Source: Vulgatibacter incomptus (lineage in GTDB: Bacteria; Myxococcota; Myxococcia; Myxococcales; Vulgatibacteraceae). Taken from it: a stretch of DNA of 64,000 nt. Positions 1 through 64,000 of this stretch are shown here, piece after piece; within the stretch, counting starts at the first letter, position 1, and every line of letters begins with the position of its first letter. Under the pieces are notes generated by a model that worked only from the letters and a program-made list of their open reading frames with translations, had not been told where the DNA came from and ran no database searches. The stretch lies in the NCBI RefSeq assembly GCF_001263175.1, contig NZ_CP012332.1:4236220-4300219 (forward strand), read 5' to 3'. The position numbers and the translations under genes were made by a program.

Positions 1-527
1 GGAGCGCGACCGAGCCGTCGAGCATCGCGCAGGCGAACACCCAGCCCTTCGCCAGGGGCCGGCTCGCCTTCCTCCACAACGGCTTCATCGCGCGCTTCCG
101 CCAGACGGTGCAGCGCCGGCTCTGCGCCTCTCTCTCGGACGCGACCTACGCGGGGATCGCGGGGACCAGCGACTCCGAGCACCTCTTCGCGCTGATCGCC
201 GAGCGGCTGGGAGCGCGCGAGGGAGCGGAGGCGATGCGTGACGCCGCCGCTCGGGCCGTCGCGGACGTGAGCGCCTGGGCGGTGGAGGCGGGGAGCGAGG
301 CCCACTTCTCGATCGTCCTCGCCGACGGCGAGTCGCTGGTCGCCCTGCGATCGTCGACGGGCGGCGATCCGCCGAGCCTCTACGTGCTCCACGACCGAGA
401 CACGGCGACGCCCCACGTGCTCGTCGCGTCGGAGCCCCTCGACGGGGCAGCCGGGTGGCGGCCGGTGGCGCCGAACCGGACGATCGTCGCCACCTTGGGC
501 GACGGGCTTCGAGACGAGCCGCTCTGA
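1..527 (+). CDS. egtC: EgtC-like class II glutamine amidotransferase, 5'-truncated by the window edge
   Basis: The open frame runs in from the window edge (first full codon at base 3) and gives 174 residues. The first visible residues contain ANTQPF, then GRLAFLHNG, the asparagine/HNG elements that line the glutamine site of Ntn-type (class II) amidotransferases. The catalytic N-terminal Cys would lie upstream and cannot be checked. In ergothioneine biosynthesis EgtC hydrolyses the gamma-glutamyl group from the sulfoxide intermediate made by EgtB. The gene is followed after 42 bases by an egtB-type gene on the same strand, which is the main reason for choosing EgtC over another amidotransferase. 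There is no signal peptide, so a cytoplasmic enzyme is expected. Confidence 0.75.
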   Translation, partial: SATEPSSIAQANTQPFARGRLAFLHNGFIARFRQTVQRRLCASLSDATYAGIAGTSDSEHLFALIAERLGAREGAEAMRDAAARAVADVSAWAVEAGSEAHFSIVLADGESLVALRSSTGGDPPSLYVLHDRDTATPHVLVASEPLDGAAGWRPVAPNRTIVATLGDGLRDEPL

Positions 528-569
528 GCCGGAGCGAAGCCGCCTTCACACGCTCTGGAGGGGAACGCC

Positions 570-1814
570 ATGGACGACCTCGAGCAGGGGCTGGAGGAGG
601 CACGGCGCTCGACCTTGCGCCTCGTGGAAGGTCTCACCGACGCCGAGGCGCGGACGCAATACGACCCGGCCTTCTCGCCGCTCGCGTGGCACCTGGGCCA
701 CGTCGCCTGGCAGGAGGAGCGCTGGGCCCTTCGCCATGTCGGAGGGCAGGAGCCGATCGATCCGCGCCTCGACGGGATCTACGACACCTTCGTGAGCGAG
801 AAGAGGAGCCGCGGGCGAAGGCTCCCGCCTCTCGAGGCGATCCGCGCCTACGCCGCTCGCGTACGGGAGAGCTCCCTGGAGCTCCTCCGCCATGCCGATC
901 CTCCGGCGCACGGCACCTTTCGCTTCCTCGCCGGCCACGAGCACCAGCACGCCGAGACCATGGCGGTGGTGCGGCTCCTGGCTGGCCTTCCCCTCGATTC
1001 GGCCGGCTTCGCAATGCCGGCCACGCCACCGGCGCCGACGGGACCCGCCTTCGTCGAGATCCCGGCCGGGTCCTTCGTCCTCGGGGCACAGGGAGATCTC
1101 CACGCTTGGGACAACGAGGCGAAGGCCCACCCGGTCGAGCTGCCCGCCTACCGGATCGCCCGCGATCCCGTGACCAACGCCGACTGGCTCGCCTTCATGG
1201 ACGACGGCGGCTACGCCGACGATCGCCTCTGGGACGACGACGGCAGGCGCTGGCGGAACGAGGCCAAGGCCGTGGCGCCGCTCCACTGGAGCCGATCCCC
1301 CTCCGGGTGGACGCGGCGGACGCTCCTCGGGCAGCGCCCGGTGGATCCCACGCATCCGGTGGCCCACGTCTCCTGGCACGAGGCGTCTGCCTTCGCCCGC
1401 TTCGCCGGCGCGAGGCTCCCCACCGAGGCGGAGTGGGAGCGGGCGGCCTCGTGGGCGCAGGGCGCGAAGCGGCGCTGGCCGTGGGGCGAGGGAGCGCCGC
1501 CTGATGGTGTGAACATCGGATTGACTATAGGTGACACGTCGCCCTGTGAGGCGCACGCGGCCTCTCCCTGCGGCGCGAGGGCCCTCGCCGGCAACGTCTG
1601 GGAGTGGACCTCGAGCTTCTTCGACGCGTACCCGGGCTTCACCGCCGGCGCCTACCGCGGCTACAGCCTGCCCTGGTTCGGCGAGGAGCACCGGGTGCTC
1701 CGCGGAGGATGCCACCTCACGCATCCCTCGATCGCCCGCACCACCTTCCGCAACTGGTTCGTGCCGGGGATGCGCGCGTACCCCTCCGGCCTTCGGCTGG
1801 CCGAATCCCCCTGA
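570..1814 (+). CDS. egtB: EgtB-like non-heme iron sulfoxide synthase (DinB-like + FGE-sulfatase domains)
   Basis: A 414-residue protein. An N-terminal DinB-like helical bundle (about 1-140) carries WHLGH (H41, H44) and HEHQH (H123, H127), the His pattern that binds iron in EgtB. From about residue 150 to the end it is a formylglycine-generating-enzyme/sulfatase-modifying fold, starting at VEIPAGSF and ending in GLRLAES. EgtB joins hercynine to gamma-glutamylcysteine or cysteine with oxygen. The ATG is preceded by GGAGGGGA at good spacing. The upstream egtC-like gene supports an ergothioneine role; no egtD or egtA is in the window. SenA-type selenoneine synthases have the same domains and cannot be excluded from sequence alone, but the EgtC neighbour argues against that. 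Confidence 0.82.
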   Translation: MDDLEQGLEEARRSTLRLVEGLTDAEARTQYDPAFSPLAWHLGHVAWQEERWALRHVGGQEPIDPRLDGIYDTFVSEKRSRGRRLPPLEAIRAYAARVRESSLELLRHADPPAHGTFRFLAGHEHQHAETMAVVRLLAGLPLDSAGFAMPATPPAPTGPAFVEIPAGSFVLGAQGDLHAWDNEAKAHPVELPAYRIARDPVTNADWLAFMDDGGYADDRLWDDDGRRWRNEAKAVAPLHWSRSPSGWTRRTLLGQRPVDPTHPVAHVSWHEASAFARFAGARLPTEAEWERAASWAQGAKRRWPWGEGAPPDGVNIGLTIGDTSPCEAHAASPCGARALAGNVWEWTSSFFDAYPGFTAGAYRGYSLPWFGEEHRVLRGGCHLTHPSIARTTFRNWFVPGMRAYPSGLRLAESP

Positions 1815-1823
1815 AACGAAGAA

Positions 1824-1843
1824 AGCCGCCCAGGGGGGCGGCT
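1824..1843. terminator. Hairpin terminator between convergent egtB and rhodanese genes
   Basis: AGCCGCCC (1824-1831) pairs perfectly with GGGCGGCT (1836-1843) around a 4-base loop, 10 bases after the egtB stop. It lies between two genes that end towards each other, so it may serve both strands; neither side has a long T run. Confidence 0.6.
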
Positions 1844-1872
1844 CTCTTCACTCAGAAAACGGCTCGAAGCGC

Positions 1873-2382
1873 TCAGCTCTTCGGCTGGGAGACGCTCTTG
1901 CCGGCTTCCTTCCAGCCCATGATGCCGGCAGGGAGCACGTTCACGTCGGTGTAGCCCGCGGCGAGGGCGCGCTCGGCCGCCACGTGCGACGCGGTGCAGC
2001 GGGTGTTCGCGCAGTAGAAGACGAGCTTGGCGTTCTTGTCCGCCGGGAGCTCCTTGGCCGTGTCGTACTGGCTCGCCGAGGACAGGAGGATCGCGCCGGG
2101 GATCACGCCCATCTTCGAGCGGACGTCGGCGTTGTTCACGTCGAAGATCGTCGCCTTGCCCGAGACCGCGGCCAGCTCCTCGAGCGACATCATCTTCCAG
2201 GAGGCCTTCGCCTCCTTGGCCTGGTGGTGGGGGCACTCGGTGCCCTTCTCGGCGCAGGCGGCCTTGTCGCAGGTGGCGTGATCGCAGGACGCGTGGCCTT
2301 CGGCGTGGCCGGGGCAGGCGAGGGCGAGGGAAGGCACCGCGAGAGCGGCTGCGGCGGCGAGGGCGAGGAAGAGCTTCGACAC
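1873..2382 (-). CDS. Exported rhodanese-like protein with a Cys/His-rich N-terminal segment
   Basis: The GTG at 2382 is chosen because GGAGG lies just before it and it begins a clean signal peptide (KLFLALAAAAALAVPSLALA); the frame stays open 28 codons further upstream but without such features. The mature protein starts with a Cys/His-rich stretch (ACPGHAEGHASCDH and CDKAACAEKGTECPHH) that could bind metal. A rhodanese fold follows, with active-site loop FYCANTRCTAS; the first Cys is in the usual persulfide position. A periplasmic sulfur-transfer or thiol role is likely, substrate unknown. Length 169 residues. It ends facing egtB; the gene upstream on the same strand, at 2479, is about 100 bases away. 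Confidence 0.7.
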   Translation of the reverse strand: MSKLFLALAAAAALAVPSLALACPGHAEGHASCDHATCDKAACAEKGTECPHHQAKEAKASWKMMSLEELAAVSGKATIFDVNNADVRSKMGVIPGAILLSSASQYDTAKELPADKNAKLVFYCANTRCTASHVAAERALAAGYTDVNVLPAGIMGWKEAGKSVSQPKS

Positions 2383-2478
2383 GTCGGACCTCCAGCGAAA
2401 GATTCGGGAAGGACATAGTACGGCCGGCGCCGCCGCCGCAAGGGAACCGGCCCTATGCGGGCCCATCGAAACCGACCG

Positions 2479-3024
2479 CTACCGGAAGGGACGCACCACC
2501 TCGCCCTTGCGGCCCGCCTCCCGGAGCTCCACCCCCTGGCCGTAGAGTTTGCTGGCGTCCGGGAGCACCAGGTAGCCGACGGGCTGGGATTTCCGGGCCC
2601 GCCGCGACACCGCGTCCTGCACGCCCTTGAAGATCCGTTCGAAGATCGGCGCCTTCTGGACCCGGCGCTGGGTGTCGCCCGAGACGTGGAGCTCCGCCCA
2701 GAGCTGGCCGCTGCGGAGCACCTTCTCGTCGGCGTCGTAGAGCGAGCGCTCGAAGAAGATCACCGGCGAGACCACCTCGAGGATCATCAGCTTCCCCTTG
2801 TCGGGGCCTCGCTTGACCTTGTCGACCGTGATCGGCCCCGCGGCTGGCGCACCCAGGTAATAGGCCTCCTCCTCGAGGGTGCCCGCGAGCGCCTCGTCCA
2901 CCTTGGGAGCCTGCCATTTCGGAGGGACGATCCGCGGGTAGAGCTCCAGCTCCAGGGGAGCCAGGTCGCGCAGGAAGGCCGCCTCGTCCTCGGGGCCCAT
3001 GAAGAATCGGATCAGGTTCGCCAT
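2479..3024 (-). CDS. Conserved-looking protein of unknown function
   Basis: About 181 residues from the ATG at 3024 (MANLIRFF...). An in-frame ATG four codons upstream at 3036 has a weak GGAAG before it and is an equally possible start. I do not recognise a family. The protein has no signal peptide or membrane segment, is rich in charged residues, and has a basic patch near the C-terminus (VSRRARKSQ). Third-codon positions are strongly G/C like the neighbours, which supports real coding. It is transcribed away from the paralogous surface-protein genes and towards the rhodanese gene. Confidence 0.55.
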   Translation of the reverse strand: MANLIRFFMGPEDEAAFLRDLAPLELELYPRIVPPKWQAPKVDEALAGTLEEEAYYLGAPAAGPITVDKVKRGPDKGKLMILEVVSPVIFFERSLYDADEKVLRSGQLWAELHVSGDTQRRVQKAPIFERIFKGVQDAVSRRARKSQPVGYLVLPDASKLYGQGVELREAGRKGEVVRPFR

Positions 3025-3114
3025 GCGGCGCACCATAGCGCTTCCGCAGGGCGATCCGTGGGAACTGTCGGCGAAAACGATCATCCGCTCGCCACGAGAC
3101 CGGTCGAATGGTAG

Positions 3115-3138
3115 CGTTAGTTTTTGAACATACTAACG
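3115..3138. promoter_or_regulatory. Perfect inverted repeat in the divergent promoter region
   Basis: CGTTAGT (3115-3121) and ACTAACG (3132-3138) form a perfect 7-base inverted repeat with a 10-base AT-rich spacer, about 45 bases before the start of the surface-protein gene and about 80-90 bases before the divergent gene. It could be an operator for a dimeric regulator; no T run follows, so a terminator is less likely. Confidence 0.35.
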
Positions 3139-3180
3139 TCGCGAGACTCCGTTCCGCCGTAGCCGAAAGGGTTGGGCAGT

Positions 3181-5952
3181 ATGCGGTTGAGCTTCACTCA
3201 CTCCGTCGATGGCAAGCCGTTTGTCGGCGCGCTCCTCGTTCTCGCTCTCGTCGCCCTGCCGGGCGCTGCGAGTGCGGCCTACTACACGGCGATCCAGACG
3301 CCCAACACCTTCCAGGCGATGCCGCTCCCGAACGGCGCCGCGGTCACGTCGTACGGATCCTCGCAGTTCAAGGGCTGGAGCTACTCGCCGAACGAGCTCC
3401 CGATCACGCTCCCCTTCCAGGTGGGCTTCTTCGGCCAGTCGTACGGCGTGGCCAACGTGCTGGGGAAGGGCATGTTGACCTTCGGCACCCAGTACCCCAC
3501 GACGGGGAGCGGAAGCTCCGGGCAGCGCGCGATTCCGAGCACGTCGACGACGCCGCACAACTTCGTCGCGGTCTGGTGGGACCAGATCGTCTGCAATGAC
3601 ACCTCGGGCTCGGACGCGGGCGGACCGATCCAGACCCAGGTGATCGGCACCGCGCCGAGCCGGAACTTCGTCATCCAGTGGACCACGTGCCGCCGGTACG
3701 CCGGCTCCGGGGTGTTCACGGCCCAGGTCTGGCTGACCGAGGGCTCCGACGAGATCGCGGTCCACTACGGTCCCGTCACCGGGTCCGGCTCGACCTCCTG
3801 GAGCGCATCCATGGGGATCGAGAACCTCGACGGTTCGGATGGCACGTTCGGTCCTTCGGCAAGCGGCCAGAACTGCAATCCCACCTGCGGCCCGACCAAC
3901 TTCCCGACGAACACCAAGGTGACCTACAGCTCCGGGCCGAGCCTCGCGGTGCAGTCCGTCACGGCGCCGACCGAGACGTTCACCGGGCTCCCGATCTCCG
4001 TCAGCGCGGTGGTGAAGAACCAGGGTGGCAAGCCCGCGCAGGGCTTCACCGCTCGCGTGCTCGTGAACACGGAGCCTGCCTTGACCTCTTCGGCGCGAGA
4101 GCTGGCCGTCGACTCCGGGACCTATGACGCCGCGCCGGGCCAGACCGTCGCGTTCGACTTCGAGGTTCGCCTCCCGGTCGACCTGCAGGAGGGCACCTAC
4201 TACGTCCTCGTCGAGGCGGATCCCTTCCGCCAGGTACCGCAGTCGAGCCGCGCCTCCAGCGTCCGGTCGACCGCTCCGATCTCGGTGGGCGTTCGCGCGG
4301 CCAATCTCACCGTTCCGCTGGTCAGCGCGCCCGAGCAGATCGAGCTCGGGGCTGAGTTCACTGTGGATTGGGTGGCCGCGAACATCGGCAACCTCGAAGC
4401 CGACGCCGCTCCCTACATCGTGGTGCTCTCCGATCACGCGAATCCCGGGAGCTCGAGCCTGGTACTCCGCGCCGGCGAGGTCGACCTCGACATGTTCAGC
4501 GAGGTGCCCATGCGCGAGACCCTCCGGCTCCCGGCGGGCGTCGAGGCGGGTCGCTACTACGTCGGAGTGGTCTTCGATCCGGAGGCCCGAGTCTTCCAGC
4601 ACGAGCGGAACAACAACACCGGGGTCTCGAAGCCCGTGCTGGTGGCTTCGAGCGCCCTCTCCGTCGAGACGCGCGTCCTCCCCGAAGCCGCTCTCGGCGC
4701 TCCCTACTGCGTGGTCCTGAAGGCGAAGGGTGGCGACGGGCTCTACGTCTGGTCGCTCGAGGCGGGCTCGAAGCTTCCGCCGGGTCTCGTACTCGAGGAG
4801 TCCCCCAAGGGGAACCGAGCGAAGGGCCTGCCCTTTCAGACCCTGCTCTGCGGCGCCCCCAGCGGGATCGGCACCTTCGACTTCCGCCTCGCGGTCGAGT
4901 CCTACGGGCGCAGGGCCACGGGCGACCTCCAGCTCACGGTTGGCGGCTCCGCTCTGACGCTCCAGATCGCCGAGACGAGCCTTCCCGCTGCAGCCTTCGG
5001 GATCGCCTACGACACCCGGCTCACGGCCGTCGGCGGCACCGCCCCCTTCACCTGGACCCTCGTGCGAGGCCTGCCCGCCGGGCTCACGATGAACGCCGCG
5101 GGGCGGATCACCGGAACGCCCATGGAGGACGGCGGCTTCGAACCGACGGTTCGAGTGGTCGACTCCGAGGGACGGACGGCCGAGCAGACCTTGACCCTGC
5201 CTGTGATCGGGCCGGCGAACGTCGTCTGTGCCACCACCGGCCTGCCTTCGCGCAAGGTCGGAGAGAGCATGGACGGCATCGCGATCCTCGCCGCCGGCGG
5301 CAAGAAGCCCTACGCGTGGAAGACGATCTCGTCTCAGCGTCTCGGGTCGGGCGCAGGGACGACGTCGGAGATGTTCGACGGTCAGGCGCCGAAGGGTCTC
5401 ACGCTCTCCCAGGGTGGCCAGGTCGGCGGGGCGCCGAAGGAAGAGGGCTCCTACCTCTGGACCGTCGAGGTCGCGGATGCCGACCACGGCAGCCGGAGGT
5501 GTGTCCTGACCATGGACGTGAGCGGCGAGCGGAACCTCTCGGTCTCGACCCTCACGCTCCCGACCGCGGCGGTGGGCACGGCGTACTCGGCCTGGCTCCA
5601 GGCCACCGGCGGCTCGGGATCCCTCACCTGGTCGGCCTTCGATCGCGGGCTCCCCGTCGGCCTCGAGCTCGATTCGTCCGGCCGGATCTCGGGAACTCCG
5701 ACCCTGGACCAGCTCGACGGCGAGAGCTCGCGGACGTTCTCCTTTGTCGTGTCGGTCCGGGACGAGCAGAACCGTCGGGGTCTGGCCGCGCTCTCGATCC
5801 GGCTGCTCTCGGAGGCCCCGATTGCGCCGGTGGCGCGCGCGGAGTCGAAGAGCGGCTGTCAGGCCGGCGCGTCGGATCCGAGCCTCGCGGCGCTCGCGCT
5901 CGCCCTGGGTATCGGCGGCTTCCTGCGTCGCCGCGGGACTCGAGCCGCCTGA
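3181..5952 (+). CDS. MYXO-CTERM surface protein with NIDO-like, CARDB and Ig-like (He_PIG) domains, paralogue 1
   Basis: 923 residues from the ATG at 3181 (AAAGG upstream). A signal peptide ends near ALPGAASA. Then come an N-terminal domain with VPFAVWWD-like features (FVAVWWDQIVC, about residues 30-240), two CARDB-type beta domains (about 250-365 and 375-490; the second has ERNNNTG) and four He_PIG-type Ig-like repeats, recognisable by LPxGLxL...GTP, from about 490 to 880. The C-terminus has SGC, then a hydrophobic stretch and RRR, the MYXO-CTERM sorting pattern: the tail is thought to be cut and the protein anchored to the outer surface. Ligand unknown. Two paralogues follow in tandem. Confidence 0.78.
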   Translation: MRLSFTHSVDGKPFVGALLVLALVALPGAASAAYYTAIQTPNTFQAMPLPNGAAVTSYGSSQFKGWSYSPNELPITLPFQVGFFGQSYGVANVLGKGMLTFGTQYPTTGSGSSGQRAIPSTSTTPHNFVAVWWDQIVCNDTSGSDAGGPIQTQVIGTAPSRNFVIQWTTCRRYAGSGVFTAQVWLTEGSDEIAVHYGPVTGSGSTSWSASMGIENLDGSDGTFGPSASGQNCNPTCGPTNFPTNTKVTYSSGPSLAVQSVTAPTETFTGLPISVSAVVKNQGGKPAQGFTARVLVNTEPALTSSARELAVDSGTYDAAPGQTVAFDFEVRLPVDLQEGTYYVLVEADPFRQVPQSSRASSVRSTAPISVGVRAANLTVPLVSAPEQIELGAEFTVDWVAANIGNLEADAAPYIVVLSDHANPGSSSLVLRAGEVDLDMFSEVPMRETLRLPAGVEAGRYYVGVVFDPEARVFQHERNNNTGVSKPVLVASSALSVETRVLPEAALGAPYCVVLKAKGGDGLYVWSLEAGSKLPPGLVLEESPKGNRAKGLPFQTLLCGAPSGIGTFDFRLAVESYGRRATGDLQLTVGGSALTLQIAETSLPAAAFGIAYDTRLTAVGGTAPFTWTLVRGLPAGLTMNAAGRITGTPMEDGGFEPTVRVVDSEGRTAEQTLTLPVIGPANVVCATTGLPSRKVGESMDGIAILAAGGKKPYAWKTISSQRLGSGAGTTSEMFDGQAPKGLTLSQGGQVGGAPKEEGSYLWTVEVADADHGSRRCVLTMDVSGERNLSVSTLTLPTAAVGTAYSAWLQATGGSGSLTWSAFDRGLPVGLELDSSGRISGTPTLDQLDGESSRTFSFVVSVRDEQNRRGLAALSIRLLSEAPIAPVARAESKSGCQAGASDPSLAALALALGIGGFLRRRGTRAA

Positions 5953-5973
5953 CGCGACTCGTCCCGAAACGAT

Positions 5974-6010
5974 CGGTCCCCCGCCCGCATGCCGGGCGGG
6001 GTGGGGACCG
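5974..6010 (+). terminator. Long GC-rich terminator hairpin after paralogue 1
   Basis: CGGTCCCC (5974-5981) pairs with GGGGACCG (6003-6010), and an inner CCGCCCG pairs with CGGGCGG. The hairpin starts about 20 bases after the stop codon. The following bases are only modestly T-rich. Confidence 0.65.
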
Positions 6011-6130
6011 AGATGGTTTGTGTACCATTGAAATGACCTTCGCCTCGTGCGACGCTCGGTCCGATCGTGAACTGGGCGAGGCTGCCGGGACCGCTCCCTG
6101 CCGCCTCGCTCCGATCGGAGTGGAGTCGCC

Positions 6131-8881
6131 TTGGAGAAGTTCCGACCTGCCGTCGCTTCCACCTGGAAGCCCACGAATGCCGTCCCCGCAGCCCTCGCCC
6201 TCGCCCTGATCGCCGTACCGGCGATGGCGATCGCGGCGAACCCCTACGACGTCTCGACCCGGCCCATCACCTACGAGCCCCTTCCCCTCTCGGGAGGCCA
6301 GGTCACCACGCTCACGACTACGAGCACGGACGACGGCTCGGCCGACGTCGGCCTCCCGTTCCCGGTCCGTTTCTTCGACGTCGACTACCAGGAGGCGAGC
6401 GTCGGCACCAACGGCCTCGTCACCTTCGGCCCCAGGTCCACGGCCTCCTGCACGTCGGGGGAGTCCCACTGCGCCAACGCGTACAGCAACACGGCGATCC
6501 CCTCGACCTCGACGCCGAACCGCCTGATCGCCGCCTGGTGGGACGACCTGAACTGCACTCAGGGCGCCATCACCAAGCAGGTGCTCGGCCAGGCGCCGCA
6601 GCGGGAGCTCGTGATCCAGTGGGGATCGGGCTGCTATCGGACGTCGTCGACGAACGTCGTCAATATGCAGCTCTGGCTCCGCGAGGGCTCGAGCAACATC
6701 GAGATCCGCTACGGCACGGCCGCCGGCGGCTCGAGCCATAGCGCGTCCGTGGGCATCATGAGCCCGGTCCCGAGCGGCGCGGTGGAGGGCTACCGGGGCC
6801 TCAATTGCACGCCCAACTGCACCGGCGACCAGTGGCCGACCAACTCGGCGATCGTCTTCAGCCAGGGGGCGGACCTCGCGGTCGCCTCGGTGACGGCCCC
6901 CGAGATCGCCTACTCCGGCATGTCGATCGACGTCGTGGCCAAGGTGCAGAACCTGGGCGGCCTGGCGTCGCAGGCATACTCCCTTCGCTTCCTCGTCAGC
7001 CCCACGCCGTCGATCTCCACCGGGTCCCGGGAGGTCGGCAGACTGGAAGGCCTCGCGCTCTTGCAGGCCGGTGCTTCCTTCGTTTCGAACGCCACGGTGA
7101 GCCTCCCGGCCGACCTCGCCCCCGGCGCCTGGTACGTCCTGGCCGAGGTCGATCCCGACAAGCAGATCCCGGACAACGACCGCGCGAACAACCTCCGCTC
7201 GTCGGGCCCCATGGAGGTCGGTCCTCCCGCGCCGGATCTCTCGGTCTCCGACCTCCGAGCGCCGCTCCAGATCGCCCCGGGCTCGGATTTCTCGATCGAG
7301 TGGACCGCCCGGAACCTCGGAAACCTCGGCGGCGTCGACGTGCCCTACGCGGTGGTGGTCTCCGGCAGCGACTACGTCGGCGGGACCAGCCGGCGGCTCC
7401 TCGAGGGGACGATCTCCGTGGACGCCTTCTCCCTCGAGGACGTGATCGATCTCGTTCACCTCCCCGCCGACGTCCCCACTGGCATCGCCTACGTCGGCGT
7501 CGTGATCGATCCCGACCTCCGGCTCTACGAGCTCGACAAGCTCAACAACACCGGCATCTCCCCCCCGGTGCGCATCGGGTCCACCAGCCTCCAGGTGATC
7601 AACCCGGGCCTGCCCGCCGCGACGCTGGGCACCGCCTGGTGCACGAGGCTCGAGGCGGTCGGCGGCGACGGGATCTTCGCGTGGTCGGTCACGCCGGGCT
7701 CCACGCTCCCCCCGGGCCTCGCTCTCGCCGAGGAGCCGCAGGGCGCGCGCGCCGCCGGGCGCCCCTTCTCGACGCTGCTCTGCGGGCATCCGTACGCGCT
7801 GGGGACGTTCTCCTTCTCCCTCGATGTGAGGTCCGCGGGCCTCTCGGCGTCCGGTGATTTCGTCCTCGACGTCGTGCCGAGCGGGATTCCGCTCACGATC
7901 TCCACCCACGCTCTGCCGGCCGCGGGGTTCGGGCGCTCCTACACGACGCTCCTCGGAGCAATCGGTGGCGCCACGCCCTATTCGTGGACGATCACGACCG
8001 GCAAGCTCCCTGCGGGCCTCGGGCTCCGGGCCGACGGCGTGATCGCCGGCTCGCCCCTCGAGGACGGTTTCTTCCCCCTCACGGTCCGTGTCGTCGATGC
8101 GGGCGGGCAGGCGATGGAGCAGGCGCTGGACCTCATCGTGACCTCCCCGTCGCGGCTCACCTGCGTCACCGGCAGCCTCCCGGCGCGCGAGCTCGGAGAG
8201 CCCCTCGATGAGCGGCTCGTGGCCGCCGGAGGGACGAAGCCCTACAAGTGGACGAGCGGTGAGACCCAGCGCCTCGCGTCGGCCGTCGGCGAGGTGGCCG
8301 TCTCGCTCGGAGCGGCGCCGCCGCCGGGCCTCTCGCTCGCCGCCGATGGCAAGGTGACCGGCGCGCCGACCCAGGCGGGCCTCTACCTCTGGACCGTCAA
8401 GGTCGCCGACGATGCTCGGGCGTCGGAGTCCTGCGCGATCCTCTTCGACGTCCCCGTGAGCCAGGGCATGACCGTGAGCACCCAGGCGCTGGCGGACGCG
8501 TTCGTGGGTTCGCCCTATCGGGCCCAGCTCGTCGCGAGCGGCGGGGTCGGCGCGCTGCGCTGGTCGCTCTTTCCGGGGAGCCGGCTCCCGGCCGGCCTCG
8601 TCCTCGAGCCGAGCGGCCTGATCTCGGGGACGCCGACCCTGTCGCAGCTCGACGGTGAGGCGGCGCGCAACTTTGCCTTCCTGGTGGAGGTTCGCGACGA
8701 GGGCAACCGCCGCGGTCTGGGAGCGACCTCGATCCTGCTGAACGCGGAGCTGCCCGAGTCCTCCAGGTCCCCCGCGTCCTCCGGCAACACGAGCGGTTGC
8801 GGCGCCGGCGTCGGCGGGCCGAGCCTGCTGGCGCTTGCCGGTCTCGGGCTCCGCCTCGTGGCGCTCCGGCGCCGGCGGTAG
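6131..8881 (+). CDS. MYXO-CTERM surface protein with NIDO-like, CARDB and Ig-like domains, paralogue 2
   Basis: 916 residues. The start is a TTG at 6131 with GGAGTGGAG upstream; no better ATG precedes the signal peptide (ALALALIAVPAMAIA). The layout matches the upstream gene: an N-terminal domain with LIAAWWDDLNC (about 30-240), two CARDB domains, four He_PIG-like repeats with CxxxxG/GTP motifs, and a MYXO-CTERM tail beginning SGCGAGVGG and ending LRRRR. Cys pairs inside the repeats suggest disulfides, fitting export. Length and domain order are like paralogue 1, so the two arose by tandem duplication. Function unknown; adhesion or polysaccharide binding is plausible for CARDB/He_PIG proteins but is inference. 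Confidence 0.78.
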   Translation: MEKFRPAVASTWKPTNAVPAALALALIAVPAMAIAANPYDVSTRPITYEPLPLSGGQVTTLTTTSTDDGSADVGLPFPVRFFDVDYQEASVGTNGLVTFGPRSTASCTSGESHCANAYSNTAIPSTSTPNRLIAAWWDDLNCTQGAITKQVLGQAPQRELVIQWGSGCYRTSSTNVVNMQLWLREGSSNIEIRYGTAAGGSSHSASVGIMSPVPSGAVEGYRGLNCTPNCTGDQWPTNSAIVFSQGADLAVASVTAPEIAYSGMSIDVVAKVQNLGGLASQAYSLRFLVSPTPSISTGSREVGRLEGLALLQAGASFVSNATVSLPADLAPGAWYVLAEVDPDKQIPDNDRANNLRSSGPMEVGPPAPDLSVSDLRAPLQIAPGSDFSIEWTARNLGNLGGVDVPYAVVVSGSDYVGGTSRRLLEGTISVDAFSLEDVIDLVHLPADVPTGIAYVGVVIDPDLRLYELDKLNNTGISPPVRIGSTSLQVINPGLPAATLGTAWCTRLEAVGGDGIFAWSVTPGSTLPPGLALAEEPQGARAAGRPFSTLLCGHPYALGTFSFSLDVRSAGLSASGDFVLDVVPSGIPLTISTHALPAAGFGRSYTTLLGAIGGATPYSWTITTGKLPAGLGLRADGVIAGSPLEDGFFPLTVRVVDAGGQAMEQALDLIVTSPSRLTCVTGSLPARELGEPLDERLVAAGGTKPYKWTSGETQRLASAVGEVAVSLGAAPPPGLSLAADGKVTGAPTQAGLYLWTVKVADDARASESCAILFDVPVSQGMTVSTQALADAFVGSPYRAQLVASGGVGALRWSLFPGSRLPAGLVLEPSGLISGTPTLSQLDGEAARNFAFLVEVRDEGNRRGLGATSILLNAELPESSRSPASSGNTSGCGAGVGGPSLLALAGLGLRLVALRRRR

Positions 8882-8904
8882 GACTCCAGCGCGTTGTACG
8901 GCGG

Positions 8905-8949
8905 CGGGCCGTGCCTTCCCGAGCGGGGGGCACGGCCCGTCGTGTTTTT
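8905..8949 (+). terminator. Rho-independent terminator after paralogue 2
   Basis: CGGGCCGTGCC (8905-8915) pairs perfectly over 11 bases with GGCACGGCCCG (8929-8939), followed by CGTGTTTTT with a T run from 8945. It begins 24 bases after the stop codon. Confidence 0.85.
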
Positions 8950-9076
8950 ACTTTGATTACAGAATTTCACCCTTCGGATGGCTAGGCCCCGATCCAGCAG
9001 AGGACGTCTTTCATACGCTTTGATCCCCCTCAAACTAGGTCCCGGCCATATCGGGGCGTTCCCTGGAGAGTGCTCG

Positions 9077-10864
9077 ATGTCCGAAGAAGGTGGAACCGTG
9101 GGATTCAGGGTGCAGCGCCGCCTCTTCGGGGGCCTTCTGGCCGTACTGCTGGGCGCGGTGATTTCGGCGTCGGCGGCGACCGCAGAAGCGGCGACCGAGG
9201 CGCCGGATCTGGCGGTCGGCGCGCTGTCCCCGCCGCGGCAGATTTCGCCGGGCTCCGACTTCGAGCTCTCCTGGACGGCGTTGAACCTCGGAGACGGTCC
9301 CGCCATCGACGTCCAGTACGACGTGGTCATCTCGAACGCGGACGTGCTCGGCAGCTCGAGCCGGCGGCTCCACTCCGCGCGCTTCACGCTCGATGCGTTC
9401 TCGGAGGTGGACTTCGTCGAGAGACTCCAGCTCCCGGCCCTCACGGATCCGCACGCCATTCCGCCGGGCCTCTACTACATCGGGGTGATCATCGATCCGA
9501 ACGGCGAGATCGCCGAGCCGGACAAGTCGAACAACACTGCCGTTTCACCGGTGCTCGTGGCCTCGTCGACCCTCTCCGTGCTCAACCAGTCGCTCCCGCC
9601 CGCCCAGATCGGCTCGCACTACTGCGTTCGCCTCGACTCCGTTGGAGGAAACGGGATCTCCGTGTGGTCCGTGGCCGCTGGCTCGCGCCTCCCGCCCGGC
9701 CTGGCGCTGAACGACCTTCCGGCAAAAGCGCGGGAGCAGGGCCTTCCCTTCGTGACAATGCTCTGCGGGGTGCCGACCGAGGAGGGCAGGTTCGGATTCA
9801 CGGTGTCGGTCACGTCGGCCGGCCTGACCGCGTCGCAGGGTCTGGAGCTCGAGGTGACCGGCAGCGGGCTCCCCCTCATGATCGTCACGAAGGAGCTGCC
9901 GGCGGCTACGTTCCGCCAGGCGTACCTCGCGGACCTGGGCGCGGTGGGCGGAAAGACGCCCTACGCTTGGAGCGTCTTGGACGGCACTCTCCCGTCCGGC
10001 ATCGCCCTCCGCCGAGACGGGACCCTCCTCGGCCAGCCGATCGACGACGACGGCCACAAGTTCAAGGTGCTTCTGACGGATGCAGCGGGGCGCACGGCCG
10101 AGCAGGAGCTCGAGCTCCCGGTCACGCCGCCTGCCAAGCTGACCTGCACGACGACCTCGCTGCCGAAGCGGGGGCTCTCCGAGACGTACGACGGGGTCGT
10201 TCTCGGCGCGGCCGGCGGCAAGAAGCCCTACAAGTGGAAGACGATCGACACCACTCGGCTCGGAGTCGAGATCGGGGAGTCCTCGATCGCGCTGGGCGAG
10301 GTGCCGCCTCCGGGGATCACGCTCGCCGAATCGGGCGCGCTCTCGGGAGCGCCCTCCCAGGTGGGGTCCTACCTGTGGACGGTGGAGGTCTCGGACAGCG
10401 CTACGCCGGCGGAGAGCCAGAAGTGCCCGATCGAGGTGAACGTCGAGAGCGATCACGGACTGACCGTGTCGACCCAGGGCCTCCCTGCGGCGATCGCGGG
10501 CCAGCCCTACCGCGCGAAGCTCCAGGCGACGGGCGGCCAAGGCGCGCTGACGTGGACGGTGTTCTCGGGCCGTCTGCCCCAGGGGCTCAACCTCTCGGAG
10601 GACGGAACGATCGACGGTACGCCCACGAAAGCGCAGCTCGAAGGGGAGGAGCGCATCGTGTTCTCCTTCGTCGCCGAGGCCCGCGACGAGCGGATGCTCC
10701 GCGGCCTCGGTCAGCAGTCGATCACGTTGCTCGCCGAGGCGCCGCCGTCCTACACGCCTCCGAAGAAGGGCGACGTGCACTGCTCCGCTGTCTCCGCGGA
10801 TCCGAGCCTGCTCGCCCTGGCGGCCGGCCTCGGACTCGTGGCGCTGCGGCGTCGGCGGAGCTGA
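9077..10864 (+). CDS. MYXO-CTERM surface protein with CARDB and Ig-like domains, shortened paralogue 3
   Basis: 595 residues from the ATG at 9077 (GGAG about 9 bases upstream); a GTG at 9098 with GAAGAAGG before it is an alternative. The signal-like hydrophobic stretch (LFGGLLAVLLGAVISA) is followed at once by a CARDB domain matching the second CARDB of the two upstream paralogues (ISPGSDFELSWTALNLG, then DKSNNTA), then four He_PIG-like repeats and a MYXO-CTERM tail (HCSAVSADPSLLALA ... LRRRRS). The NIDO-like domain and first CARDB are absent, so this copy looks like an internal deletion after duplication. Expected to be anchored at the cell surface; function unknown. Confidence 0.76.
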   Translation: MSEEGGTVGFRVQRRLFGGLLAVLLGAVISASAATAEAATEAPDLAVGALSPPRQISPGSDFELSWTALNLGDGPAIDVQYDVVISNADVLGSSSRRLHSARFTLDAFSEVDFVERLQLPALTDPHAIPPGLYYIGVIIDPNGEIAEPDKSNNTAVSPVLVASSTLSVLNQSLPPAQIGSHYCVRLDSVGGNGISVWSVAAGSRLPPGLALNDLPAKAREQGLPFVTMLCGVPTEEGRFGFTVSVTSAGLTASQGLELEVTGSGLPLMIVTKELPAATFRQAYLADLGAVGGKTPYAWSVLDGTLPSGIALRRDGTLLGQPIDDDGHKFKVLLTDAAGRTAEQELELPVTPPAKLTCTTTSLPKRGLSETYDGVVLGAAGGKKPYKWKTIDTTRLGVEIGESSIALGEVPPPGITLAESGALSGAPSQVGSYLWTVEVSDSATPAESQKCPIEVNVESDHGLTVSTQGLPAAIAGQPYRAKLQATGGQGALTWTVFSGRLPQGLNLSEDGTIDGTPTKAQLEGEERIVFSFVAEARDERMLRGLGQQSITLLAEAPPSYTPPKKGDVHCSAVSADPSLLALAAGLGLVALRRRRS

Positions 10865-10886
10865 TCGCTCGCCGGTTCAGCGGAGT

Positions 10887-10911
10887 CTCGCCCCGAATCG
10901 CTCGGGGCGAG
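10887..10911. terminator. Hairpin between convergent surface-protein gene and mltG
   Basis: CTCGCCCCGA (10887-10896) pairs perfectly with TCGGGGCGAG (10902-10911) around a 5-base loop. It lies between two stop codons that face each other, so it may act on both transcripts. Confidence 0.6.
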
Positions 10912-10930
10912 GCTTCGACCGAACGCGACG

Positions 10931-11947
10931 TCAGTAGACGTTGTACTTGCGGCGGAGAGCTTCGTGCTCTGCGCCATTCCGCGACGGGCGAAGGATCTTG
11001 TCGGCGTCGTGGAGGTAGTAGAGGTACTCGCTCGAGATGGGGCGCAGCGCCGCCATGAGGGACTCGACCGAGGGAGCGCCGATGGGGCCCGGCGGCAGGC
11101 CCGTACGGGTCCGCGTGTTCCAGGGATCCTCGGGGTCGCGCAGCTTGGCGAGGAACGCCTTCCGGTCGTTCCACTCCGGGAGGAGGTAGCGGCTGGTCGC
11201 GTCCACGCCGAGGGCGATGTTCCGGTCGATCCGCTTCCAGAGGATCCCGGCGACCAGCGACCGCTGCGAGGGAGTCGGCTCCTCCCGCTCGAGGAGCGAA
11301 GCCATCACCACCAGGTCGTGGAGGCTCCTCCCGCTGGCGGCGATCTCCTCCCGGTACGGGATCCAGAACCGCTCGGCGAAGGTGTCGAGCTGCCGCTGGA
11401 CGAGCTCGCGCACGTCGATGGTGCCGGGGGCGACCGCGTAGGTCTCGGGGTAGAGGTAGCCCTCGAGCGTGCCCTTCGGCAGGGGGAAGGCGACCCGGTA
11501 GCGGGAGGGATCCTTCGCCGCGGCGACGTAGGCGCCGGGCTCGATCCAGCCCTTGGCCACCAGCGCGGCGTCGGTGTCCCGCAGGCGCCATCCCTCGATG
11601 GTCGCAAAGGGCCGATCCTCGGAGAGGGGAGCGCCCTCCAGGGCCGTGGCGAGCTCGGCGAGGCTCATGCCCCGGGTGAGCGCGTGCCTCCCCGCCTTGG
11701 CGTCCAGGCCGCCGCGCTGCCAGAGGTGGAAGCGCCAGAGGCGATGGTCGGAGATCAGCCCCTGCGCTTCCAGCAGATCACCCAGGGCACGGCCGGAGAT
11801 GCCGCGGGGGACCGCGACCTCCACGAGGGTCGTCTCGCCTGGGGCGATGGGGGTCTGGACGGCGCGCTCGGCGAGGACGAAGACCGTCCCTCCGCCTCCG
11901 GCGACGAGGATCAGGGCGGAGAGCACGAGGAGGGCGAGCTTCTTCAC
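10931..11947 (-). CDS. mltG: Endolytic murein transglycosylase MltG (YceG family)
   Basis: 338 residues from a GTG at 11947; an ATG at 11992 is an alternative start. An N-terminal membrane anchor (KKLALLVLSALILVAGGGG) is followed by a LysM-like region (VPRGISGRALGDLL) and the YceG catalytic domain with PKGTLEGYLYPETY and ASLLEREEP, the latter carrying the catalytic Glu. The length is close to the E. coli enzyme (340). MltG cuts nascent glycan strands at the inner membrane and so sets glycan length. Near the C-terminus, TGLPPGPIGAPS is a family hallmark. It stands alone, without the pabC/tmk neighbours it often has. Confidence 0.9.
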   Translation of the reverse strand: MKKLALLVLSALILVAGGGGTVFVLAERAVQTPIAPGETTLVEVAVPRGISGRALGDLLEAQGLISDHRLWRFHLWQRGGLDAKAGRHALTRGMSLAELATALEGAPLSEDRPFATIEGWRLRDTDAALVAKGWIEPGAYVAAAKDPSRYRVAFPLPKGTLEGYLYPETYAVAPGTIDVRELVQRQLDTFAERFWIPYREEIAASGRSLHDLVVMASLLEREEPTPSQRSLVAGILWKRIDRNIALGVDATSRYLLPEWNDRKAFLAKLRDPEDPWNTRTRTGLPPGPIGAPSVESLMAALRPISSEYLYYLHDADKILRPSRNGAEHEALRRKYNVY

Positions 11948-12057
11948 GGGCCGGGAGACTAACAGAAAGGTCCGCCACCGGCCGCCGTGCATAGATTCGT
12001 CCGGCTGCCCGAGAGGCGACCCTGCCGGGCGGGCAGGCTTCGCCAGGAGCAAGAGCC

Positions 12058-12660
12058 GTGTCGGAGCGTTCCAGAAGCCGCCTTTGTCCAGCGGAGGAGG
12101 GAGCGCGCCGTTGCCGGGTGCTACGGGTCGGGGTGCCCGCCGGCTGGCTGGCCTCGTTCCTGATCCTGGTGGCTCTGGGAGCGCCGCGGAGCGCACCGGC
12201 CGCCGCCCTGGTGATCGGAGCGGACGGGAACGTGGTCATCGGCCTCCGCCAGGCGAACGATTCCACCACCGGCTTCAGCATCGACCCGCGGGTCGGGATC
12301 CAGCTCGACACAAAGACCCTCCGGTTCACACCCGAGGTGATGGCCAGCTTCGCTCGCTTCGGGAAGGCGGATCGGATCTCCCTGGCGACCCAGGACCACA
12401 CCTCCTTCCGCGTCGTGGGCGGATTTCGCCTGGCGAGCCGGACGCTCGTGGCCCCGAGCTTCTTCGTCCACGGCGGGCTGGGGCGCCATGCCCTTGGCGA
12501 TCGGCACCAGCTCGGGCCGGCCTTCGATGCCGGCCTGGCCCTCGACTACACCGGGATCCGGTACCTGAGCGTGGGCGCCCAGGCGAGCTACAACGCCATC
12601 GCGATCGACTCGCTCTTCGACTGGGTGGGCATCGGCCTCCACGCGGCCGTGATCTTCTGA
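12058..12660 (+). CDS. Exported beta-barrel-like protein of unknown function
   Basis: 200 residues from a GTG at 12058 with AGGAG eight bases upstream. A hydrophobic segment (GWLASFLILVALGAP) after a basic N-terminus acts as a late signal sequence. The rest alternates polar and hydrophobic residues in short strands (FFVHGGLGRHALG; LDYTGIRYLSVGAQASYN) and ends in a phenylalanine (AAVIF), as many outer-membrane barrels do. I do not recognise a named family. It lies 26 bases before the Tat-exported small subunit and GMC oxidoreductase on the same strand, so it may be co-transcribed with them. Confidence 0.55.
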   Translation: MSERSRSRLCPAEEGARRCRVLRVGVPAGWLASFLILVALGAPRSAPAAALVIGADGNVVIGLRQANDSTTGFSIDPRVGIQLDTKTLRFTPEVMASFARFGKADRISLATQDHTSFRVVGGFRLASRTLVAPSFFVHGGLGRHALGDRHQLGPAFDAGLALDYTGIRYLSVGAQASYNAIAIDSLFDWVGIGLHAAVIF

Positions 12661-12685
12661 ACGAGGTCGGGGTAGGCTCCCCGGC

Positions 12686-13240
12686 ATGCCGATCACCCGC
12701 CGCGCGGTGCTGAAGTACGGGCTGGGCGGGGCGCTCGCCCTCTCCGCCGGAGGCGTGGGCCTCTCCTTCCAACGTACCGCCTCGCGAACGCCGAGCCGTC
12801 CCCTCCGCGCCCTCGATCCCAGGAGCTTCGCCATCCTCGCGGCGGTTGCGGAACGGATCTCCCCCGCGGGCGATGGCTTCCCTGCTGCTTCCGAGCTGGA
12901 GGTGGCCGAGGCGATCGACGGGCTCCTGGCGACCTCGCACCCGGCCGTGCTCGACGAGGTGAAGCAGCTGCTGGCGCTGGTGGAGAACGGGCTGGCGGGC
13001 ATGCTCCTCGACGGCCGCCCGCAGCCGTTCACCTCCCTCTCGCCCGACGACCAGGATCGTGCGCTCCTGGCCTGGCGCCGAAGCTCCCTCGGCCTTCGGC
13101 GCACGGCCTACAAGGCGCTGCACGGCCTCTGCGCTGCGGCGTATTACGCGTCGCCGAGGATCTATCCGCAGGTGGGCTACCCGGGGCCTCCGTCGTTCGC
13201 GATCGCGGTCCCTACGGCGATCCCGGAGGCGTCCGAATGA
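12686..13240 (+). CDS. Gluconate 2-dehydrogenase subunit 3-like protein with a Tat signal
   Basis: 184 residues. The N-terminus TRRAVLKYGLGGALALSAGG fits a twin-arginine signal. The remainder has the features of the gluconate 2-dehydrogenase subunit 3 family: LDPRSFAILAAVAERISP, then YYASPRIYPQVGYPGPP near the end. These small subunits pair with membrane or periplasmic GMC flavoproteins that oxidise sugars or alcohols. The stop codon overlaps the ATG of the GMC oxidoreductase gene (ATGA at 13237-13240), which implies translational coupling and a complex. The substrate is not predictable. Confidence 0.75.
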   Translation: MPITRRAVLKYGLGGALALSAGGVGLSFQRTASRTPSRPLRALDPRSFAILAAVAERISPAGDGFPAASELEVAEAIDGLLATSHPAVLDEVKQLLALVENGLAGMLLDGRPQPFTSLSPDDQDRALLAWRRSSLGLRRTAYKALHGLCAAAYYASPRIYPQVGYPGPPSFAIAVPTAIPEASE

Positions 13241-14769
13241 AGGGCGAGATCGTCCACGCCGGCGAGCTCCGCAAGGACGCCGACGTGAGCTGCGACGTCT
13301 GCATCGTCGGCTCGGGGGCGGGCGGGGCCACCCTGGCCGCGGGGCTCGTCGAGCGGGGCATGCGGGTCGTGATGCTGGAGGAGGGCGGCCATCACACCAA
13401 GAGTGAGTTCGATCTCCAGGAGGGGACCGCCTATCCGATGCTCTACCAGGAGCGCGGCATGCGGGCCACGGCGGACCTGGCGATCACGATCCTCCAGGGC
13501 CGTGCGGTGGGGGGCTCGACCACGATCAACTGGACCACCTGCTTCCGGACCCCGGATTCGATCCTCGACCACTGGCGCGAGCACCACGGGGTGGACGGGA
13601 TCGACCTCGGGCCCCATTTCGACGCGGTGGAGGAGCGCCTCTCGATCCACGAGTGGCCGATCGAGCGCGCGAACGCGAACAACCGCGTCCTCTGGGACGG
13701 CTGCCGCAAGCTCGGCTGGGAAGCCCGGCCCCTCCGTCGCAACGTCCGTGGCTGCGCGAGCACCGGCTTCTGCGGCATGGGCTGCCCCCTCGACGCCAAG
13801 CAGTCGATGCTCGTCACCTACGTCCCTGACGCCCTCGAGCGCGGCCTCTCGCTCTACGTGAACACGAGGGCGGAGCGGCTGGAGGTCGAGAAGGGGCAGG
13901 TCACGGCGATCCACTGCGTCGCCCTCGATCCCGGGACGGATCAGCCCACCGGGAGAAGGATCGTGATCCGGCCGAAGGTGGCGGTCTCGAGCGGCGGCGC
14001 CATCAACGGCCCGGCGCTCCTCCTCCGCTCCGGCCTGAACCGCAACGGCCGGGTGGGGAAGCGCACCTTCCTCCATCCGGTGGTGGCGATGGCGGCCTTC
14101 TTCGACGAGAAGGTGAACGCCTTCTACGGCGCGCCCCAGTCGGTGGGCTCCCATCACTTCGCGGATCGCGGCCCGGGGAAGATCGGCTTCTTCCTGGAGA
14201 CGCCGCCGGTGCATCCGATGCTGGCGGCGACGGCCTTCTGCGGCTTCGGCAGCGAGCATCGGGACTTCCTGTCGCGGCTCGCGCACGTGGGCGTGCTGAT
14301 CGCCCTCAGCGTCGACGGCATCCTGCCCGGAGACGAGGGCGGGACGGTCTCCCTTCGACGCGACGGTCGGGTGCGGGTCGACTATCCGGTTGGCGAGCGC
14401 CTCGAGGAGTCGTTCCGCGCGTCCTGCCTCGCGATGGCGCGGATCCAGCTCGCCGCAGGCGCGCGCGAAGTGCGATCGCTCCACCTCGAGCCCGTGACCC
14501 TGCGCTCCGAAGCGGATCTGCCGCTCCTGGAGCGCGCGCCGTGGGGCGCCCTGCGCCATTCGATCTTCACGGCCCACCAGATGGGCGGCTGCGCGATGGG
14601 CGCCGACCCCGCCACGAGCGTGGTGGACTCCACGCTTCGTCACCACGAGATCCACAACCTCTTCGTCGTGGACGGCTCGGTCTTCCCCACTTCACTCGGA
14701 GTGAATCCGAGTGAAACCATCTACGCGCTGGCGCACTGGGCGCTAGACCGGGTGGCCTCGGCGGTCTAG
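13237..14769 (+). CDS. GMC-family FAD oxidoreductase
   Basis: 510 residues. The N-terminal Rossmann motif VGSGAGGA (about 24-31) and LEEGG bind FAD; QGRAVGGSTTINWTTCFRTP is the second GMC-type FAD segment. The C-terminal GMC_oxred_C domain has AHQMGGCAMG, with the likely catalytic His, and GVNPSETIYALAHW. There are Cys pairs around CASTGFCGMGC. It has no signal peptide of its own; the gene before it overlaps by four bases and encodes a Tat-targeted small subunit, so the folded flavoprotein may be exported as a passenger of that partner. Oxidation of an alcohol or sugar is expected. The stop overlaps the stop of the convergent quinone oxidoreductase gene. Confidence 0.85.
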   Translation: MKGEIVHAGELRKDADVSCDVCIVGSGAGGATLAAGLVERGMRVVMLEEGGHHTKSEFDLQEGTAYPMLYQERGMRATADLAITILQGRAVGGSTTINWTTCFRTPDSILDHWREHHGVDGIDLGPHFDAVEERLSIHEWPIERANANNRVLWDGCRKLGWEARPLRRNVRGCASTGFCGMGCPLDAKQSMLVTYVPDALERGLSLYVNTRAERLEVEKGQVTAIHCVALDPGTDQPTGRRIVIRPKVAVSSGGAINGPALLLRSGLNRNGRVGKRTFLHPVVAMAAFFDEKVNAFYGAPQSVGSHHFADRGPGKIGFFLETPPVHPMLAATAFCGFGSEHRDFLSRLAHVGVLIALSVDGILPGDEGGTVSLRRDGRVRVDYPVGERLEESFRASCLAMARIQLAAGAREVRSLHLEPVTLRSEADLPLLERAPWGALRHSIFTAHQMGGCAMGADPATSVVDSTLRHHEIHNLFVVDGSVFPTSLGVNPSETIYALAHWALDRVASAV

Positions 14770-15758
14770 GCGCCCCAGGTGAGGACCACCTTGCCGAAGG
14801 TGGCGTTGCTCTCGAGGAGGCGGTGGGCGTCGGCGATGCGCTCCATCGGCAGCACCTCGTCCACCACAGGTCGCAGCCGGCCGTCGGAGAAGAGCGGCAG
14901 CGCCTCGCGGATGAAGCGCTGGGCGAGGGTGGCCTTCTCCTCGAGCAGCCTGCTTCGGAGCAAGGTGCCGATGAGGGTCGCGCGCTTGGAGAGCAGCATC
15001 CCCAGCGGGACCTTCGCGTCGGCGCCGCCGAGGAGGCCCACCACCACGATGCGCCCCTGAGTCGCCAGCGAGCGGAGGTTCTCGGTGAGGTAGGCGCCGC
15101 CCACCGTGTCGAGGATCAGCTCGACGCCACGGTCGTTCGTCCGGTCGAGCACCTCGTGGGAGAAGTGCTCGTTGACGAGGACGGCCTCCGAGAGACCGAG
15201 CTCGAGCGCGCGCTCGAGCTTGTCCTTCGAGCGCGAGGTGCCGATCGTCCGGCACCCAGCGGCGCGGCAGAGCTGCACGGCTGCGGTCCCGACGCCGCTG
15301 CCGACCGCGTGGAGGAGCACCGTCTCGAAGGAGTGCAGGTTGCCCTGCACGAAGAGCGCGTCGAACGCGGTGAGGAAGACCTCGGGGATCGCCGCGGCCT
15401 CCGTGAAGCTGAGCTTCTCCGGGATCGGGATCACCTCGCGGGCGTGGACCACCAGGTGCGTCGACATCGCGCCACCGCCGACGATCCCCATCACGCGATC
15501 GCCCGGACGAATCCCTCTCGCGAGCTCGCCCGCCTTGAGCACCGTGCCTGCGTACTCGAGGCCGAGGACCTTCGCGGGCCATCCCGTCGGCGCAGGGTAG
15601 ACACCCCGTCGCTGGAGCAGGTCGGCCCGGTTGAGGCCGGCTGCCGCCACCTCCACCAGGACCTCGTTCGGGCCGGGGTCGCGGACCGAGAGGGCGGAGA
15701 TCTCCAGCACCTCGGGGCCACCTGCTCCCCGGAATGTCACAGCGCGCGCGTCGTGCAT
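14766..15758 (-). CDS. NAD(P)H quinone oxidoreductase, zinc-free MDR family (PIG3/QOR type)
   Basis: 330 residues. The N-terminal GroES-like half has VEVAAAGLNRADLLQRRGVYP, typical of PIG3/QOR enzymes that lack catalytic zinc ligands. The nucleotide-binding half has HAVGSGVGTAAVQL and then SRSKDKLERA, a loop that fits NADPH specificity. These enzymes reduce quinones or enones with NADPH in the cytoplasm. The ATG lacks a strong ribosome site. The gene lies 36 bases after the DCC-family gene on the same strand, so it may be the last gene of the RlmL-ATL-DCC operon. Confidence 0.85.
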   Translation of the reverse strand: MHDARAVTFRGAGGPEVLEISALSVRDPGPNEVLVEVAAAGLNRADLLQRRGVYPAPTGWPAKVLGLEYAGTVLKAGELARGIRPGDRVMGIVGGGAMSTHLVVHAREVIPIPEKLSFTEAAAIPEVFLTAFDALFVQGNLHSFETVLLHAVGSGVGTAAVQLCRAAGCRTIGTSRSKDKLERALELGLSEAVLVNEHFSHEVLDRTNDRGVELILDTVGGAYLTENLRSLATQGRIVVVGLLGGADAKVPLGMLLSKRATLIGTLLRSRLLEEKATLAQRFIREALPLFSDGRLRPVVDEVLPMERIADAHRLLESNATFGKVVLTWGA

Positions 15759-15793
15759 GTGACAATCCTACACCTTTCGCTGGCGACCGCCAG

Positions 15794-16279
15794 TCAGTGC
15801 AGGGTCACGTGCGACGGCAGCGCAGTCGGCATTCGCGTCGCGAGCCGGCGCCGGCGCAGCTCGAACTCCGTCTCGGGATCCACGCGGCGGACTTCCTCCC
15901 CGTCGCGGACCGCCGGCGTGCGCTCGCCCAGCCAGTCGCGGTGCCGCGCAGCGAAGCGGTAGAGCGCGTCCGCGAGCCGGTGGAGCCCCGGCACCAGGTA
16001 GAGCAGGCGGAAGATGGGAAGGCCCAGCGGGAGCAGCTCGTCCATGCATGCGGCCACCGCGCCGCCGCGGAACCAGACCTGCCCGGAGGTCGAGACGGCG
16101 AGCACCGACGCGTCTGCTTGCGCCTGCGAGACGCCCGCTGCTTCGAGAAGTCCAGGCGTCTGCGACGGGAGGAACTGCATCGCGCGCCGCCAGTCGACCT
16201 GGCGAAGCCCGCCGGCGATCGCCGAGCAGGCGCCGCATCGCCCGTCGAAGATGATCAGGATCTGGTCGGACCGCAGCAT
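15794..16279 (-). CDS. Thiol-disulfide oxidoreductase-like DCC family protein (DUF393)
   Basis: 161 residues from the ATG at 16279. The hallmark DGRCGACSAIAGGL sits about 12 residues in, after ILIIFDG, and FRGGAVAACMDEL follows at mid-protein; both are typical of the DCC/DUF393 family, whose CxxC-like pair suggests redox chemistry. The molecular role of the family is poorly defined. It starts 11 bases after the end of the alkyltransferase-like gene and is probably co-transcribed with it. The frame is open further upstream, but that part overlaps the preceding gene and looks like shadow. Confidence 0.75.
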   Translation of the reverse strand: MLRSDQILIIFDGRCGACSAIAGGLRQVDWRRAMQFLPSQTPGLLEAAGVSQAQADASVLAVSTSGQVWFRGGAVAACMDELLPLGLPIFRLLYLVPGLHRLADALYRFAARHRDWLGERTPAVRDGEEVRRVDPETEFELRRRRLATRMPTALPSHVTLH

Positions 16280-16289
16280 CGCATCGAAT

Positions 16290-16580
16290 CTAACGATCGC
16301 TGGCGGTGGCGACGATCCTCCGGCCTTCGATGCGGACGCCCTCGGCCTCGAGGAGGCGGGCCTGGGGGTCTGCGACGGCTCCTGCGAGGGTGCGATCCGC
16401 ACGGACCACGCGCCACCAGGGGATGCCCGAGCTCCGGCCGAGCGAACGGGCCACCGCCCGGGCCGCCTTGGGATTTCCTGCGCGGGCCGCCACCTGGCCG
16501 TAGGAGAGCACCTGGCCGCGAGGAATCGCGCGGACCACCGCGGCCACCGCCGCGTCGAAGCCCTGCGCGTCCTTGGTCAC
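16290..16580 (-). CDS. Alkyltransferase-like (ATL) DNA-repair protein, MGMT fold without the acceptor Cys
   Basis: 96 residues from a GTG at 16580 that overlaps the stop of the rlmL-like gene by four bases. It has the MGMT C-terminal core: IPRGQVLSYGQVAARAG, then RAVARSLGRSSGIPWWRVV. In MGMT the active site is PCHRV; here the Cys is a Trp (PWWRV), the change seen in ATL proteins, which bind O6-alkylguanine and flag it for nucleotide excision repair. The His of the usual PWHR is also a Trp. The short length fits ATLs. Part of a compact minus-strand operon. Confidence 0.82.
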   Translation of the reverse strand: MTKDAQGFDAAVAAVVRAIPRGQVLSYGQVAARAGNPKAARAVARSLGRSSGIPWWRVVRADRTLAGAVADPQARLLEAEGVRIEGRRIVATASDR

Positions 16581-17725
16581 GCCGGCATCGGCCCGTAGGA
16601 GAGGAGGTCGACCTCCAGCGGCCCGTTGAAGAGGCGGTGCCGCGCACGGACCCTGGCTCCGAAGGCGCGCTCGAAGTACGGCGAACCGGAGAGGACCACG
16701 AGGCGGTGCTCCGGCTCCAGGGGCGCGTAGGCCTGGCCGAAGCCGCGGTAGAGACCCTCGAGCTGGAGGCGCTTGCCGCCGAGCCTCTCGCCGTACGGCG
16801 GATTGACGAAGATCTGGCAGCGCGGCGGGAGCGACCCGAGGTCCCGGGTGTCGCGCTGCTCGAGCTCCACCGAGCCCGTGACTCCCGCCCGGTGGAGGTT
16901 TCGCTCGGTCACCTCCAGCGGATCCGCGAAGCGATCCCGGGCCAGGATCGGCGCCGGCGCCTTGGGGAGCGCCACCGCCTTGGCGTCCTCCTGCAGCGCG
17001 CGGAAGGCCTTGGACTCCTCGTCGCCGAAGGCCGGCCAGCGCATGAAGCCGAAGTGGCGACCGCGCCCCGGCGCGATCTTTCGCGCGATCTGGGCCGCCT
17101 CGATCGCCAGCGTCCCCGAGCCGCACATCGGATCGAGGAAGGGGAGGGCGGGATCGTAGCGCCCCAGGGCGAGCATCGCCGCGGCGAGGGTCTCGCGCAG
17201 CGGCGCCTCCTTCGCCTCCACCCGCCAGCCCCGCATGTGGAGCGGAGCGCCGGCCAGATCCAGCGAGAGCTGGGCCACGTCCTTGGCGAGGTGGATCACC
17301 ACGGAGACGTCGGGCCTGTCGGCGTCCACGTCGGGCCTGCCGCCCAGCTTCTCGCGGAGGCGATCGACGATGGCGTCCTTCGCCTTCAGCGCCACGAAGT
17401 GGGAGTGGGTGAGCTCCGAGTCGCGCACCGTCGCGCGGATCGCGAAGGTCCGGCGCAGAGAGAGGTGGTCCTCCCACGGGAACGAGCGGATCGCGTCGTA
17501 GAACCCCTGTGTCCCGCGGGCCTCGAGCTCGCCGAGCTGGAGCAGGATCCGCATGGCGATCCGCGACCAGAGGCAGGCGCGCATCCCGTCCTCGAGGCGG
17601 CCCTCGAAGTGGACGCCGCCGCGGTCGGCGCGTACGCGAGGCAGGCGAAGGGCCCTGAGCTCGTCGCGGAGGGCGCCCTCGGTCCCCTTGGCAGCTGTGG
17701 CGAAGAAGTGGTGCATTTGGCGCAT
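16577..17725 (-). CDS. rlmL: RlmL-like THUMP-domain 23S rRNA (guanine-N2) methyltransferase
   Basis: 382 residues from the ATG at 17725; a second ATG at 17716 (MHHFFATA) is also possible. The N-terminal THUMP/ferredoxin-like region binds RNA. The Rossmann methyltransferase part has FLDPMCGSGTLAIEAAQIA for SAM and the NPPYGERLGG motif that holds the target base amino group, as in E. coli RlmL, which methylates G2445 of 23S rRNA. It matches the RlmL half only; the RlmK half of the E. coli fusion is absent, as in many bacteria. First gene of an operon with the ATL and DCC genes. Confidence 0.85.
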   Translation of the reverse strand: MRQMHHFFATAAKGTEGALRDELRALRLPRVRADRGGVHFEGRLEDGMRACLWSRIAMRILLQLGELEARGTQGFYDAIRSFPWEDHLSLRRTFAIRATVRDSELTHSHFVALKAKDAIVDRLREKLGGRPDVDADRPDVSVVIHLAKDVAQLSLDLAGAPLHMRGWRVEAKEAPLRETLAAAMLALGRYDPALPFLDPMCGSGTLAIEAAQIARKIAPGRGRHFGFMRWPAFGDEESKAFRALQEDAKAVALPKAPAPILARDRFADPLEVTERNLHRAGVTGSVELEQRDTRDLGSLPPRCQIFVNPPYGERLGGKRLQLEGLYRGFGQAYAPLEPEHRLVVLSGSPYFERAFGARVRARHRLFNGPLEVDLLSYGPMPA

Positions 17726-17866
17726 CTTGCACGATCGCGGGTTTTTGTCCCGTCGGCCGTGACGAAAAGGGGACGAACGCTCTCTCCGGCGGGCGGTAGG
17801 GCGCCTTGCTCCGTTCGGTACCCGTGGCCATTCCTTCACGCACCGGACGCATTTGGGGAGGCGCTC

Positions 17867-18295
17867 GTGATCGATCACGTCCTGGTGGCCATCGACGGCT
17901 CGGAGGGGGCCCGGCGCGCCGCCGACTTCGCCCGCGAGCTGGCGACCCAGGTGGGGGCGAAGCTCACGGTCCTCCTCGTCCTCGAGCCCATCCCGATGGT
18001 GAGCGTCGGCTTCGGAGACCTCTACGGTCTCGCCCGACGGCAGCCCACCGACGAAGAGCTCGACCTCCTCCGCACGGCCCTCGATCGGGCGGCAGACGGC
18101 TTCCCGGGGGAGGTCGAGAAGGTCATCGAATACGGTCCCGCAGCGGAGACCATCTGCCAGGTCGCCGACCAGCGCGAAGTCGGCCTGATCGTCGTCGGCG
18201 CCCGGGGCCTCGGCACCGTGGGCCGCTTCCTGATCGGCTCGGTCAGCGATCGGGTGGTCCATCTCGCCAAGCGGAACGTGGCGGTGGTTCACTGA
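17867..18295 (+). CDS. Universal stress protein (UspA family)
   Basis: 142 residues from a GTG at 17867 preceded by GGGGAGG. It starts with DHVLVAIDGSEGARRAADFA and ends with VVGARGLGTVGRFLIGSVS...VAVVH, the ATP-binding G-x2-G-x9-G-S type motif of UspA proteins, so ATP binding is likely. These cytoplasmic dimers act in stress survival; the exact role is unknown. It is divergent from the rlmL-like gene, and its last 53 bases overlap the end of the convergent outer-membrane protein gene. Confidence 0.88.
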   Translation: MIDHVLVAIDGSEGARRAADFARELATQVGAKLTVLLVLEPIPMVSVGFGDLYGLARRQPTDEELDLLRTALDRAADGFPGEVEKVIEYGPAAETICQVADQREVGLIVVGARGLGTVGRFLIGSVSDRVVHLAKRNVAVVH

Positions 18296-19217
18296 CCGGC
18301 TTCCAGATCGCGACGGTGAGGCCCGCCACGAAGACCTGCCCCACCGCGCGGCTGCGCACGACCAGATCGTGCTCGTAGCGCACGAAGAGCTTGCTGCGCA
18401 GCGGCGCCACGAGCGCGCCGATCTCCGGCCCCAGTCCGAAGGTCCTCTCGCGGAGGCCCCTCAGCGCTGCGGGTAGGTCGGCGCCTCGATCGTCGGTCAC
18501 CTGCCACTCGGCATAGAAGGCGACGCCCGCCTCCAGGAATCGGAAGAGGCTCGTCCCCAGCCCGCCCTGGATCTGGAAGGTGTCGCCGCGGGTGACGTCG
18601 ATTCGCTCCATGCGCTGGTTGAAGTCGTAGCTGCCGAGCGCGGAGAGGTGCCAGGTCCTCGCTCGATTGAAGAAGAACGTCCCGCCCGCGCTCACCTCGT
18701 GGGTCCAGTAGCCGCGGCCCACGCCCCCCGTCCCCCCTTTCGAGAAGCGCCCGGTCGGCGCGTAGAACGCGTAGCCGGTCACGAGGTCGAGGCGGGGCAG
18801 GCGCCAGCCCAGCTTGAGGGGCTGCACGAAGAGATCCCCGAGCCCGAATCGATCGATGCTCGCCTCGGGGCGATCGGAGTTGATGGTCACGTGGGCGACC
18901 GGGATGCCGAACCCCGCGCTGACGTAGGTGGAGAGAGGCGCGATTTTCGCGGCTCCCCCGACGCCGATGCCGTTCGCGAACGCGTCCAGGTCGAGCGCGA
19001 TCGGGAGGCGGTTGCCCTCGCGATCGACGACGTGGCCTGCGCTGAAGAAGAGGACGCGATCGGCGACGTAGACGCCCGGCTCGGCGACCGACCCGGCCTG
19101 TAGGCCGAGGGTCCCGAGCACCTTGTGCCCGAGATCCTGCTGCGCCCCGGCGGATCCTGCCGCGAGGCAGAGCGCGGCGGCGAGGGTCCAGCATGGCAGG
19201 GATCGGCGGGCCTTCAC
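18243..19217 (-). CDS. Outer-membrane channel-like protein, Phenol_MetA_deg/SphA family
   Basis: 324 residues from a GTG at 19217 with GAAGGGA upstream. A signal peptide ends at AAGSAGA. The mature part has the layout of the MetA/SphA transporter family: FSAGHVVDREGNRLP, then GDLFVQPLKLGWRLPRLDLVTGYAFYAPTGRF and GRGYWTHEVSAGGTFFFN, with alternating strand patterns throughout. Such proteins are thought to be outer-membrane channels for hydrophobic compounds; the substrate here is unknown. The C-terminus (after WKPVSEPP) extends into the end of the usp gene. The DUF2254 gene ends 13 bases upstream on the same strand, so the two may be an operon. Confidence 0.75.
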   Translation of the reverse strand: MKARRSLPCWTLAAALCLAAGSAGAQQDLGHKVLGTLGLQAGSVAEPGVYVADRVLFFSAGHVVDREGNRLPIALDLDAFANGIGVGGAAKIAPLSTYVSAGFGIPVAHVTINSDRPEASIDRFGLGDLFVQPLKLGWRLPRLDLVTGYAFYAPTGRFSKGGTGGVGRGYWTHEVSAGGTFFFNRARTWHLSALGSYDFNQRMERIDVTRGDTFQIQGGLGTSLFRFLEAGVAFYAEWQVTDDRGADLPAALRGLRERTFGLGPEIGALVAPLRSKLFVRYEHDLVVRSRAVGQVFVAGLTVAIWKPVSEPPPRSAWRDGPPDR

Positions 19218-19229
19218 TCTGAAGTCCCT

Positions 19230-20570
19230 TCAAAGACAGAGCTTGCTGCGAGGACCGGGCGTCGTTTTTTCCAGGATTTTCCGGCGGGCCTCCATGGTCG
19301 CCGCCCGGACGCGTTCCAGCCCGGAGCCGCCGGTCGTCGCCGCCTCGGACAAGTACAGGATGCGCTCGGTGATCGCCGCCGCGCTCTGCTTGTCGGCGTC
19401 GGATGAGGCCGCCTCTCCGGCCTCCTCGGCCATGCGCAGGAGCCGCACCGCCACGGTGGGCTCCGCGGCGCCGTATCGCGAGATCTCGTCGGTGGCGAGA
19501 AAGAGGTAGTCGCCGAAGCTCGGCTCGCGAATCACGACGCGCGGTCTCCCGTCGTCGTCCCGGAGAACCCGATCGCCGAGCTTCCTCCCCGCGAGGTCCA
19601 CGAGGAGCTCCGACAGGTGATCGATGGCCACGATCGCCGAATACGGATCGTTCACGGCGGCAGAGAGGGCTCGTACGGCGACGTCGACGAGCTGGCGGAG
19701 GCCGAGCGAGACGTCGGTGTCCTGATCCCGCCACCTGTCGAGGAGCACCGCGTCGGCCAGGGCTGCGGCGCGTTCTTCCGAGACGGCGGCGCCGGGACCG
19801 ATCGGCTCGGCCCAGCCCACCACGCTGCCTTCGACGATCCCCTCGCCGATCGCGCGCTCGATCCAGACCCGAAGCCCATGCTTCTTCGCGCTGGAGAGCA
19901 GGATCTCGTCGTCCACCCCCATCACGTAGCCCGAGCCCTGGGCCCGCAAGGGGGTCGCCGTCGCGGAGACGGGGACGGGGGTGCCGGAACGCTCGCCACG
20001 GAGGTGGGCCATGGCGCGAATGGTCTTTCGGGTCCGGCGCGTGACCCAGATGGCCACGGACTCGATGCGGATGACCAGGATCGTCCGGGCGAGCTCGACC
20101 AGCAAGGCGGCGCCGGAGGCGAAGATCAGGACGATCGCCAGCGTGAGAGCGGGTCGCGGAGCCACCCCGAGCTCGTCGGAGAGCCCGATCCGTGCGGAGG
20201 CGACCACGCAGAAGACGCACGTGGTCACGAAGGTCGGCAGGACGGTGCGGCCCGCCGGATCCCGGAGGTAGGACGAGATCAGCCTCGGCGAATACTGCGC
20301 CGCGGCGCTCTGCACGGCGAGCAACGAGAGGGAGAAGACGATGCTCAGCGCGGTGATCTCGACCGCGAGTATCGCGATGAAGATCGTCCTCGCTTGCTCC
20401 AACGTTGTCCCCAGGGCGACTCCGATCAGGATGTGGGGGATGTGGGCCCCCGTCTCCGCGCCCAGCAGGAACCCGAGGACGAGCCCGATCAGGCTTCCCA
20501 GGATCGAGAGCGTCCACGGGGACTCCCGGCTCCGGTTTCGCAGGACGCGAAGGCGCGGACGCAGCCTCAT
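19230..20570 (-). CDS. DUF2254 predicted membrane protein
   Basis: 446 residues from the ATG at 20570, chosen because GGAGG lies about 11 bases upstream; the frame stays open above it. Four or so hydrophobic segments fill the first 200 residues (WTLSILGSLIGLVLGFLLG; ITALSIVFSLSLLAVQSAAA; TFVTTCVFCVVAS; LTLAIVLIFASGAALLVEL). QYSPRLISSYLRD and VRALSAAVNDPYSA are hallmarks of the DUF2254 family. The C-terminal half is cytoplasmic and mainly helical. The function of the family is not known to me. The gene is divergent from imuA across the LexA-box region. Confidence 0.8.
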   Translation of the reverse strand: MRLRPRLRVLRNRSRESPWTLSILGSLIGLVLGFLLGAETGAHIPHILIGVALGTTLEQARTIFIAILAVEITALSIVFSLSLLAVQSAAAQYSPRLISSYLRDPAGRTVLPTFVTTCVFCVVASARIGLSDELGVAPRPALTLAIVLIFASGAALLVELARTILVIRIESVAIWVTRRTRKTIRAMAHLRGERSGTPVPVSATATPLRAQGSGYVMGVDDEILLSSAKKHGLRVWIERAIGEGIVEGSVVGWAEPIGPGAAVSEERAAALADAVLLDRWRDQDTDVSLGLRQLVDVAVRALSAAVNDPYSAIVAIDHLSELLVDLAGRKLGDRVLRDDDGRPRVVIREPSFGDYLFLATDEISRYGAAEPTVAVRLLRMAEEAGEAASSDADKQSAAAITERILYLSEAATTGGSGLERVRAATMEARRKILEKTTPGPRSKLCL

Positions 20571-20714
20571 CTCTCTCGGTTGCCTCCGAGCGTCTTTCTC
20601 GCCTGGCCGGGATCCCTTCGAGCAGGCGGACGCTCGACGGATCATACCCACCGGCATGGGTGCCTGCCGGCGGGCGTGCGCTCGGACATTCGGGGCGGGC
20701 AGGCGCTCGGCCGT

Positions 20715-20729
20715 CTGAACGAGTGTTCC
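20715..20729. promoter_or_regulatory. LexA-type operator, box 1
   Basis: CTGAACGAGTGTTCC contains GAAC-N4-GTTC, the LexA site best known from Gram-positive bacteria. A near-identical copy lies 35 bases downstream and both precede the imuA-imuB-dnaE2 cassette, a typical SOS target. Confidence 0.75.
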
Positions 20730-20741
20730 GCGTGTCGGCTC

Positions 20742-20770
20742 TTGACTGACTGAACGAATGTTCCTATCGA
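20742..20770 (+). promoter_or_regulatory. Sigma-70-type promoter of the imuA operon
   Basis: TTGACT (20742-20747) and TATCGA (20765-20770) are separated by 17 bases. The second LexA box fills the spacer, so bound LexA would block RNA polymerase. The imuA start lies 25 bases after the -10. Confidence 0.65.
20750..20764. promoter_or_regulatory. LexA-type operator, box 2
   Basis: CTGAACGAATGTTCC differs from box 1 at one base and overlaps the spacer of the imuA promoter. Confidence 0.78.
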
Positions 20771-20795
20771 TCGCGGTGGAGGCTCGTCTTCATCC

Positions 20796-21851
20796 GTGGC
20801 TCGATCCGCTCTCGAACTCGACCGTCTCGTGGAGGACCTGCGCCGTACCCGGGCGCTGGTCACGCCGCAGGAGCTCGCCCATCGGCTCCCGTCGGTGACC
20901 CCGACGGGGCTGGAGCCGTTGGATCGGCTCCTGGGCGGCGGGCTGCCCGAGGGGCGGATCGTCGAGCTCGTCGAGGAGCGGGGCGCCTGGGGCTCCTCCC
21001 TGGCCCTCCTCGTCCTGGCGCGGTTCACCGCCGATGGCCGGAGCGCGGCCCTCATCGATCGGGCGGACGCCTTCGATCCGCGCGGCGCGGTGGAGGCGGG
21101 CGTGGCGCTCGATCGCCTCCTCTGGTGCAGGCCGTCGACCGATCAGGAGGCGATCCGCGCCGCGGACGTGCTGCTCTCGTCCGGGGCGTTTCCCCTGGTC
21201 GTCCTCGACCTCGCCCGCGGTGCAGAGGTGGCGCGGGGCGGCGCTGCGGGGCGGGGCGGCTCAGCGGGGCAGGGTTCTGCCCAGGGTTCTGCTGGACAGG
21301 GCGCCGCCGCGGAGCGGGGCGGTGGGGCGGACGCCGGAGCCGGACGCGAAGACGCGGAGCGGGGCGCTGGCAGCAGCGGCTCCGGGAGCGCCGGGGGCGC
21401 CGGCCCGCTTCGCCTCGCGCCGCGGAGCCCCGGTTTGGGCAGCCCCGGTTTGGATCGTGGGCTCCGCTTCGAGCCCTACGCCGGCTACGGGGCTCCGCGA
21501 AAGGACGCCCCTCGCCGCAAGGCGCAACCCGACGTATCGCAGGCCGCGTGGCTCCGCCTCGCGCGGGACGCGGAAGGCGCCCGCGCCAGCCTGATCGTGG
21601 TGGGAGGCACGGGCGCTGGCGGCGTCTCGTCGGCTTGCTTGAGGCCCGTGCGCCGAAAGGCCCGCTTCCTGGGCAACGGCCCCGGCCGCACCTTCGAAGG
21701 CCTCGACCTCACCGTCGCCCTGGAGCGCAACCGCCTGGGCCTGCCGCTCGGCGAGGCCCTCCTCTCCTTCCGCGCGCCCTCGCTCTTTCCCGCCGGACTT
21801 CGCGAGCCCGCGCCCGGTCAGGCGCGCACCTCGCCCTGGAGCGGCTCGTGA
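20796..21851 (+). CDS. imuA: ImuA, RecA-like SOS mutagenesis protein
   Basis: 351 residues from a GTG at 20796. The N-terminal LERLV-type helix and TPTGLEPLDRLLGGGLPEGRIVELVEE match the ImuA/SulA-RecA family; the Walker A position reads EERGAWGSS, so classical ATP binding looks degenerate. In the middle (about 147-222) is a long Gly/Ala/Ser/Gln-rich stretch that splits the fold and is absent from typical ImuA proteins. After it the RecA-like core resumes (QAAWLRLARDAEGARASLIVVGG) and ends with SFRAPSLFPAGLREP. ImuA supports ImuB and DnaE2 in translesion synthesis. First gene of the cassette, under two LexA boxes. Confidence 0.82.
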   Translation: MARSALELDRLVEDLRRTRALVTPQELAHRLPSVTPTGLEPLDRLLGGGLPEGRIVELVEERGAWGSSLALLVLARFTADGRSAALIDRADAFDPRGAVEAGVALDRLLWCRPSTDQEAIRAADVLLSSGAFPLVVLDLARGAEVARGGAAGRGGSAGQGSAQGSAGQGAAAERGGGADAGAGREDAERGAGSSGSGSAGGAGPLRLAPRSPGLGSPGLDRGLRFEPYAGYGAPRKDAPRRKAQPDVSQAAWLRLARDAEGARASLIVVGGTGAGGVSSACLRPVRRKARFLGNGPGRTFEGLDLTVALERNRLGLPLGEALLSFRAPSLFPAGLREPAPGQARTSPWSGS

Positions 21852-21894
21852 GGCTGCGAGATGCCCGGCCTGGAACCTTCGTGAGACATTCGCC

Positions 21895-23438
21895 ATGCGT
21901 GTAGGTTGCCTCTTCGTCCATGACCTTCCGCTGCAGGCGATCCTGCGGGCGGAGCCGACCCTCGCAGGCACCCCGGTGGCGGTGGCGGAAGGCGAGGGCG
22001 CTCGCGCCCGCGTCCGCTGCGTCTCGGTCCCGGCCCACACCCAGGGTGTCCGCCCCGGGCTCTCGGTGGGCGACGCCCTCTCCCTCGCGCCCGAGCTCGT
22101 GGTGCGCTGGACGCCGCCGGAGCTCTTCGAGGCCGCCCGCGCAGCGGTGCTCGACGCCGCGGCGAGCGTCTCACCCAGGGTGGAGGAGGCGCGCCCCGGC
22201 GTGGCCCTGATCGACGCCCGGGGGCTGGAGAAGCTCCACGGCGGCGATCGCGGCGTGGCCTCGGCGCTGGTGGCGGCGGCGTCCCGGCTCGGCCTCGATG
22301 GGCGGGCGTCGGTGGCGTCGGGCAAGACCCTCGCGCAGATCGCCGCCGTCCGCGGCGCCGGCGTCGAGGTGGTGCCCCGCGGCGGCGAGCGGGCCTTCCT
22401 CGCGCCGCTCTCGGCCGTGGCCCTGGGAGCGGACGCGGCCCTGGCGCAGACCCTCGCCCGCTGGGGGATTGCCACGGCGGGCGAGCTCGCCGCGCTGCCG
22501 GCGAACGGCATCGGCGCCAGGCTCGGCGCGTCCGGCGTGAGGCTCCACCGCCTCGCCAGCGGCGTCGACGACGAGCCCCTCCATCCCCTGCAGCCCCCCG
22601 AGCGCTTCGAGGAGGGCGCCGACTTCGACTTCGAGCTCGCCGCCGTCGAGGGGCTCCTCTTCGTGATCCGGCCCGCCCTGGAGCGCCTCGTCGATCGCCT
22701 CGACTGCCACGCGATGGCCTGCGGCAGCGTGCAGCTCCGGCTCCTCCTCGATCCGTCCGGCGAGGCGATCCTCCCGGTGGAGCTGGCGGCGCCCACCCGC
22801 GACGTGCCCTCGCTCCTGGCCCTCTGCCGCTCGATCCTCGAGCGCCGTCCACCCGGCGCCGCGGTGCGGGGCGTGAGGGTGATCGCCGTGCCCGCAGCGG
22901 CCCGGCACGAGCAGCTTCGCCTGTTCGGCAGGCCCACGGTGGCGCCCGAGAAGCTCGCCACCGCCCTCGCCAAGGTCGCGGCGATCGTGGGCGACGATCG
23001 CGTGGGCACGCCCGCCCTCGCCGATTCTCATGTGAACGACTCATTCACGATGAGTCGCTTCGACCCGCCGCCCCCTCCCGACGAGCTGCCTCGATCGACT
23101 GGCGGGAGCCGGGCGGGCGCTGGTCGCGATGTCTCGCTGGCGGCAGAGCCCCCGTCGCGCTACGGCGAGGACGACGGACACGTCGGCTCGCTCCGGCTCT
23201 TCCGCCCGGCCCTCGTCGCCGAGGTGCGGGAGGCGAGGGGCGGCCCGCAGGCCCTTCGCGCCGGGGCGATCGCGGGCTGGGTCGTCACCTGCGCGGGGCC
23301 GTGGCGCCTCGACGTGGGCTGGCACGAGACCCCCACCTGCCGCGACGCCTTCGACGTGGAGCTCTCCGACGGCGCGGTCTACCGGCTCGCGCGCGACTTC
23401 ACCACGGGTGAATGGTCGCTGGTGGGGCGCTACGACTG

Positions 23439-23439
<1 letters not shown>
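21895..23439 (+). CDS. imuB: ImuB, catalytically inactive Y-family polymerase-like protein
   Basis: 514 residues from the ATG at 21895. It has the Y-family fold, but the acidic metal-binding residues are missing: the N-terminus reads VGCLFVHDLPLQAIL, and the SxDE element is replaced by VALIDARGLEKLHGG, as usual in ImuB. ARWGIATAGELAALP marks the thumb/HhH region. QLRLF at residues 340-344 is a beta-clamp binding pentapeptide. ImuB bridges the clamp and DnaE2 so that the latter can copy damaged DNA. Its stop overlaps the dnaE2 start (TGATG), implying coupled translation. Confidence 0.88.
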
Positions 23440-26507
<3,068 letters not shown>

Positions 26508-26571
26508 AAGCAAGATAGTGCGCGCCAAAGATGTCAAATACTTGTCGTAATTCGGCTTCAATGAACGTGAA

Positions 26572-26601
26572 TTGACGCTCCGCCGGCATCGGTGGTAGGA
26601 A
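26572..26601 (+). promoter_or_regulatory. Possible promoter of the interrupted lipoprotein-protease gene
   Basis: TTGACG (26572-26577) and TAGGAA (26596-26601) are 18 bases apart in AT-richer DNA, about 50 bases before the gene start. No other element supports it. Confidence 0.3.
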
Positions 26602-26648
26602 ATTTCAGGCTATCCGCAGCATCCACACGCACCATGATGGAGGGAGTC

Positions 26649-26891
26649 ATGAGTCGTTGCTCTGCGTTGTTGCGTCACTGCGTCACTGCGTCACTTCTGA
26701 TCATTCTGGCATCTTGCCAGGCAAACGAGGAGTCGCCGTCGGCCGCAGATTCGATCGGCCAGGCCACACAGCCTCTCTACGGAGGCGACGTCGACGTCGA
26801 CGACGGGACGCATGGCCCGATTTCGAGGGCCGAAGATCTGTCCACGCCCAAGGGTGTCGCAGGGGCGACCGCGCTTGTCCATCTCCAGGGT
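26649..26891 (+). pseudogene. 5' part of a lipoprotein trypsin-like protease gene, cut by an IS30 element
   Basis: The ATG at 26649 follows GGAGGGAG. It encodes a lipoprotein signal (SLLIILASC, with lipobox Cys23), a short linker and the beginning of a chymotrypsin-fold domain (PLYGGDVDVDD ... GVAGATALVHLQG). The frame then runs into the left end of the IS and stops at about 26925. The rest of the gene resumes at 28129. Joining 26891 to 28129 keeps the frame and gives ALVHLQG-DSNTSCSGTLV, the expected course of a trypsin-like domain. With the IS in place this half alone cannot make a working enzyme. Confidence 0.82.
26671..26694 (+). repeat. Three perfect tandem copies of an 8-base unit in the signal-peptide coding region
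   Basis: TGCGTCAC occurs three times without interruption (26671-26678, 26679-26686, 26687-26694). Because 8 is not a multiple of 3, each copy is read in a different frame, and a gain or loss of one unit would shift the lipoprotein frame. Confidence 0.85.
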
Positions 26892-26916
26892 GGCGGTCTC
26901 AAGTGGTCGACGCAAC
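26892..26916 (+). repeat. Left terminal inverted repeat of the IS30 element
   Basis: The first 11 bases, GGCGGTCTCAA, are identical to the inner-facing complement of the right end, and most of the next 14 match. The transposase stop codon (26899-26901) lies inside this repeat. Confidence 0.85.
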
Positions 26917-28059
26917 GAATGTGCTGAATACCTCACCCGGCGTCCTCCAGTCGAGCGTCTGTCTTGGGCGTCCGTTTAGTTGAGCTGCCACCGTATTGAG
27001 TTCTCGTCGGGTGTACGCACTGAGGTCCTTGCCCTTGGGGAAGTACTGGCGGAGTAGCCCGTTGGTGTTTTCGTTGCTGCCTCGCTGCCAGGGGCTGTGC
27101 GGGTCGCAGAAGTAGACGGAGACGTTCGTCTCAACGGAGAAGCGAGTGTGCTGAGCCATCTCCTTCCCCTGGTCCCACGTGATCGAGCGCCGGAGGCACT
27201 CTGGGAGGCGCCGAACTTCGGCGGCGAGCGCCTTGCGGACATCCTCCGCGGTCCTCCCGTTAGGCAAGGGGAACAGCACCACGAAACGGCTCTTGCGCTC
27301 GACCAGCGTACCGATCGCCGATTTGCTGTCCTTCCCTATGATCAGATCGCCTTCCCAATGCCCAGGAACCGCGCGGTCTTCGGCTTCCGCCGGCCGTTCG
27401 CTGATCATCACCATGTCGCTGATCTTGCCCCTGAGATCGGTGCGCTTGCCCGGGTGCCGCCGGGTTCGTCCCGTCCGAAGGCAGGTGGCGAGTTCCTTCC
27501 GGAGAGCCCCGCGGGCCTGCACGAAAAGGGAGCTGTAGATGGTCTCGTGTGACACGCGAAGCTCGGGGGCCTTGGGGTGGTCGACCTTCAGCCTCGCAGC
27601 AATTTGCTGCGGCGACCACCGCTGGCGCAGGCCTTCCTCTACCGCCTGGCGAAGCCCGGCGTTCTCCACGAGCTTGAAGGGCTTGGGCCGACGGGCTCGC
27701 TGGCGCGCCCCTTTCTCAGCGAGGTGCGCCCGGTACGCCTCACGCCCCCCAGCCGCCCGGACCTCGCGCGATACCGTCGACGGCGCGCGCCCGATCTTCG
27801 TGGCGATCTTTCGGAACGACTCGCCGGCTTGGATGCCGCGTGAGACTTCCTCGCGTTCGACCACGGAGAGCCTTGCCTCCGACCGCGTGGGGGCCCGAGG
27901 GGCCACGCCGCCTGTCTTACGGAGGAGGCGATGGACCGATTTCGCCGAGCACCCAACCGCCGCCGCGGCGACAGCTAGCGAATCGCCATTTCGGAACCGG
28001 CGATGGAGCTCCAGGTGATCGTCGATGGTCAGCCGACTTGCCTTGCTACGAGCCCACAT
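26899..28059 (-). CDS. IS30-family transposase
   Basis: 386 residues from the ATG at 28059, preceded by AGAGG; an ATG at 28098 is an alternative. The N-terminus has helix-turn-helix regions (SLAVAAAAVGCSAKSVHRLL; FRKIATKIGRAPSTVSREV). The DDE catalytic core is complete: HWEGDLIIG (Asp), SITWDQGKEMAQH (Asp) and RGSNENTNGLLRQYFPKG (Glu). VSHETIYSSLF and LDWRTPGEVF are further IS30 hallmarks. It catalyses movement of the element. No frameshift or stop is seen, so it may still be active. Confidence 0.92.
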   Translation of the reverse strand: MWARSKASRLTIDDHLELHRRFRNGDSLAVAAAAVGCSAKSVHRLLRKTGGVAPRAPTRSEARLSVVEREEVSRGIQAGESFRKIATKIGRAPSTVSREVRAAGGREAYRAHLAEKGARQRARRPKPFKLVENAGLRQAVEEGLRQRWSPQQIAARLKVDHPKAPELRVSHETIYSSLFVQARGALRKELATCLRTGRTRRHPGKRTDLRGKISDMVMISERPAEAEDRAVPGHWEGDLIIGKDSKSAIGTLVERKSRFVVLFPLPNGRTAEDVRKALAAEVRRLPECLRRSITWDQGKEMAQHTRFSVETNVSVYFCDPHSPWQRGSNENTNGLLRQYFPKGKDLSAYTRRELNTVAAQLNGRPRQTLDWRTPGEVFSTFVASTT

Positions 28060-28103
28060 TCCTCGGCACCTCTCAGGCGGAGGGTGCCACAGACGCACCC
28101 CGT

Positions 28104-28128
28104 GGTGCGTTCACCGATTGAGACCGCC
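28104..28128 (-). repeat. Right terminal inverted repeat of the IS30 element
   Basis: Read on the minus strand it begins GGCGGTCTCAA like the left end, then matches at most further positions over 25 bases. Confidence 0.85.
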
Positions 28129-30912
28129 GATTCAAACACGTCCTGTTCGGGGACTCTCGTCTCTCGACGCCACGTCGTCACCGCGGGCCACTGTACCGAC
28201 GGCGAAAGGGTTGGAAGAATCAGGGTCCGTTTCGCTCAGGCTCCTGACGAGTGGTTCTACGAGAGCGACCGCGAGATCGACCGGAAGGTTTGGAGCATCA
28301 AGTCCCCCGCGTCCCGCGACGGTGGCGGGTATGATGTTGCTCTGCTGACACTCGATCGCAATGTGCCAATCTCGATTGTAAAGGAACTCCCGGCCTACAA
28401 TATCGAGGATCTCCGCGACTTCATTTCCGCGAATAGGGCCGGCGGCTTCGTCCTGGCGGGGTACGGGGCGAGCCGGAACGCTAGTGGGGGCGTGGTTTAT
28501 GACGACAAGCGTCGCTTCGGGACCGTAAAAGATGTCTCAGCGGAGCGCCGCAAGTGTGGAAAGGCCGACCGCAAAGGCCTAACCTGCCTCGCAAACTCCG
28601 AGATCTGGGCACCCTACGGGGGAGGGCGGACGACTTTCGATTCCGGAGACACCGGTGGAGGGCTCTTCCTCAAGGATCTTTCGACCGGAAAGTTCGTGTT
28701 GATCGGGGTTGCCTCCGGATACCGGAACTGGCAGAGCCTATCTCGCAACAAACAAGTCTTCTCTCCCCTGGGGAAGCTCGACGGACAGCGTGCGGACCTC
28801 ATCCGCTATATCCCAGATGGCGACGGAGACGGCGTACCCGATGAGTTCGACAACTGCCCGACGGTCAAGAACCCCGATCAGCTTGATGAGGACAACGACG
28901 GTATTGGCGACGCCTGCGACAACTGCCCGCCCTCGCGCTGTGTCGAATTGGGTCTTGATAAGCTGAGCTGTGCCAACCACGACCAGCACGACGAGGATGG
29001 AGACGGCTGGGGCGACGTCTGTGACGTCTGTCCCGTTACATTCGACAAGCCTCAGACTGTATCGTTCGGCGGCTCTGTCGGCGATGCGTGCAATCGATGC
29101 CCGGGCATGGCGTTTGACTACCTACCCTGCTTGCCAGGTTCGACGACCTGCGAGAACGCTCGAGCAGGCAAGTGCATGTTCGGCCTCGACAAGGACAATC
29201 GACCGCTCCCGGGCCGATGTAGTGAACTCCAAGATCGGGACGAAGACGGTGTTCCCGATGCCTGTGATCTCTGCCCGAACGACTGGGACCCGACGCAGAG
29301 CAACGCGAACCTGGCCGTAGAAATGGATGCTGGGGAGCCGATGCTGGGCGATGTTTGTGATCCCGTTCCGGTGTTCGACTTCGCGCAGTCTGATCCCAGA
29401 ATTTTTCGTTATTGGGTGCCGAGTCATGGAAGCGGTGAAGATGGCATCGACATGCAGGAGTTCGATGGGCATAGTTGGCTGGGCGAGAACGAGACGCTGA
29501 CGACGAGATCGTTCGCGCAGCCGACCGTTTTCAAACATTGCTCGTGTTTTGACCGAAATGGAGTTGCCCTGTCTGAGATGGATTGCGTCAGCACGCGCTC
29601 CTGCCGCGCTACGCTAGCGGACCAAGATGGAGGCGGCTGGAAGCCTCTCTCCATGGAGGAGCTTGGAAGCGGCGTTCGATTCCCAGCGTCGGGCCTCGAT
29701 CTCGACTTCCGCGCCAAAGAGTTCGGGCCTTATCGGTTCGTGTGGCATTCGTACGAGGACGTTACGAGGCAAAATAACCCTGTTGAATCGGTCTCGAGGG
29801 ACCGATTCATGCAAACTCACGGCGTCGTTGCTTCTGTGGTGAAGCGGGTGAATGGAGTCAGTGCGAGTGCACGCGACGCCGGCAAATCGAACCTCCGGAC
29901 CGTACTGCGGATGTTTGACACGCCAAATTATCACTTCTCGCAGCGCCAGTGGACAGCCGGCCCTTGCGACTTCCCGAACTGCCTCGGCTACGAAGATCCT
30001 CGAGTGAAGATTTGGGATCCCTGGGAGGAGAGAATCCGGGATCGGATCCGTCCCGTGGTATTCGACGGATCGTTTGTGGGGCTTGTTCGGGTGGACGGGT
30101 ATGTGCTGGATGGCGTCGATGCTGTATCGACTCGTGTCGCCGAGCTCATGGCGACGGGCGAATGGAGGTGGTTCTCCTCGTTAGAAGATCCAACCATCCT
30201 CGCAAAGTTCGGCGCACCTGTGGGCATCCTCGTGCCGCGTGAGGGAGCCGGCGCAGCTTTCCCGATTCCGCTTAGGATGAACGCGGGTCAAGTGGATCTC
30301 GACGGAGAGCCCGAGTACGACCAGGGCTGGGGCCTCGTTGGTGCAGTCCAAGTATCTGACGAGGAACGAGGCGCGTTCTCGGCACTGCAGGGAGTGCTCT
30401 ACCTCGTGGGCAAGGGATCGGATCCCGGTCTTCGTCGATACAATCTCGCGACCCAGTCCGCGGGATTCGCCACCTGGGAAATCGAGCCCCTTGGCGAGAA
30501 CCTCGGAATTGCCCTCGACACAATCCGAAACCGCCTCTACCTCCTGCAAGAAGAGGACGGGGGCAAGGTCGTTCGGTTGGTCGCGCATGACCTTTCGGAC
30601 GGAAAGCAGGAAGTCCTCCTCTCAGTGCCGCGCCAAAAAGATCTCTACACGAAGACCGCGCTCGCTCTCGACTCGACCGGCGCGCTGATCCTCTTCGCTT
30701 CGTCCCCCGAGAGTGGCCTCGAGGCTTGGCGGTACATTCCTTCGGGCGCGGGCGCCAAGTTCGCGGGCAAGTTCGCCGCCGAGAAGATCATTCTCTACGA
30801 TGAACCTCGCCGAAGCGACCTGGTTCCGGTCTGGGTGGAGAACGTGCGAATGGAAGTTCTTTCGCTGGCGCCGAAGTTGTTTTCGCTGAGCGTACCCTGC
30901 ACTGGACTGTAG
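28129..30912 (+). pseudogene. 3' part of the interrupted lipoprotein: trypsin-like domain, TSP3 repeats and a long C-terminal region
   Basis: The frame continues from the 5' part across the IS. SCSGTLVSRRHVVTAGHC holds the catalytic His (codon 28189) and YDVALLTLDRNV the Asp (codon 28333). The serine motif reads SGDTGGGLF, so Thr (codon 28651) replaces the nucleophilic Ser of GDSGG. Calcium-binding thrombospondin type-3 repeats follow (DGDGVPDEFDNCP, DNDGIGDACDNCP, DEDGVPDACDLCP). The remaining about 500 residues are unrecognised. The open frame reaches back into the IS, but without a signal peptide; any product from there would stay inside the cell. Codon use is less GC-biased than in the flanking genes. 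Confidence 0.78.
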
Positions 30913-30922
30913 TTCGAAACTC

Positions 30923-30950
30923 AAAGAGGCGGCCCTTTGGCCGCCTCTTT
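30923..30950 (+). terminator. Perfect 12-base-pair terminator hairpin
   Basis: AAAGAGGCGGCC (30923-30934) pairs with GGCCGCCTCTTT (30939-30950) around a CTTT loop, 10 bases after the stop; the stem itself ends in a short T run. Confidence 0.82.
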
Positions 30951-30974
30951 GCCAAACAACCTCGGACGTGAATT

Positions 30975-32372
30975 ATGCGACGAACGATCAGGTGGTCGGC
31001 AGCAGCTAGTGCGATTTTGATTCTCGCAGCAGCTTGTTCGCGAGTGCCCGAGCGTTCCCAGAATTCTGGTGGGACGGGCGGGGTTTCTTCCGGTGGAAAC
31101 AGCGGCGGAACGGGCGGGAAGCCAGGCTCGGGTACGGGAGGAAGCGGCAGTGATGGCGAGGGGGGAAGCGGTTCGGTGGGGTGGTTCGACGACCCGGCCG
31201 CATGGCGTGAGGTGAAGCTCAAAGACGCGACGGAGGGTTTTATCCTTCAAGAGGGCGTACCATCCAAGTTGCGATTCCCTCAATTGGAGTGGGAGAGCTG
31301 TGGAAACGGATGTGAATCGACGACGTCGCTGAACGCGTTTGATTCGACGGGCGATGCTGTCCTCGGCGCCCGTGGAAACGGCTCGATGGCCCCCGTTGTA
31401 TACGTTGCAGTGGATAATACGCAGACGCGTGGCAACTCGTGGTGCGACGTTCGTCGACTCGTTCGGCTCCCCGATGGAGTGACGGTCGGAGCTCTTCGGC
31501 TCGTTCCACATGCGCCGAAATTTCCGTTTGAAGCGTGGCTCAGTTCTCGATTTGATATGGTTGGAACCTTCCTTCTGCTTAATCAGGGACGCATCCTCTA
31601 TGTGTCGTTTGACCCCCAGATGGGCTGGGATTTCCGTGAGCCGTGGGATTCAGATCGGGTTCGCGGTACTTTGAGCGTGCCGTTCGACCTCGAGACGTCC
31701 CCTAGGCGTATTTTTTTCCCGGGGGGACTCCGGGGGCTCGAGGTCATGGCTGACACCGGGAGCAGCTCGGTCGTAGTAGTGCCCGACTCTGCAGGCGCAG
31801 TGCTTGGAGCGGCGAACTATGGGATGGCAGTCTGGTCCGAGCTCTCCCTTGAAGGCCCCCGAAGTTCTCGGATTCGTGCCTGGTCTCCAGACGGCGACCT
31901 CCGTACGCTTGCGGAGCTTCCAGGAGATATTTGTGGGCTCGGCGTTGATTCCGAGCGCGTCGTCGGAATTCGAGGGGACGGTCCGACGAACTCTGATTGG
32001 TGCCAAAGCACGCTGGTGAATCCACGGTTTTTCTCGATCTCTCGAAGCACTGGAGAGAGGCTCGACGGTCCGGTACTCGATCAACCGTACGCTGTCCTAA
32101 GCATTTCCACTTGGGGCAACTTCGCCGCCTTCGTGATTCTCAGGTCCCTGCCTGATCGGAGCAGCATCGGGCTGCTGCGGCTCTCCGACTGGAAAATTCG
32201 CCAATTCCCCACCCCAAGTCGCCGGACTCTCGGGATGTCGACCGTCGCAGTCGACGACGAGTACATATATTTTACCGTGGATTACGACGAGATCGGAAAG
32301 TTCAAGCATCTGGACAGGCTCTATCGCTACCGACTCGATCAGTTCGACTCGATCGGAGAGCCGATGAACTGA
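30975..32372 (+). CDS. Lipoprotein with a Gly/Ser-rich linker and a propeller-like body, function unknown
   Basis: 465 residues. A signal with ILILAAAC gives a likely lipidation Cys at residue 21, then a low-complexity linker of Gly, Ser and Thr (about 30-68, e.g. GGTGGVSSGGNSGG). The body has recurring short units such as GRILYVSFD, VDDEYIYFTVDYDE and DRLYRYRLD, which look like beta-propeller blades, but I could not assign a family. It follows the interrupted protease gene and shares its lower GC and relaxed codon use, so both may have come in together. Expected outside the inner membrane. Confidence 0.65.
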   Translation: MRRTIRWSAAASAILILAAACSRVPERSQNSGGTGGVSSGGNSGGTGGKPGSGTGGSGSDGEGGSGSVGWFDDPAAWREVKLKDATEGFILQEGVPSKLRFPQLEWESCGNGCESTTSLNAFDSTGDAVLGARGNGSMAPVVYVAVDNTQTRGNSWCDVRRLVRLPDGVTVGALRLVPHAPKFPFEAWLSSRFDMVGTFLLLNQGRILYVSFDPQMGWDFREPWDSDRVRGTLSVPFDLETSPRRIFFPGGLRGLEVMADTGSSSVVVVPDSAGAVLGAANYGMAVWSELSLEGPRSSRIRAWSPDGDLRTLAELPGDICGLGVDSERVVGIRGDGPTNSDWCQSTLVNPRFFSISRSTGERLDGPVLDQPYAVLSISTWGNFAAFVILRSLPDRSSIGLLRLSDWKIRQFPTPSRRTLGMSTVAVDDEYIYFTVDYDEIGKFKHLDRLYRYRLDQFDSIGEPMN

Positions 32373-32494
32373 CATTAGCGTCACCACCAGCCACCACCTC
32401 CGGTCCCGGATGGGCAGTGAGGTCGATGCCCTCGCTTCCCCAGCTCGAGTGGATGGTAAAAGGGACGGCGTTGGCTAGGGGGGCCCGCGCTGAA

Positions 32495-32926
32495 TCAAGC
32501 CGTCGGCGGCTTGGAGTAGGGGAGGACCTTCTCGCGGAGCTCGTCGGTCCAGGGGACGGGCTTGCGGGTCTTGGGATCGACGCGGACCATCACCCGGCTG
32601 CCGACGGCGAAGTCGCGGTCCTCGTCGAGGGGGAGGACGCGGAAGCCGAAGGTGAGGCTGGTCTCGCCGATCTTCTCGATCCAGATGCGGACGCGGACGT
32701 CGCCAATGCCCTCGACCGGGCGCTCGTAGCTGATGTGGTTGGCGCGAACGAGGTGGGACTGGTCGGGGTGGGCTGCCAGGTCGAGGGTGCCCTTCCACCC
32801 GAAAAGGCGCTCCCAGAACGCGCCGATCGTGCGCTCGATCAGGAGCACGTACCGCGCGTTGTGGAGCACCTGGTACGCGTCGAGGTCGTCGAAGTAGACA
32901 CCGTGGACCGTTTCGAAGAATCGCAT
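32495..32926 (-). CDS. Acyl-CoA thioesterase, 4HBT/YbgC-like hot-dog fold
   Basis: 143 residues from the ATG at 32926. YFDDLDAYQVLHNARYVLLIERT is the hot-dog helix region, with the Asp and HNARY pattern of YbgC-type thioesterases; SHLVRANHISYERPV and EKIGETSLTFGFRV are the following strands. These enzymes hydrolyse acyl-CoA or acyl-ACP thioesters in the cytoplasm; chain preference cannot be told. It is divergent from the MFS gene. The about 120 bases between its stop and the upstream lipoprotein gene hold no recognisable feature. Confidence 0.8.
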   Translation of the reverse strand: MRFFETVHGVYFDDLDAYQVLHNARYVLLIERTIGAFWERLFGWKGTLDLAAHPDQSHLVRANHISYERPVEGIGDVRVRIWIEKIGETSLTFGFRVLPLDEDRDFAVGSRVMVRVDPKTRKPVPWTDELREKVLPYSKPPTA

Positions 32927-33110
32927 CGCGGCCGAACATATCCCCGAACGAGCCGGAAGAGGGCGGTCTTCGCCCGGTGGGCGGAGTGTCGGGGGCCCGA
33001 CTCGACCCGCGGGGCGGCCGGCGTTATAGAGGTCGCGCGGCTCGAAGCCCGGGCGGGCGAAGCACCTGGCAGGCATCCTCGACGAGCAAGCCCGCGGAGT
33101 GTTCCTCTCG

Positions 33111-34526
33111 ATGTCCCCTAAGCGGTTGGACGTGCGTCCCGAATTGCCGGCGGTGGCCTCGGACTCCCCCGGTCTCTCTGCAGGTTCTCCGGCGATTCTC
33201 CGGCGCGTGCTCGCCAAGCCCGGGATGCTGGCGCCCTTCCTGGCGCTGGATCGGCGGGTCTGGCTGCTGGCCCTCGCCCGCTGCGTCAACACGATGGGCT
33301 TCTCGCTGGTGATGCCCTTCATGGCGATGCACCTGGTGGAGGAGCGGGGCACGAGCGGCGCGGTCTACGGGGCGATCTACCTCGTGGCGGGCGTGGTCGC
33401 GGCGATCGGGCAGGGGATCGCAGGCGAGGCCTCGGATCGGATCGGCCGGCGCAAGGTGATGATCTCGGGCCTGGCGGTGCGCTCGGTGAACATGGCCGCC
33501 CTCGGCGTCGCGGTGCTCCAGTCGGCGCCGGTGTGGGTGATTGGCCTGCTGGTGATCACGAACGGGATGCTCCGCGCCCAGTTCGAGCCTGCGGCGAGCG
33601 CCGCGGTGACGGAGCTCACGAGGCCGGAATCGCGCGTACATGCGTACGGGCTGCAGCGGATTGGCGTGAACGTCGGCTGGGCGATCGGTCCGGCGATGGG
33701 CGGCTTCCTGGCCTCGCACTCGTACGGCACGCTCTTTTTCGTGGCGGCGCCGGCGACGCTGCTGGCGATCTTCGCGGTGCTTCCGGTGCCGAACCATGCA
33801 CCGTCCACGAGCCAGACCTCGAGCCAGACCTCGACGCCGGCGACGGCGGAGCCGGCGCAAAAAACCGACCCGCACGCCAAGGGGACCGGAGCAGGCAAGG
33901 TAGGTCTCCTCGACCACCTGGCTCAGCTCCGCGCTGCGCTCCGGGAGAACCGCGTCTTCGCGCTCTACCTCGTGCTCGTCCTCGTCGGCTCGGTGATGAC
34001 GGTCCAGATCTTCTCGACGCTCTCGGTGTTCTCGAGCGCGGAGCTTGGCCTCTCGAAGGCGGACGTGGGCCTGCTCTACACGGTGAACGGCCTCTTCGTG
34101 GTGCTCTTCCAGGTGCCGGCGGTGGCCCTGGCGAAGCCCTGGGGCATGCGCCGGGCGCTGGTCCTCGGTGCCGTGCTCTACGCGGTGGGCTACGTGATCT
34201 TCGGCGCGTCCTCCGGCTTCGGCGGGCTGGCGATCGGGATGTCGGTGCTCACCTTGGGCGAGGTGGTCTTCGCGCCGGCGCTATCGGACACGGCGGCGAC
34301 GCTCGGAGATCCGGAGCGCCTCGGCCGCGCCTTCGGCCTCTTCGGCCTGATGCAATCGCTGGGCGTCTCGCTCGGCCCGCTCGTCGGCGGCGTGGCCTTC
34401 GACCACCTCCGCAGCGATCACCTCGTCCTCTGGAGCCTGATGGCGGCGGGGATGGTGGTCGTAGCCCTGGCGTACTCGGCCTTCGGGCGGCGGTACCGGG
34501 TCTTCGACAAAATGGCAGTCGGCTAA
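33111..34526 (+). CDS. MFS transporter, probable 12-TM drug-efflux type
   Basis: 471 residues from the ATG at 33111 (GGAG upstream). About twelve hydrophobic segments; the loop between TM2 and TM3 has GEASDRIGRRKVMI, the MFS motif A (G-x3-D-R-x-GRR). A long hydrophilic central loop (about 228-265) is rich in Thr/Ser/Pro/Gln (SQTSSQTSTPATAEP) and separates the two six-helix halves. Export of small molecules is likely, substrate unknown. Its stop codon overlaps the stop of the convergent rhodanese gene (34523-34526). Confidence 0.82.
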   Translation: MSPKRLDVRPELPAVASDSPGLSAGSPAILRRVLAKPGMLAPFLALDRRVWLLALARCVNTMGFSLVMPFMAMHLVEERGTSGAVYGAIYLVAGVVAAIGQGIAGEASDRIGRRKVMISGLAVRSVNMAALGVAVLQSAPVWVIGLLVITNGMLRAQFEPAASAAVTELTRPESRVHAYGLQRIGVNVGWAIGPAMGGFLASHSYGTLFFVAAPATLLAIFAVLPVPNHAPSTSQTSSQTSTPATAEPAQKTDPHAKGTGAGKVGLLDHLAQLRAALRENRVFALYLVLVLVGSVMTVQIFSTLSVFSSAELGLSKADVGLLYTVNGLFVVLFQVPAVALAKPWGMRRALVLGAVLYAVGYVIFGASSGFGGLAIGMSVLTLGEVVFAPALSDTAATLGDPERLGRAFGLFGLMQSLGVSLGPLVGGVAFDHLRSDHLVLWSLMAAGMVVVALAYSAFGRRYRVFDKMAVG

Positions 34527-34849
34527 TACCGAGGGACGTCGGCGTCGATCCGGAGCGACCAGGCGTCGATGCCGCCCTCGAGCGAGACGACGTCGGCCAG
34601 CCCCGCCCGCTGGAGGATCGCGACGCCCGTGAGGCTGCGCACGCCGTGGTGGCAGTAGACCACCACGAGGGCGCCCGCAGGGGCCTCGACCTCGTCGGCA
34701 CGCCCGACGAGCTCGCCGAGCGGGAGGAGCTGGCTCCCGGGCAACGCGGCGAGCTCGTTCTCCCACGGCTGGCGCACGTCGACGAGGTGCGTGGGCAGGC
34801 CTTCCCTGAGCCTGCTCTCGAGCTCCTCGACACTGATCTCCGCAACCAT
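34523..34849 (-). CDS. Single-domain cytoplasmic rhodanese
   Basis: 108 residues from the ATG at 34849. It is one rhodanese domain: ISVEELESRL and HLVDVRQPWENELA at the start, then VVYCHHGVRSLTGVAIL with the active-site Cys loop CHHGVRS, ending LEGGIDAWSLRIDADVPRY. The loop length and type fit GlpE/PspE-like sulfurtransferases that move sulfane sulfur to thiophilic acceptors. There is no signal peptide. It lies divergent from dihydroorotase, about 80 bases away. Confidence 0.88.
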   Translation of the reverse strand: MVAEISVEELESRLREGLPTHLVDVRQPWENELAALPGSQLLPLGELVGRADEVEAPAGALVVVYCHHGVRSLTGVAILQRAGLADVVSLEGGIDAWSLRIDADVPRY

Positions 34850-34930
34850 CGCCACCTCGCCCTTTCGGGGTTGCTGCGTTCCGGCGGACGGACTACCACA
34901 CGTCCCGACTTCTTCGCCCTCCAGGAACAC

Positions 34931-36271
34931 ATGAGCACGACCTTCGACCTCCTCCTCCGCGGTGGCACCGTGGTCAACCAGAACGGGATCGGCGTCGCGG
35001 ACGTCGGGATCCGCGGCGGACGGATCGCCGCGATCGGCGACCTGGCCCAGGCCGAGGCCGGCGACGAGCTGGACGCCCGCGGCCTCCACGTGCTGCCCGG
35101 CGTGATCGACTCGCAGGTGCACTTCCGCGAGCCGGGCCTGGAGCACAAGGAGGACCTCGCCACGGGCACGGCGGCCGCGGCGCTCGGCGGCGTGACGGCG
35201 ATCTTCGAGATGCCGAATACGCGCCCCGCGACGACCACCGCCGAGCTGCTGGCGGACAAGATCTCGCGCGCCACCGGCCGCGCGTTCTGCGACTTCGCCT
35301 TCTATGTGGGGGCGGGCCGGGACAACACGGAGGAGCTCGGCGAGCTCGAGCGGCTCCCCGGCTGCGCGGGCGTGAAGATCTTCATGGGCTCCTCCACGGG
35401 CGACCTCCTGGTGGAGGACGACGAATCCCTCGCCCGGATCCTCGCGAGCGGCAGCCGGAGGGTGGCGGTGCACTGCGAGGACGAGGAGCGCCTCCGGGAG
35501 CGCAAGCACCTCGCGGACGAGGCAGCGGATCCCCGCGCCCATCCCGAGTGGCGCGACGAGCAGACCGCCTTCCGGGCGACGGACCGGCTCCTGCGTCTCG
35601 CGCGGGCAGCGGGCCGGCGGGTGCACGTGCTTCACGTGACCACGGCAGAGGAGCTGCAGATCCTCGCTGCGAGCCGGGATCTCGCCACGGTGGAGGTGAC
35701 CCCGCAGCATCTCACGCTGCGTGCTCCCGTCTGCTACGAGACCCTCGGGACCCTCGCCCAGATGAACCCGCCGATCCGCAGCGGGCGGCACCAGGAGGCG
35801 CTGTGGATGGCGCTCCGGGCCGGCGTGGTGGACGTGATCGGCTCGGACCACGCGCCGCACACGCGGGAGGAGAAGGCGAAGCCGTACCCGGCGTCTCCGT
35901 CGGGGATGCCCGGCGTGCAGACGCTCCTGCCCGTGATGCTGGACCACGTGAACGAGGGCCGCCTCTCCCTCGAGCGCCTCGTGGATCTCACCTCGGCGGG
36001 CCCGGCCCGGGTCTTCGGGATCGCAGGGAAGGGCCGCCTGGCGGTGGGCTACGACGCGGACCTCACGTTGGTGGATCTGCAGGCCGAGCGGACGATCACG
36101 GACTCGTGGATCGCGAGCCGCTGCGGCTGGACGCCCTTCGACGGCAAGAAGGTCCGGGGCTGGCCGATCGCCACCCTGATCCGCGGCCACGTGGCGATGC
36201 TCGAAGGCCAGCTCGCCGAGCCCCAGGGGCGCGCCGTCCGCTTCGCCGAGACGCTCCCCCGCGCACGCTGA
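34931..36271 (+). CDS. pyrC: Dihydroorotase (class I), Gln variant of the HxH motif
   Basis: 446 residues from the ATG at 34931 (AGGA upstream). It catalyses reversible cyclisation of carbamoyl aspartate in pyrimidine synthesis. Metal-site elements are present: DSQVHFREPG, GVKIFMGSSTG with the carboxylated Lys, VAVHCEDE, HVLHVTT and IGSDHAPHTREEK. The first element usually reads DxHVHFREPG; here the first His is Gln, a form also known from dihydroorotases of the P. gingivalis type, so activity is still likely. The C-terminus ARVFGIAGKGRLAVGYDADLTLVD closes the amidohydrolase beta-sandwich. An allantoinase or other cyclic amidohydrolase is the main alternative. No pyr neighbours are seen. Confidence 0.85.
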   Translation: MSTTFDLLLRGGTVVNQNGIGVADVGIRGGRIAAIGDLAQAEAGDELDARGLHVLPGVIDSQVHFREPGLEHKEDLATGTAAAALGGVTAIFEMPNTRPATTTAELLADKISRATGRAFCDFAFYVGAGRDNTEELGELERLPGCAGVKIFMGSSTGDLLVEDDESLARILASGSRRVAVHCEDEERLRERKHLADEAADPRAHPEWRDEQTAFRATDRLLRLARAAGRRVHVLHVTTAEELQILAASRDLATVEVTPQHLTLRAPVCYETLGTLAQMNPPIRSGRHQEALWMALRAGVVDVIGSDHAPHTREEKAKPYPASPSGMPGVQTLLPVMLDHVNEGRLSLERLVDLTSAGPARVFGIAGKGRLAVGYDADLTLVDLQAERTITDSWIASRCGWTPFDGKKVRGWPIATLIRGHVAMLEGQLAEPQGRAVRFAETLPRAR

Positions 36272-36290
36272 CGCAATCCGGAGCGCGCCG

Positions 36291-36316
36291 GCCCCGCACG
36301 CTTTCCCGCGCGGGGC
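36291..36316. terminator. Possible terminator hairpin between convergent genes
   Basis: GCCCCGC (36291-36297) and GCGGGGC (36310-36316) can pair around a 12-base loop that contains CTTTCC. It lies between the pyrC stop and the stop of the opposite-strand membrane-protein gene. Confidence 0.4.
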
Positions 36317-36328
36317 TCGGTCGGCCGG

Positions 36329-37234
36329 CTAGGCGTGCGAAGGCTGGCGCCGGACGAGGATCTCCCTCACGCTCGCGACGAGCCGCTCGGCGGGCGGGTT
36401 CGCGGTGCTCACGCCGCGGTCGAGCGGATGGTCCGCGAGCTCGGGCAGCCGGAGGCGCTCGCCATCGGCGAGCACGATCCTGGCGCTGTTGTCGTCCACC
36501 ACCGCCGCGTCCGAGAGCGAGCCCGCGTCGATCCGCCGCGACCCCAGCGGATGGAGGATCGCGACGCCGGCCTCGGAGACGAGGATGTCGGCGGGCGTCG
36601 CCTTGAGCGTGATCCAAACGCCGGCCGGCACCGTGATCGCGGTCAGCAGCGCGCCGAGCCCCAGGGAGATCGGGAAAACGCAGAGGGCGGAGAGCGCGAG
36701 CACCCAGATCCAGCAGGTCATGAGGAAGAGCCAGTAGCCCGCGCGCATCCGGACCCGCGCCGTGGCGGCGGGGACCCGCTCCTGGCCCAGGAGGGCGCCG
36801 GCCAGGCGCTCGGCCTCGTGTCCATCGGTCAGGGTGAGCTTGACGATCGAAGCGGGCTTCTCCAGCTCCACCCGGAAGGCGCCGTCGTCGCGGATCACCT
36901 GGACCCGCCGGAACCCGCGCATCCGGACGCGCTTCGTCGAGCCCTCCCTCTCGAGCACGAGCCCGCCTTCCGTCGCGGTGGCGAGGGCGGAGTAGGGGCG
37001 GGGCTTCACGAGCACGGCGACGAGGACGACGCTGGCGAGGGTGAGGCAGCCCACCATGACCTTGCCCGCCAGGGCGATCGACTCTGCGGTGGAGAGGGAG
37101 TCGTGGTTCCCGAGCACCGCGAAAGCGAGGGCGAGGGTGAGCCCGACCGCGGTGAAACCCAGCACCGAGAGGGTCGCGAAATCGTTCGCGCCCTGCCGGA
37201 CCTCGACCCTTGCCTGAAACCGACTCGCCTGCAC
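36329..37234 (-). CDS. Membrane protein of unknown function
   Basis: 301 residues from a GTG at 37234 with AAGGAG upstream. Four membrane segments are likely in two pairs: FATLSVLGFTAVGLTLALAF with VMVGCLTLASVVLVAVLV, and WLFLMTCWIWVLALSALCVF with LGLGALLTAITVPAGVWITL. Between the pairs is a soluble part of about 90 residues (VLEREGSTKRVRMRGFRRVQV), and after them a C-terminal cytoplasmic or periplasmic part with IVLADGERLRLPEL. I do not recognise the family. It stands alone, divergent from the Hsp20 gene. Confidence 0.6.
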   Translation of the reverse strand: MQASRFQARVEVRQGANDFATLSVLGFTAVGLTLALAFAVLGNHDSLSTAESIALAGKVMVGCLTLASVVLVAVLVKPRPYSALATATEGGLVLEREGSTKRVRMRGFRRVQVIRDDGAFRVELEKPASIVKLTLTDGHEAERLAGALLGQERVPAATARVRMRAGYWLFLMTCWIWVLALSALCVFPISLGLGALLTAITVPAGVWITLKATPADILVSEAGVAILHPLGSRRIDAGSLSDAAVVDDNSARIVLADGERLRLPELADHPLDRGVSTANPPAERLVASVREILVRRQPSHA

Positions 37235-37481
37235 GTTGCTGCTCCTTCGTAGCCCTTACCAAACAACGGCCGAGTCTAACCTCGAAGTCCGCGCACGGCC
37301 ATTCGCCCGATCGCAACCCCCGAGTCGAGCCTCCTGGCAGGGAGCAAACACCCGGCCGCGACTCGTGAGGGGCGGCCCTCCCAAGGGATTCTCGCGATCC
37401 GGGGGACCTTGCTATCCCTACGCCACTCGAAGCGAGCGAGCCGACCAGCGCAGCGCGCCGTTGCAGCACGGGGGATACCGC

Positions 37482-38020
37482 ATGCAGCCGCATACGAACG
37501 GATCGATTCACATCGACTCAGCGATCTCGGACGTCGCGCGGATCTACCGGTCGATCACCGGGAGGGATCTCCCCCGGATCAACCAGCCGATCGCCCCGAT
37601 CCCGCCGGAGCGGGATCCGCGAAAGGCCGCGGAGGCGGCGCTCGAGCAGCTCGCCGCGCTCCTCGAGCGCCAGGCCGGCCCAGGCAACATGCTGCCGCCG
37701 ATGATCCCGCCGGTCGACTGCTGGGAGTCGGCGGACGAGGTGGTGATCGTGGTGGACCTGCCGGGGATCGACGCCTCGACGCTGGACGTGAAGCTGGTGG
37801 ACGGTGAGCTCCGCCTGAGCGGCCAGCGAGAGCGCTACATCCCGAGGGAGCGCGGCCCGCCGCCCTCGAGCGGCTCCTGGGCGGCTTCGAGCGGCGGATC
37901 CTTCTCCCCCGCGGGACCTCCGCGGAGCCGATCGACGCGGAGCTCCGCAGCGGTGTGCTCCGCGTGCGGCTCTCGCGAAAGCCCGGTGAGGCGACTGCCC
38001 GCACGATCCCCGTCCGGTAG
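37482..38020 (+). pseudogene. Hsp20/alpha-crystallin small heat-shock protein gene with a frameshift
   Basis: The ATG at 37482 follows GGGGGA. The first frame gives a helical N-terminus and the start of an alpha-crystallin domain (VDCWESADEVVIVVDLPGID ... VDGELRLSGQRERY). At about 37855-37866, after RERGP, the family sequence moves to another frame: LERLLGGFERRILLP, then SGVLRVRLSRKPGEATARTIPVR and TAG at 38018. The shift equals loss of one base in GGCCCGCCGCCCTCGAG. Either the gene is broken, or there is a sequencing error, or a -1 ribosomal shift. In the first frame, translation would run on to 38642 and read through the Met-rich gene. Confidence 0.75.
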
Positions 38021-38243
38021 GCAGAGGTCCTCGAACATGGATTTCAGCGAAAGGGCGCGACTGCAAGCGCTGGTGGACGCAGTCCACCTCACGGCCGCCG
38101 CCCTCCGTGCGCTCGATCGCGCACCCAGGGTGGATCAGGTCGACACTTTTAGAGCAAGCGGGATCTCGCTCGCTCCAGGATGGTGGTCTACGCCCGTGCC
38201 GAGGGGCTGGCCGCCGCCGCATTTACTCGGCGCGGAGAGAGAA

Positions 38244-38642
38244 ATGTTCGTTCCCTACGTGTCCCCGTACATGTCCCACATGATGCCCTTCTATCCCAGC
38301 CATCAGACCGGCCTGATCCACTCGGGCGTGGGCGGGATCCCGATGAGCGGGATCGGCTACTCGCCGATGATCCACCCCAGCCTCTACGGCTATCGCCCGT
38401 CGCCGATGTTCTCCTACGGCTACGGCCTGATGCACTCGGGCATGGAGAGCCCGATCCCCATGATCAACCCGCTGATCGGCGGGTCGCACATGGGCCACAT
38501 GATGAGCCCCATGATGGGCAGCCCGATGATGGGCATGGGCATGTCCCCGATGATGCCGATGCCGTACTCCGGCATGCCGATGCAGCCCGCCTGGTCGATG
38601 GGCCCCATGGTCCAGAGCCCGGTTTCTCCCCCGCACGCATAG
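38244..38642 (+). CDS. Met-rich, Gly/Pro/His-containing small protein
   Basis: 132 residues from the ATG at 38244 with GGAGAGAA before it. About 26 residues are Met and 8 His, with units such as SHMGHMMSPMMGSPMMGMGM and MPYSGMPMQP; Tyr, Pro and Gly fill most of the rest, and charged residues are nearly absent. No signal peptide or membrane helix is evident. I do not recognise a family; Met/His clusters can bind Cu(I), which is only a suggestion. The frame is open upstream to an ATG at 38038, but G/C at third codon positions drops there, so the shorter form is preferred. It follows the Hsp20 gene by about 220 bases in which I see no other gene. Confidence 0.55.
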   Translation: MFVPYVSPYMSHMMPFYPSHQTGLIHSGVGGIPMSGIGYSPMIHPSLYGYRPSPMFSYGYGLMHSGMESPIPMINPLIGGSHMGHMMSPMMGSPMMGMGMSPMMPMPYSGMPMQPAWSMGPMVQSPVSPPHA

Positions 38643-38668
38643 CGAGCGGGTGCGTCTGCAGCGGTCTT

Positions 38669-40516
38669 CTAGATCGCTGCGACGACGGGGCGCTCGAGGA
38701 CCAGCGCGAGCGCCTCGTCGAGAGTGCCCACGCCTCGGATCGCCCCGGCTGCGATCCGGGGCGGCACGTCTCCGCTGGCTGCGGCCTCCTCCTCCTGCCC
38801 GAGCGGTAGCACGAGGAAGCGGGCGCCGGCGTGGAGCGTGCCCTTCAGCTTGAGGCCGACCTCCCCCACCTGCCGCACCGCGAGCTGTCCCGCCCCGTCG
38901 TAGGAGAGGGCGCCGGTGAACACGTAGTACGGCGGGATCCGCACGTCGAGCAGCACCGAGGCGAAGGCCATCGCCACCGGCAAGCCTAGCGACGGACCGC
39001 CGGAGGGCTCGTCCTCCTTGGTGAGGTGGACGCCATACGACCAGTCGTCGAACGACGACACCCGCTCGGGGAAGCGCGCGGCGAGGGTCTCCCTCACCGA
39101 CGCGAAGGTTCGCCGGAGCTGGTCGAGCACGCCCGGGCCCAGCTCGCCGTGGATGGACTCGTCGTCGAGGCGGCCACGGCGATCGCCGGTGGCGGGCCTG
39201 CGGCGCGCGATCACGTCATGGACGATGCCCTTGGCCTTGCCCGGGAGCGCGTAGATCGCCGCCGCGCGGACCACGCCCGGCGGCGGCCACGGGTGGTCGT
39301 TCGCGGCGAGGGCCCGGGTGCGCAGGCGCTCCGCGAGGGCCTGGTCGCCGCCGTGCTCCTCCAGGATCGCCAGGCGACGCAGCGAGCGCGGGCTGGCGGG
39401 GGCCGACTCGAGGGCACGCCTCATAGCCTCCCTCGCGAGCTCGATCGCCCGCCCATCCATGCGGCGGGACGGATCGGCCTCGAGGCAATCGGCAAGAAGG
39501 TGGGCGAGGGGCTCGTCGGGCTCGCTTCGTTCGAGCACGGCGGCTTCCGCGCTCGCAAGCGCTTCGTCGGATCGCCCGCCTGCGAGGAGGGCGGCCGCGC
39601 GCCAGCCCGTCGCCGCCTGCCCGAGGTCCGGGAGGGCGCTCGCCGGATCACCGCCGACGAGGCGTGCGATCCCCCGCTCCGGTCCCGGCTCGAGTCCTGC
39701 GACCTCGGGCAGGTCGAGGCGGCCCAGGCGGCGAGCGGAGACGTAGCGGTCGACGGCGGCCTCGAGCCGGCCCTCGGGCTCGAGGCGTTGCATCCGCTGT
39801 CGAAAGGCTCGCTCGAAGTCCTGCTGTGCCTCGAGAGCGCCGGGCTCGTCGCCCAGGGCGCGGCGCGCCGCCACCAGCCGTGGGAACGCCGAGAGCTTGG
39901 CGCCCGAGGCGAGGAAGGCGAGCACGCGCTCGGCCTTTCCGTGCTCTCCCGCCTGCTCGTAGATCCGGGCGAGGACGGCGAGGCGGTCGGGGTCGTGGGC
40001 GAAGGCCGGCTCGCTTCCGAGCCGCTCGAGCACGCCCGCAGCCTCCGAGCGCCTGCCGGCCTGCTCGAGGACATGCGCCGCCAGGACCGCGAGGAGCTTC
40101 TGCTGCTCGAGATCCCTCACCGATCGGGCGAGCGCCTGGCCTTCTGCACACGCGGCGAGCGCGGCGCCCTGTTGCCGCTGTCCGAGGAGGCGCAAGGCCC
40201 GCCGCACCCAGGGCTGGTCCGCGCCGGAAGGCCTCTCCCGCGCCTCCTCTTCGCGCATCACGGCGAGCCGGAGCAGCGCCTCGTGGTTGTGGGGCGAGCC
40301 GTCGTGCAGGCGGCGGAACGTCTCGATCGCCGCGCTGATCGAGCCCATCCGGTGCTCGAGCTGGCCGCGAAGGCCCAGCCGCGCCGGATCATGAGGCGCG
40401 GCGAGGGCGAGGGCCTCCGCCTCCGCCCGGGCCTGGGCCAGATAGCCGGTCTCGGCGAGGAGCCTCGGCTCGTCGAGATCCAGGTCGAAGCGGTATGCAT
40501 CGAATCTCTGGCGCAT
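38669..40516 (-). CDS. TPR protein fused to a Lon-type (S16) serine protease domain, without AAA+
   Basis: 615 residues from the ATG at 40516. Residues 1-about 420 are repetitive helices of TPR type (LAETGYLAQARAEAEALALAAPHDPARL; LARIYEQAGEHGKAERVLAFLA). The last 190 match a Lon proteolytic domain: GGPSLGLPVAMAFA with Ser509, FTGALSYDGAGQLAVRQVG, and LKLKGTLHAGARFLVLP with K558 aligning to the LKEK lysine. Lon has its Ser-Lys pair 43 residues apart; here it is 49. No Walker motifs are present, so there is no unfolding engine; the TPR part may choose substrates or partners. Cytoplasmic by lack of a signal. Single gene, divergent from a DHA2 pump. Confidence 0.72.
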   Translation of the reverse strand: MRQRFDAYRFDLDLDEPRLLAETGYLAQARAEAEALALAAPHDPARLGLRGQLEHRMGSISAAIETFRRLHDGSPHNHEALLRLAVMREEEARERPSGADQPWVRRALRLLGQRQQGAALAACAEGQALARSVRDLEQQKLLAVLAAHVLEQAGRRSEAAGVLERLGSEPAFAHDPDRLAVLARIYEQAGEHGKAERVLAFLASGAKLSAFPRLVAARRALGDEPGALEAQQDFERAFRQRMQRLEPEGRLEAAVDRYVSARRLGRLDLPEVAGLEPGPERGIARLVGGDPASALPDLGQAATGWRAAALLAGGRSDEALASAEAAVLERSEPDEPLAHLLADCLEADPSRRMDGRAIELAREAMRRALESAPASPRSLRRLAILEEHGGDQALAERLRTRALAANDHPWPPPGVVRAAAIYALPGKAKGIVHDVIARRRPATGDRRGRLDDESIHGELGPGVLDQLRRTFASVRETLAARFPERVSSFDDWSYGVHLTKEDEPSGGPSLGLPVAMAFASVLLDVRIPPYYVFTGALSYDGAGQLAVRQVGEVGLKLKGTLHAGARFLVLPLGQEEEAAASGDVPPRIAAGAIRGVGTLDEALALVLERPVVAAI

Positions 40517-40650
40517 GTGCTTCGATCGTAGCCACCGGAGCGAAGCACGAGGAGAACGGATGGGGAGCGCCCCGACCCGAATGGCGGGGCTGGCGAATGC
40601 CTCGGGCCCCCGCTATATGCCCGGCTTCGAAATTGAAGGGTTCCGTCCAA

Positions 40651-42129
40651 GTGAGCTCCAGCAAGAAGACCCACCGCCCCCTCACCCTCGCCGCGCTCCT
40701 CCTCTCCCTCTTCATGGCCGCCCTGGAGATGACCGTCGTCTCCACGGCCATGCCCACCGTCGTCGGCGACCTGGGCGGCATCCAGCTCTACTCGTGGGTC
40801 TTCACGGCCTACCTGCTGACCTCCACGGTCACGGTGCCGATCTTCGGCAAGCTCGCCGACCTCTATGGACGAAAGCCCGTGCTCCTCATCGGCAGCGCGG
40901 TCTTCCTCCTGGGCTCCGGCCTGAGCGGGCTGGCGCAGACCATGCTCCAGCTCGTGCTCTTCCGCGCCTTCCAGGGGATCGGCGCCGGCGCGATGCAGCC
41001 CGTCGTGATCACGGTGATCGGCGACATGTACACCCTGGAGGAGCGCGCGAAGGTCCAGGGCTTCACCGGCGCGGTCTGGGGATTCGCAGGCCTCATCGGC
41101 CCCCTCCTCGGCGGCTGGATCGTCCACTTCCTCTCCTGGCACTGGATCTTCTTCCTCAACATCCCCTTCGGGATCGTCTCCATCGCGCTCGTCTGGCTCT
41201 TCCTCCACGAGGACGTGGAGAAGAAGCCGCACCAGCTCGACTTCGTGGGCGCCGGCCTCCTCACCGGCGGGGTGCTCTGCCTCCTCTTCGGCGCGAGCGG
41301 CGCAGGCATGGGCCTCTGGCCCTTCGCGGCCGCGGCGATCTTCCTCGCGCTCTTCGCCGTGGTGGAGCGCAAGGTCAGGGAGCCCGTGCTCCCGCTCGGC
41401 CTCTTCTCCGAGAAGGTGATCGCGCTCTCGAGCGTGGCCGGGACGCTCCTCGGCGGCACCATGCTCGCCGCGGTCACCTACGTGCCGCTCTTCGTCCAGG
41501 CGATTCTCGGCGGCTCGGCCACCGACGCCGGCAGCGCGATCACGCCGATGGTGATCGGCTGGCCCATCGCGAGCACCATCGGCGGCAGGCTCGTGCCCAA
41601 GGTGGGCTTCCATCCGCTGATCCGGATCGGCCTCGCCCTCATGGCCGTGGGCGGGATCGGTACCGCGATCCTCCTCGCCCCGGGCGTGAACCTCCACCTG
41701 ATCCAGCTCCTGATGTTCGTGATGGGCGCCGGGATGGGCTTCGCCAACACCGCGCTCCTCCTCGCCGTGCAGACGAGCGTGGACTGGAAGCAGCGCGGGG
41801 TCGCAACGGCGAGCACCATGTTCTTCCGCACGATCGGTGGCGCGCTCGCCGTCGGAGCTCTCGGCGGGATCGTCACCGCGACCCTCGCCGCGGATCCCTC
41901 GATTCCCGCTGGCGCCGCCGGCCAGCTCGTCGGCCCCGAGCACGGAGCCGGCCTCGACCCCGAGCTGCTGCGCACGCTCTCGGCCGCGCTCGCGTCCGCG
42001 CTGCGCGTGAACTTCTGGGCGATCGCGGGTCTGGCTACGCTGGCCTTCGCCGTGGGCCTCTTCTTCCCGCGCACCAAGCGGGAAAAGCTGGGCGCCCTCG
42101 AAGGCGCCCAGCTCCACGTCGGCGAATGA
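40651..42129 (+). CDS. MFS drug transporter, DHA2 (EmrB/QacA) family
   Basis: 492 residues from a GTG at 40651 with GAAGGG upstream. The first helix carries FMAALEMTVVSTAMPTVVGDL, the DHA2 motif, and GKLADLYGRKPVLLIGS is MFS motif A; AGLIGPLLGGWIV is the antiporter motif C. About fourteen membrane segments fit the 14-TM DHA2 class. It is expected to export drugs or toxic compounds with proton antiport; substrates are unknown. No membrane-fusion or regulator gene is adjacent. It ends facing the GST gene across a hairpin. Confidence 0.87.
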   Translation: MSSSKKTHRPLTLAALLLSLFMAALEMTVVSTAMPTVVGDLGGIQLYSWVFTAYLLTSTVTVPIFGKLADLYGRKPVLLIGSAVFLLGSGLSGLAQTMLQLVLFRAFQGIGAGAMQPVVITVIGDMYTLEERAKVQGFTGAVWGFAGLIGPLLGGWIVHFLSWHWIFFLNIPFGIVSIALVWLFLHEDVEKKPHQLDFVGAGLLTGGVLCLLFGASGAGMGLWPFAAAAIFLALFAVVERKVREPVLPLGLFSEKVIALSSVAGTLLGGTMLAAVTYVPLFVQAILGGSATDAGSAITPMVIGWPIASTIGGRLVPKVGFHPLIRIGLALMAVGGIGTAILLAPGVNLHLIQLLMFVMGAGMGFANTALLLAVQTSVDWKQRGVATASTMFFRTIGGALAVGALGGIVTATLAADPSIPAGAAGQLVGPEHGAGLDPELLRTLSAALASALRVNFWAIAGLATLAFAVGLFFPRTKREKLGALEGAQLHVGE

Positions 42130-42134
42130 TCGTA

Positions 42135-42156
42135 TGCCCCGTCGCTGGACGGGGCA
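42135..42156. terminator. Hairpin terminator between DHA2 pump and GST genes
   Basis: TGCCCCGTC (42135-42143) pairs perfectly with GACGGGGCA (42148-42156) around a 4-base loop. It lies between two stops that face each other. Confidence 0.65.
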
Positions 42157-42166
42157 CACGGTGTCT

Positions 42167-42790
42167 CTAGCGGATCTTCTCGGTGGCGAAGGCGCGCTTC
42201 GCGGACTCGCGGGCGCGCAGCGCCTCGGCGTGGCGCTGGATCTTGGGGTACTTCGCGGCATCGATGCCGGGGACGCCGATCCAGGAGAAGAAGACGTAGA
42301 GGTAAGGGTCGACCACGGAGAAGGTCTCGCCCAGGGCCCAGGGGCCGTCGCCCAGGCGGCTCTCGACGATCTCGAAGCCGCGCTCGAGCTTCGCCTTGGT
42401 CACCTGCTTCACGTCGTCGAAGTTCGCCTCGCTGGAGACGTACTTGGCCGGGCTGAAGATCGGCCCGTAGGCAGGATGGATGGTGGTGCCGAGGAAGGAG
42501 AGCCACTCCTGGGCGCGGGCGTGCTCGATTGTGCCGGGCGGGGGGAGGAGCTTCTTGCCGGGCACCTGCTCGGCGATCCAAGAGAGGATCGCGGAATTCT
42601 GGGTGAGCACCGTGCCGTCGTCGAAGAGCAGGGTGGGGACCTGGCCCATGGGGTTCAGCTTCAGCAGGTTCTCGCGATCCTCGGGGTGGCTCTTGCGGAT
42701 CATCGAGTACTGGAACGGAATCCCGGCCTCCTCGAGGGCGATGTGGGGGGCGAGCGAGCACGCGCCAGGCATTCCAAACAGCGTCAACAT
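42167..42790 (-). CDS. Glutathione S-transferase family protein
   Basis: 207 residues from the ATG at 42790, with AAAGGA about ten bases upstream. The thioredoxin-like N-terminus has FGMPGACSLAPHIALEEAGI, with Cys11 in the position used by bacterial beta-class GSTs, and NPMGQVPTLLFDDGTVLTQNSAIL, the glutathione-binding cis-Pro and QS/NS elements. The all-helical C-terminal domain has FSVVDPYLYVFFSWIG with the conserved Asp of the N-capping box. It likely conjugates or reduces with glutathione in the cytoplasm. The following 200 bases upstream hold no further gene. Confidence 0.88.
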   Translation of the reverse strand: MLTLFGMPGACSLAPHIALEEAGIPFQYSMIRKSHPEDRENLLKLNPMGQVPTLLFDDGTVLTQNSAILSWIAEQVPGKKLLPPPGTIEHARAQEWLSFLGTTIHPAYGPIFSPAKYVSSEANFDDVKQVTKAKLERGFEIVESRLGDGPWALGETFSVVDPYLYVFFSWIGVPGIDAAKYPKIQRHAEALRARESAKRAFATEKIR

Positions 42791-42935
42791 TGCGGTGTGT
42801 CCTTTCCAATCGGCAACGTAGCGATCTCCACGGCGGGCGCGAGCCACGGCGCGAGGAGCGGGCGCCGCGTCGGGCTGCTGCGGCTCGTGCCGCCGGTCCC
42901 TCGGATGCGCGACGGCCGTCTTCGATTCAGGGCAT

Positions 42936-42972
42936 GAAAAAGCCGCCGGTCGGCGTGGGCCGGACCGGCGGC
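42936..42972 (-). terminator. Rho-independent terminator of the ABC-F gene
   Basis: On the minus strand GCCGCCGGTC (42972-42963) pairs with GACCGGCGGC (42951-42942) and is followed by TTTTT. It sits 26 bases after the ABC-F stop codon. Confidence 0.78.
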
Positions 42973-42997
42973 ATGGGTGCATCCGGGGGACGCGGTG

Positions 42998-44605
42998 CTA
43001 CTTCCGCTTCCCCTGCGACTGCTGGTTCCCGTGCTTCGCGAGGAACTCCTCGTAGGTCCCCTTGAAGTCGATCAGGCCCTCGTCGGTGAAGGCCCAGATG
43101 CGGGTGGCGAAGCCGCTGACGAGCTCCCGGTCGTGGGAGACCACGAAGCAGGTGCCTTCGTAGCGCTCGAGGGCGTCTCCCAGGGCCACGATCGACTCGA
43201 GGTCGAGGTGGTTGGTGGGCTCGTCCAGCACGAGGACGTTGTCCTTGGTGAGCATCAGCTTCGCGAAGATGAGGCGCACGGCCTCGCCACCGGAGAGGGC
43301 GTTGGTGGGCTTCATGCCCTCGTCGCCCTTGAAGAGCATGCGCCCGAGCAGGCCGCGGGTCTCTTCGTTGGTGGCCTTCTCGTCGAAGGAGTGGAGCCAC
43401 TGGGCGGCGGTGGTGCCGTCGGGGATCGACTCGCGGTGGTCCTGGGCGAGGTAGCCCACGGTGGCCTCGTGGCCCCACTTGACCGTGCCGGCGTCCGGCT
43501 CGAGCTCGCCAGCGAGCATCTTGCAGAGCGTGGTCTTGCCGACGCCGTTCTTGCCGATGATCGCGATCTTCTCGCCGCGGAGAATCAGCGACTCGAAGCC
43601 GTTGCAGACCGTCTTGTCGGGCCAGCGCTTGGTGAGGCCCTCGATGGTGAGGGTCTGCTTGCCGGACGGGCGCTTCTGCTCGAGCTTGATGAAGGGACGC
43701 TCGATGTTGGAGCGCTTGAGATCGGAGAGCTGGAGCTTCTCGATCTGCTTCTTGCGGCTCTGCACCTGGGAGGCGCGGGTGCCGGCGGCGAAGCGGGCGA
43801 CGAAGTCCTGGAGCTGGCTGATCTTCTTCTGCTTCTCGGCGTTCTCGGACTCGACCCGGTTGCGCACCTGGCTCTTGGCTATGACCATGTCGTCGTAGCC
43901 GCCGGTGTAGGTGATGATCGTGTTGTAGTCGATGTCCGCGATGTGGGTGCAGACCTCGTTCAGGAAATGCCGATCGTGGGAGATCGTGATCAGCACGCCC
44001 TCGTAGCCCTCCATGAACTTCTCGAGCCAGTGGATCGAGTCGAGGTCGAGGTTGTTCGTGGGCTCGTCGAGGAGGAGGGCGTCGGGCTTGCCGAAGATCG
44101 CCTTGGCGAGCAGCACCCGGAGCTTGAAGCCGCCCTCGACCTCGCGCATCAGCTTCTCGTGATCCTCCGCCGGGATCCCGAGGCCGGAGAGGAGATCGCC
44201 CGCGTCGGACTCGGCGGTGTAGCCGTCCTCCTCCGCGATGACCATCTCGAGCTCGCCCAGGCGCACGCCCTCCTCGTCGCCGATGTTCTCGAGGGTGAGG
44301 AGCTGGTCCTTCTCCCGCATCGCCTTCCACAGGGACTTGTTGCCCATGAGGACGACGTCGAGGACGCGCACGTCCTCGTACGCGAACTGATCCTGCTCGA
44401 GGACGTGGGTCTTCTTCGGCCGCGAGATGTTGCCGGTGTCCGGATCGAGGAAGCCGGCCAGGATCTTCATGAACGTGGACTTGCCGGCGCCGTTGGGACC
44501 GGTGAGGCCGTATCGCTTCCCGTCCGAAAAGGCGACGTTGACGTCCTCGAAGAGCTTCTTGGTGCCGTACGCCTTGGTGACGCCGGTGACCTGGATATGG
44601 GCCAT
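42998..44605 (-). CDS. ybiT: ABC-F ATPase, YbiT type
   Basis: 535 residues with two ABC domains and no membrane segments. The first has GPNGAGKST and LLLDEPTNNLDLDS; its signature region reads EGGFKLRVLLAKA, as in YbiT. The second has GKNGVGKTT, SGGEAVRLIFAKLML and VLDEPTNHLDLES. The charged linker between them (about 240-320) is the P-site tRNA interaction motif region of ABC-F proteins. Length (E. coli YbiT is 530) and the altered first signature favour YbiT over EttA, Uup or YheS. ABC-F proteins act on stalled or initiating ribosomes. It follows the EF-G gene on the same strand. Confidence 0.88.
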   Translation of the reverse strand: MAHIQVTGVTKAYGTKKLFEDVNVAFSDGKRYGLTGPNGAGKSTFMKILAGFLDPDTGNISRPKKTHVLEQDQFAYEDVRVLDVVLMGNKSLWKAMREKDQLLTLENIGDEEGVRLGELEMVIAEEDGYTAESDAGDLLSGLGIPAEDHEKLMREVEGGFKLRVLLAKAIFGKPDALLLDEPTNNLDLDSIHWLEKFMEGYEGVLITISHDRHFLNEVCTHIADIDYNTIITYTGGYDDMVIAKSQVRNRVESENAEKQKKISQLQDFVARFAAGTRASQVQSRKKQIEKLQLSDLKRSNIERPFIKLEQKRPSGKQTLTIEGLTKRWPDKTVCNGFESLILRGEKIAIIGKNGVGKTTLCKMLAGELEPDAGTVKWGHEATVGYLAQDHRESIPDGTTAAQWLHSFDEKATNEETRGLLGRMLFKGDEGMKPTNALSGGEAVRLIFAKLMLTKDNVLVLDEPTNHLDLESIVALGDALERYEGTCFVVSHDRELVSGFATRIWAFTDEGLIDFKGTYEEFLAKHGNQQSQGKRK

Positions 44606-44682
44606 CTCTAGGCCTCCTTCTCGAAGTCGAAAATGAAAGAAGGGGCCGGCATCCTTGGATCCCGGCCCCCAGCAGAGCGATT

Positions 44683-44720
44683 GAAGAAATCGGACCCGCG
44701 GACGCGGGCCCGACTTCTTC
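44683..44720 (-). terminator. Long hairpin between EF-G and ABC-F genes
   Basis: GAAGAA-TCGG-CCCGCG arms (44683-44700 and 44703-44720) pair over 18 bases with two mismatches. It lies about 70 bases after the EF-G stop. A second small hairpin (44723-44739) next to a run of eight T (44747-44754) on the plus strand is close by; as read on the minus strand that run precedes the hairpins. Confidence 0.5.
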
Positions 44721-44791
44721 AGCTCGCGCTTCGCGCGAGGGCGCTCTTTTTTTTGCTTCGCCTGCGGCTCCGCCTCAGAGGAAGACGCGGC

Positions 44792-46897
44792 TTACTTCTG
44801 CTCGGCCGCCTTCTTCTCCTTGTACTGCGCGATCAGCTTCTCCTGCTCCATGCGAGGAACCGGGGAATAGCGCGCGAACTCCATGGTGAACTCGGCCTTG
44901 CCCTGGGTGGCGGAGCGCAGGTCGGTGGAGTAGCCGAACATCTCGGAGAGCGGCACCTCGCAGTCGATGGTGGCGAAGCCCTCGTTGGTGGCCGTGCCGC
45001 TGATCACGCCGCGGCGCTGGTTGAGGCCGCCGATGACGGCGCCCTGGAACTCCTCCGGCGTCTGGACCTCGACCTTCATGATCGGCTCGAGGATCTGCGG
45101 CGCCGCCTTGGCGTAGCCCTCACGGAAGGCCTGGATCGAGGCGGTCTTGAACGCCATTTCCGACGAGTCGACGGCGTGGAAGCCACCGTCGTTGATCACC
45201 ACGCGGGTGCCCACCACCGGGAAGCCGATGAGGGAGCCCTTCTCGACGGCCTCCTTGAAGCCCTTGTCGCAGGCCGGGATGAACTCGCGGGGGATGGAGC
45301 CGCCGACGATGTCATCGACGAACTCGTAGTGGACCACCGCGTCGGCGGGCAGCGGCTCGATGTAGCCGATCACCTTCGCGAACTGACCCGAGCCACCCGT
45401 CTGCTTCTTGTGGGTGTACGAGAAGTCGGCCCGCTGGGAGATCGCCTCTCGGTAGGCCACCTGCGGCTTACCGACGATGACGTCGCAGTTGTACTCGCGC
45501 TTCATGCGCTCGACGTAGATGTCGAGGTGGAGCTCGCCCATGCCGGCGATGATCGTCTGCGCCGACTCCTCGTCGCGGGTCACGCGGAAGGTGGGGTCCT
45601 CCTTGTTGAAGCGGTTGAGCGCCTTGGAGAAGTTGGCCGTGGCCCCCTTGTCCTTGGGTGCGATCGCCAGCTTGATCACCGGCTCCGGCACGTGCATCGA
45701 CGTCATCGTGTACTTCACTTCGCCGTCGGTGAACGTGTCGCCGGAGGCGCACTCGATGCCGAAGAGGGCCACGATGTCGCCGGCCGAAGCCTGCTCGATG
45801 TCGTTCATCTCGTCGGAGTGCATGCGCACCAGGCGGGGGACCTTCACCTTCTTCTCGCCGGCGGACATGTTGTAGATGGTGTCACCCTTGCGCACCGTAC
45901 CCTGGTAGATACGCATGTAGGTGAGCTGTCCGTAGCGGCCGTCCTCGAGCTTGAACGCGAGGCCGACGAAGGGCTTGGCAGGATCGTCCTCGAGGACGAC
46001 CTTCTCCTCGGCCTTCTTCTGGTCGTGGCCCTCGTTGACGATGTCCGTCGGGGCAGGCAGGTAGCTCAGCACGCCGTCGAGCAGGATCTGGACGCCCTTG
46101 TTCTTGTAGGCGGAGCCCATGAACACGGGGGTGAGCTTGAGGGCGAGGGTCGCGCGGCGCACGGCGCCCCGCAGCTCCTCGACGGTCGGCGTCTCGTCGG
46201 CGAGGAACTTCTCGGCGACCACGTCGTCGACGTCGGCGAGGTGCTCGACGAGCTCCTGGCGCTTCTCGGCGGCGAGCTCGACGAGGTCGGCCGGGATGGC
46301 CTCCTCGCGGATGTTCTCGCCGTTGTCGCCGTCGAAGTAATAGGCCTTCTCACCGATGAGCTCGACGACGCCCTGGAAGCGATCCTCGGCGCCGATGGGC
46401 ACCGTCATCGCGACGGCGTTGTGGTTGAGCTTCTCGCGGAGCTGCTGGATGACGCGGAAGGGGTTGGCGCCAGCGCGGTCCATCTTGTTGACGAACGCGA
46501 GGCGGGGAACCCGGTACCGCTTCATCTGGCGATCGACCGTGATCGACTGCGACTGCACGCCGGCCACCGAGCAGAGCACGAGGACCGCGCCGTCGAGCAC
46601 GCGCAGGGCCCGCTCCACCTCGATGGTGAAGTCGACGTGGCCCGGGGTGTCGATCAGGTTGATGTTGAATCCCTTCCACTCGCAGTAGGTCGCGGCGGAC
46701 TGGATGGTGATGCCCTTCTCGCGCTCGAGGTCCATCGAGTCCATCTTCGCGCCGACGCCGTCCTTGCCACGCACGTCGTGGATCGCGTGCACCTTCCCCG
46801 TGTAGAAGAGGATGCGCTCGGAGAGGGTCGTCTTGCCCGAGTCGATGTGGGCGGAGATCCCGATGTTGCGGATCTGGTCGATCTTCGAAGAGGCCAC
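44792..46897 (-). CDS. fusA: Translation elongation factor G (mitochondrial/spd-like type)
   Basis: 701 residues from a GTG at 46897, chosen because GGAAGGA lies nine bases upstream; a TTG at 46921 is an alternative. The GTPase motifs are [17 protein letters not shown] and NKMD; the switch I region [20 protein letters not shown] and the Ser in HIDSGKTT resemble mitochondrial EF-G1 and the spd EF-G group rather than the commonest bacterial form. Domains II to V are complete ([42 protein letters not shown] near the end of domain IV-V). EF-G drives ribosomal translocation or, in some spd species, only one of translocation and recycling. No rpsL, rpsG or tuf neighbour is seen. Confidence 0.9.
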
Positions 46898-47196
46898 GGT
46901 CGTTTTTCCTTCCGTCGTCAAACGGGCTGCCGAAGCGCAGATCGGCTCCGGTCGCGGGTCAATCCTGCGTCGAGAGGTCTCGAAGGCACCACCCGAAGGC
47001 GGCGCTTCCTAACACGATCACGTTCGAGTCTCCAAGCAGTCACCATCAAAACCCGGTCGAAGTACCCCTTATGCCGCGAATCTGGAGGTTCCGGCCACTC
47101 CGCGGAAGGGCCGATCCGACCGGAAATCCACGGGTTTTCGAGGCAGGCGGGCGGTCGGCGTTGCCGGATGGCCTCGCCGGGGCTACAAGGGCCGTC

Positions 47197-47463
47197 ATGC
47201 TCGACCCGAAAGACATCGAGAGGCGGATTGCCGAGGCCCTTCCTGGAGCCACGGTGGAGGTGGTCGATACCACCGGGACCGGGGACCACTTCCAGGCGAC
47301 CGTGATTTCGGACGCCTTCGTGGGCAGGTCGATGGTGCAGCAGCACCAGATGGTCTATGCGCCGCTTCGCGACGAGCTCGTCAGCGGAGCGCTCCACGCC
47401 CTGGCGCTCAAGACCTTCACGCCCGAGCAGTGGAGCGAGCGGGCAGGAGCCGGAAAGAAATGA
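47197..47463 (+). CDS. bolA: BolA/IbaG family protein
   Basis: 88 residues from the ATG at 47197. HFQATVISDAFVGRSMVQQHQMVYAPL is the BolA core, with a His in the usual Fe-S ligand area near the end of that helix. BolA proteins bind CGFS glutaredoxins and help to move [2Fe-2S] clusters. The stop codon overlaps the ATG of exactly such a glutaredoxin gene (ATGA at 47460-47463), which strongly supports this role. The 300 bases upstream, up to the EF-G gene, contain no gene that I can support. Confidence 0.88.
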   Translation: MLDPKDIERRIAEALPGATVEVVDTTGTGDHFQATVISDAFVGRSMVQQHQMVYAPLRDELVSGALHALALKTFTPEQWSERAGAGKK

Positions 47464-47780
47464 ACGAAGAACTCAAGAAGCGAATCGACGAGCTGGTGAA
47501 GGGCCACAAGGTGGTCCTCTTCATGAAGGGCTCGCCCATGATGCCGATGTGCGGCTTCTCCGCGTCTGCGGTAGAGACGCTGCGGAAGGCCGGCGCGACC
47601 GACGTCGGCGCGGTCGACGTCCTCAAGGATCCCGAGATCCGCCAGGGCATCAAGGAATACTCGAGCTGGCCGACGATCCCGCAGATCTTCATCGACGGGG
47701 AGTTCGTGGGCGGTTGCGACATCCTCGGCGACCTCCACGAGCGCGGCGAGCTGGCCGCCATTCTGGCGAAGAAGGACTGA
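47460..47780 (+). CDS. grxD: Monothiol CGFS glutaredoxin (Grx4/GrxD type)
   Basis: 106 residues from the ATG at 47460. The active site is MCGFSASAV, the CGFS signature of monothiol glutaredoxins; VVLFMKGSPMMP before it and WPTIPQIFIDGEFVGGCDIL after it hold the Lys, cis-Pro and GGCD glutathione contacts. Two such chains share a [2Fe-2S] cluster through CGFS Cys and glutathione, and form heterodimers with BolA. Overlap with the bolA stop implies coupled translation in the same amounts. Confidence 0.93.
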   Translation: MNEELKKRIDELVKGHKVVLFMKGSPMMPMCGFSASAVETLRKAGATDVGAVDVLKDPEIRQGIKEYSSWPTIPQIFIDGEFVGGCDILGDLHERGELAAILAKKD

Positions 47781-47808
47781 GACGCCCGTCTCCAGGCGTT
47801 TCAAACAC

Positions 47809-48936
47809 GTGAGCCACCATCAGGAACACGACGTCCTCGACGAATCGGGGCTGAGGCGCCTCGCGTCCAGCCTCGGCAAGACCTCTTTGCTCGGGGTCGA
47901 TCTCGAGACGAACGCGATGCACGCCTATCGGGCGCGCCTCTGCTTCGTCCAGCTCGCCACCGAAGACGAGATCTTCGTGGTCGACACCCTGGCCCCGGGC
48001 GTCGAGCCATCTTCGCTATCCGGGCCATTCCTGGATCCGTCCATCCGGAAGATCTTCCACGACGCCCAGGGCGATCTGCGGGTGCTGGCCTCCGTGGGCC
48101 TGGGGATCCGCAACCTCTTCGATACGCAGCGCGCCGCGATGTATCTCGGCCTGCCGAAGATCGGGCTGGGCGATCTGGTGGAGGAGCGCTTCGGCGTCCG
48201 CCTCTCCAAGGAGCACCAGACCGCGAACTTCGGCGAGAGGCCCGTGCCGCGCGAGCTGCGCGAATACGTGGCGGGCGACGTGCGCTACCTCCTCCCCCTC
48301 GCGGCGCAGCTCGAGGCCGAAGCGCGGGAGAAGGGGATCCTCGAAGAGCTGCAGCTCGAGTTCGAGCGGCTCTGTGCGGAGGGATCGGTCCCCGAGACGC
48401 CTCCGACGCCGAAGCTCCCGGGCCCCGCCCGCGACGACCTCGGCCTCGCCATCGCGGCGGCTGCCGACAGGCTGCGCCACCGTGAGGCGAGCGCACGGGA
48501 CGTCCCCGTGGGCCGGGTCCTCGCCAACGCGGCCATCGGCGAGATCGCCCTGCGCAAGCCCCGGAACGTGAAGGACCTCTCCCGGATCCCGGGCGTGAAG
48601 GGCTCCTTCATCCGTCCGGCGGGCGACGAGCTCCTCGCCGAGATCGGACGCATGGTCGAGGACGCGAAAGCGGGCAAGCTGCCCCGCCTCGCCGCTCCGG
48701 AGAAGAAGCGGGATCCGCTGCGCCGGGGCAGGGAAGAGCGGCTGAAGGCCTGGCGCAGCGAAGCCGCCACGGCCCGCGGCGTGGTGCCCTCCGTGGTGCT
48801 CCCCACGCCGGTGGTCGAGCGCCTCGCGAGCGATCCGCCCGGCGACCTCGAGGCCCTCGCGACGGTGAAGTGGCTGGGCGCGAAGCGCCTGGAGCTCTAC
48901 GGGGCGGCGATCCTCGGCGCGCTGGCCGAACCCTGA
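47809..48936 (+). CDS. rnd: Ribonuclease D
   Basis: 375 residues from a GTG at 47809. The DEDD exonuclease residues are LGVDLETN (Asp, Glu), IFHDAQGDLRVL (Asp) and REYVAGDVRYLLPL (Asp and Tyr of the DEDDy class). An HRDC domain follows (about 205-285: VGRVLANAAIGEIALRKPRNVKDLSRIPGV) and a second, weaker HRDC-like region closes the protein (LEALATVKWLGAKRLELYG). RNase D trims the 3' ends of tRNA and other stable RNAs. The length equals the E. coli enzyme. It follows the glutaredoxin gene by 28 bases, so may be co-transcribed. Confidence 0.9.
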   Translation: MSHHQEHDVLDESGLRRLASSLGKTSLLGVDLETNAMHAYRARLCFVQLATEDEIFVVDTLAPGVEPSSLSGPFLDPSIRKIFHDAQGDLRVLASVGLGIRNLFDTQRAAMYLGLPKIGLGDLVEERFGVRLSKEHQTANFGERPVPRELREYVAGDVRYLLPLAAQLEAEAREKGILEELQLEFERLCAEGSVPETPPTPKLPGPARDDLGLAIAAAADRLRHREASARDVPVGRVLANAAIGEIALRKPRNVKDLSRIPGVKGSFIRPAGDELLAEIGRMVEDAKAGKLPRLAAPEKKRDPLRRGREERLKAWRSEAATARGVVPSVVLPTPVVERLASDPPGDLEALATVKWLGAKRLELYGAAILGALAEP

Positions 48937-48947
48937 AGAGCCTTGCA

Positions 48948-48972
48948 CGCCGTGGGCATCACGCTCACGGCG
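48948..48972. terminator. Possible hairpin between rnd and the convergent htrA gene
   Basis: CGCCGTG (48948-48954) and CACGGCG (48966-48972) can pair around an 11-base loop, between the two stop codons. Confidence 0.4.
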
Positions 48973-48998
48973 GCGAGCACTCTTCGTGATGTGTCTCT

Positions 48999-50420
48999 CT
49001 ACTCGGTAGGGATCACCAGGTAGATCGCCGCCTCGCCGCGGCGAACCCGGAGCGCCAGGGGCTGCTTCGGGTTCTTCTTGGCGACGTCGATCAGATCCTT
49101 CGGCGCCTTCACCGGCTTCCGGTTCGCCTCGACGATCACGTCGCCCTGCCGCAGGCCGGCCTCGGCGGCTCGCGAGCCCGGCTCGACGTCGACCACCAGC
49201 GCCCCACCGTCGATCCCCATCTGATCGGCGAGCTCCTTGGGCACGGGCGAGATGGACAGGCCCACCGGCCCCTGCTCGGGTTTCAGCTCGGGCGGCTGCT
49301 CCTTCTCCTTCCCCTCCTTCGACGGCCGCTCGCCGAGCTTCACCTTCACCGTCTGTTGCTTGCCTTCTCGGAGGACCCCGAGCGTCACCACGGCGCCCGG
49401 CTTGAGCTGCGAGACCTGGCGGGAGAGCTCCGCGGCGTTCGTCACGGGCTTGCCCTCCGCGGTCGTGATCACGTCGCCCGGGTGGAGGACGTTTGCGGCG
49501 GGGCCGTTCTTGTCCACCGAGGAGACGAGGGCGCCTTTCTCGGCCTTCACTCCGAGGGCGCGGGCCAGCTCCGGCGTGAGGTCCTGGACCCCCACGCCCA
49601 GGAAGCCGCGGACCACCCGGCCCGTCTTCTCGAGCTGGGGCAGCAGCGCCTTGATCAGGTCGATCGGCACGGCGAAGCCGATGCCCTGTCCGGTGGCGAC
49701 GATCGCGGTGTTGATGCCGATCACCCGCCCGGAGAGGTCGAAGAGCGGACCGCCGGAGTTGCCGGGGTTGATCGCGGCGTCGGTCTGCAGGAAGTCGTCG
49801 AAGGGTGTGGCGCCGATCACCCGCGCCTTGGCGGAGATGATCCCGCTGGTCACCGTGAGCTCGAGGCCGAAGGGATTTCCGATAGCGACCACGTAGTCGC
49901 CGACCCGGATCGCGTCGGAGTCACCCAAGGTCGCCGCCTGGAGCGGGCCCTTGACCTCGGTGATCTTGATCACGGCGACGTCGGTGTCCGGATCCGTGCC
50001 GACCACCGTGGCCTGGTGCTCCTGATCGTCGGAGGTCCGCACCAGCACCTTCTGCGCCCCGGCGACCACGTGGTTGTTGGTGAGGATGATCCCGGAGGGA
50101 TCGATGATGACGCCGGAGCCCAGGCCGATCTGCTTGCCTCGCTCTTTCGGCGCGTTGCGGCCGAAGAATCGCCGCCAGAACTCCTCGATCTCGGGAGACG
50201 GGCCCTTGCCCTTGGAGATCGTCGTCACGCCCACCACGGTGGGGCGGACCCGATCGACCAGCGGCGCGAGGGACGGCGTCTCGCCCTCGGCGCCCGTGTG
50301 GGGTGGAGCGGGATCCTTCTTCGCCAGACCGACCGCGTTGCCGGAGGTCGCCGCGCCCCCCGAGATCCCCGGCAGCCCGAGGGCCGCGATCGCCAGCATG
50401 GCCGCCAGCTCGATCCTCAT
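48999..50420 (-). CDS. DegP/HtrA-type periplasmic serine protease with two PDZ domains
   Basis: 473 residues from the ATG at 50420, which begins a signal peptide (ELAAMLAIAALGLPG). The protease domain has the full triad: ILTNNHVV (His), DTDVAVIKI (Asp) and NPGNSGGPLF (Ser). PDZ1 (about 255-355: RGFLGVGVQDLTPELARALG) and PDZ2 (about 380-473: GALVVDVEPGSRAAEAGLRQGD) follow, with a charged Lys/Glu/Pro linker (KEGKEKEQPPELKPEQ) between. HtrA proteases degrade or refold damaged envelope proteins. No sigma-E-type or two-component regulator is next to it. Confidence 0.92.
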   Translation of the reverse strand: MRIELAAMLAIAALGLPGISGGAATSGNAVGLAKKDPAPPHTGAEGETPSLAPLVDRVRPTVVGVTTISKGKGPSPEIEEFWRRFFGRNAPKERGKQIGLGSGVIIDPSGIILTNNHVVAGAQKVLVRTSDDQEHQATVVGTDPDTDVAVIKITEVKGPLQAATLGDSDAIRVGDYVVAIGNPFGLELTVTSGIISAKARVIGATPFDDFLQTDAAINPGNSGGPLFDLSGRVIGINTAIVATGQGIGFAVPIDLIKALLPQLEKTGRVVRGFLGVGVQDLTPELARALGVKAEKGALVSSVDKNGPAANVLHPGDVITTAEGKPVTNAAELSRQVSQLKPGAVVTLGVLREGKQQTVKVKLGERPSKEGKEKEQPPELKPEQGPVGLSISPVPKELADQMGIDGGALVVDVEPGSRAAEAGLRQGDVIVEANRKPVKAPKDLIDVAKKNPKQPLALRVRRGEAAIYLVIPTE

Positions 50421-50522
50421 CTCGAACGTCCCCGCTTTCGAGGGCCCGCTCGCATGGCAGGCCGCCATGCGCAAAGGCTGTGCAGAGGAGCGCGTTCCGG
50501 CAACGGCGCGGTATAGAGAGGC

Positions 50523-50972
50523 ATGTTCTCGATCGAGTGGGGAAAGCGTTCGCCGGGCTTCCGCGGGGCGGACGGCCTCGCCGCCTTGGGGCTCGTGGCG
50601 CTCGCGGCCTCGCTAGCCCTGCCGCACGTGCCGCTCTTCCACTCGCTGTTTCCGCGCTGCCATTTCCTGGATTGGACGGGCCTCCCCTGTGGCACCTGCG
50701 GCTTCACGCGGGCCTTCGTCCGCGGCGCGCACCTCGACCTCGCCGGGGCGCTCTCCGTCTCGCCCTTCGGCGCGATGCTCTTCTGGGGCTGGGCGGCGGC
50801 ATCCCTCTGGATCGCGGCGACCTGGCTCTTGCCGGGCCTGCCCCTGCCCAGGTTCCGCGCGTCGGGGCCGTCCGGGCGCTGGATGGTCCGCTTCGGCATC
50901 CCCCTCGCGTTCGCCCTCAACTGGGCCTACCTGATCGGCGTCGCGCTCCTCGACGGCTCGCCGCCGGCCTGA
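50523..50972 (+). CDS. DUF2752 membrane protein
   Basis: 149 residues. FPRCHFLDWTGLPCGTCGFTRAFV holds the CPxCGxTRA-like signature of DUF2752, here PCGTCGFTRA. Three hydrophobic segments are visible (GLAALGLVALAASLALP, GAMLFWGWAAASLWIAATWLL, FGIPLAFALNWAYLIGVALL). The family is of unknown function; the paired Cys suggest metal binding or redox. It is divergent from htrA; crcB follows after 64 bases on the same strand. Confidence 0.8.
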   Translation: MFSIEWGKRSPGFRGADGLAALGLVALAASLALPHVPLFHSLFPRCHFLDWTGLPCGTCGFTRAFVRGAHLDLAGALSVSPFGAMLFWGWAAASLWIAATWLLPGLPLPRFRASGPSGRWMVRFGIPLAFALNWAYLIGVALLDGSPPA

Positions 50973-51036
50973 GCGCCCTGCGGCCGCTTCCGTTTGCCGC
51001 TGGACGGTACCGAGCCCACGCCCGAGAATCGCCCGC

Positions 51037-51420
51037 ATGGAACGGTTCTGGTTGGTCTGCCTGGGAAGCGCCCTCGGTGGGGGTGCTCGATACCTGCTCT
51101 CGGCGGCTGCCCTCCGGATCCTCGGCCCGTCGTTCCCCTTCGGCACACTGCTGGTGAACCTGCTGGGCTCGTTCCTGATCGGCCTGATCGTCCACGCGGG
51201 CCTGGGCGGGATCGGCGCGCCCTCGACCCTGCGCATCTTCCTCACCACCGGCGTGATGGGCGGCCTCACCACCTACTCGACCTTCAACTTCGAGACGTTG
51301 GAGCTCTTCCGTTCCGGGGCGTTCGGGCTCGCGTTCCTAAATTTGGCCGTAACGGTGGTCGCATGCCTCGGCGCGGGCATCCTCGGCTTGATGGTCGGCA
51401 GGGCGGTGAGCGGCGCCTGA
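51037..51420 (+). CDS. crcB: CrcB/FluC fluoride channel
   Basis: 127 residues with four membrane segments. SALGGGARYLLS, FPFGTLLVNLLGSFLIGL with the conserved Asn, and TTGVMGGLTTYSTFNFET with the fluoride-lining Thr/Ser and Phe residues are the FluC hallmarks. As a dual-topology dimer it lets fluoride leave the cell. No fluoride riboswitch was recognised in the 64 bases before it. A DUF190 gene, often next to crcB, follows after about 30 bases. Confidence 0.93.
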   Translation: MERFWLVCLGSALGGGARYLLSAAALRILGPSFPFGTLLVNLLGSFLIGLIVHAGLGGIGAPSTLRIFLTTGVMGGLTTYSTFNFETLELFRSGAFGLAFLNLAVTVVACLGAGILGLMVGRAVSGA

Positions 51421-51451
51421 GCATGGACGCTTGAAAACGGAGGAAGTGCCG

Positions 51452-51811
51452 ATGCGCGTTATCGAGGGAGACCAGCTGCTCGCCCGGATCTTCGTCGGCG
51501 AGTCGGACCTCTGGCACCACCAGCCCCTCGCCACCGCCCTCCTCGAGAGGCTCCGGAAGGAGGGCTTCGCCGGCGCCAGCGTCTTCCACGGCGTCGCCGG
51601 CTTCGGCGCGCGGAGCGTGCTGCACACCGCACAGCTCCTCCGCCTCTCGGAGGACCTCCCCGTGCTCGTCGAAGTGGTCGACACCGAGGAGCGGATCCGC
51701 TCCCACCTCGTGCCGATCCTCGACGAGATGATGCCCGAGGGGCTCGTGACCCTCGAGAAGGTCCACGTCCTCCGCTACGGGCCGAAGCGCGAAGCGAGCG
51801 GGGCCGTCTGA
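51452..51811 (+). CDS. DUF190 family protein
   Basis: 119 residues from the ATG at 51452, chosen because GGAGG precedes it at good spacing; a TTG at 51431 would add seven residues. ARIFVGESDLW, LATALLERLRKEGFAGASVFHGVAGFG and PVLVEVVDTEERI are typical of DUF190, small soluble proteins with a ferredoxin-like, PII-like fold. The frequent association with crcB suggests a part in fluoride resistance, not proven. Likely co-transcribed with crcB. Confidence 0.87.
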   Translation: MRVIEGDQLLARIFVGESDLWHHQPLATALLERLRKEGFAGASVFHGVAGFGARSVLHTAQLLRLSEDLPVLVEVVDTEERIRSHLVPILDEMMPEGLVTLEKVHVLRYGPKREASGAV

Positions 51812-51884
51812 CACGGACCACCGCGCGGCCGCCCGCTTCCGGCCCGTAGCGGTCAAAGCGCCCCCTCCGATCCATCTTTCGCAG

Positions 51885-53455
51885 GTGATCCCGCCTCCGC
51901 GAAAGGCGTCGCCGCGACCTCCGACGCTGGGCGAGAGGGCGAGCGGCATCCTGCTCCACCCCACCTCGCTGCCCGGCCCGCACGGCTGCGGCGACCTGGG
52001 GCAGGGCGGTCATCGCTTCGCCGAATGGCTCGCCGAGGCCGGCCAGCGGTGGTGGCAGGTCCTGCCCCTTGGGCCGCTCGGCTACGGAAACTCGCCCTAC
52101 AGCGCGCTCTCCGCCTTCGCCGGGAACCCGCTGCTCATCGGCCTGGACGAGCTGGGGATCGACGAGGTCCCGAGCCCCTCCCTCCCGTCCGGGCGCGTGG
52201 ATTACGGCCTGGCGAGCGCCTGGCGCCGCCGGAAGCTGGGCGACGCCTTCGCCGCCCGCAAGGGGAGCGACGCGCCTTCCTTTCGCCTCTTCTGCGAGGC
52301 GGAGCGCCCTTGGCTGGAGGACTTCGCCCTCTACTCCGCGCTCAAGGACGCCCACGGCGGCCGCTCGTGGGTGGAGTGGAGTCCGCGCCTGCGCGATCGG
52401 GATCCACCTGCGCTCGAGGACGCGAGGCGCGAGCTCGCCGAGGAGCTCGAACGCCGCCGCTGGGAGCAGTGGATCTTCGAGCAGCAGTGGCACCAGCTCC
52501 GCGAACACTGCGCCGCGCTCGGCATCGGCCTCATCGGCGACCTGCCGATCTTCGTCTCCCACGACAGCGCCGACGTCTGGGCGCATCGGGAGCTCTTCTT
52601 CCTCGACGAGCGAGGCATGCCCACGGTGGTGGCGGGCGTGCCTCCCGACTACTTCAGCCGCACCGGACAGCTCTGGGGAAACCCGCTCTACCGCTGGGAC
52701 CGCCTTCGGGACACGGGCTACGCCTGGTGGATCGATCGCCTGCGCCAGATGCAGCGCCGCTTCGACGCGATCCGCCTCGACCACTTCATCGGCTTCGTCC
52801 GGGCCTGGGAGATCCCGGCAGGCGATCCCACCGCCGAGAACGGCCGCTGGAGGGAGGGCCCCGGGATCGGGCTCTTCCGGACGGCGAGGGAGGCGCTCGG
52901 AGAGCTCCCGATGATCGCCGAGGACCTGGGCGCCGTCACGCCGGCGGTGAAGGCGCTGCGCGACGAGCTCGGCCTTCCGGGGATCCGGCTCCTGCAGTTC
53001 GCCTTCGGCACCGATCCCCAGGCGCCCGACTTCCTGCCCCACGCCTATCCGCGCAACGCGGTGGTCTATACCGGCACCCACGACAACGACACCACGGTGG
53101 GCTGGTTCGAGGATCCCGGCGGCCCCCACGGCACGAGGACCCCCGACGAGGTCGCCCGGGAGCGGGCGAGGGCGCTGGACTACCTCGGCCTGGAAGGGGC
53201 GGGGGAGGTCCACTGGGCGATGATCCGCGCGGTGCTCGCGTCCGTGGCGAACGTGGCGATCGTCCCCCTCCAGGACGTGCTCGGGTTGGGCTCCGAGGCG
53301 AGGATGAATCGCCCCGGCACGCTGGACGGCAACTGGGAGTGGCGGGTCCGCGAGGCGGATCTCGACACTGCTCTCGCCTACCGGCTCCACCGCCTCGTGC
53401 ATACCTACGGGCGTGACGCGGGGGCTCCCGCAGCCGGCATCCCGGTCGAGGGGAG

Positions 53456-53459
<4 letters not shown>
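51885..53459 (+). CDS. malQ: 4-alpha-glucanotransferase (amylomaltase)
   Basis: 524 residues from a GTG at 51885. SGILLHPTSLPGPHGCGDLG opens the GH77 fold. Catalytic elements are AIRLDHFIGF (nucleophile Asp), MIAEDLGAVTP (acid/base Glu) and YTGTHDNDTTVGW (third Asp). The enzyme transfers maltodextrin segments between chains in the cytoplasm. Its stop overlaps the start of the treS-maltokinase gene (ATGA), which links it to trehalose/maltose/alpha-glucan metabolism. Length is typical for bacterial MalQ of the Thermus type. Confidence 0.93.
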
Positions 53460-56785
<3,326 letters not shown>

Positions 56786-56797
56786 CGGCGCGCCCGA

Positions 56798-56814
56798 CGG
56801 CATGTCTCATGCCG
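56798..56814. terminator. Small hairpin after the treS-maltokinase gene
   Basis: CGGCATG (56798-56804) and CATGCCG (56808-56814) pair around a TCT loop 13 bases after the stop; no T run follows. Confidence 0.4.
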
Positions 56815-56940
56815 GACTGCTCTGCGGCAGGGGTTCCCTCCTCATATTGACGCCCGCACGCCCGCATGGGGTACTGCGAGCCTGGTCCTGAGACCCGGGG
56901 GGGCGACCGCATGGCGATGGATGGCACTCACGAAAGCACT

Positions 56941-57411
56941 ATGAGAAACCGAGGAACAGCAGGGATCATCGCCCTTGCTCTTTTCGGCATCTGTTTGGTG
57001 TCTTGTTCCCGTGCTGAGCTCGATCCAGAGAGCGAAGCCCTTAGGACCGTAACGACTGATGACATCGAAAAAGAGCCTCCAATGAAAGAAGAGGAGGTGG
57101 TTCGATACATCGCCATAATGCCAGAATTCGTCGAGGTCAGCAGCACAAAAGATCCCGCTGCGATGGTGGAGTTCTATAGGAAGCATGGTTTCACCAAGAA
57201 CCGTCACACCTTTATGCAGCTCAAGATGATATTCGCCTCCAGGGCCATCAGGGGCAAGGCGGCCAACGAGCCCCCTCCAACCCCGAGGTCCTTGCGTCTG
57301 ACTGACGGCGAGCTGGCGATTGTGAGGAGACACTTCTCGGACTACACGGCGGCGAGCGAGAAGGCCAGGGAGACCTATGATGCCGAGAGAGAAAGACGTC
57401 CGCAGCCTTGA
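56941..57411 (+). CDS. Small lipoprotein of unknown function
   Basis: 156 residues from the ATG at 56941, which starts a lipoprotein signal (TAGIIALALFGICLVSC, lipobox LVSC); ATGs at 56911 and 56917 would add up to ten residues. The mature part is charged and mostly helical (EVVRYIAIMPEFVEVSS; DPAAMVEFYRKHGFTKNRH; RRHFSDYTAASEKARETYDAE). I do not recognise a family. GC and codon bias are visibly lower than in the treS and signalling genes around it, so this and the next gene look like a recent addition. Confidence 0.6.
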   Translation: MRNRGTAGIIALALFGICLVSCSRAELDPESEALRTVTTDDIEKEPPMKEEEVVRYIAIMPEFVEVSSTKDPAAMVEFYRKHGFTKNRHTFMQLKMIFASRAIRGKAANEPPPTPRSLRLTDGELAIVRRHFSDYTAASEKARETYDAERERRPQP

Positions 57412-57444
57412 ATAGGTTGCCCGTCGTAATGGATGGGGAACTGA

Positions 57445-58053
57445 ATGAGCTTGGTTCACACTGTCGTCGGAGCCGTCGTGGCCTTTGCGGCCCAAGCGGC
57501 GATCGCCGCCCCTCCAGACGACGTCAGCACCAGAAGCGCGGATGCTCCTTCCGAGGCGGCGAGCGTTCTAGAGGGATTCCAGAACGCTCGCTGGGGCATG
57601 ACGAAGGCAGACATCAAGGCACTGTACCCGGCGTCGGCTGAACCGTTCGATGACCTTCTCGCCACCCGCGTAGACGTAGGAGGAACTACGGTAAAGGTCG
57701 GGTTCGAGTTCGTCGACGGCAGGCTCGAGGGGGTGGTCATCCTCTTTTTTGGGCACGAGGAAGGGCATCCTGCACGCCGATGCGCCCGAGTAAAGAACCA
57801 GATCGACGAGATATCTGGCAAGCCGAGCGAGAGTCCAGAGTCGAAGGAGCATCTCGATGCGCTTCTAGCGCGCTTGCAGACCAATTACACGATGGAATGG
57901 ATCTTCCCGAAGACAGCCATCGAGCTGAAATGCTTGGGCGATGGCTCTGACGACCTCACGGTGAGCCTTCGGTACAACAGCAGGAAGCACCATGACATGC
58001 GTAAAGCACAATGGGATGCCGCCATGCGAGCCGGTGCAGGGAACGATCCGTAG
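57445..58053 (+). CDS. Exported protein of unknown function
   Basis: 202 residues from the ATG at 57445 with GGGGAA upstream. The signal peptide is HTVVGAVVAFAAQAAIAAP. ARWGMTKADIKALYP resembles the WGMs-K-xE-V start seen in several small periplasmic families, followed by strands (VGGTTVKVGFEFVDGRLEGVVILFF) and a helix (EHLDALLARLQTNYTMEWIFP). A Cys at about residue 112 and another near 171 could form a disulfide. No family is assigned. Codon use is like the neighbouring lipoprotein gene and unlike the flanks. Confidence 0.6.
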   Translation: MSLVHTVVGAVVAFAAQAAIAAPPDDVSTRSADAPSEAASVLEGFQNARWGMTKADIKALYPASAEPFDDLLATRVDVGGTTVKVGFEFVDGRLEGVVILFFGHEEGHPARRCARVKNQIDEISGKPSESPESKEHLDALLARLQTNYTMEWIFPKTAIELKCLGDGSDDLTVSLRYNSRKHHDMRKAQWDAAMRAGAGNDP

Positions 58054-58075
58054 TCAGCGGAACGACCGCGTGTGA

Positions 58076-59194
58076 TTATTCGGGGATCGGCAGCGATACG
58101 ACGAAGCGCGTTCCGACGCCCACCTCGCTCGTCGCGTCGATGCTGCCGCCGAGCTCTTCGACGATCTGACGGGAGATCGCGAGGCCCAGGCCGGTGCCGC
58201 CGCTCGGCTTGGTGGTGAAGAAGGGATCGAAGACCCGCGCCAGCACGTCCTTGGGCATCCCCGGGCCGTTGTCCTCGACCACGAGCCGGTAGGCGTCGTC
58301 TCGGGCGTACTGGAGGATCTTCACCTGGTTCGTTGCGCGGAGCGCCGGATCCATGGCCTCCACCGCGTTGATCACGAGGTTGAGGACCACCTGGCCCAGC
58401 TTGGTGCGAGAGCCCCGAATCGGCTGCAGCCGCGCGAGATCCAGCTCGAGCCGTGCCACCCGCTGCACGCGCCCGCGCAGGGAGCGAACGGCGAGCCCCA
58501 CGACCTCCTCGAGGTCGACGAGGCCCTCGTCGCTCGCATTCGCGCCGAGCTCCATCGAACGCATGATCTCGATGATCGCCTCGATGGAGCGCGTGCAGTC
58601 CGCCAGCGCCTCGTCCACGTCCGTCAGCTTCTTGGTCAGGCGCGCGTCGATGCCCTCGAGCTTCGACTGGACGTCGCCCACGGCCTGGCGGACGAAGTGG
58701 AGGTTGGCGTCCATGGCGCCCAGGGGGTTGCGGATCTCGTGTGCGATCCCGGCGGAGATCACGCCGAGCGAGTAGAGGCGCTCCGTCGCCGCGAGCCGCG
58801 TCTCCATCTCGACCACCTTGCGGCCGACCAGATAGCGCTCGCGCGCGAGCTGGAGCGAGAGCCGGAGCTCGCGCGTGTCCCAGGGCTTGCGCAGATAGAG
58901 GTGGATCTGCCCCCGGTTGATCGCCTCGATCGCCGCGTTCAGATCCGAGTAGGCGGTGATCATCATCCGGATCGTCTCGGGGAACTCGACCTTGGCGATC
59001 TCCGCCAGGTCGACGCCGGACATTCCGGGCATCCGCTGATCCGTGAGGAGGACGGAGATCTCGCGGCTGCGCAGGATCTCGAGGGCCGCCGGGCCGCTGT
59101 TCGCGGTGAGGATCGGCAGGACGCCCTCGAGCGCCGACTCGAAGATCACCAGGTTCGCCTGGTCGTCGTCGACGTAGAGAATCGGGGCGCTCAT
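58076..59194 (-). CDS. Receiver-histidine kinase protein, PhcR-like layout
   Basis: 372 residues from the ATG at 59194, with GGAGG upstream and a 4-base overlap with the end of the sensor kinase gene. The N-terminal receiver has YVDDD, LLTDQRMPGMSG (D52) and LRKP (K103). A short helical linker leads to a histidine kinase: SAGIAHEIRNPLGA (H152), NLVINAVEAMDP, DNGPGMP and GGTGLGLAISRQIVEEL. There is no membrane segment or DNA-binding domain. A response regulator with a kinase as output is the layout of Ralstonia PhcR. It probably takes phosphate from the preceding sensor and passes a signal on by H152. Last gene of the operon. Confidence 0.8.
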   Translation of the reverse strand: MSAPILYVDDDQANLVIFESALEGVLPILTANSGPAALEILRSREISVLLTDQRMPGMSGVDLAEIAKVEFPETIRMMITAYSDLNAAIEAINRGQIHLYLRKPWDTRELRLSLQLARERYLVGRKVVEMETRLAATERLYSLGVISAGIAHEIRNPLGAMDANLHFVRQAVGDVQSKLEGIDARLTKKLTDVDEALADCTRSIEAIIEIMRSMELGANASDEGLVDLEEVVGLAVRSLRGRVQRVARLELDLARLQPIRGSRTKLGQVVLNLVINAVEAMDPALRATNQVKILQYARDDAYRLVVEDNGPGMPKDVLARVFDPFFTTKPSGGTGLGLAISRQIVEELGGSIDATSEVGVGTRFVVSLPIPE

Positions 59195-61710
59195 TCTGCC
59201 TCCTCCGCCGGGAGCTCGACATGGAAGCGGGCACCGCCGCCCGGCCGCCCCTCGTATCGGAGATCCCCGCCGTAGCGCGTGGTGATCTTCCTCGAGAGGT
59301 ACAGGCCCAAGCCCGTGCCGATTCCAGGCTCCCGGGTGGTGAAGAAGGGATCGAAGATCCGCTCTGCGACCCCGGCCGGGATCCCGGGGCCGTCGTCCTC
59401 TACCACGACTCGAACGTTCGCGCCGGCGTCGGCGACGTGGACCCATACGTTCCGTGCCGTCGAGCGAAGCGCGTTGTCGATCAGGTTCAAGAACACCTGG
59501 TTCAACTCTCCCGCCGAGGCGATCACCGGTCGGCTCGACTCGTAGCGACGGTGGACTTCGATCCCGTTGAGCCGATGCTCGAGGAGGCGGACGGTTGCGT
59601 CGAGACCGGATCGAAGGTCGCAGGGACGAGGTCGATCCTGCTCGCCCGGATGGGAGTGGTCAAGGAGCGCGGCGCTGATCGCGTCGATCCGGCTCCCGGC
59701 CTCCTCGATCACCTCCAGCACGCGCCTCGTCGAGGGCTCGAGGTTCTGGCGCTCCAGGAGGGCACGAGCGCCGTTCACCACGGCGTTCACGGGGTTGCGC
59801 ACCTCGTGGCCGATCCCCGCCGCGAGCGTACCCACTGCGGCGAGCTTCGCCTGGGCGGCGAGGGTGAGCCCCAGGGAGCGGAGGCGGAGCTGCGCCCGCA
59901 CCCGGGCGATCAGCACACGCGGATGGATCGGCTTCGTCACGAAGTCGTCCGCGCCGTGGGCGTAGCCCTCGAGGACCGCTTCCGAGCCGCTGCGGGCGGT
60001 GAGGAGGATCACCGGGATGTTCTGGAGCGCAGGGTCCGCCTTGAGGGACGCGCAGAGCGCCGTGCCCGTGAGCCGCGGCATCATCACGTCCGAGATCACG
60101 AGGTCCGGCCGGCTCGAGCGCACGAGCTCGAGGCCCGCCACGCCGTCGTTCGCGACCTCCACGTCAAACGAAGGCGCGAGGATCCGCTGGACCATCTCGC
60201 GGATCTCGTCGTTGTCCTCGACGAGCACGAGCCTCGGGCGGCGGCCGTCCTCCAGCCGAATCGGAGCGGCTTCCGGCGCAGGGCCCGCCTCCGGGAGCGT
60301 CGGCTCGGAACCGGGCGGTAGCTGCATGTCGCCCGCGCGACGCCCGTCGGCGACGTCGACCGCGACCTGCCTCCGCTCGACCACCTCGGGACGGAAGTGC
60401 TCCCTGCCGAGGAGGAGGGTCATCGTGAAAGTGGTCCCCTCGCCGGAACCGCCGGAGATCTCGAGCCGGCCGCCGTGGAGCTCCACGAGCTGACGGGCCA
60501 GCGAGAGGCCGATCCCGGCGCCGCCCTGGACGCGATGGTTCCCGCCGGACTCGGATCGGAAGAAGCGCTCGAAGATCCGCTCCCGATCCGCCTCGGGGAT
60601 CCCCGGGCCGGAGTCGGTGACGCTCACGGTCGCCTCGGTGTCGGAAGAGCTGACCTCCAGTCGGATCCGGCCGCCGTCCGGGGTGAACTTCAGCGCGTTC
60701 CCCAGGAGGTTGGTGAGGACGATCTCGAGTCGGTGGGCGTCGCCGAAGGTGTTCTCGACCTGGGCGGTCGTCAGCTCCAGCTCGATGTCGCGGCTCTCCG
60801 CCGCGGGACGGAACGCCGCGAGGGAGTGTTCCGCGAGGAGGCGGAGGTCGACGGGCGCCACCCGGAGCCGCAGCCGGCCTGCGTCGATGCGCGAGAGATC
60901 GAGGAGATCGTCGATGAGCCGAAGCAGCCGGTAGGCGTTCCGGCGGACCACGTCGAAGAACGAGCGCTCATCGGCCGAGAGCCCGTCTCGGGCCAGGCGA
61001 TCCTCCACGGGAGTGAGGATCAGGGTGAGGGGCGTCCGCAGCTCGTGGGAGATGTTGGTGAAGAACTCGGTCTTGGTCCTGTCGAGCTCCTTGAGCTGCG
61101 AGAGGGCCTCCTCGAGCTGCGCGGACGTGCGGGCCAGGCTCGTGCGTGCCTCGTGCTCGCGGCGCACCTGGCGGTACCTGACTTCATTCGAGGCGACCGC
61201 GATCACCGAGGTGAGCAGGAGGAAATAGAGGTTGTTGAAGAATGCGGGGTCCTCCCAGACCGAGGAACCGGACGCGAGGGCGGGGACCAGCCAGAACGAG
61301 GTGATCGCAAGGCAGGCGAGGGTCGTCTGGAGGATGCGCCAGACGAAGACGATCCCCATGCCCAGGATGCAGAGGTTGAGGCCCGCGTAGTAGGGCGACG
61401 AGAAGCCTTCGAGGCGGCCGATCATGGCCGCAATCGCGAGCGAGCCGATCAGCGCGGGGAGCAGCCCCAGCGGAAAGGTGACTCGCTCGTCGCGGACGAC
61501 GTAGGTGAGGCCGAGCACCACGAGCGAGCCGGCAGCCGCCGCGACGCGAAGGGTGAAGAAGGGCTGGACCAGCTCGGGGTTCGTGAGCCAGTCGAGGACC
61601 ACGCCCGCCGGCATCAAGACCGCGACGAGGAGCGCGGCGAGCCTGGCAGCAACGAGGTTCCGCTCGGCGAGGTGGGCGCGAAACTCCGAAATCGTCGTCG
61701 TCCGACTCAA
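59191..61710 (-). CDS. Membrane hybrid sensor kinase with HK-REC-HK architecture
   Basis: 839 residues from a TTG at 61710. Six hydrophobic segments fill residues 18-175 (AARLAALLVAVLMPAGVVL, LGLLPALIGSLAIAAMIG, LCILGMGIVFVWRIL, LYFLLLTSVIAVAS among them) with short loops, so the signal is likely sensed in or near the membrane. The first kinase has TNISHELRTPLTLI (H222), LLGNALKFTPDGG and GGAGIGLSLARQL. The receiver has VLVEDND, VISDVMMP (D541) and VTKPI (K593). A second kinase follows with GIGHEVRNPVNAV (H635), DNALRSTARN, DGPGIPAG and GTGLGLYLSRKI. Two kinases around one receiver is unusual. PhcS-like by position; a general stress sensor is the alternative. Confidence 0.82.
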   Translation of the reverse strand: MSRTTTISEFRAHLAERNLVAARLAALLVAVLMPAGVVLDWLTNPELVQPFFTLRVAAAAGSLVVLGLTYVVRDERVTFPLGLLPALIGSLAIAAMIGRLEGFSSPYYAGLNLCILGMGIVFVWRILQTTLACLAITSFWLVPALASGSSVWEDPAFFNNLYFLLLTSVIAVASNEVRYRQVRREHEARTSLARTSAQLEEALSQLKELDRTKTEFFTNISHELRTPLTLILTPVEDRLARDGLSADERSFFDVVRRNAYRLLRLIDDLLDLSRIDAGRLRLRVAPVDLRLLAEHSLAAFRPAAESRDIELELTTAQVENTFGDAHRLEIVLTNLLGNALKFTPDGGRIRLEVSSSDTEATVSVTDSGPGIPEADRERIFERFFRSESGGNHRVQGGAGIGLSLARQLVELHGGRLEISGGSGEGTTFTMTLLLGREHFRPEVVERRQVAVDVADGRRAGDMQLPPGSEPTLPEAGPAPEAAPIRLEDGRRPRLVLVEDNDEIREMVQRILAPSFDVEVANDGVAGLELVRSSRPDLVISDVMMPRLTGTALCASLKADPALQNIPVILLTARSGSEAVLEGYAHGADDFVTKPIHPRVLIARVRAQLRLRSLGLTLAAQAKLAAVGTLAAGIGHEVRNPVNAVVNGARALLERQNLEPSTRRVLEVIEEAGSRIDAISAALLDHSHPGEQDRPRPCDLRSGLDATVRLLEHRLNGIEVHRRYESSRPVIASAGELNQVFLNLIDNALRSTARNVWVHVADAGANVRVVVEDDGPGIPAGVAERIFDPFFTTREPGIGTGLGLYLSRKITTRYGGDLRYEGRPGGGARFHVELPAEEAE

Positions 61711-61750
61711 GCTGCGCCCACCGTTCGAACACGCTCTTTCGAGCGAATCT

Positions 61751-63220
61751 TCATCTCTCGACGAAGAGGAAGAGGTTTACGCCGCTCGGCTCGGCGTCCA
61801 CACGGACCTGCCGCGGTGCCGGCGAGAGGCCCTCCGCCAGCCGCAGGAGCTCCTCGGGCGTGCGGTGGATCAGGAACCACTCGGAGAAATACTCCATCGT
61901 CCAGCGGGATGGGTTGTGATGGGCGACGTTGCCGACCGCGAGGCGGCCACCGTCCGCGAGGGCGCCGTAGAGGATCGAGATCAAGGCGCGGGAGGTGCGC
62001 TCGTTCAAGTAATCGAAGAGGCCGGCGCTGTAGATGAGCTCCCTCTCTCCTAACGCCTCTCCGAGAGCCTGGGCGGTGAGGAGCCTCCGGACCGACTCGC
62101 GGATCACCTGGACGCGGGCGTTGGTCGCGCGGGCCAGGGGCGCCAGCGTCTTCTCGCAGTAGGCGATCGAGCGATCCTCCTGATCCACCAGCGCGACATC
62201 GAGGCGGGCGCCGAGCTCCGGGCTCTTGTTGAGGAGCGCCGCGATCTCCCTAGCGGGCCCGCAGCCGATGCTGGCGATCCGGATGCGGTCGCGATCCGCC
62301 CGCTCGATCCGCTCGCGGATCATCGCTCCCAGGAACTCGATGCGGTTGATGTTCGCGATCGCCGCTTCTTCGTTGGTGGAGTAGAGGTTGAGCGCCTTGC
62401 CAAAGAGCGTGCTCCCCTCGCGGTGATCGCGATAGAGCATGTTCATCATCTCGTAGTCGCCCGCGTAGCCGAGAGGCTTCTCCAGCGCGCGCCTCATGAA
62501 GGGCGATTCGGCGAAGAGCGGGGCGACGTGGCGCTTGAGGTAGGCGCGATGGAGCTGATGCTCCTCGTCCGAGAACCCGCCGACGAGCTCGTTCAGCGTG
62601 GTGCGCGCCGCCACCATCTCCTTCACGATCCACGGGTGGATCGCGTCGAGGATCTGCGCCTCGACTTCACGACGAGTGAAATCGTCCTCGGCCAACAGCG
62701 CCTCTTCCTCCCGACCGAGGAAGTCGCGGAGCACCTCGAGGCCGCTGAGGAGGTCCGCCGCCCATGCCTTGAACGCGCTCCCGACGCTCGCGTTGCGCGC
62801 GCGGGCCTGACCCAACGCCTGGAGCCGCTGGTCGAAGCTGCGCCGCGCGCCCCGACGGTGGAGCTCGGCCAGGTCGAGGCCGTCGCCCTCGAGCTCGATC
62901 CCGACCACGATTCCTTCGTCCGACTCGCCGAGACGTCGGACCGTGCCGCTCCCGCGAAAGAGGCTACGCTCGTCCGCGCGGACCTCCAGGGTCTCGAGCC
63001 GGTCGCCAGGAAAGAGGGTCGAGCCGGCGTCGATCGGCAGCTCGATCGCCAGGCCATGGAGGGATAGGTCCCGGACGCGCGCGGTGATCTCGCCAAGGCT
63101 CGTGTGCTCCAGCGTCGCGGTCACTTCCCCGAGCGAGGCCATGTCCACGGCGATCCGGCGGGCGCGGAGGCGGGGCGTGCGATCGGAGCGGGAAGTGGGG
63201 GCAGGGGCGAGTTTTCTCAC
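61751..63220 (-). CDS. PilZ domain fused to a PhcB-like SAM-dependent methyltransferase
   Basis: 489 residues from a GTG at 63220 (GGAGC upstream). The first about 115 residues are a PilZ domain with both c-di-GMP binding elements: R17-x3-R21 and DLSLHG (51-56). A helical middle (about 120-250) leads to a class I methyltransferase with IASIGCGPAREIA (319-325) and VALVDQED for SAM. GYAGDYEMMN and STNEEAAIANINRIEFLG are typical, from memory, of proteins annotated as 3-hydroxypalmitic acid methyl ester synthases (PhcB group). First gene of an operon with two kinases. A free fatty acid or other carboxyl as methyl acceptor is inference. Confidence 0.7.
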   Translation of the reverse strand: MRKLAPAPTSRSDRTPRLRARRIAVDMASLGEVTATLEHTSLGEITARVRDLSLHGLAIELPIDAGSTLFPGDRLETLEVRADERSLFRGSGTVRRLGESDEGIVVGIELEGDGLDLAELHRRGARRSFDQRLQALGQARARNASVGSAFKAWAADLLSGLEVLRDFLGREEEALLAEDDFTRREVEAQILDAIHPWIVKEMVAARTTLNELVGGFSDEEHQLHRAYLKRHVAPLFAESPFMRRALEKPLGYAGDYEMMNMLYRDHREGSTLFGKALNLYSTNEEAAIANINRIEFLGAMIRERIERADRDRIRIASIGCGPAREIAALLNKSPELGARLDVALVDQEDRSIAYCEKTLAPLARATNARVQVIRESVRRLLTAQALGEALGERELIYSAGLFDYLNERTSRALISILYGALADGGRLAVGNVAHHNPSRWTMEYFSEWFLIHRTPEELLRLAEGLSPAPRQVRVDAEPSGVNLFLFVER

Positions 63221-63383
63221 GGCTGAGCTCCATTGGCGGGGATGGACGACGTGGTCGCCGAGCCGCGCTCGGGCCGCCCCCCGGGGCCCATGTGCGTGGC
63301 AGGCCTACGGATCCTGCCAGGAACAAGTCGACTGTCAATCAATTGGCATTTGACCCGTTGTGAAGGCCTCCAAGTCCGCGAAG

Positions 63384-63406
63384 TTGATTGTGATTCTCAA
63401 AATTGA
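63384..63406. promoter_or_regulatory. Possible Fur-type operator upstream of the iron permease gene
   Basis: TTGATTGTGATTCTCAAAATTGA is the most AT-rich stretch of this intergenic region and has a TGATTCTCA core resembling a Fur box, 33 bases before the start of the FTR1-type gene. The match to the 19-base consensus is only partial. Confidence 0.3.
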
Positions 63407-63438
63407 AGTGCGGGCGGGCCGGTGTTAGAACGCGGCCC

Positions 63439-64000
63439 GTGAGAACGCTCGCGATCGTCCCGCTGCTGCTGGTCTTCCTCGCACCCGCCATTTCCACCGC
63501 CGCGCCGCGCGAGGAGGACTGGCACCGCCTGATCGGCATCCTCCAGTACCTGGAGGCCGATTACCCCCTGGCCGTCGAGTCCCGTTCGGATTTCGAGCTG
63601 GCCGAGCAGCGCTCCTTCATCGCCGAGGCGCTCGCTGGCGCCAGGGACCTGGGAGCGTCCGCGGAGCCCGCGGTAGCGAAGCTCGAGACCCTGAAGGAGC
63701 GGGTGGACCGGGGCGAGGCGCCGGAGGAGGTCCGCGAGGGCTGCCAGGCGCTGATCGAGGAGCTGGTCCGGCTCGGCGGGCTCGTCCGCAGCCCCCGCCA
63801 TCCGCCCGACCTGGAGCGGGGGAGGGCGCTCTTCGCCGAGAGCTGCGCCGCCTGCCACGGCGCCGAAGGCAGGGGCGACACCCCCGTCGCGGCCACGATG
63901 AACCCGCCTCCGGCGAGCTTCCACGATCCGGAGGTGATGGGGCCGCTCTCTCCCTACAAGGCGTTCAACACCATCAGCTTCGGCGTGACCGGGACCGCGA
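63439..64000 (+). CDS. Cytochrome c/FTR1-type iron permease, N-terminal part (cut by window end)
   Basis: 187 codons are visible from a GTG at 63439. A signal peptide (TLAIVPLLLVFLAPAISTA) is followed by a helical periplasmic region with ILQYLEADYPLAVES and FELAEQRSFIAEAL, and then a class I cytochrome c domain with ESCAACHGAEGRGD (haem-binding CAACH) and PPASFHDPEVMGPLSPYKAFN. This order is typical of bacterial FTR1 iron permeases that carry a cytochrome c in front of the membrane part; the REGLE-bearing permease itself would lie beyond base 64000. A plain exported cytochrome c is the alternative. Confidence 0.7.
   Translation, partial: MRTLAIVPLLLVFLAPAISTAAPREEDWHRLIGILQYLEADYPLAVESRSDFELAEQRSFIAEALAGARDLGASAEPAVAKLETLKERVDRGEAPEEVREGCQALIEELVRLGGLVRSPRHPPDLERGRALFAESCAACHGAEGRGDTPVAATMNPPPASFHDPEVMGPLSPYKAFNTISFGVTGTA

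Follow-up and report, generated by a model that had tools for sequence, protein, structure and literature searches.

A Phc-related operon in Vulgatibacter incomptus encoding a methyltransferase with a putative c-di-GMP-binding PilZ domain

INTRODUCTION

The phcBSRQ systems of Ralstonia and Cupriavidus use methyl 3-hydroxypalmitate or 3-hydroxymyristate as their signal. Phc signaling has been described in Ralstonia, Cupriavidus, and Paraburkholderia, and our full-text search for PhcB combined with Myxococcus-related words yielded two papers, neither of which concerns such a system, judging by titles and abstracts. In the Ralstonia solanacearum complex, PhcB, PhcR, and PhcQ are 464 to 468, 368 to 374, and 336 to 337 aa long, respectively (PMC8578825). 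An R22C substitution in PhcB, located outside the methyltransferase domain, alters the synthesis of the signal molecule (PMC6989110).

Two other described systems bear on the locus reported here. In Leptospira, LvrA phosphorylates LvrB, and phosphorylation of the REC domain of LvrB turns on its kinase (PMC5863495, PMC13269768); LvrA is a cytosolic protein with a PAS domain and no transmembrane (TM) segments (PMC5863495). In Myxococcus xanthus, PilZ-type c-di-GMP receptors, including PixA, PixB, and PlpA, have been studied, together with the conserved residues of their motif (PMC8316039).

RESULTS

A three-gene operon homologous to phcB, phcS, and phcR

The window analyzed here is a stretch of 64,000 nucleotides from the V. 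incomptus genome, which is a single contig of 4,350,553 bases. The open reading frame list and the coordinates confirmed three minus-strand genes at positions 58076-63220, with a gap of 40 bases between genes 1 and 2 (61711-61750) and an overlap of 4 bases between genes 2 and 3 (59191-59194):

61751..63220, minus strand: gene 1, a PilZ-methyltransferase homologous to PhcB (489 aa; GTG start, with GGAG 7 bases upstream)
61754..62638, minus strand: methyltransferase core of gene 1, residues 195-489 (KPLGYAGDYE, SIGCGPAREI, AGLFDYL), with columns invariant in PhcB and both types of relatives described below
59191..61710, minus strand: gene 2, a 6TM-HK-REC-HK hybrid sensor kinase (839 aa; TTG start; Pfam and NCBIfam matches)
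61141..61710, minus strand: six-TM sensor domain of gene 2, homologous to the PhcS sensor (PhcS sensor profile and hhalign)
58076..59194, minus strand: gene 3, a REC-HisKA-HATPase protein homologous to PhcR, with an LvrB-like architecture (372 aa; ATG at 59194)

The operon is flanked by a convergent gene (57445-58053, plus strand) and a divergent frame starting at 63403 (plus strand). The divergent frame (63403-64000) contains the c-type cytochrome motif CAACH and runs past the window end. A frame at 53456-56785 (1109 aa) has an alpha-amylase-type domain and a maltokinase N-cap, and probably encodes a trehalose synthase-maltokinase fusion.

Searches of the whole genome with Phc proteins of Ralstonia pickettii and Cupriavidus linked each of the three genes to its Phc counterpart. 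Gene 1 was the sole match to a PhcB query (2.6e-40), with about 33% identity over the methyltransferase core, and gene 2 was the sole match to a PhcS membrane-domain profile (4e-18). A PhcR query found gene 3 first, over its full length, at 109 bits, with the next match at 66 bits. These sole or best reverse matches rule out an unrelated methyltransferase lying beside a two-component system. When compared by hhalign, the myxobacterial and PhcS membrane domains matched at 99.6%, whereas 31 unrelated membrane segments reached at most 1.2%, which rules out a chance likeness of the membrane domains. Judged by sequence, genes 1 to 3 are thus homologues of PhcB, PhcS (in its sensor domain), and PhcR, in the B-S-R order.

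For comparison, we used a reference set of 80 Betaproteobacteria relatives with their flanks, including Cupriavidus necator (L114) and Ralstonia pickettii (L159), both of which have contiguous phcB-S-R-Q genes encoding 463-470, 442, 368, and 335 aa. The homologous methyltransferase, six-TM sensor domain, and REC-kinase occur in the identical order in the window operon, and gene 3, at 372 aa, is close to the 368-374 aa of PhcR in Ralstonia. On the other hand, PhcS has 442 aa, compared with the 839 aa of gene 2, which has an extra REC domain and a second kinase. The phcQ gene, part of the operon in Ralstonia and Cupriavidus, is not found in the window operon, where gene 3 is followed by a gene on the opposite strand (57445-58053) that has no Pfam match. 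Because the window operon has no phcQ and the product of its methyltransferase can only be predicted, we treat it as a variant rather than a member of Phc, and we use the label for the likeness. A conjugative plasmid of Paraburkholderia graminis (L077:5437-9812) carries phcB, phcS, a receiver-only gene in the place of phcR, and a phcQ-like gene.

The initial annotation of this DNA had proposed the three-gene layout, a PhcB-type methyltransferase, a REC-kinase as the third member, and an order shared with Ralstonia phcB-phcS-phcR, all of which are borne out by the coordinates, the reverse matches, and the phcBSRQ loci of R. pickettii and Cupriavidus. It had also described gene 2 as a six-TM sensor kinase. 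The kinase and the six hydrophobic segments, whose first residues are 20, 54, 79, 109, 130, and 156, are present, but the description overlooked two further Pfam domains, as the membrane part is followed by HisKA-HATPase, REC, and a second HisKA-HATPase. Phospho-acceptor residues, numbered from the motif starts, are present in gene 2 (H221, D540, and H634) and gene 3 (D51 and H151), and the domain scan found no DNA-binding domain in any of the three proteins.

The best full-length NCBIfam model for gene 2 was LvrA, at 325 bits against a cut-off of 1200; the Lvr family scores (325 versus 1200 bits and 87 versus 500) are far under the cut-offs, and the NCBIfam kinase names LvrA, EspA, and EspC were all rejected as below cut-off. 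Beyond the sensor domain, genes 2 and 3 resemble LvrA and LvrB in having an HK-REC-HK protein adjoining a REC-HK protein, neither with a DNA-binding domain. However, LvrA has a PAS domain and no TM segment, whereas gene 2 has six, and no methyltransferase is mentioned for the Lvr system, unlike the window operon. Given these scores and the TM-free LvrA, we do not claim Lvr membership, and take Lvr by analogy as a possible mechanistic model for genes 2 and 3.

The methyltransferase and the 6TM domain stay paired across the phylum while outputs change

The methyltransferase had a match in 88 of 195 genomes of the phylum, and 40 loci were read at length. Seventeen of them, which we call the HK type, encode a REC-kinase (RK), a PilZ-methyltransferase (MT), and a 6TM-HK-REC-HK protein (HK), in the order RK-MT-HK as far as the contigs reach. 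In another 16 loci, the SpoIIE type, the gene after the methyltransferase encodes a 6TM-SpoIIE protein. The three-gene arrangement thus recurs in relatives and is not due to chance, and the conserved synteny in Myxococcota on which the initial reading depended was found, either as RK-MT-HK or as the methyltransferase with a SpoIIE-type receptor. A third output was seen at L069:7719-10610, where the 6TM protein encoded after the methyltransferase carries an adenylate/guanylate cyclase domain. At L070:7737-10477, a cyclopropane-fatty-acid synthase-type gene, rather than a receptor gene, comes after a distant relative of the methyltransferase.

A 6TM domain lies 6 to 154 bases downstream of the methyltransferase at 41 of the 49 methyltransferase sites. 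Conversely, the methyltransferase precedes 38 of the 41 strong 6TM sites, and two of the other three are at contig ends. The only complete separation of a pair among the strong sites is L164/L165 (G040:C1, 609571 and 643075), where 33 kb separate the methyltransferase from the 6TM-SpoIIE gene, which is on the other strand. The enzyme and the 6TM sensor are therefore kept across relatives while the output domain changes, a pattern that fits, short of proof, a synthase making the ligand of the sensor.

In a tree of the methyltransferases, the HK-type, SpoIIE-type, and PhcB sequences each formed one clade with a support of 100. The window methyltransferase falls inside the tree of the wider family on a long lone branch, and its grouping with PhcB and two further myxobacterial sequences is weak (92/66). 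Since its placement with PhcB (p-AU, 0.125), the HK type (0.162), or the SpoIIE type (0.051) was in no case clearly rejected, we claim no sister group for it. The window operon has the gene order of PhcB but the receptor and the PilZ motif of the HK type, and gene 3 scored 160 bits at best against the HK-type REC-kinase partners versus 122 against PhcR.

The SpoIIE form combines the methyltransferase-6TM pair with Sia-like genes

The SpoIIE form was found at the following 16 loci:

L042, L049, L050, L052-L054, L056, L057, L060, L063-L068, and L076: methyltransferase followed by a 6TM-SpoIIE gene

Genes for a SiaB/slr1658-like kinase and a SiaC/slr1659-like STAS protein are near the methyltransferase in all 16 loci, with SiaA, SiaB, and SiaC profile matches below the curated cut-offs. 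A GGDEF gene is directly downstream in L066, and L049, L052, and L065 have GGDEF domains in the vicinity. SiaABCD of Pseudomonas consists of a SpoIIE phosphatase, a kinase, SiaC, and a diguanylate cyclase. There, the phosphorylation state of SiaC is controlled by SiaA and SiaB, and SiaC in turn activates SiaD, the cyclase (PMC8457831). The SpoIIE phosphatase with SiaB- and SiaC-like genes is thus shared by the loci of the 16 relatives but not by the window, and the SpoIIE-form relatives differ from SiaABCD by a PhcS-type sensor domain and a methyltransferase in the operon. By analogy, c-di-GMP may be an output in the SpoIIE form and an input in the window operon.

Gene 1 carries an intact PilZ motif on a barrel probably shared with PhcB

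The methyltransferase of gene 1 is of the class I SAM type and below the Pfam cut-offs. An AlphaFold2 (AF2) model of the product (pLDDT 89.6) matched solved methyltransferases at Z about 19-20, but these matches span the methyltransferase half, with no PilZ chain listed, and are uninformative on the N-terminal barrel. The methyltransferase family is broad, being also found in cyanobacteria, rhizobia, and a polyketide synthase, so homology cannot reveal the product.

The N-terminal part has a PilZ domain (Pfam PF07238) at 26.1 bits, above the cut-off of 22.5, with the following features:

62885..63130, minus strand: PilZ barrel of six strands, residues 31-112 (Pfam above cut-off; AF2 strands)
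63053..63070, minus strand: DLSLHG, residues 51-56, the PilZ (D/N)xSxxG motif, with D51, S53, and G56 invariant in the window protein and 18 relatives
63155..63181, minus strand: arginine-rich stretch R14-R22, in which R17xxxR21 fits RxxxR and R14, R19, and R22 are invariant in relatives

In the alignment of these 19 HK-type proteins, which are otherwise about 30% identical, D51, S53, G56, R14, R19, and R22 are invariant. The RxxxR spacing is that of R17xxxR21 in the window protein, whereas the relatives keep R14, R19, and R22 with other spacing, and the stretch is a low-confidence region of the AF2 model. Pfam PilZ matched 19 of 19 HK-type methyltransferases, including that of the window, and none of the 16 SpoIIE-type ones. 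It matched none of nine PhcB proteins either, because the 19 matches among 44 proteins in the joint scan were all taken by the HK type.

The AF2 models suggest a different picture for the fold. C. necator PhcB (L114:7506-8894) has an N-terminal domain with a PilZ-like layout at residues 10-85, whose six predicted strands (E10-14, E20-28, E32-37, E49-57, E60-74, and E79-85) have nearly the lengths and loops of those in the window PilZ domain (E33-39, E43-52, E56-61, E74-82, E85-99, and E104-111), with NLQRKS replacing DLSLHG and no c-di-GMP motif. Assigning this domain to PilZ by sequence was rejected as weak, since hhalign gave 22% (E 1e-3), compared with 0.1% for reversed controls, and a general PilZ profile reached 0.2% against PhcB; the claim of PilZ homology therefore rests on the AF2 strand pattern. 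The PilZ-like barrel is thus probably not peculiar to the window synthase but common to PhcB, and the difference between them is the probable c-di-GMP site, with the motif intact in gene 1 and not in PhcB. The initial annotation had pointed to PilZ on the synthase as a link between cell-density signaling and c-di-GMP; the domain score and the motif set gene 1 apart from PhcB, but the barrel probably does not. We think that the barrel is old in the methyltransferase family, and that the HK-type branch either retained or acquired c-di-GMP binding. Position 22 of PhcB in C. necator and R. pickettii, the residue altered by R22C, falls within strand 2 of the predicted barrel.

The genome encodes ten GGDEF domains, so c-di-GMP should be present, and the PilZ domain of gene 1 is predicted from its sequence to bind it. 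Like gene 1, the M. xanthus PilZ receptors have the conserved motif residues, although PMC8316039 does not name a methyltransferase, such as gene 1 encodes, among these receptors.

DISCUSSION

The explanation that we prefer, to which we give an even chance of being right, is that the window operon is a Phc-type cell-to-cell signaling operon with a c-di-GMP input and a fatty-acyl methyl ester signal. The product of the PilZ-methyltransferase would be lipophilic, a methyl ester whose acid is most likely a 3-hydroxy fatty acid, and c-di-GMP on the PilZ domain would raise or lower its synthesis. Once exported, the ester would accumulate with cell density, and the neighboring hybrid kinase would sense it through its 6TM domain. 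Phosphate could then pass from H221 to D540 and reach D51 of the REC-kinase via one or the other kinase core. The REC-kinase would then switch on its own kinase, as LvrB does, and phosphorylate a further regulator. This regulator is proposed to be unlinked because no DNA-binding domain occurs in any of the three proteins.

The same signal-receptor pair could also work with a PilZ domain that does not bind c-di-GMP and serves as a structural or protein-binding barrel, as it probably does in PhcB, making the operon Phc-like without a c-di-GMP input. The predicted PhcB barrel of the same layout suggests that the domain can work motif-less, the PilZ score of gene 1 is modest, and a lack of c-di-GMP binding is reported for some PilZ proteins that do carry the motif, among them M. 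xanthus PlpA (PMC8316039). However, the three motif residues and three arginines stay invariant among proteins that have otherwise diverged widely, and the SpoIIE-type relatives are without a PilZ match. We regard this alternative as somewhat unlikely.

A different reading is that another small molecule or lipid is methylated and the 6TM kinase senses a different cue, perhaps one from the environment or the membrane, so that the operon is a lipid-modification or stress sensor rather than a cell-to-cell signaling system. Relatives of the enzyme do occur outside signaling contexts, and the one at L070 adjoins the cyclopropane-fatty-acid synthase-type gene. This is decidedly unlikely, however, as all three Phc parts are present and in order, and the pairing of the enzyme with the sensor domain outlasts the changes of output. 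That the methyltransferase modifies a protein, e.g., the receptor itself, as CheR adapts chemoreceptors, is very improbable: its tight linkage to a receptor gene and a weak match to the CheR profile (16 bits; cut-off, 27) would agree with it, but the homology to PhcB, an established signal synthase, extends over the whole core, and what the receptors have in common is the membrane domain, whereas no shared adaptation region was seen.

Returning to the signaling operon with a c-di-GMP input, it can tentatively be placed in a wider setting, a possibility that we would not yet call probable. Myxobacteria may have widespread Phc-related modules in which one synthase and 6TM pair is joined to interchangeable outputs, i.e., a phosphorelay, a Sia-like phosphatase switch, or a nucleotide cyclase. 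With c-di-GMP entering as an input through the PilZ domain of the synthase and also serving as an output in the Sia-like form, cell density and c-di-GMP would meet in one circuit. If the preferred reading of the window operon is right, fatty-acyl methyl ester signaling would extend to a phylum of social bacteria, and the enzyme itself would be the point at which a second messenger acts on signal synthesis. There would also be a testable reason for the effect of PhcB R22C, outside the methyltransferase domain, on signal synthesis. Finally, with the receptor domain recognizable by sequence and assignable to its synthase by gene order, signal-receptor partners would become predictable from genomes.
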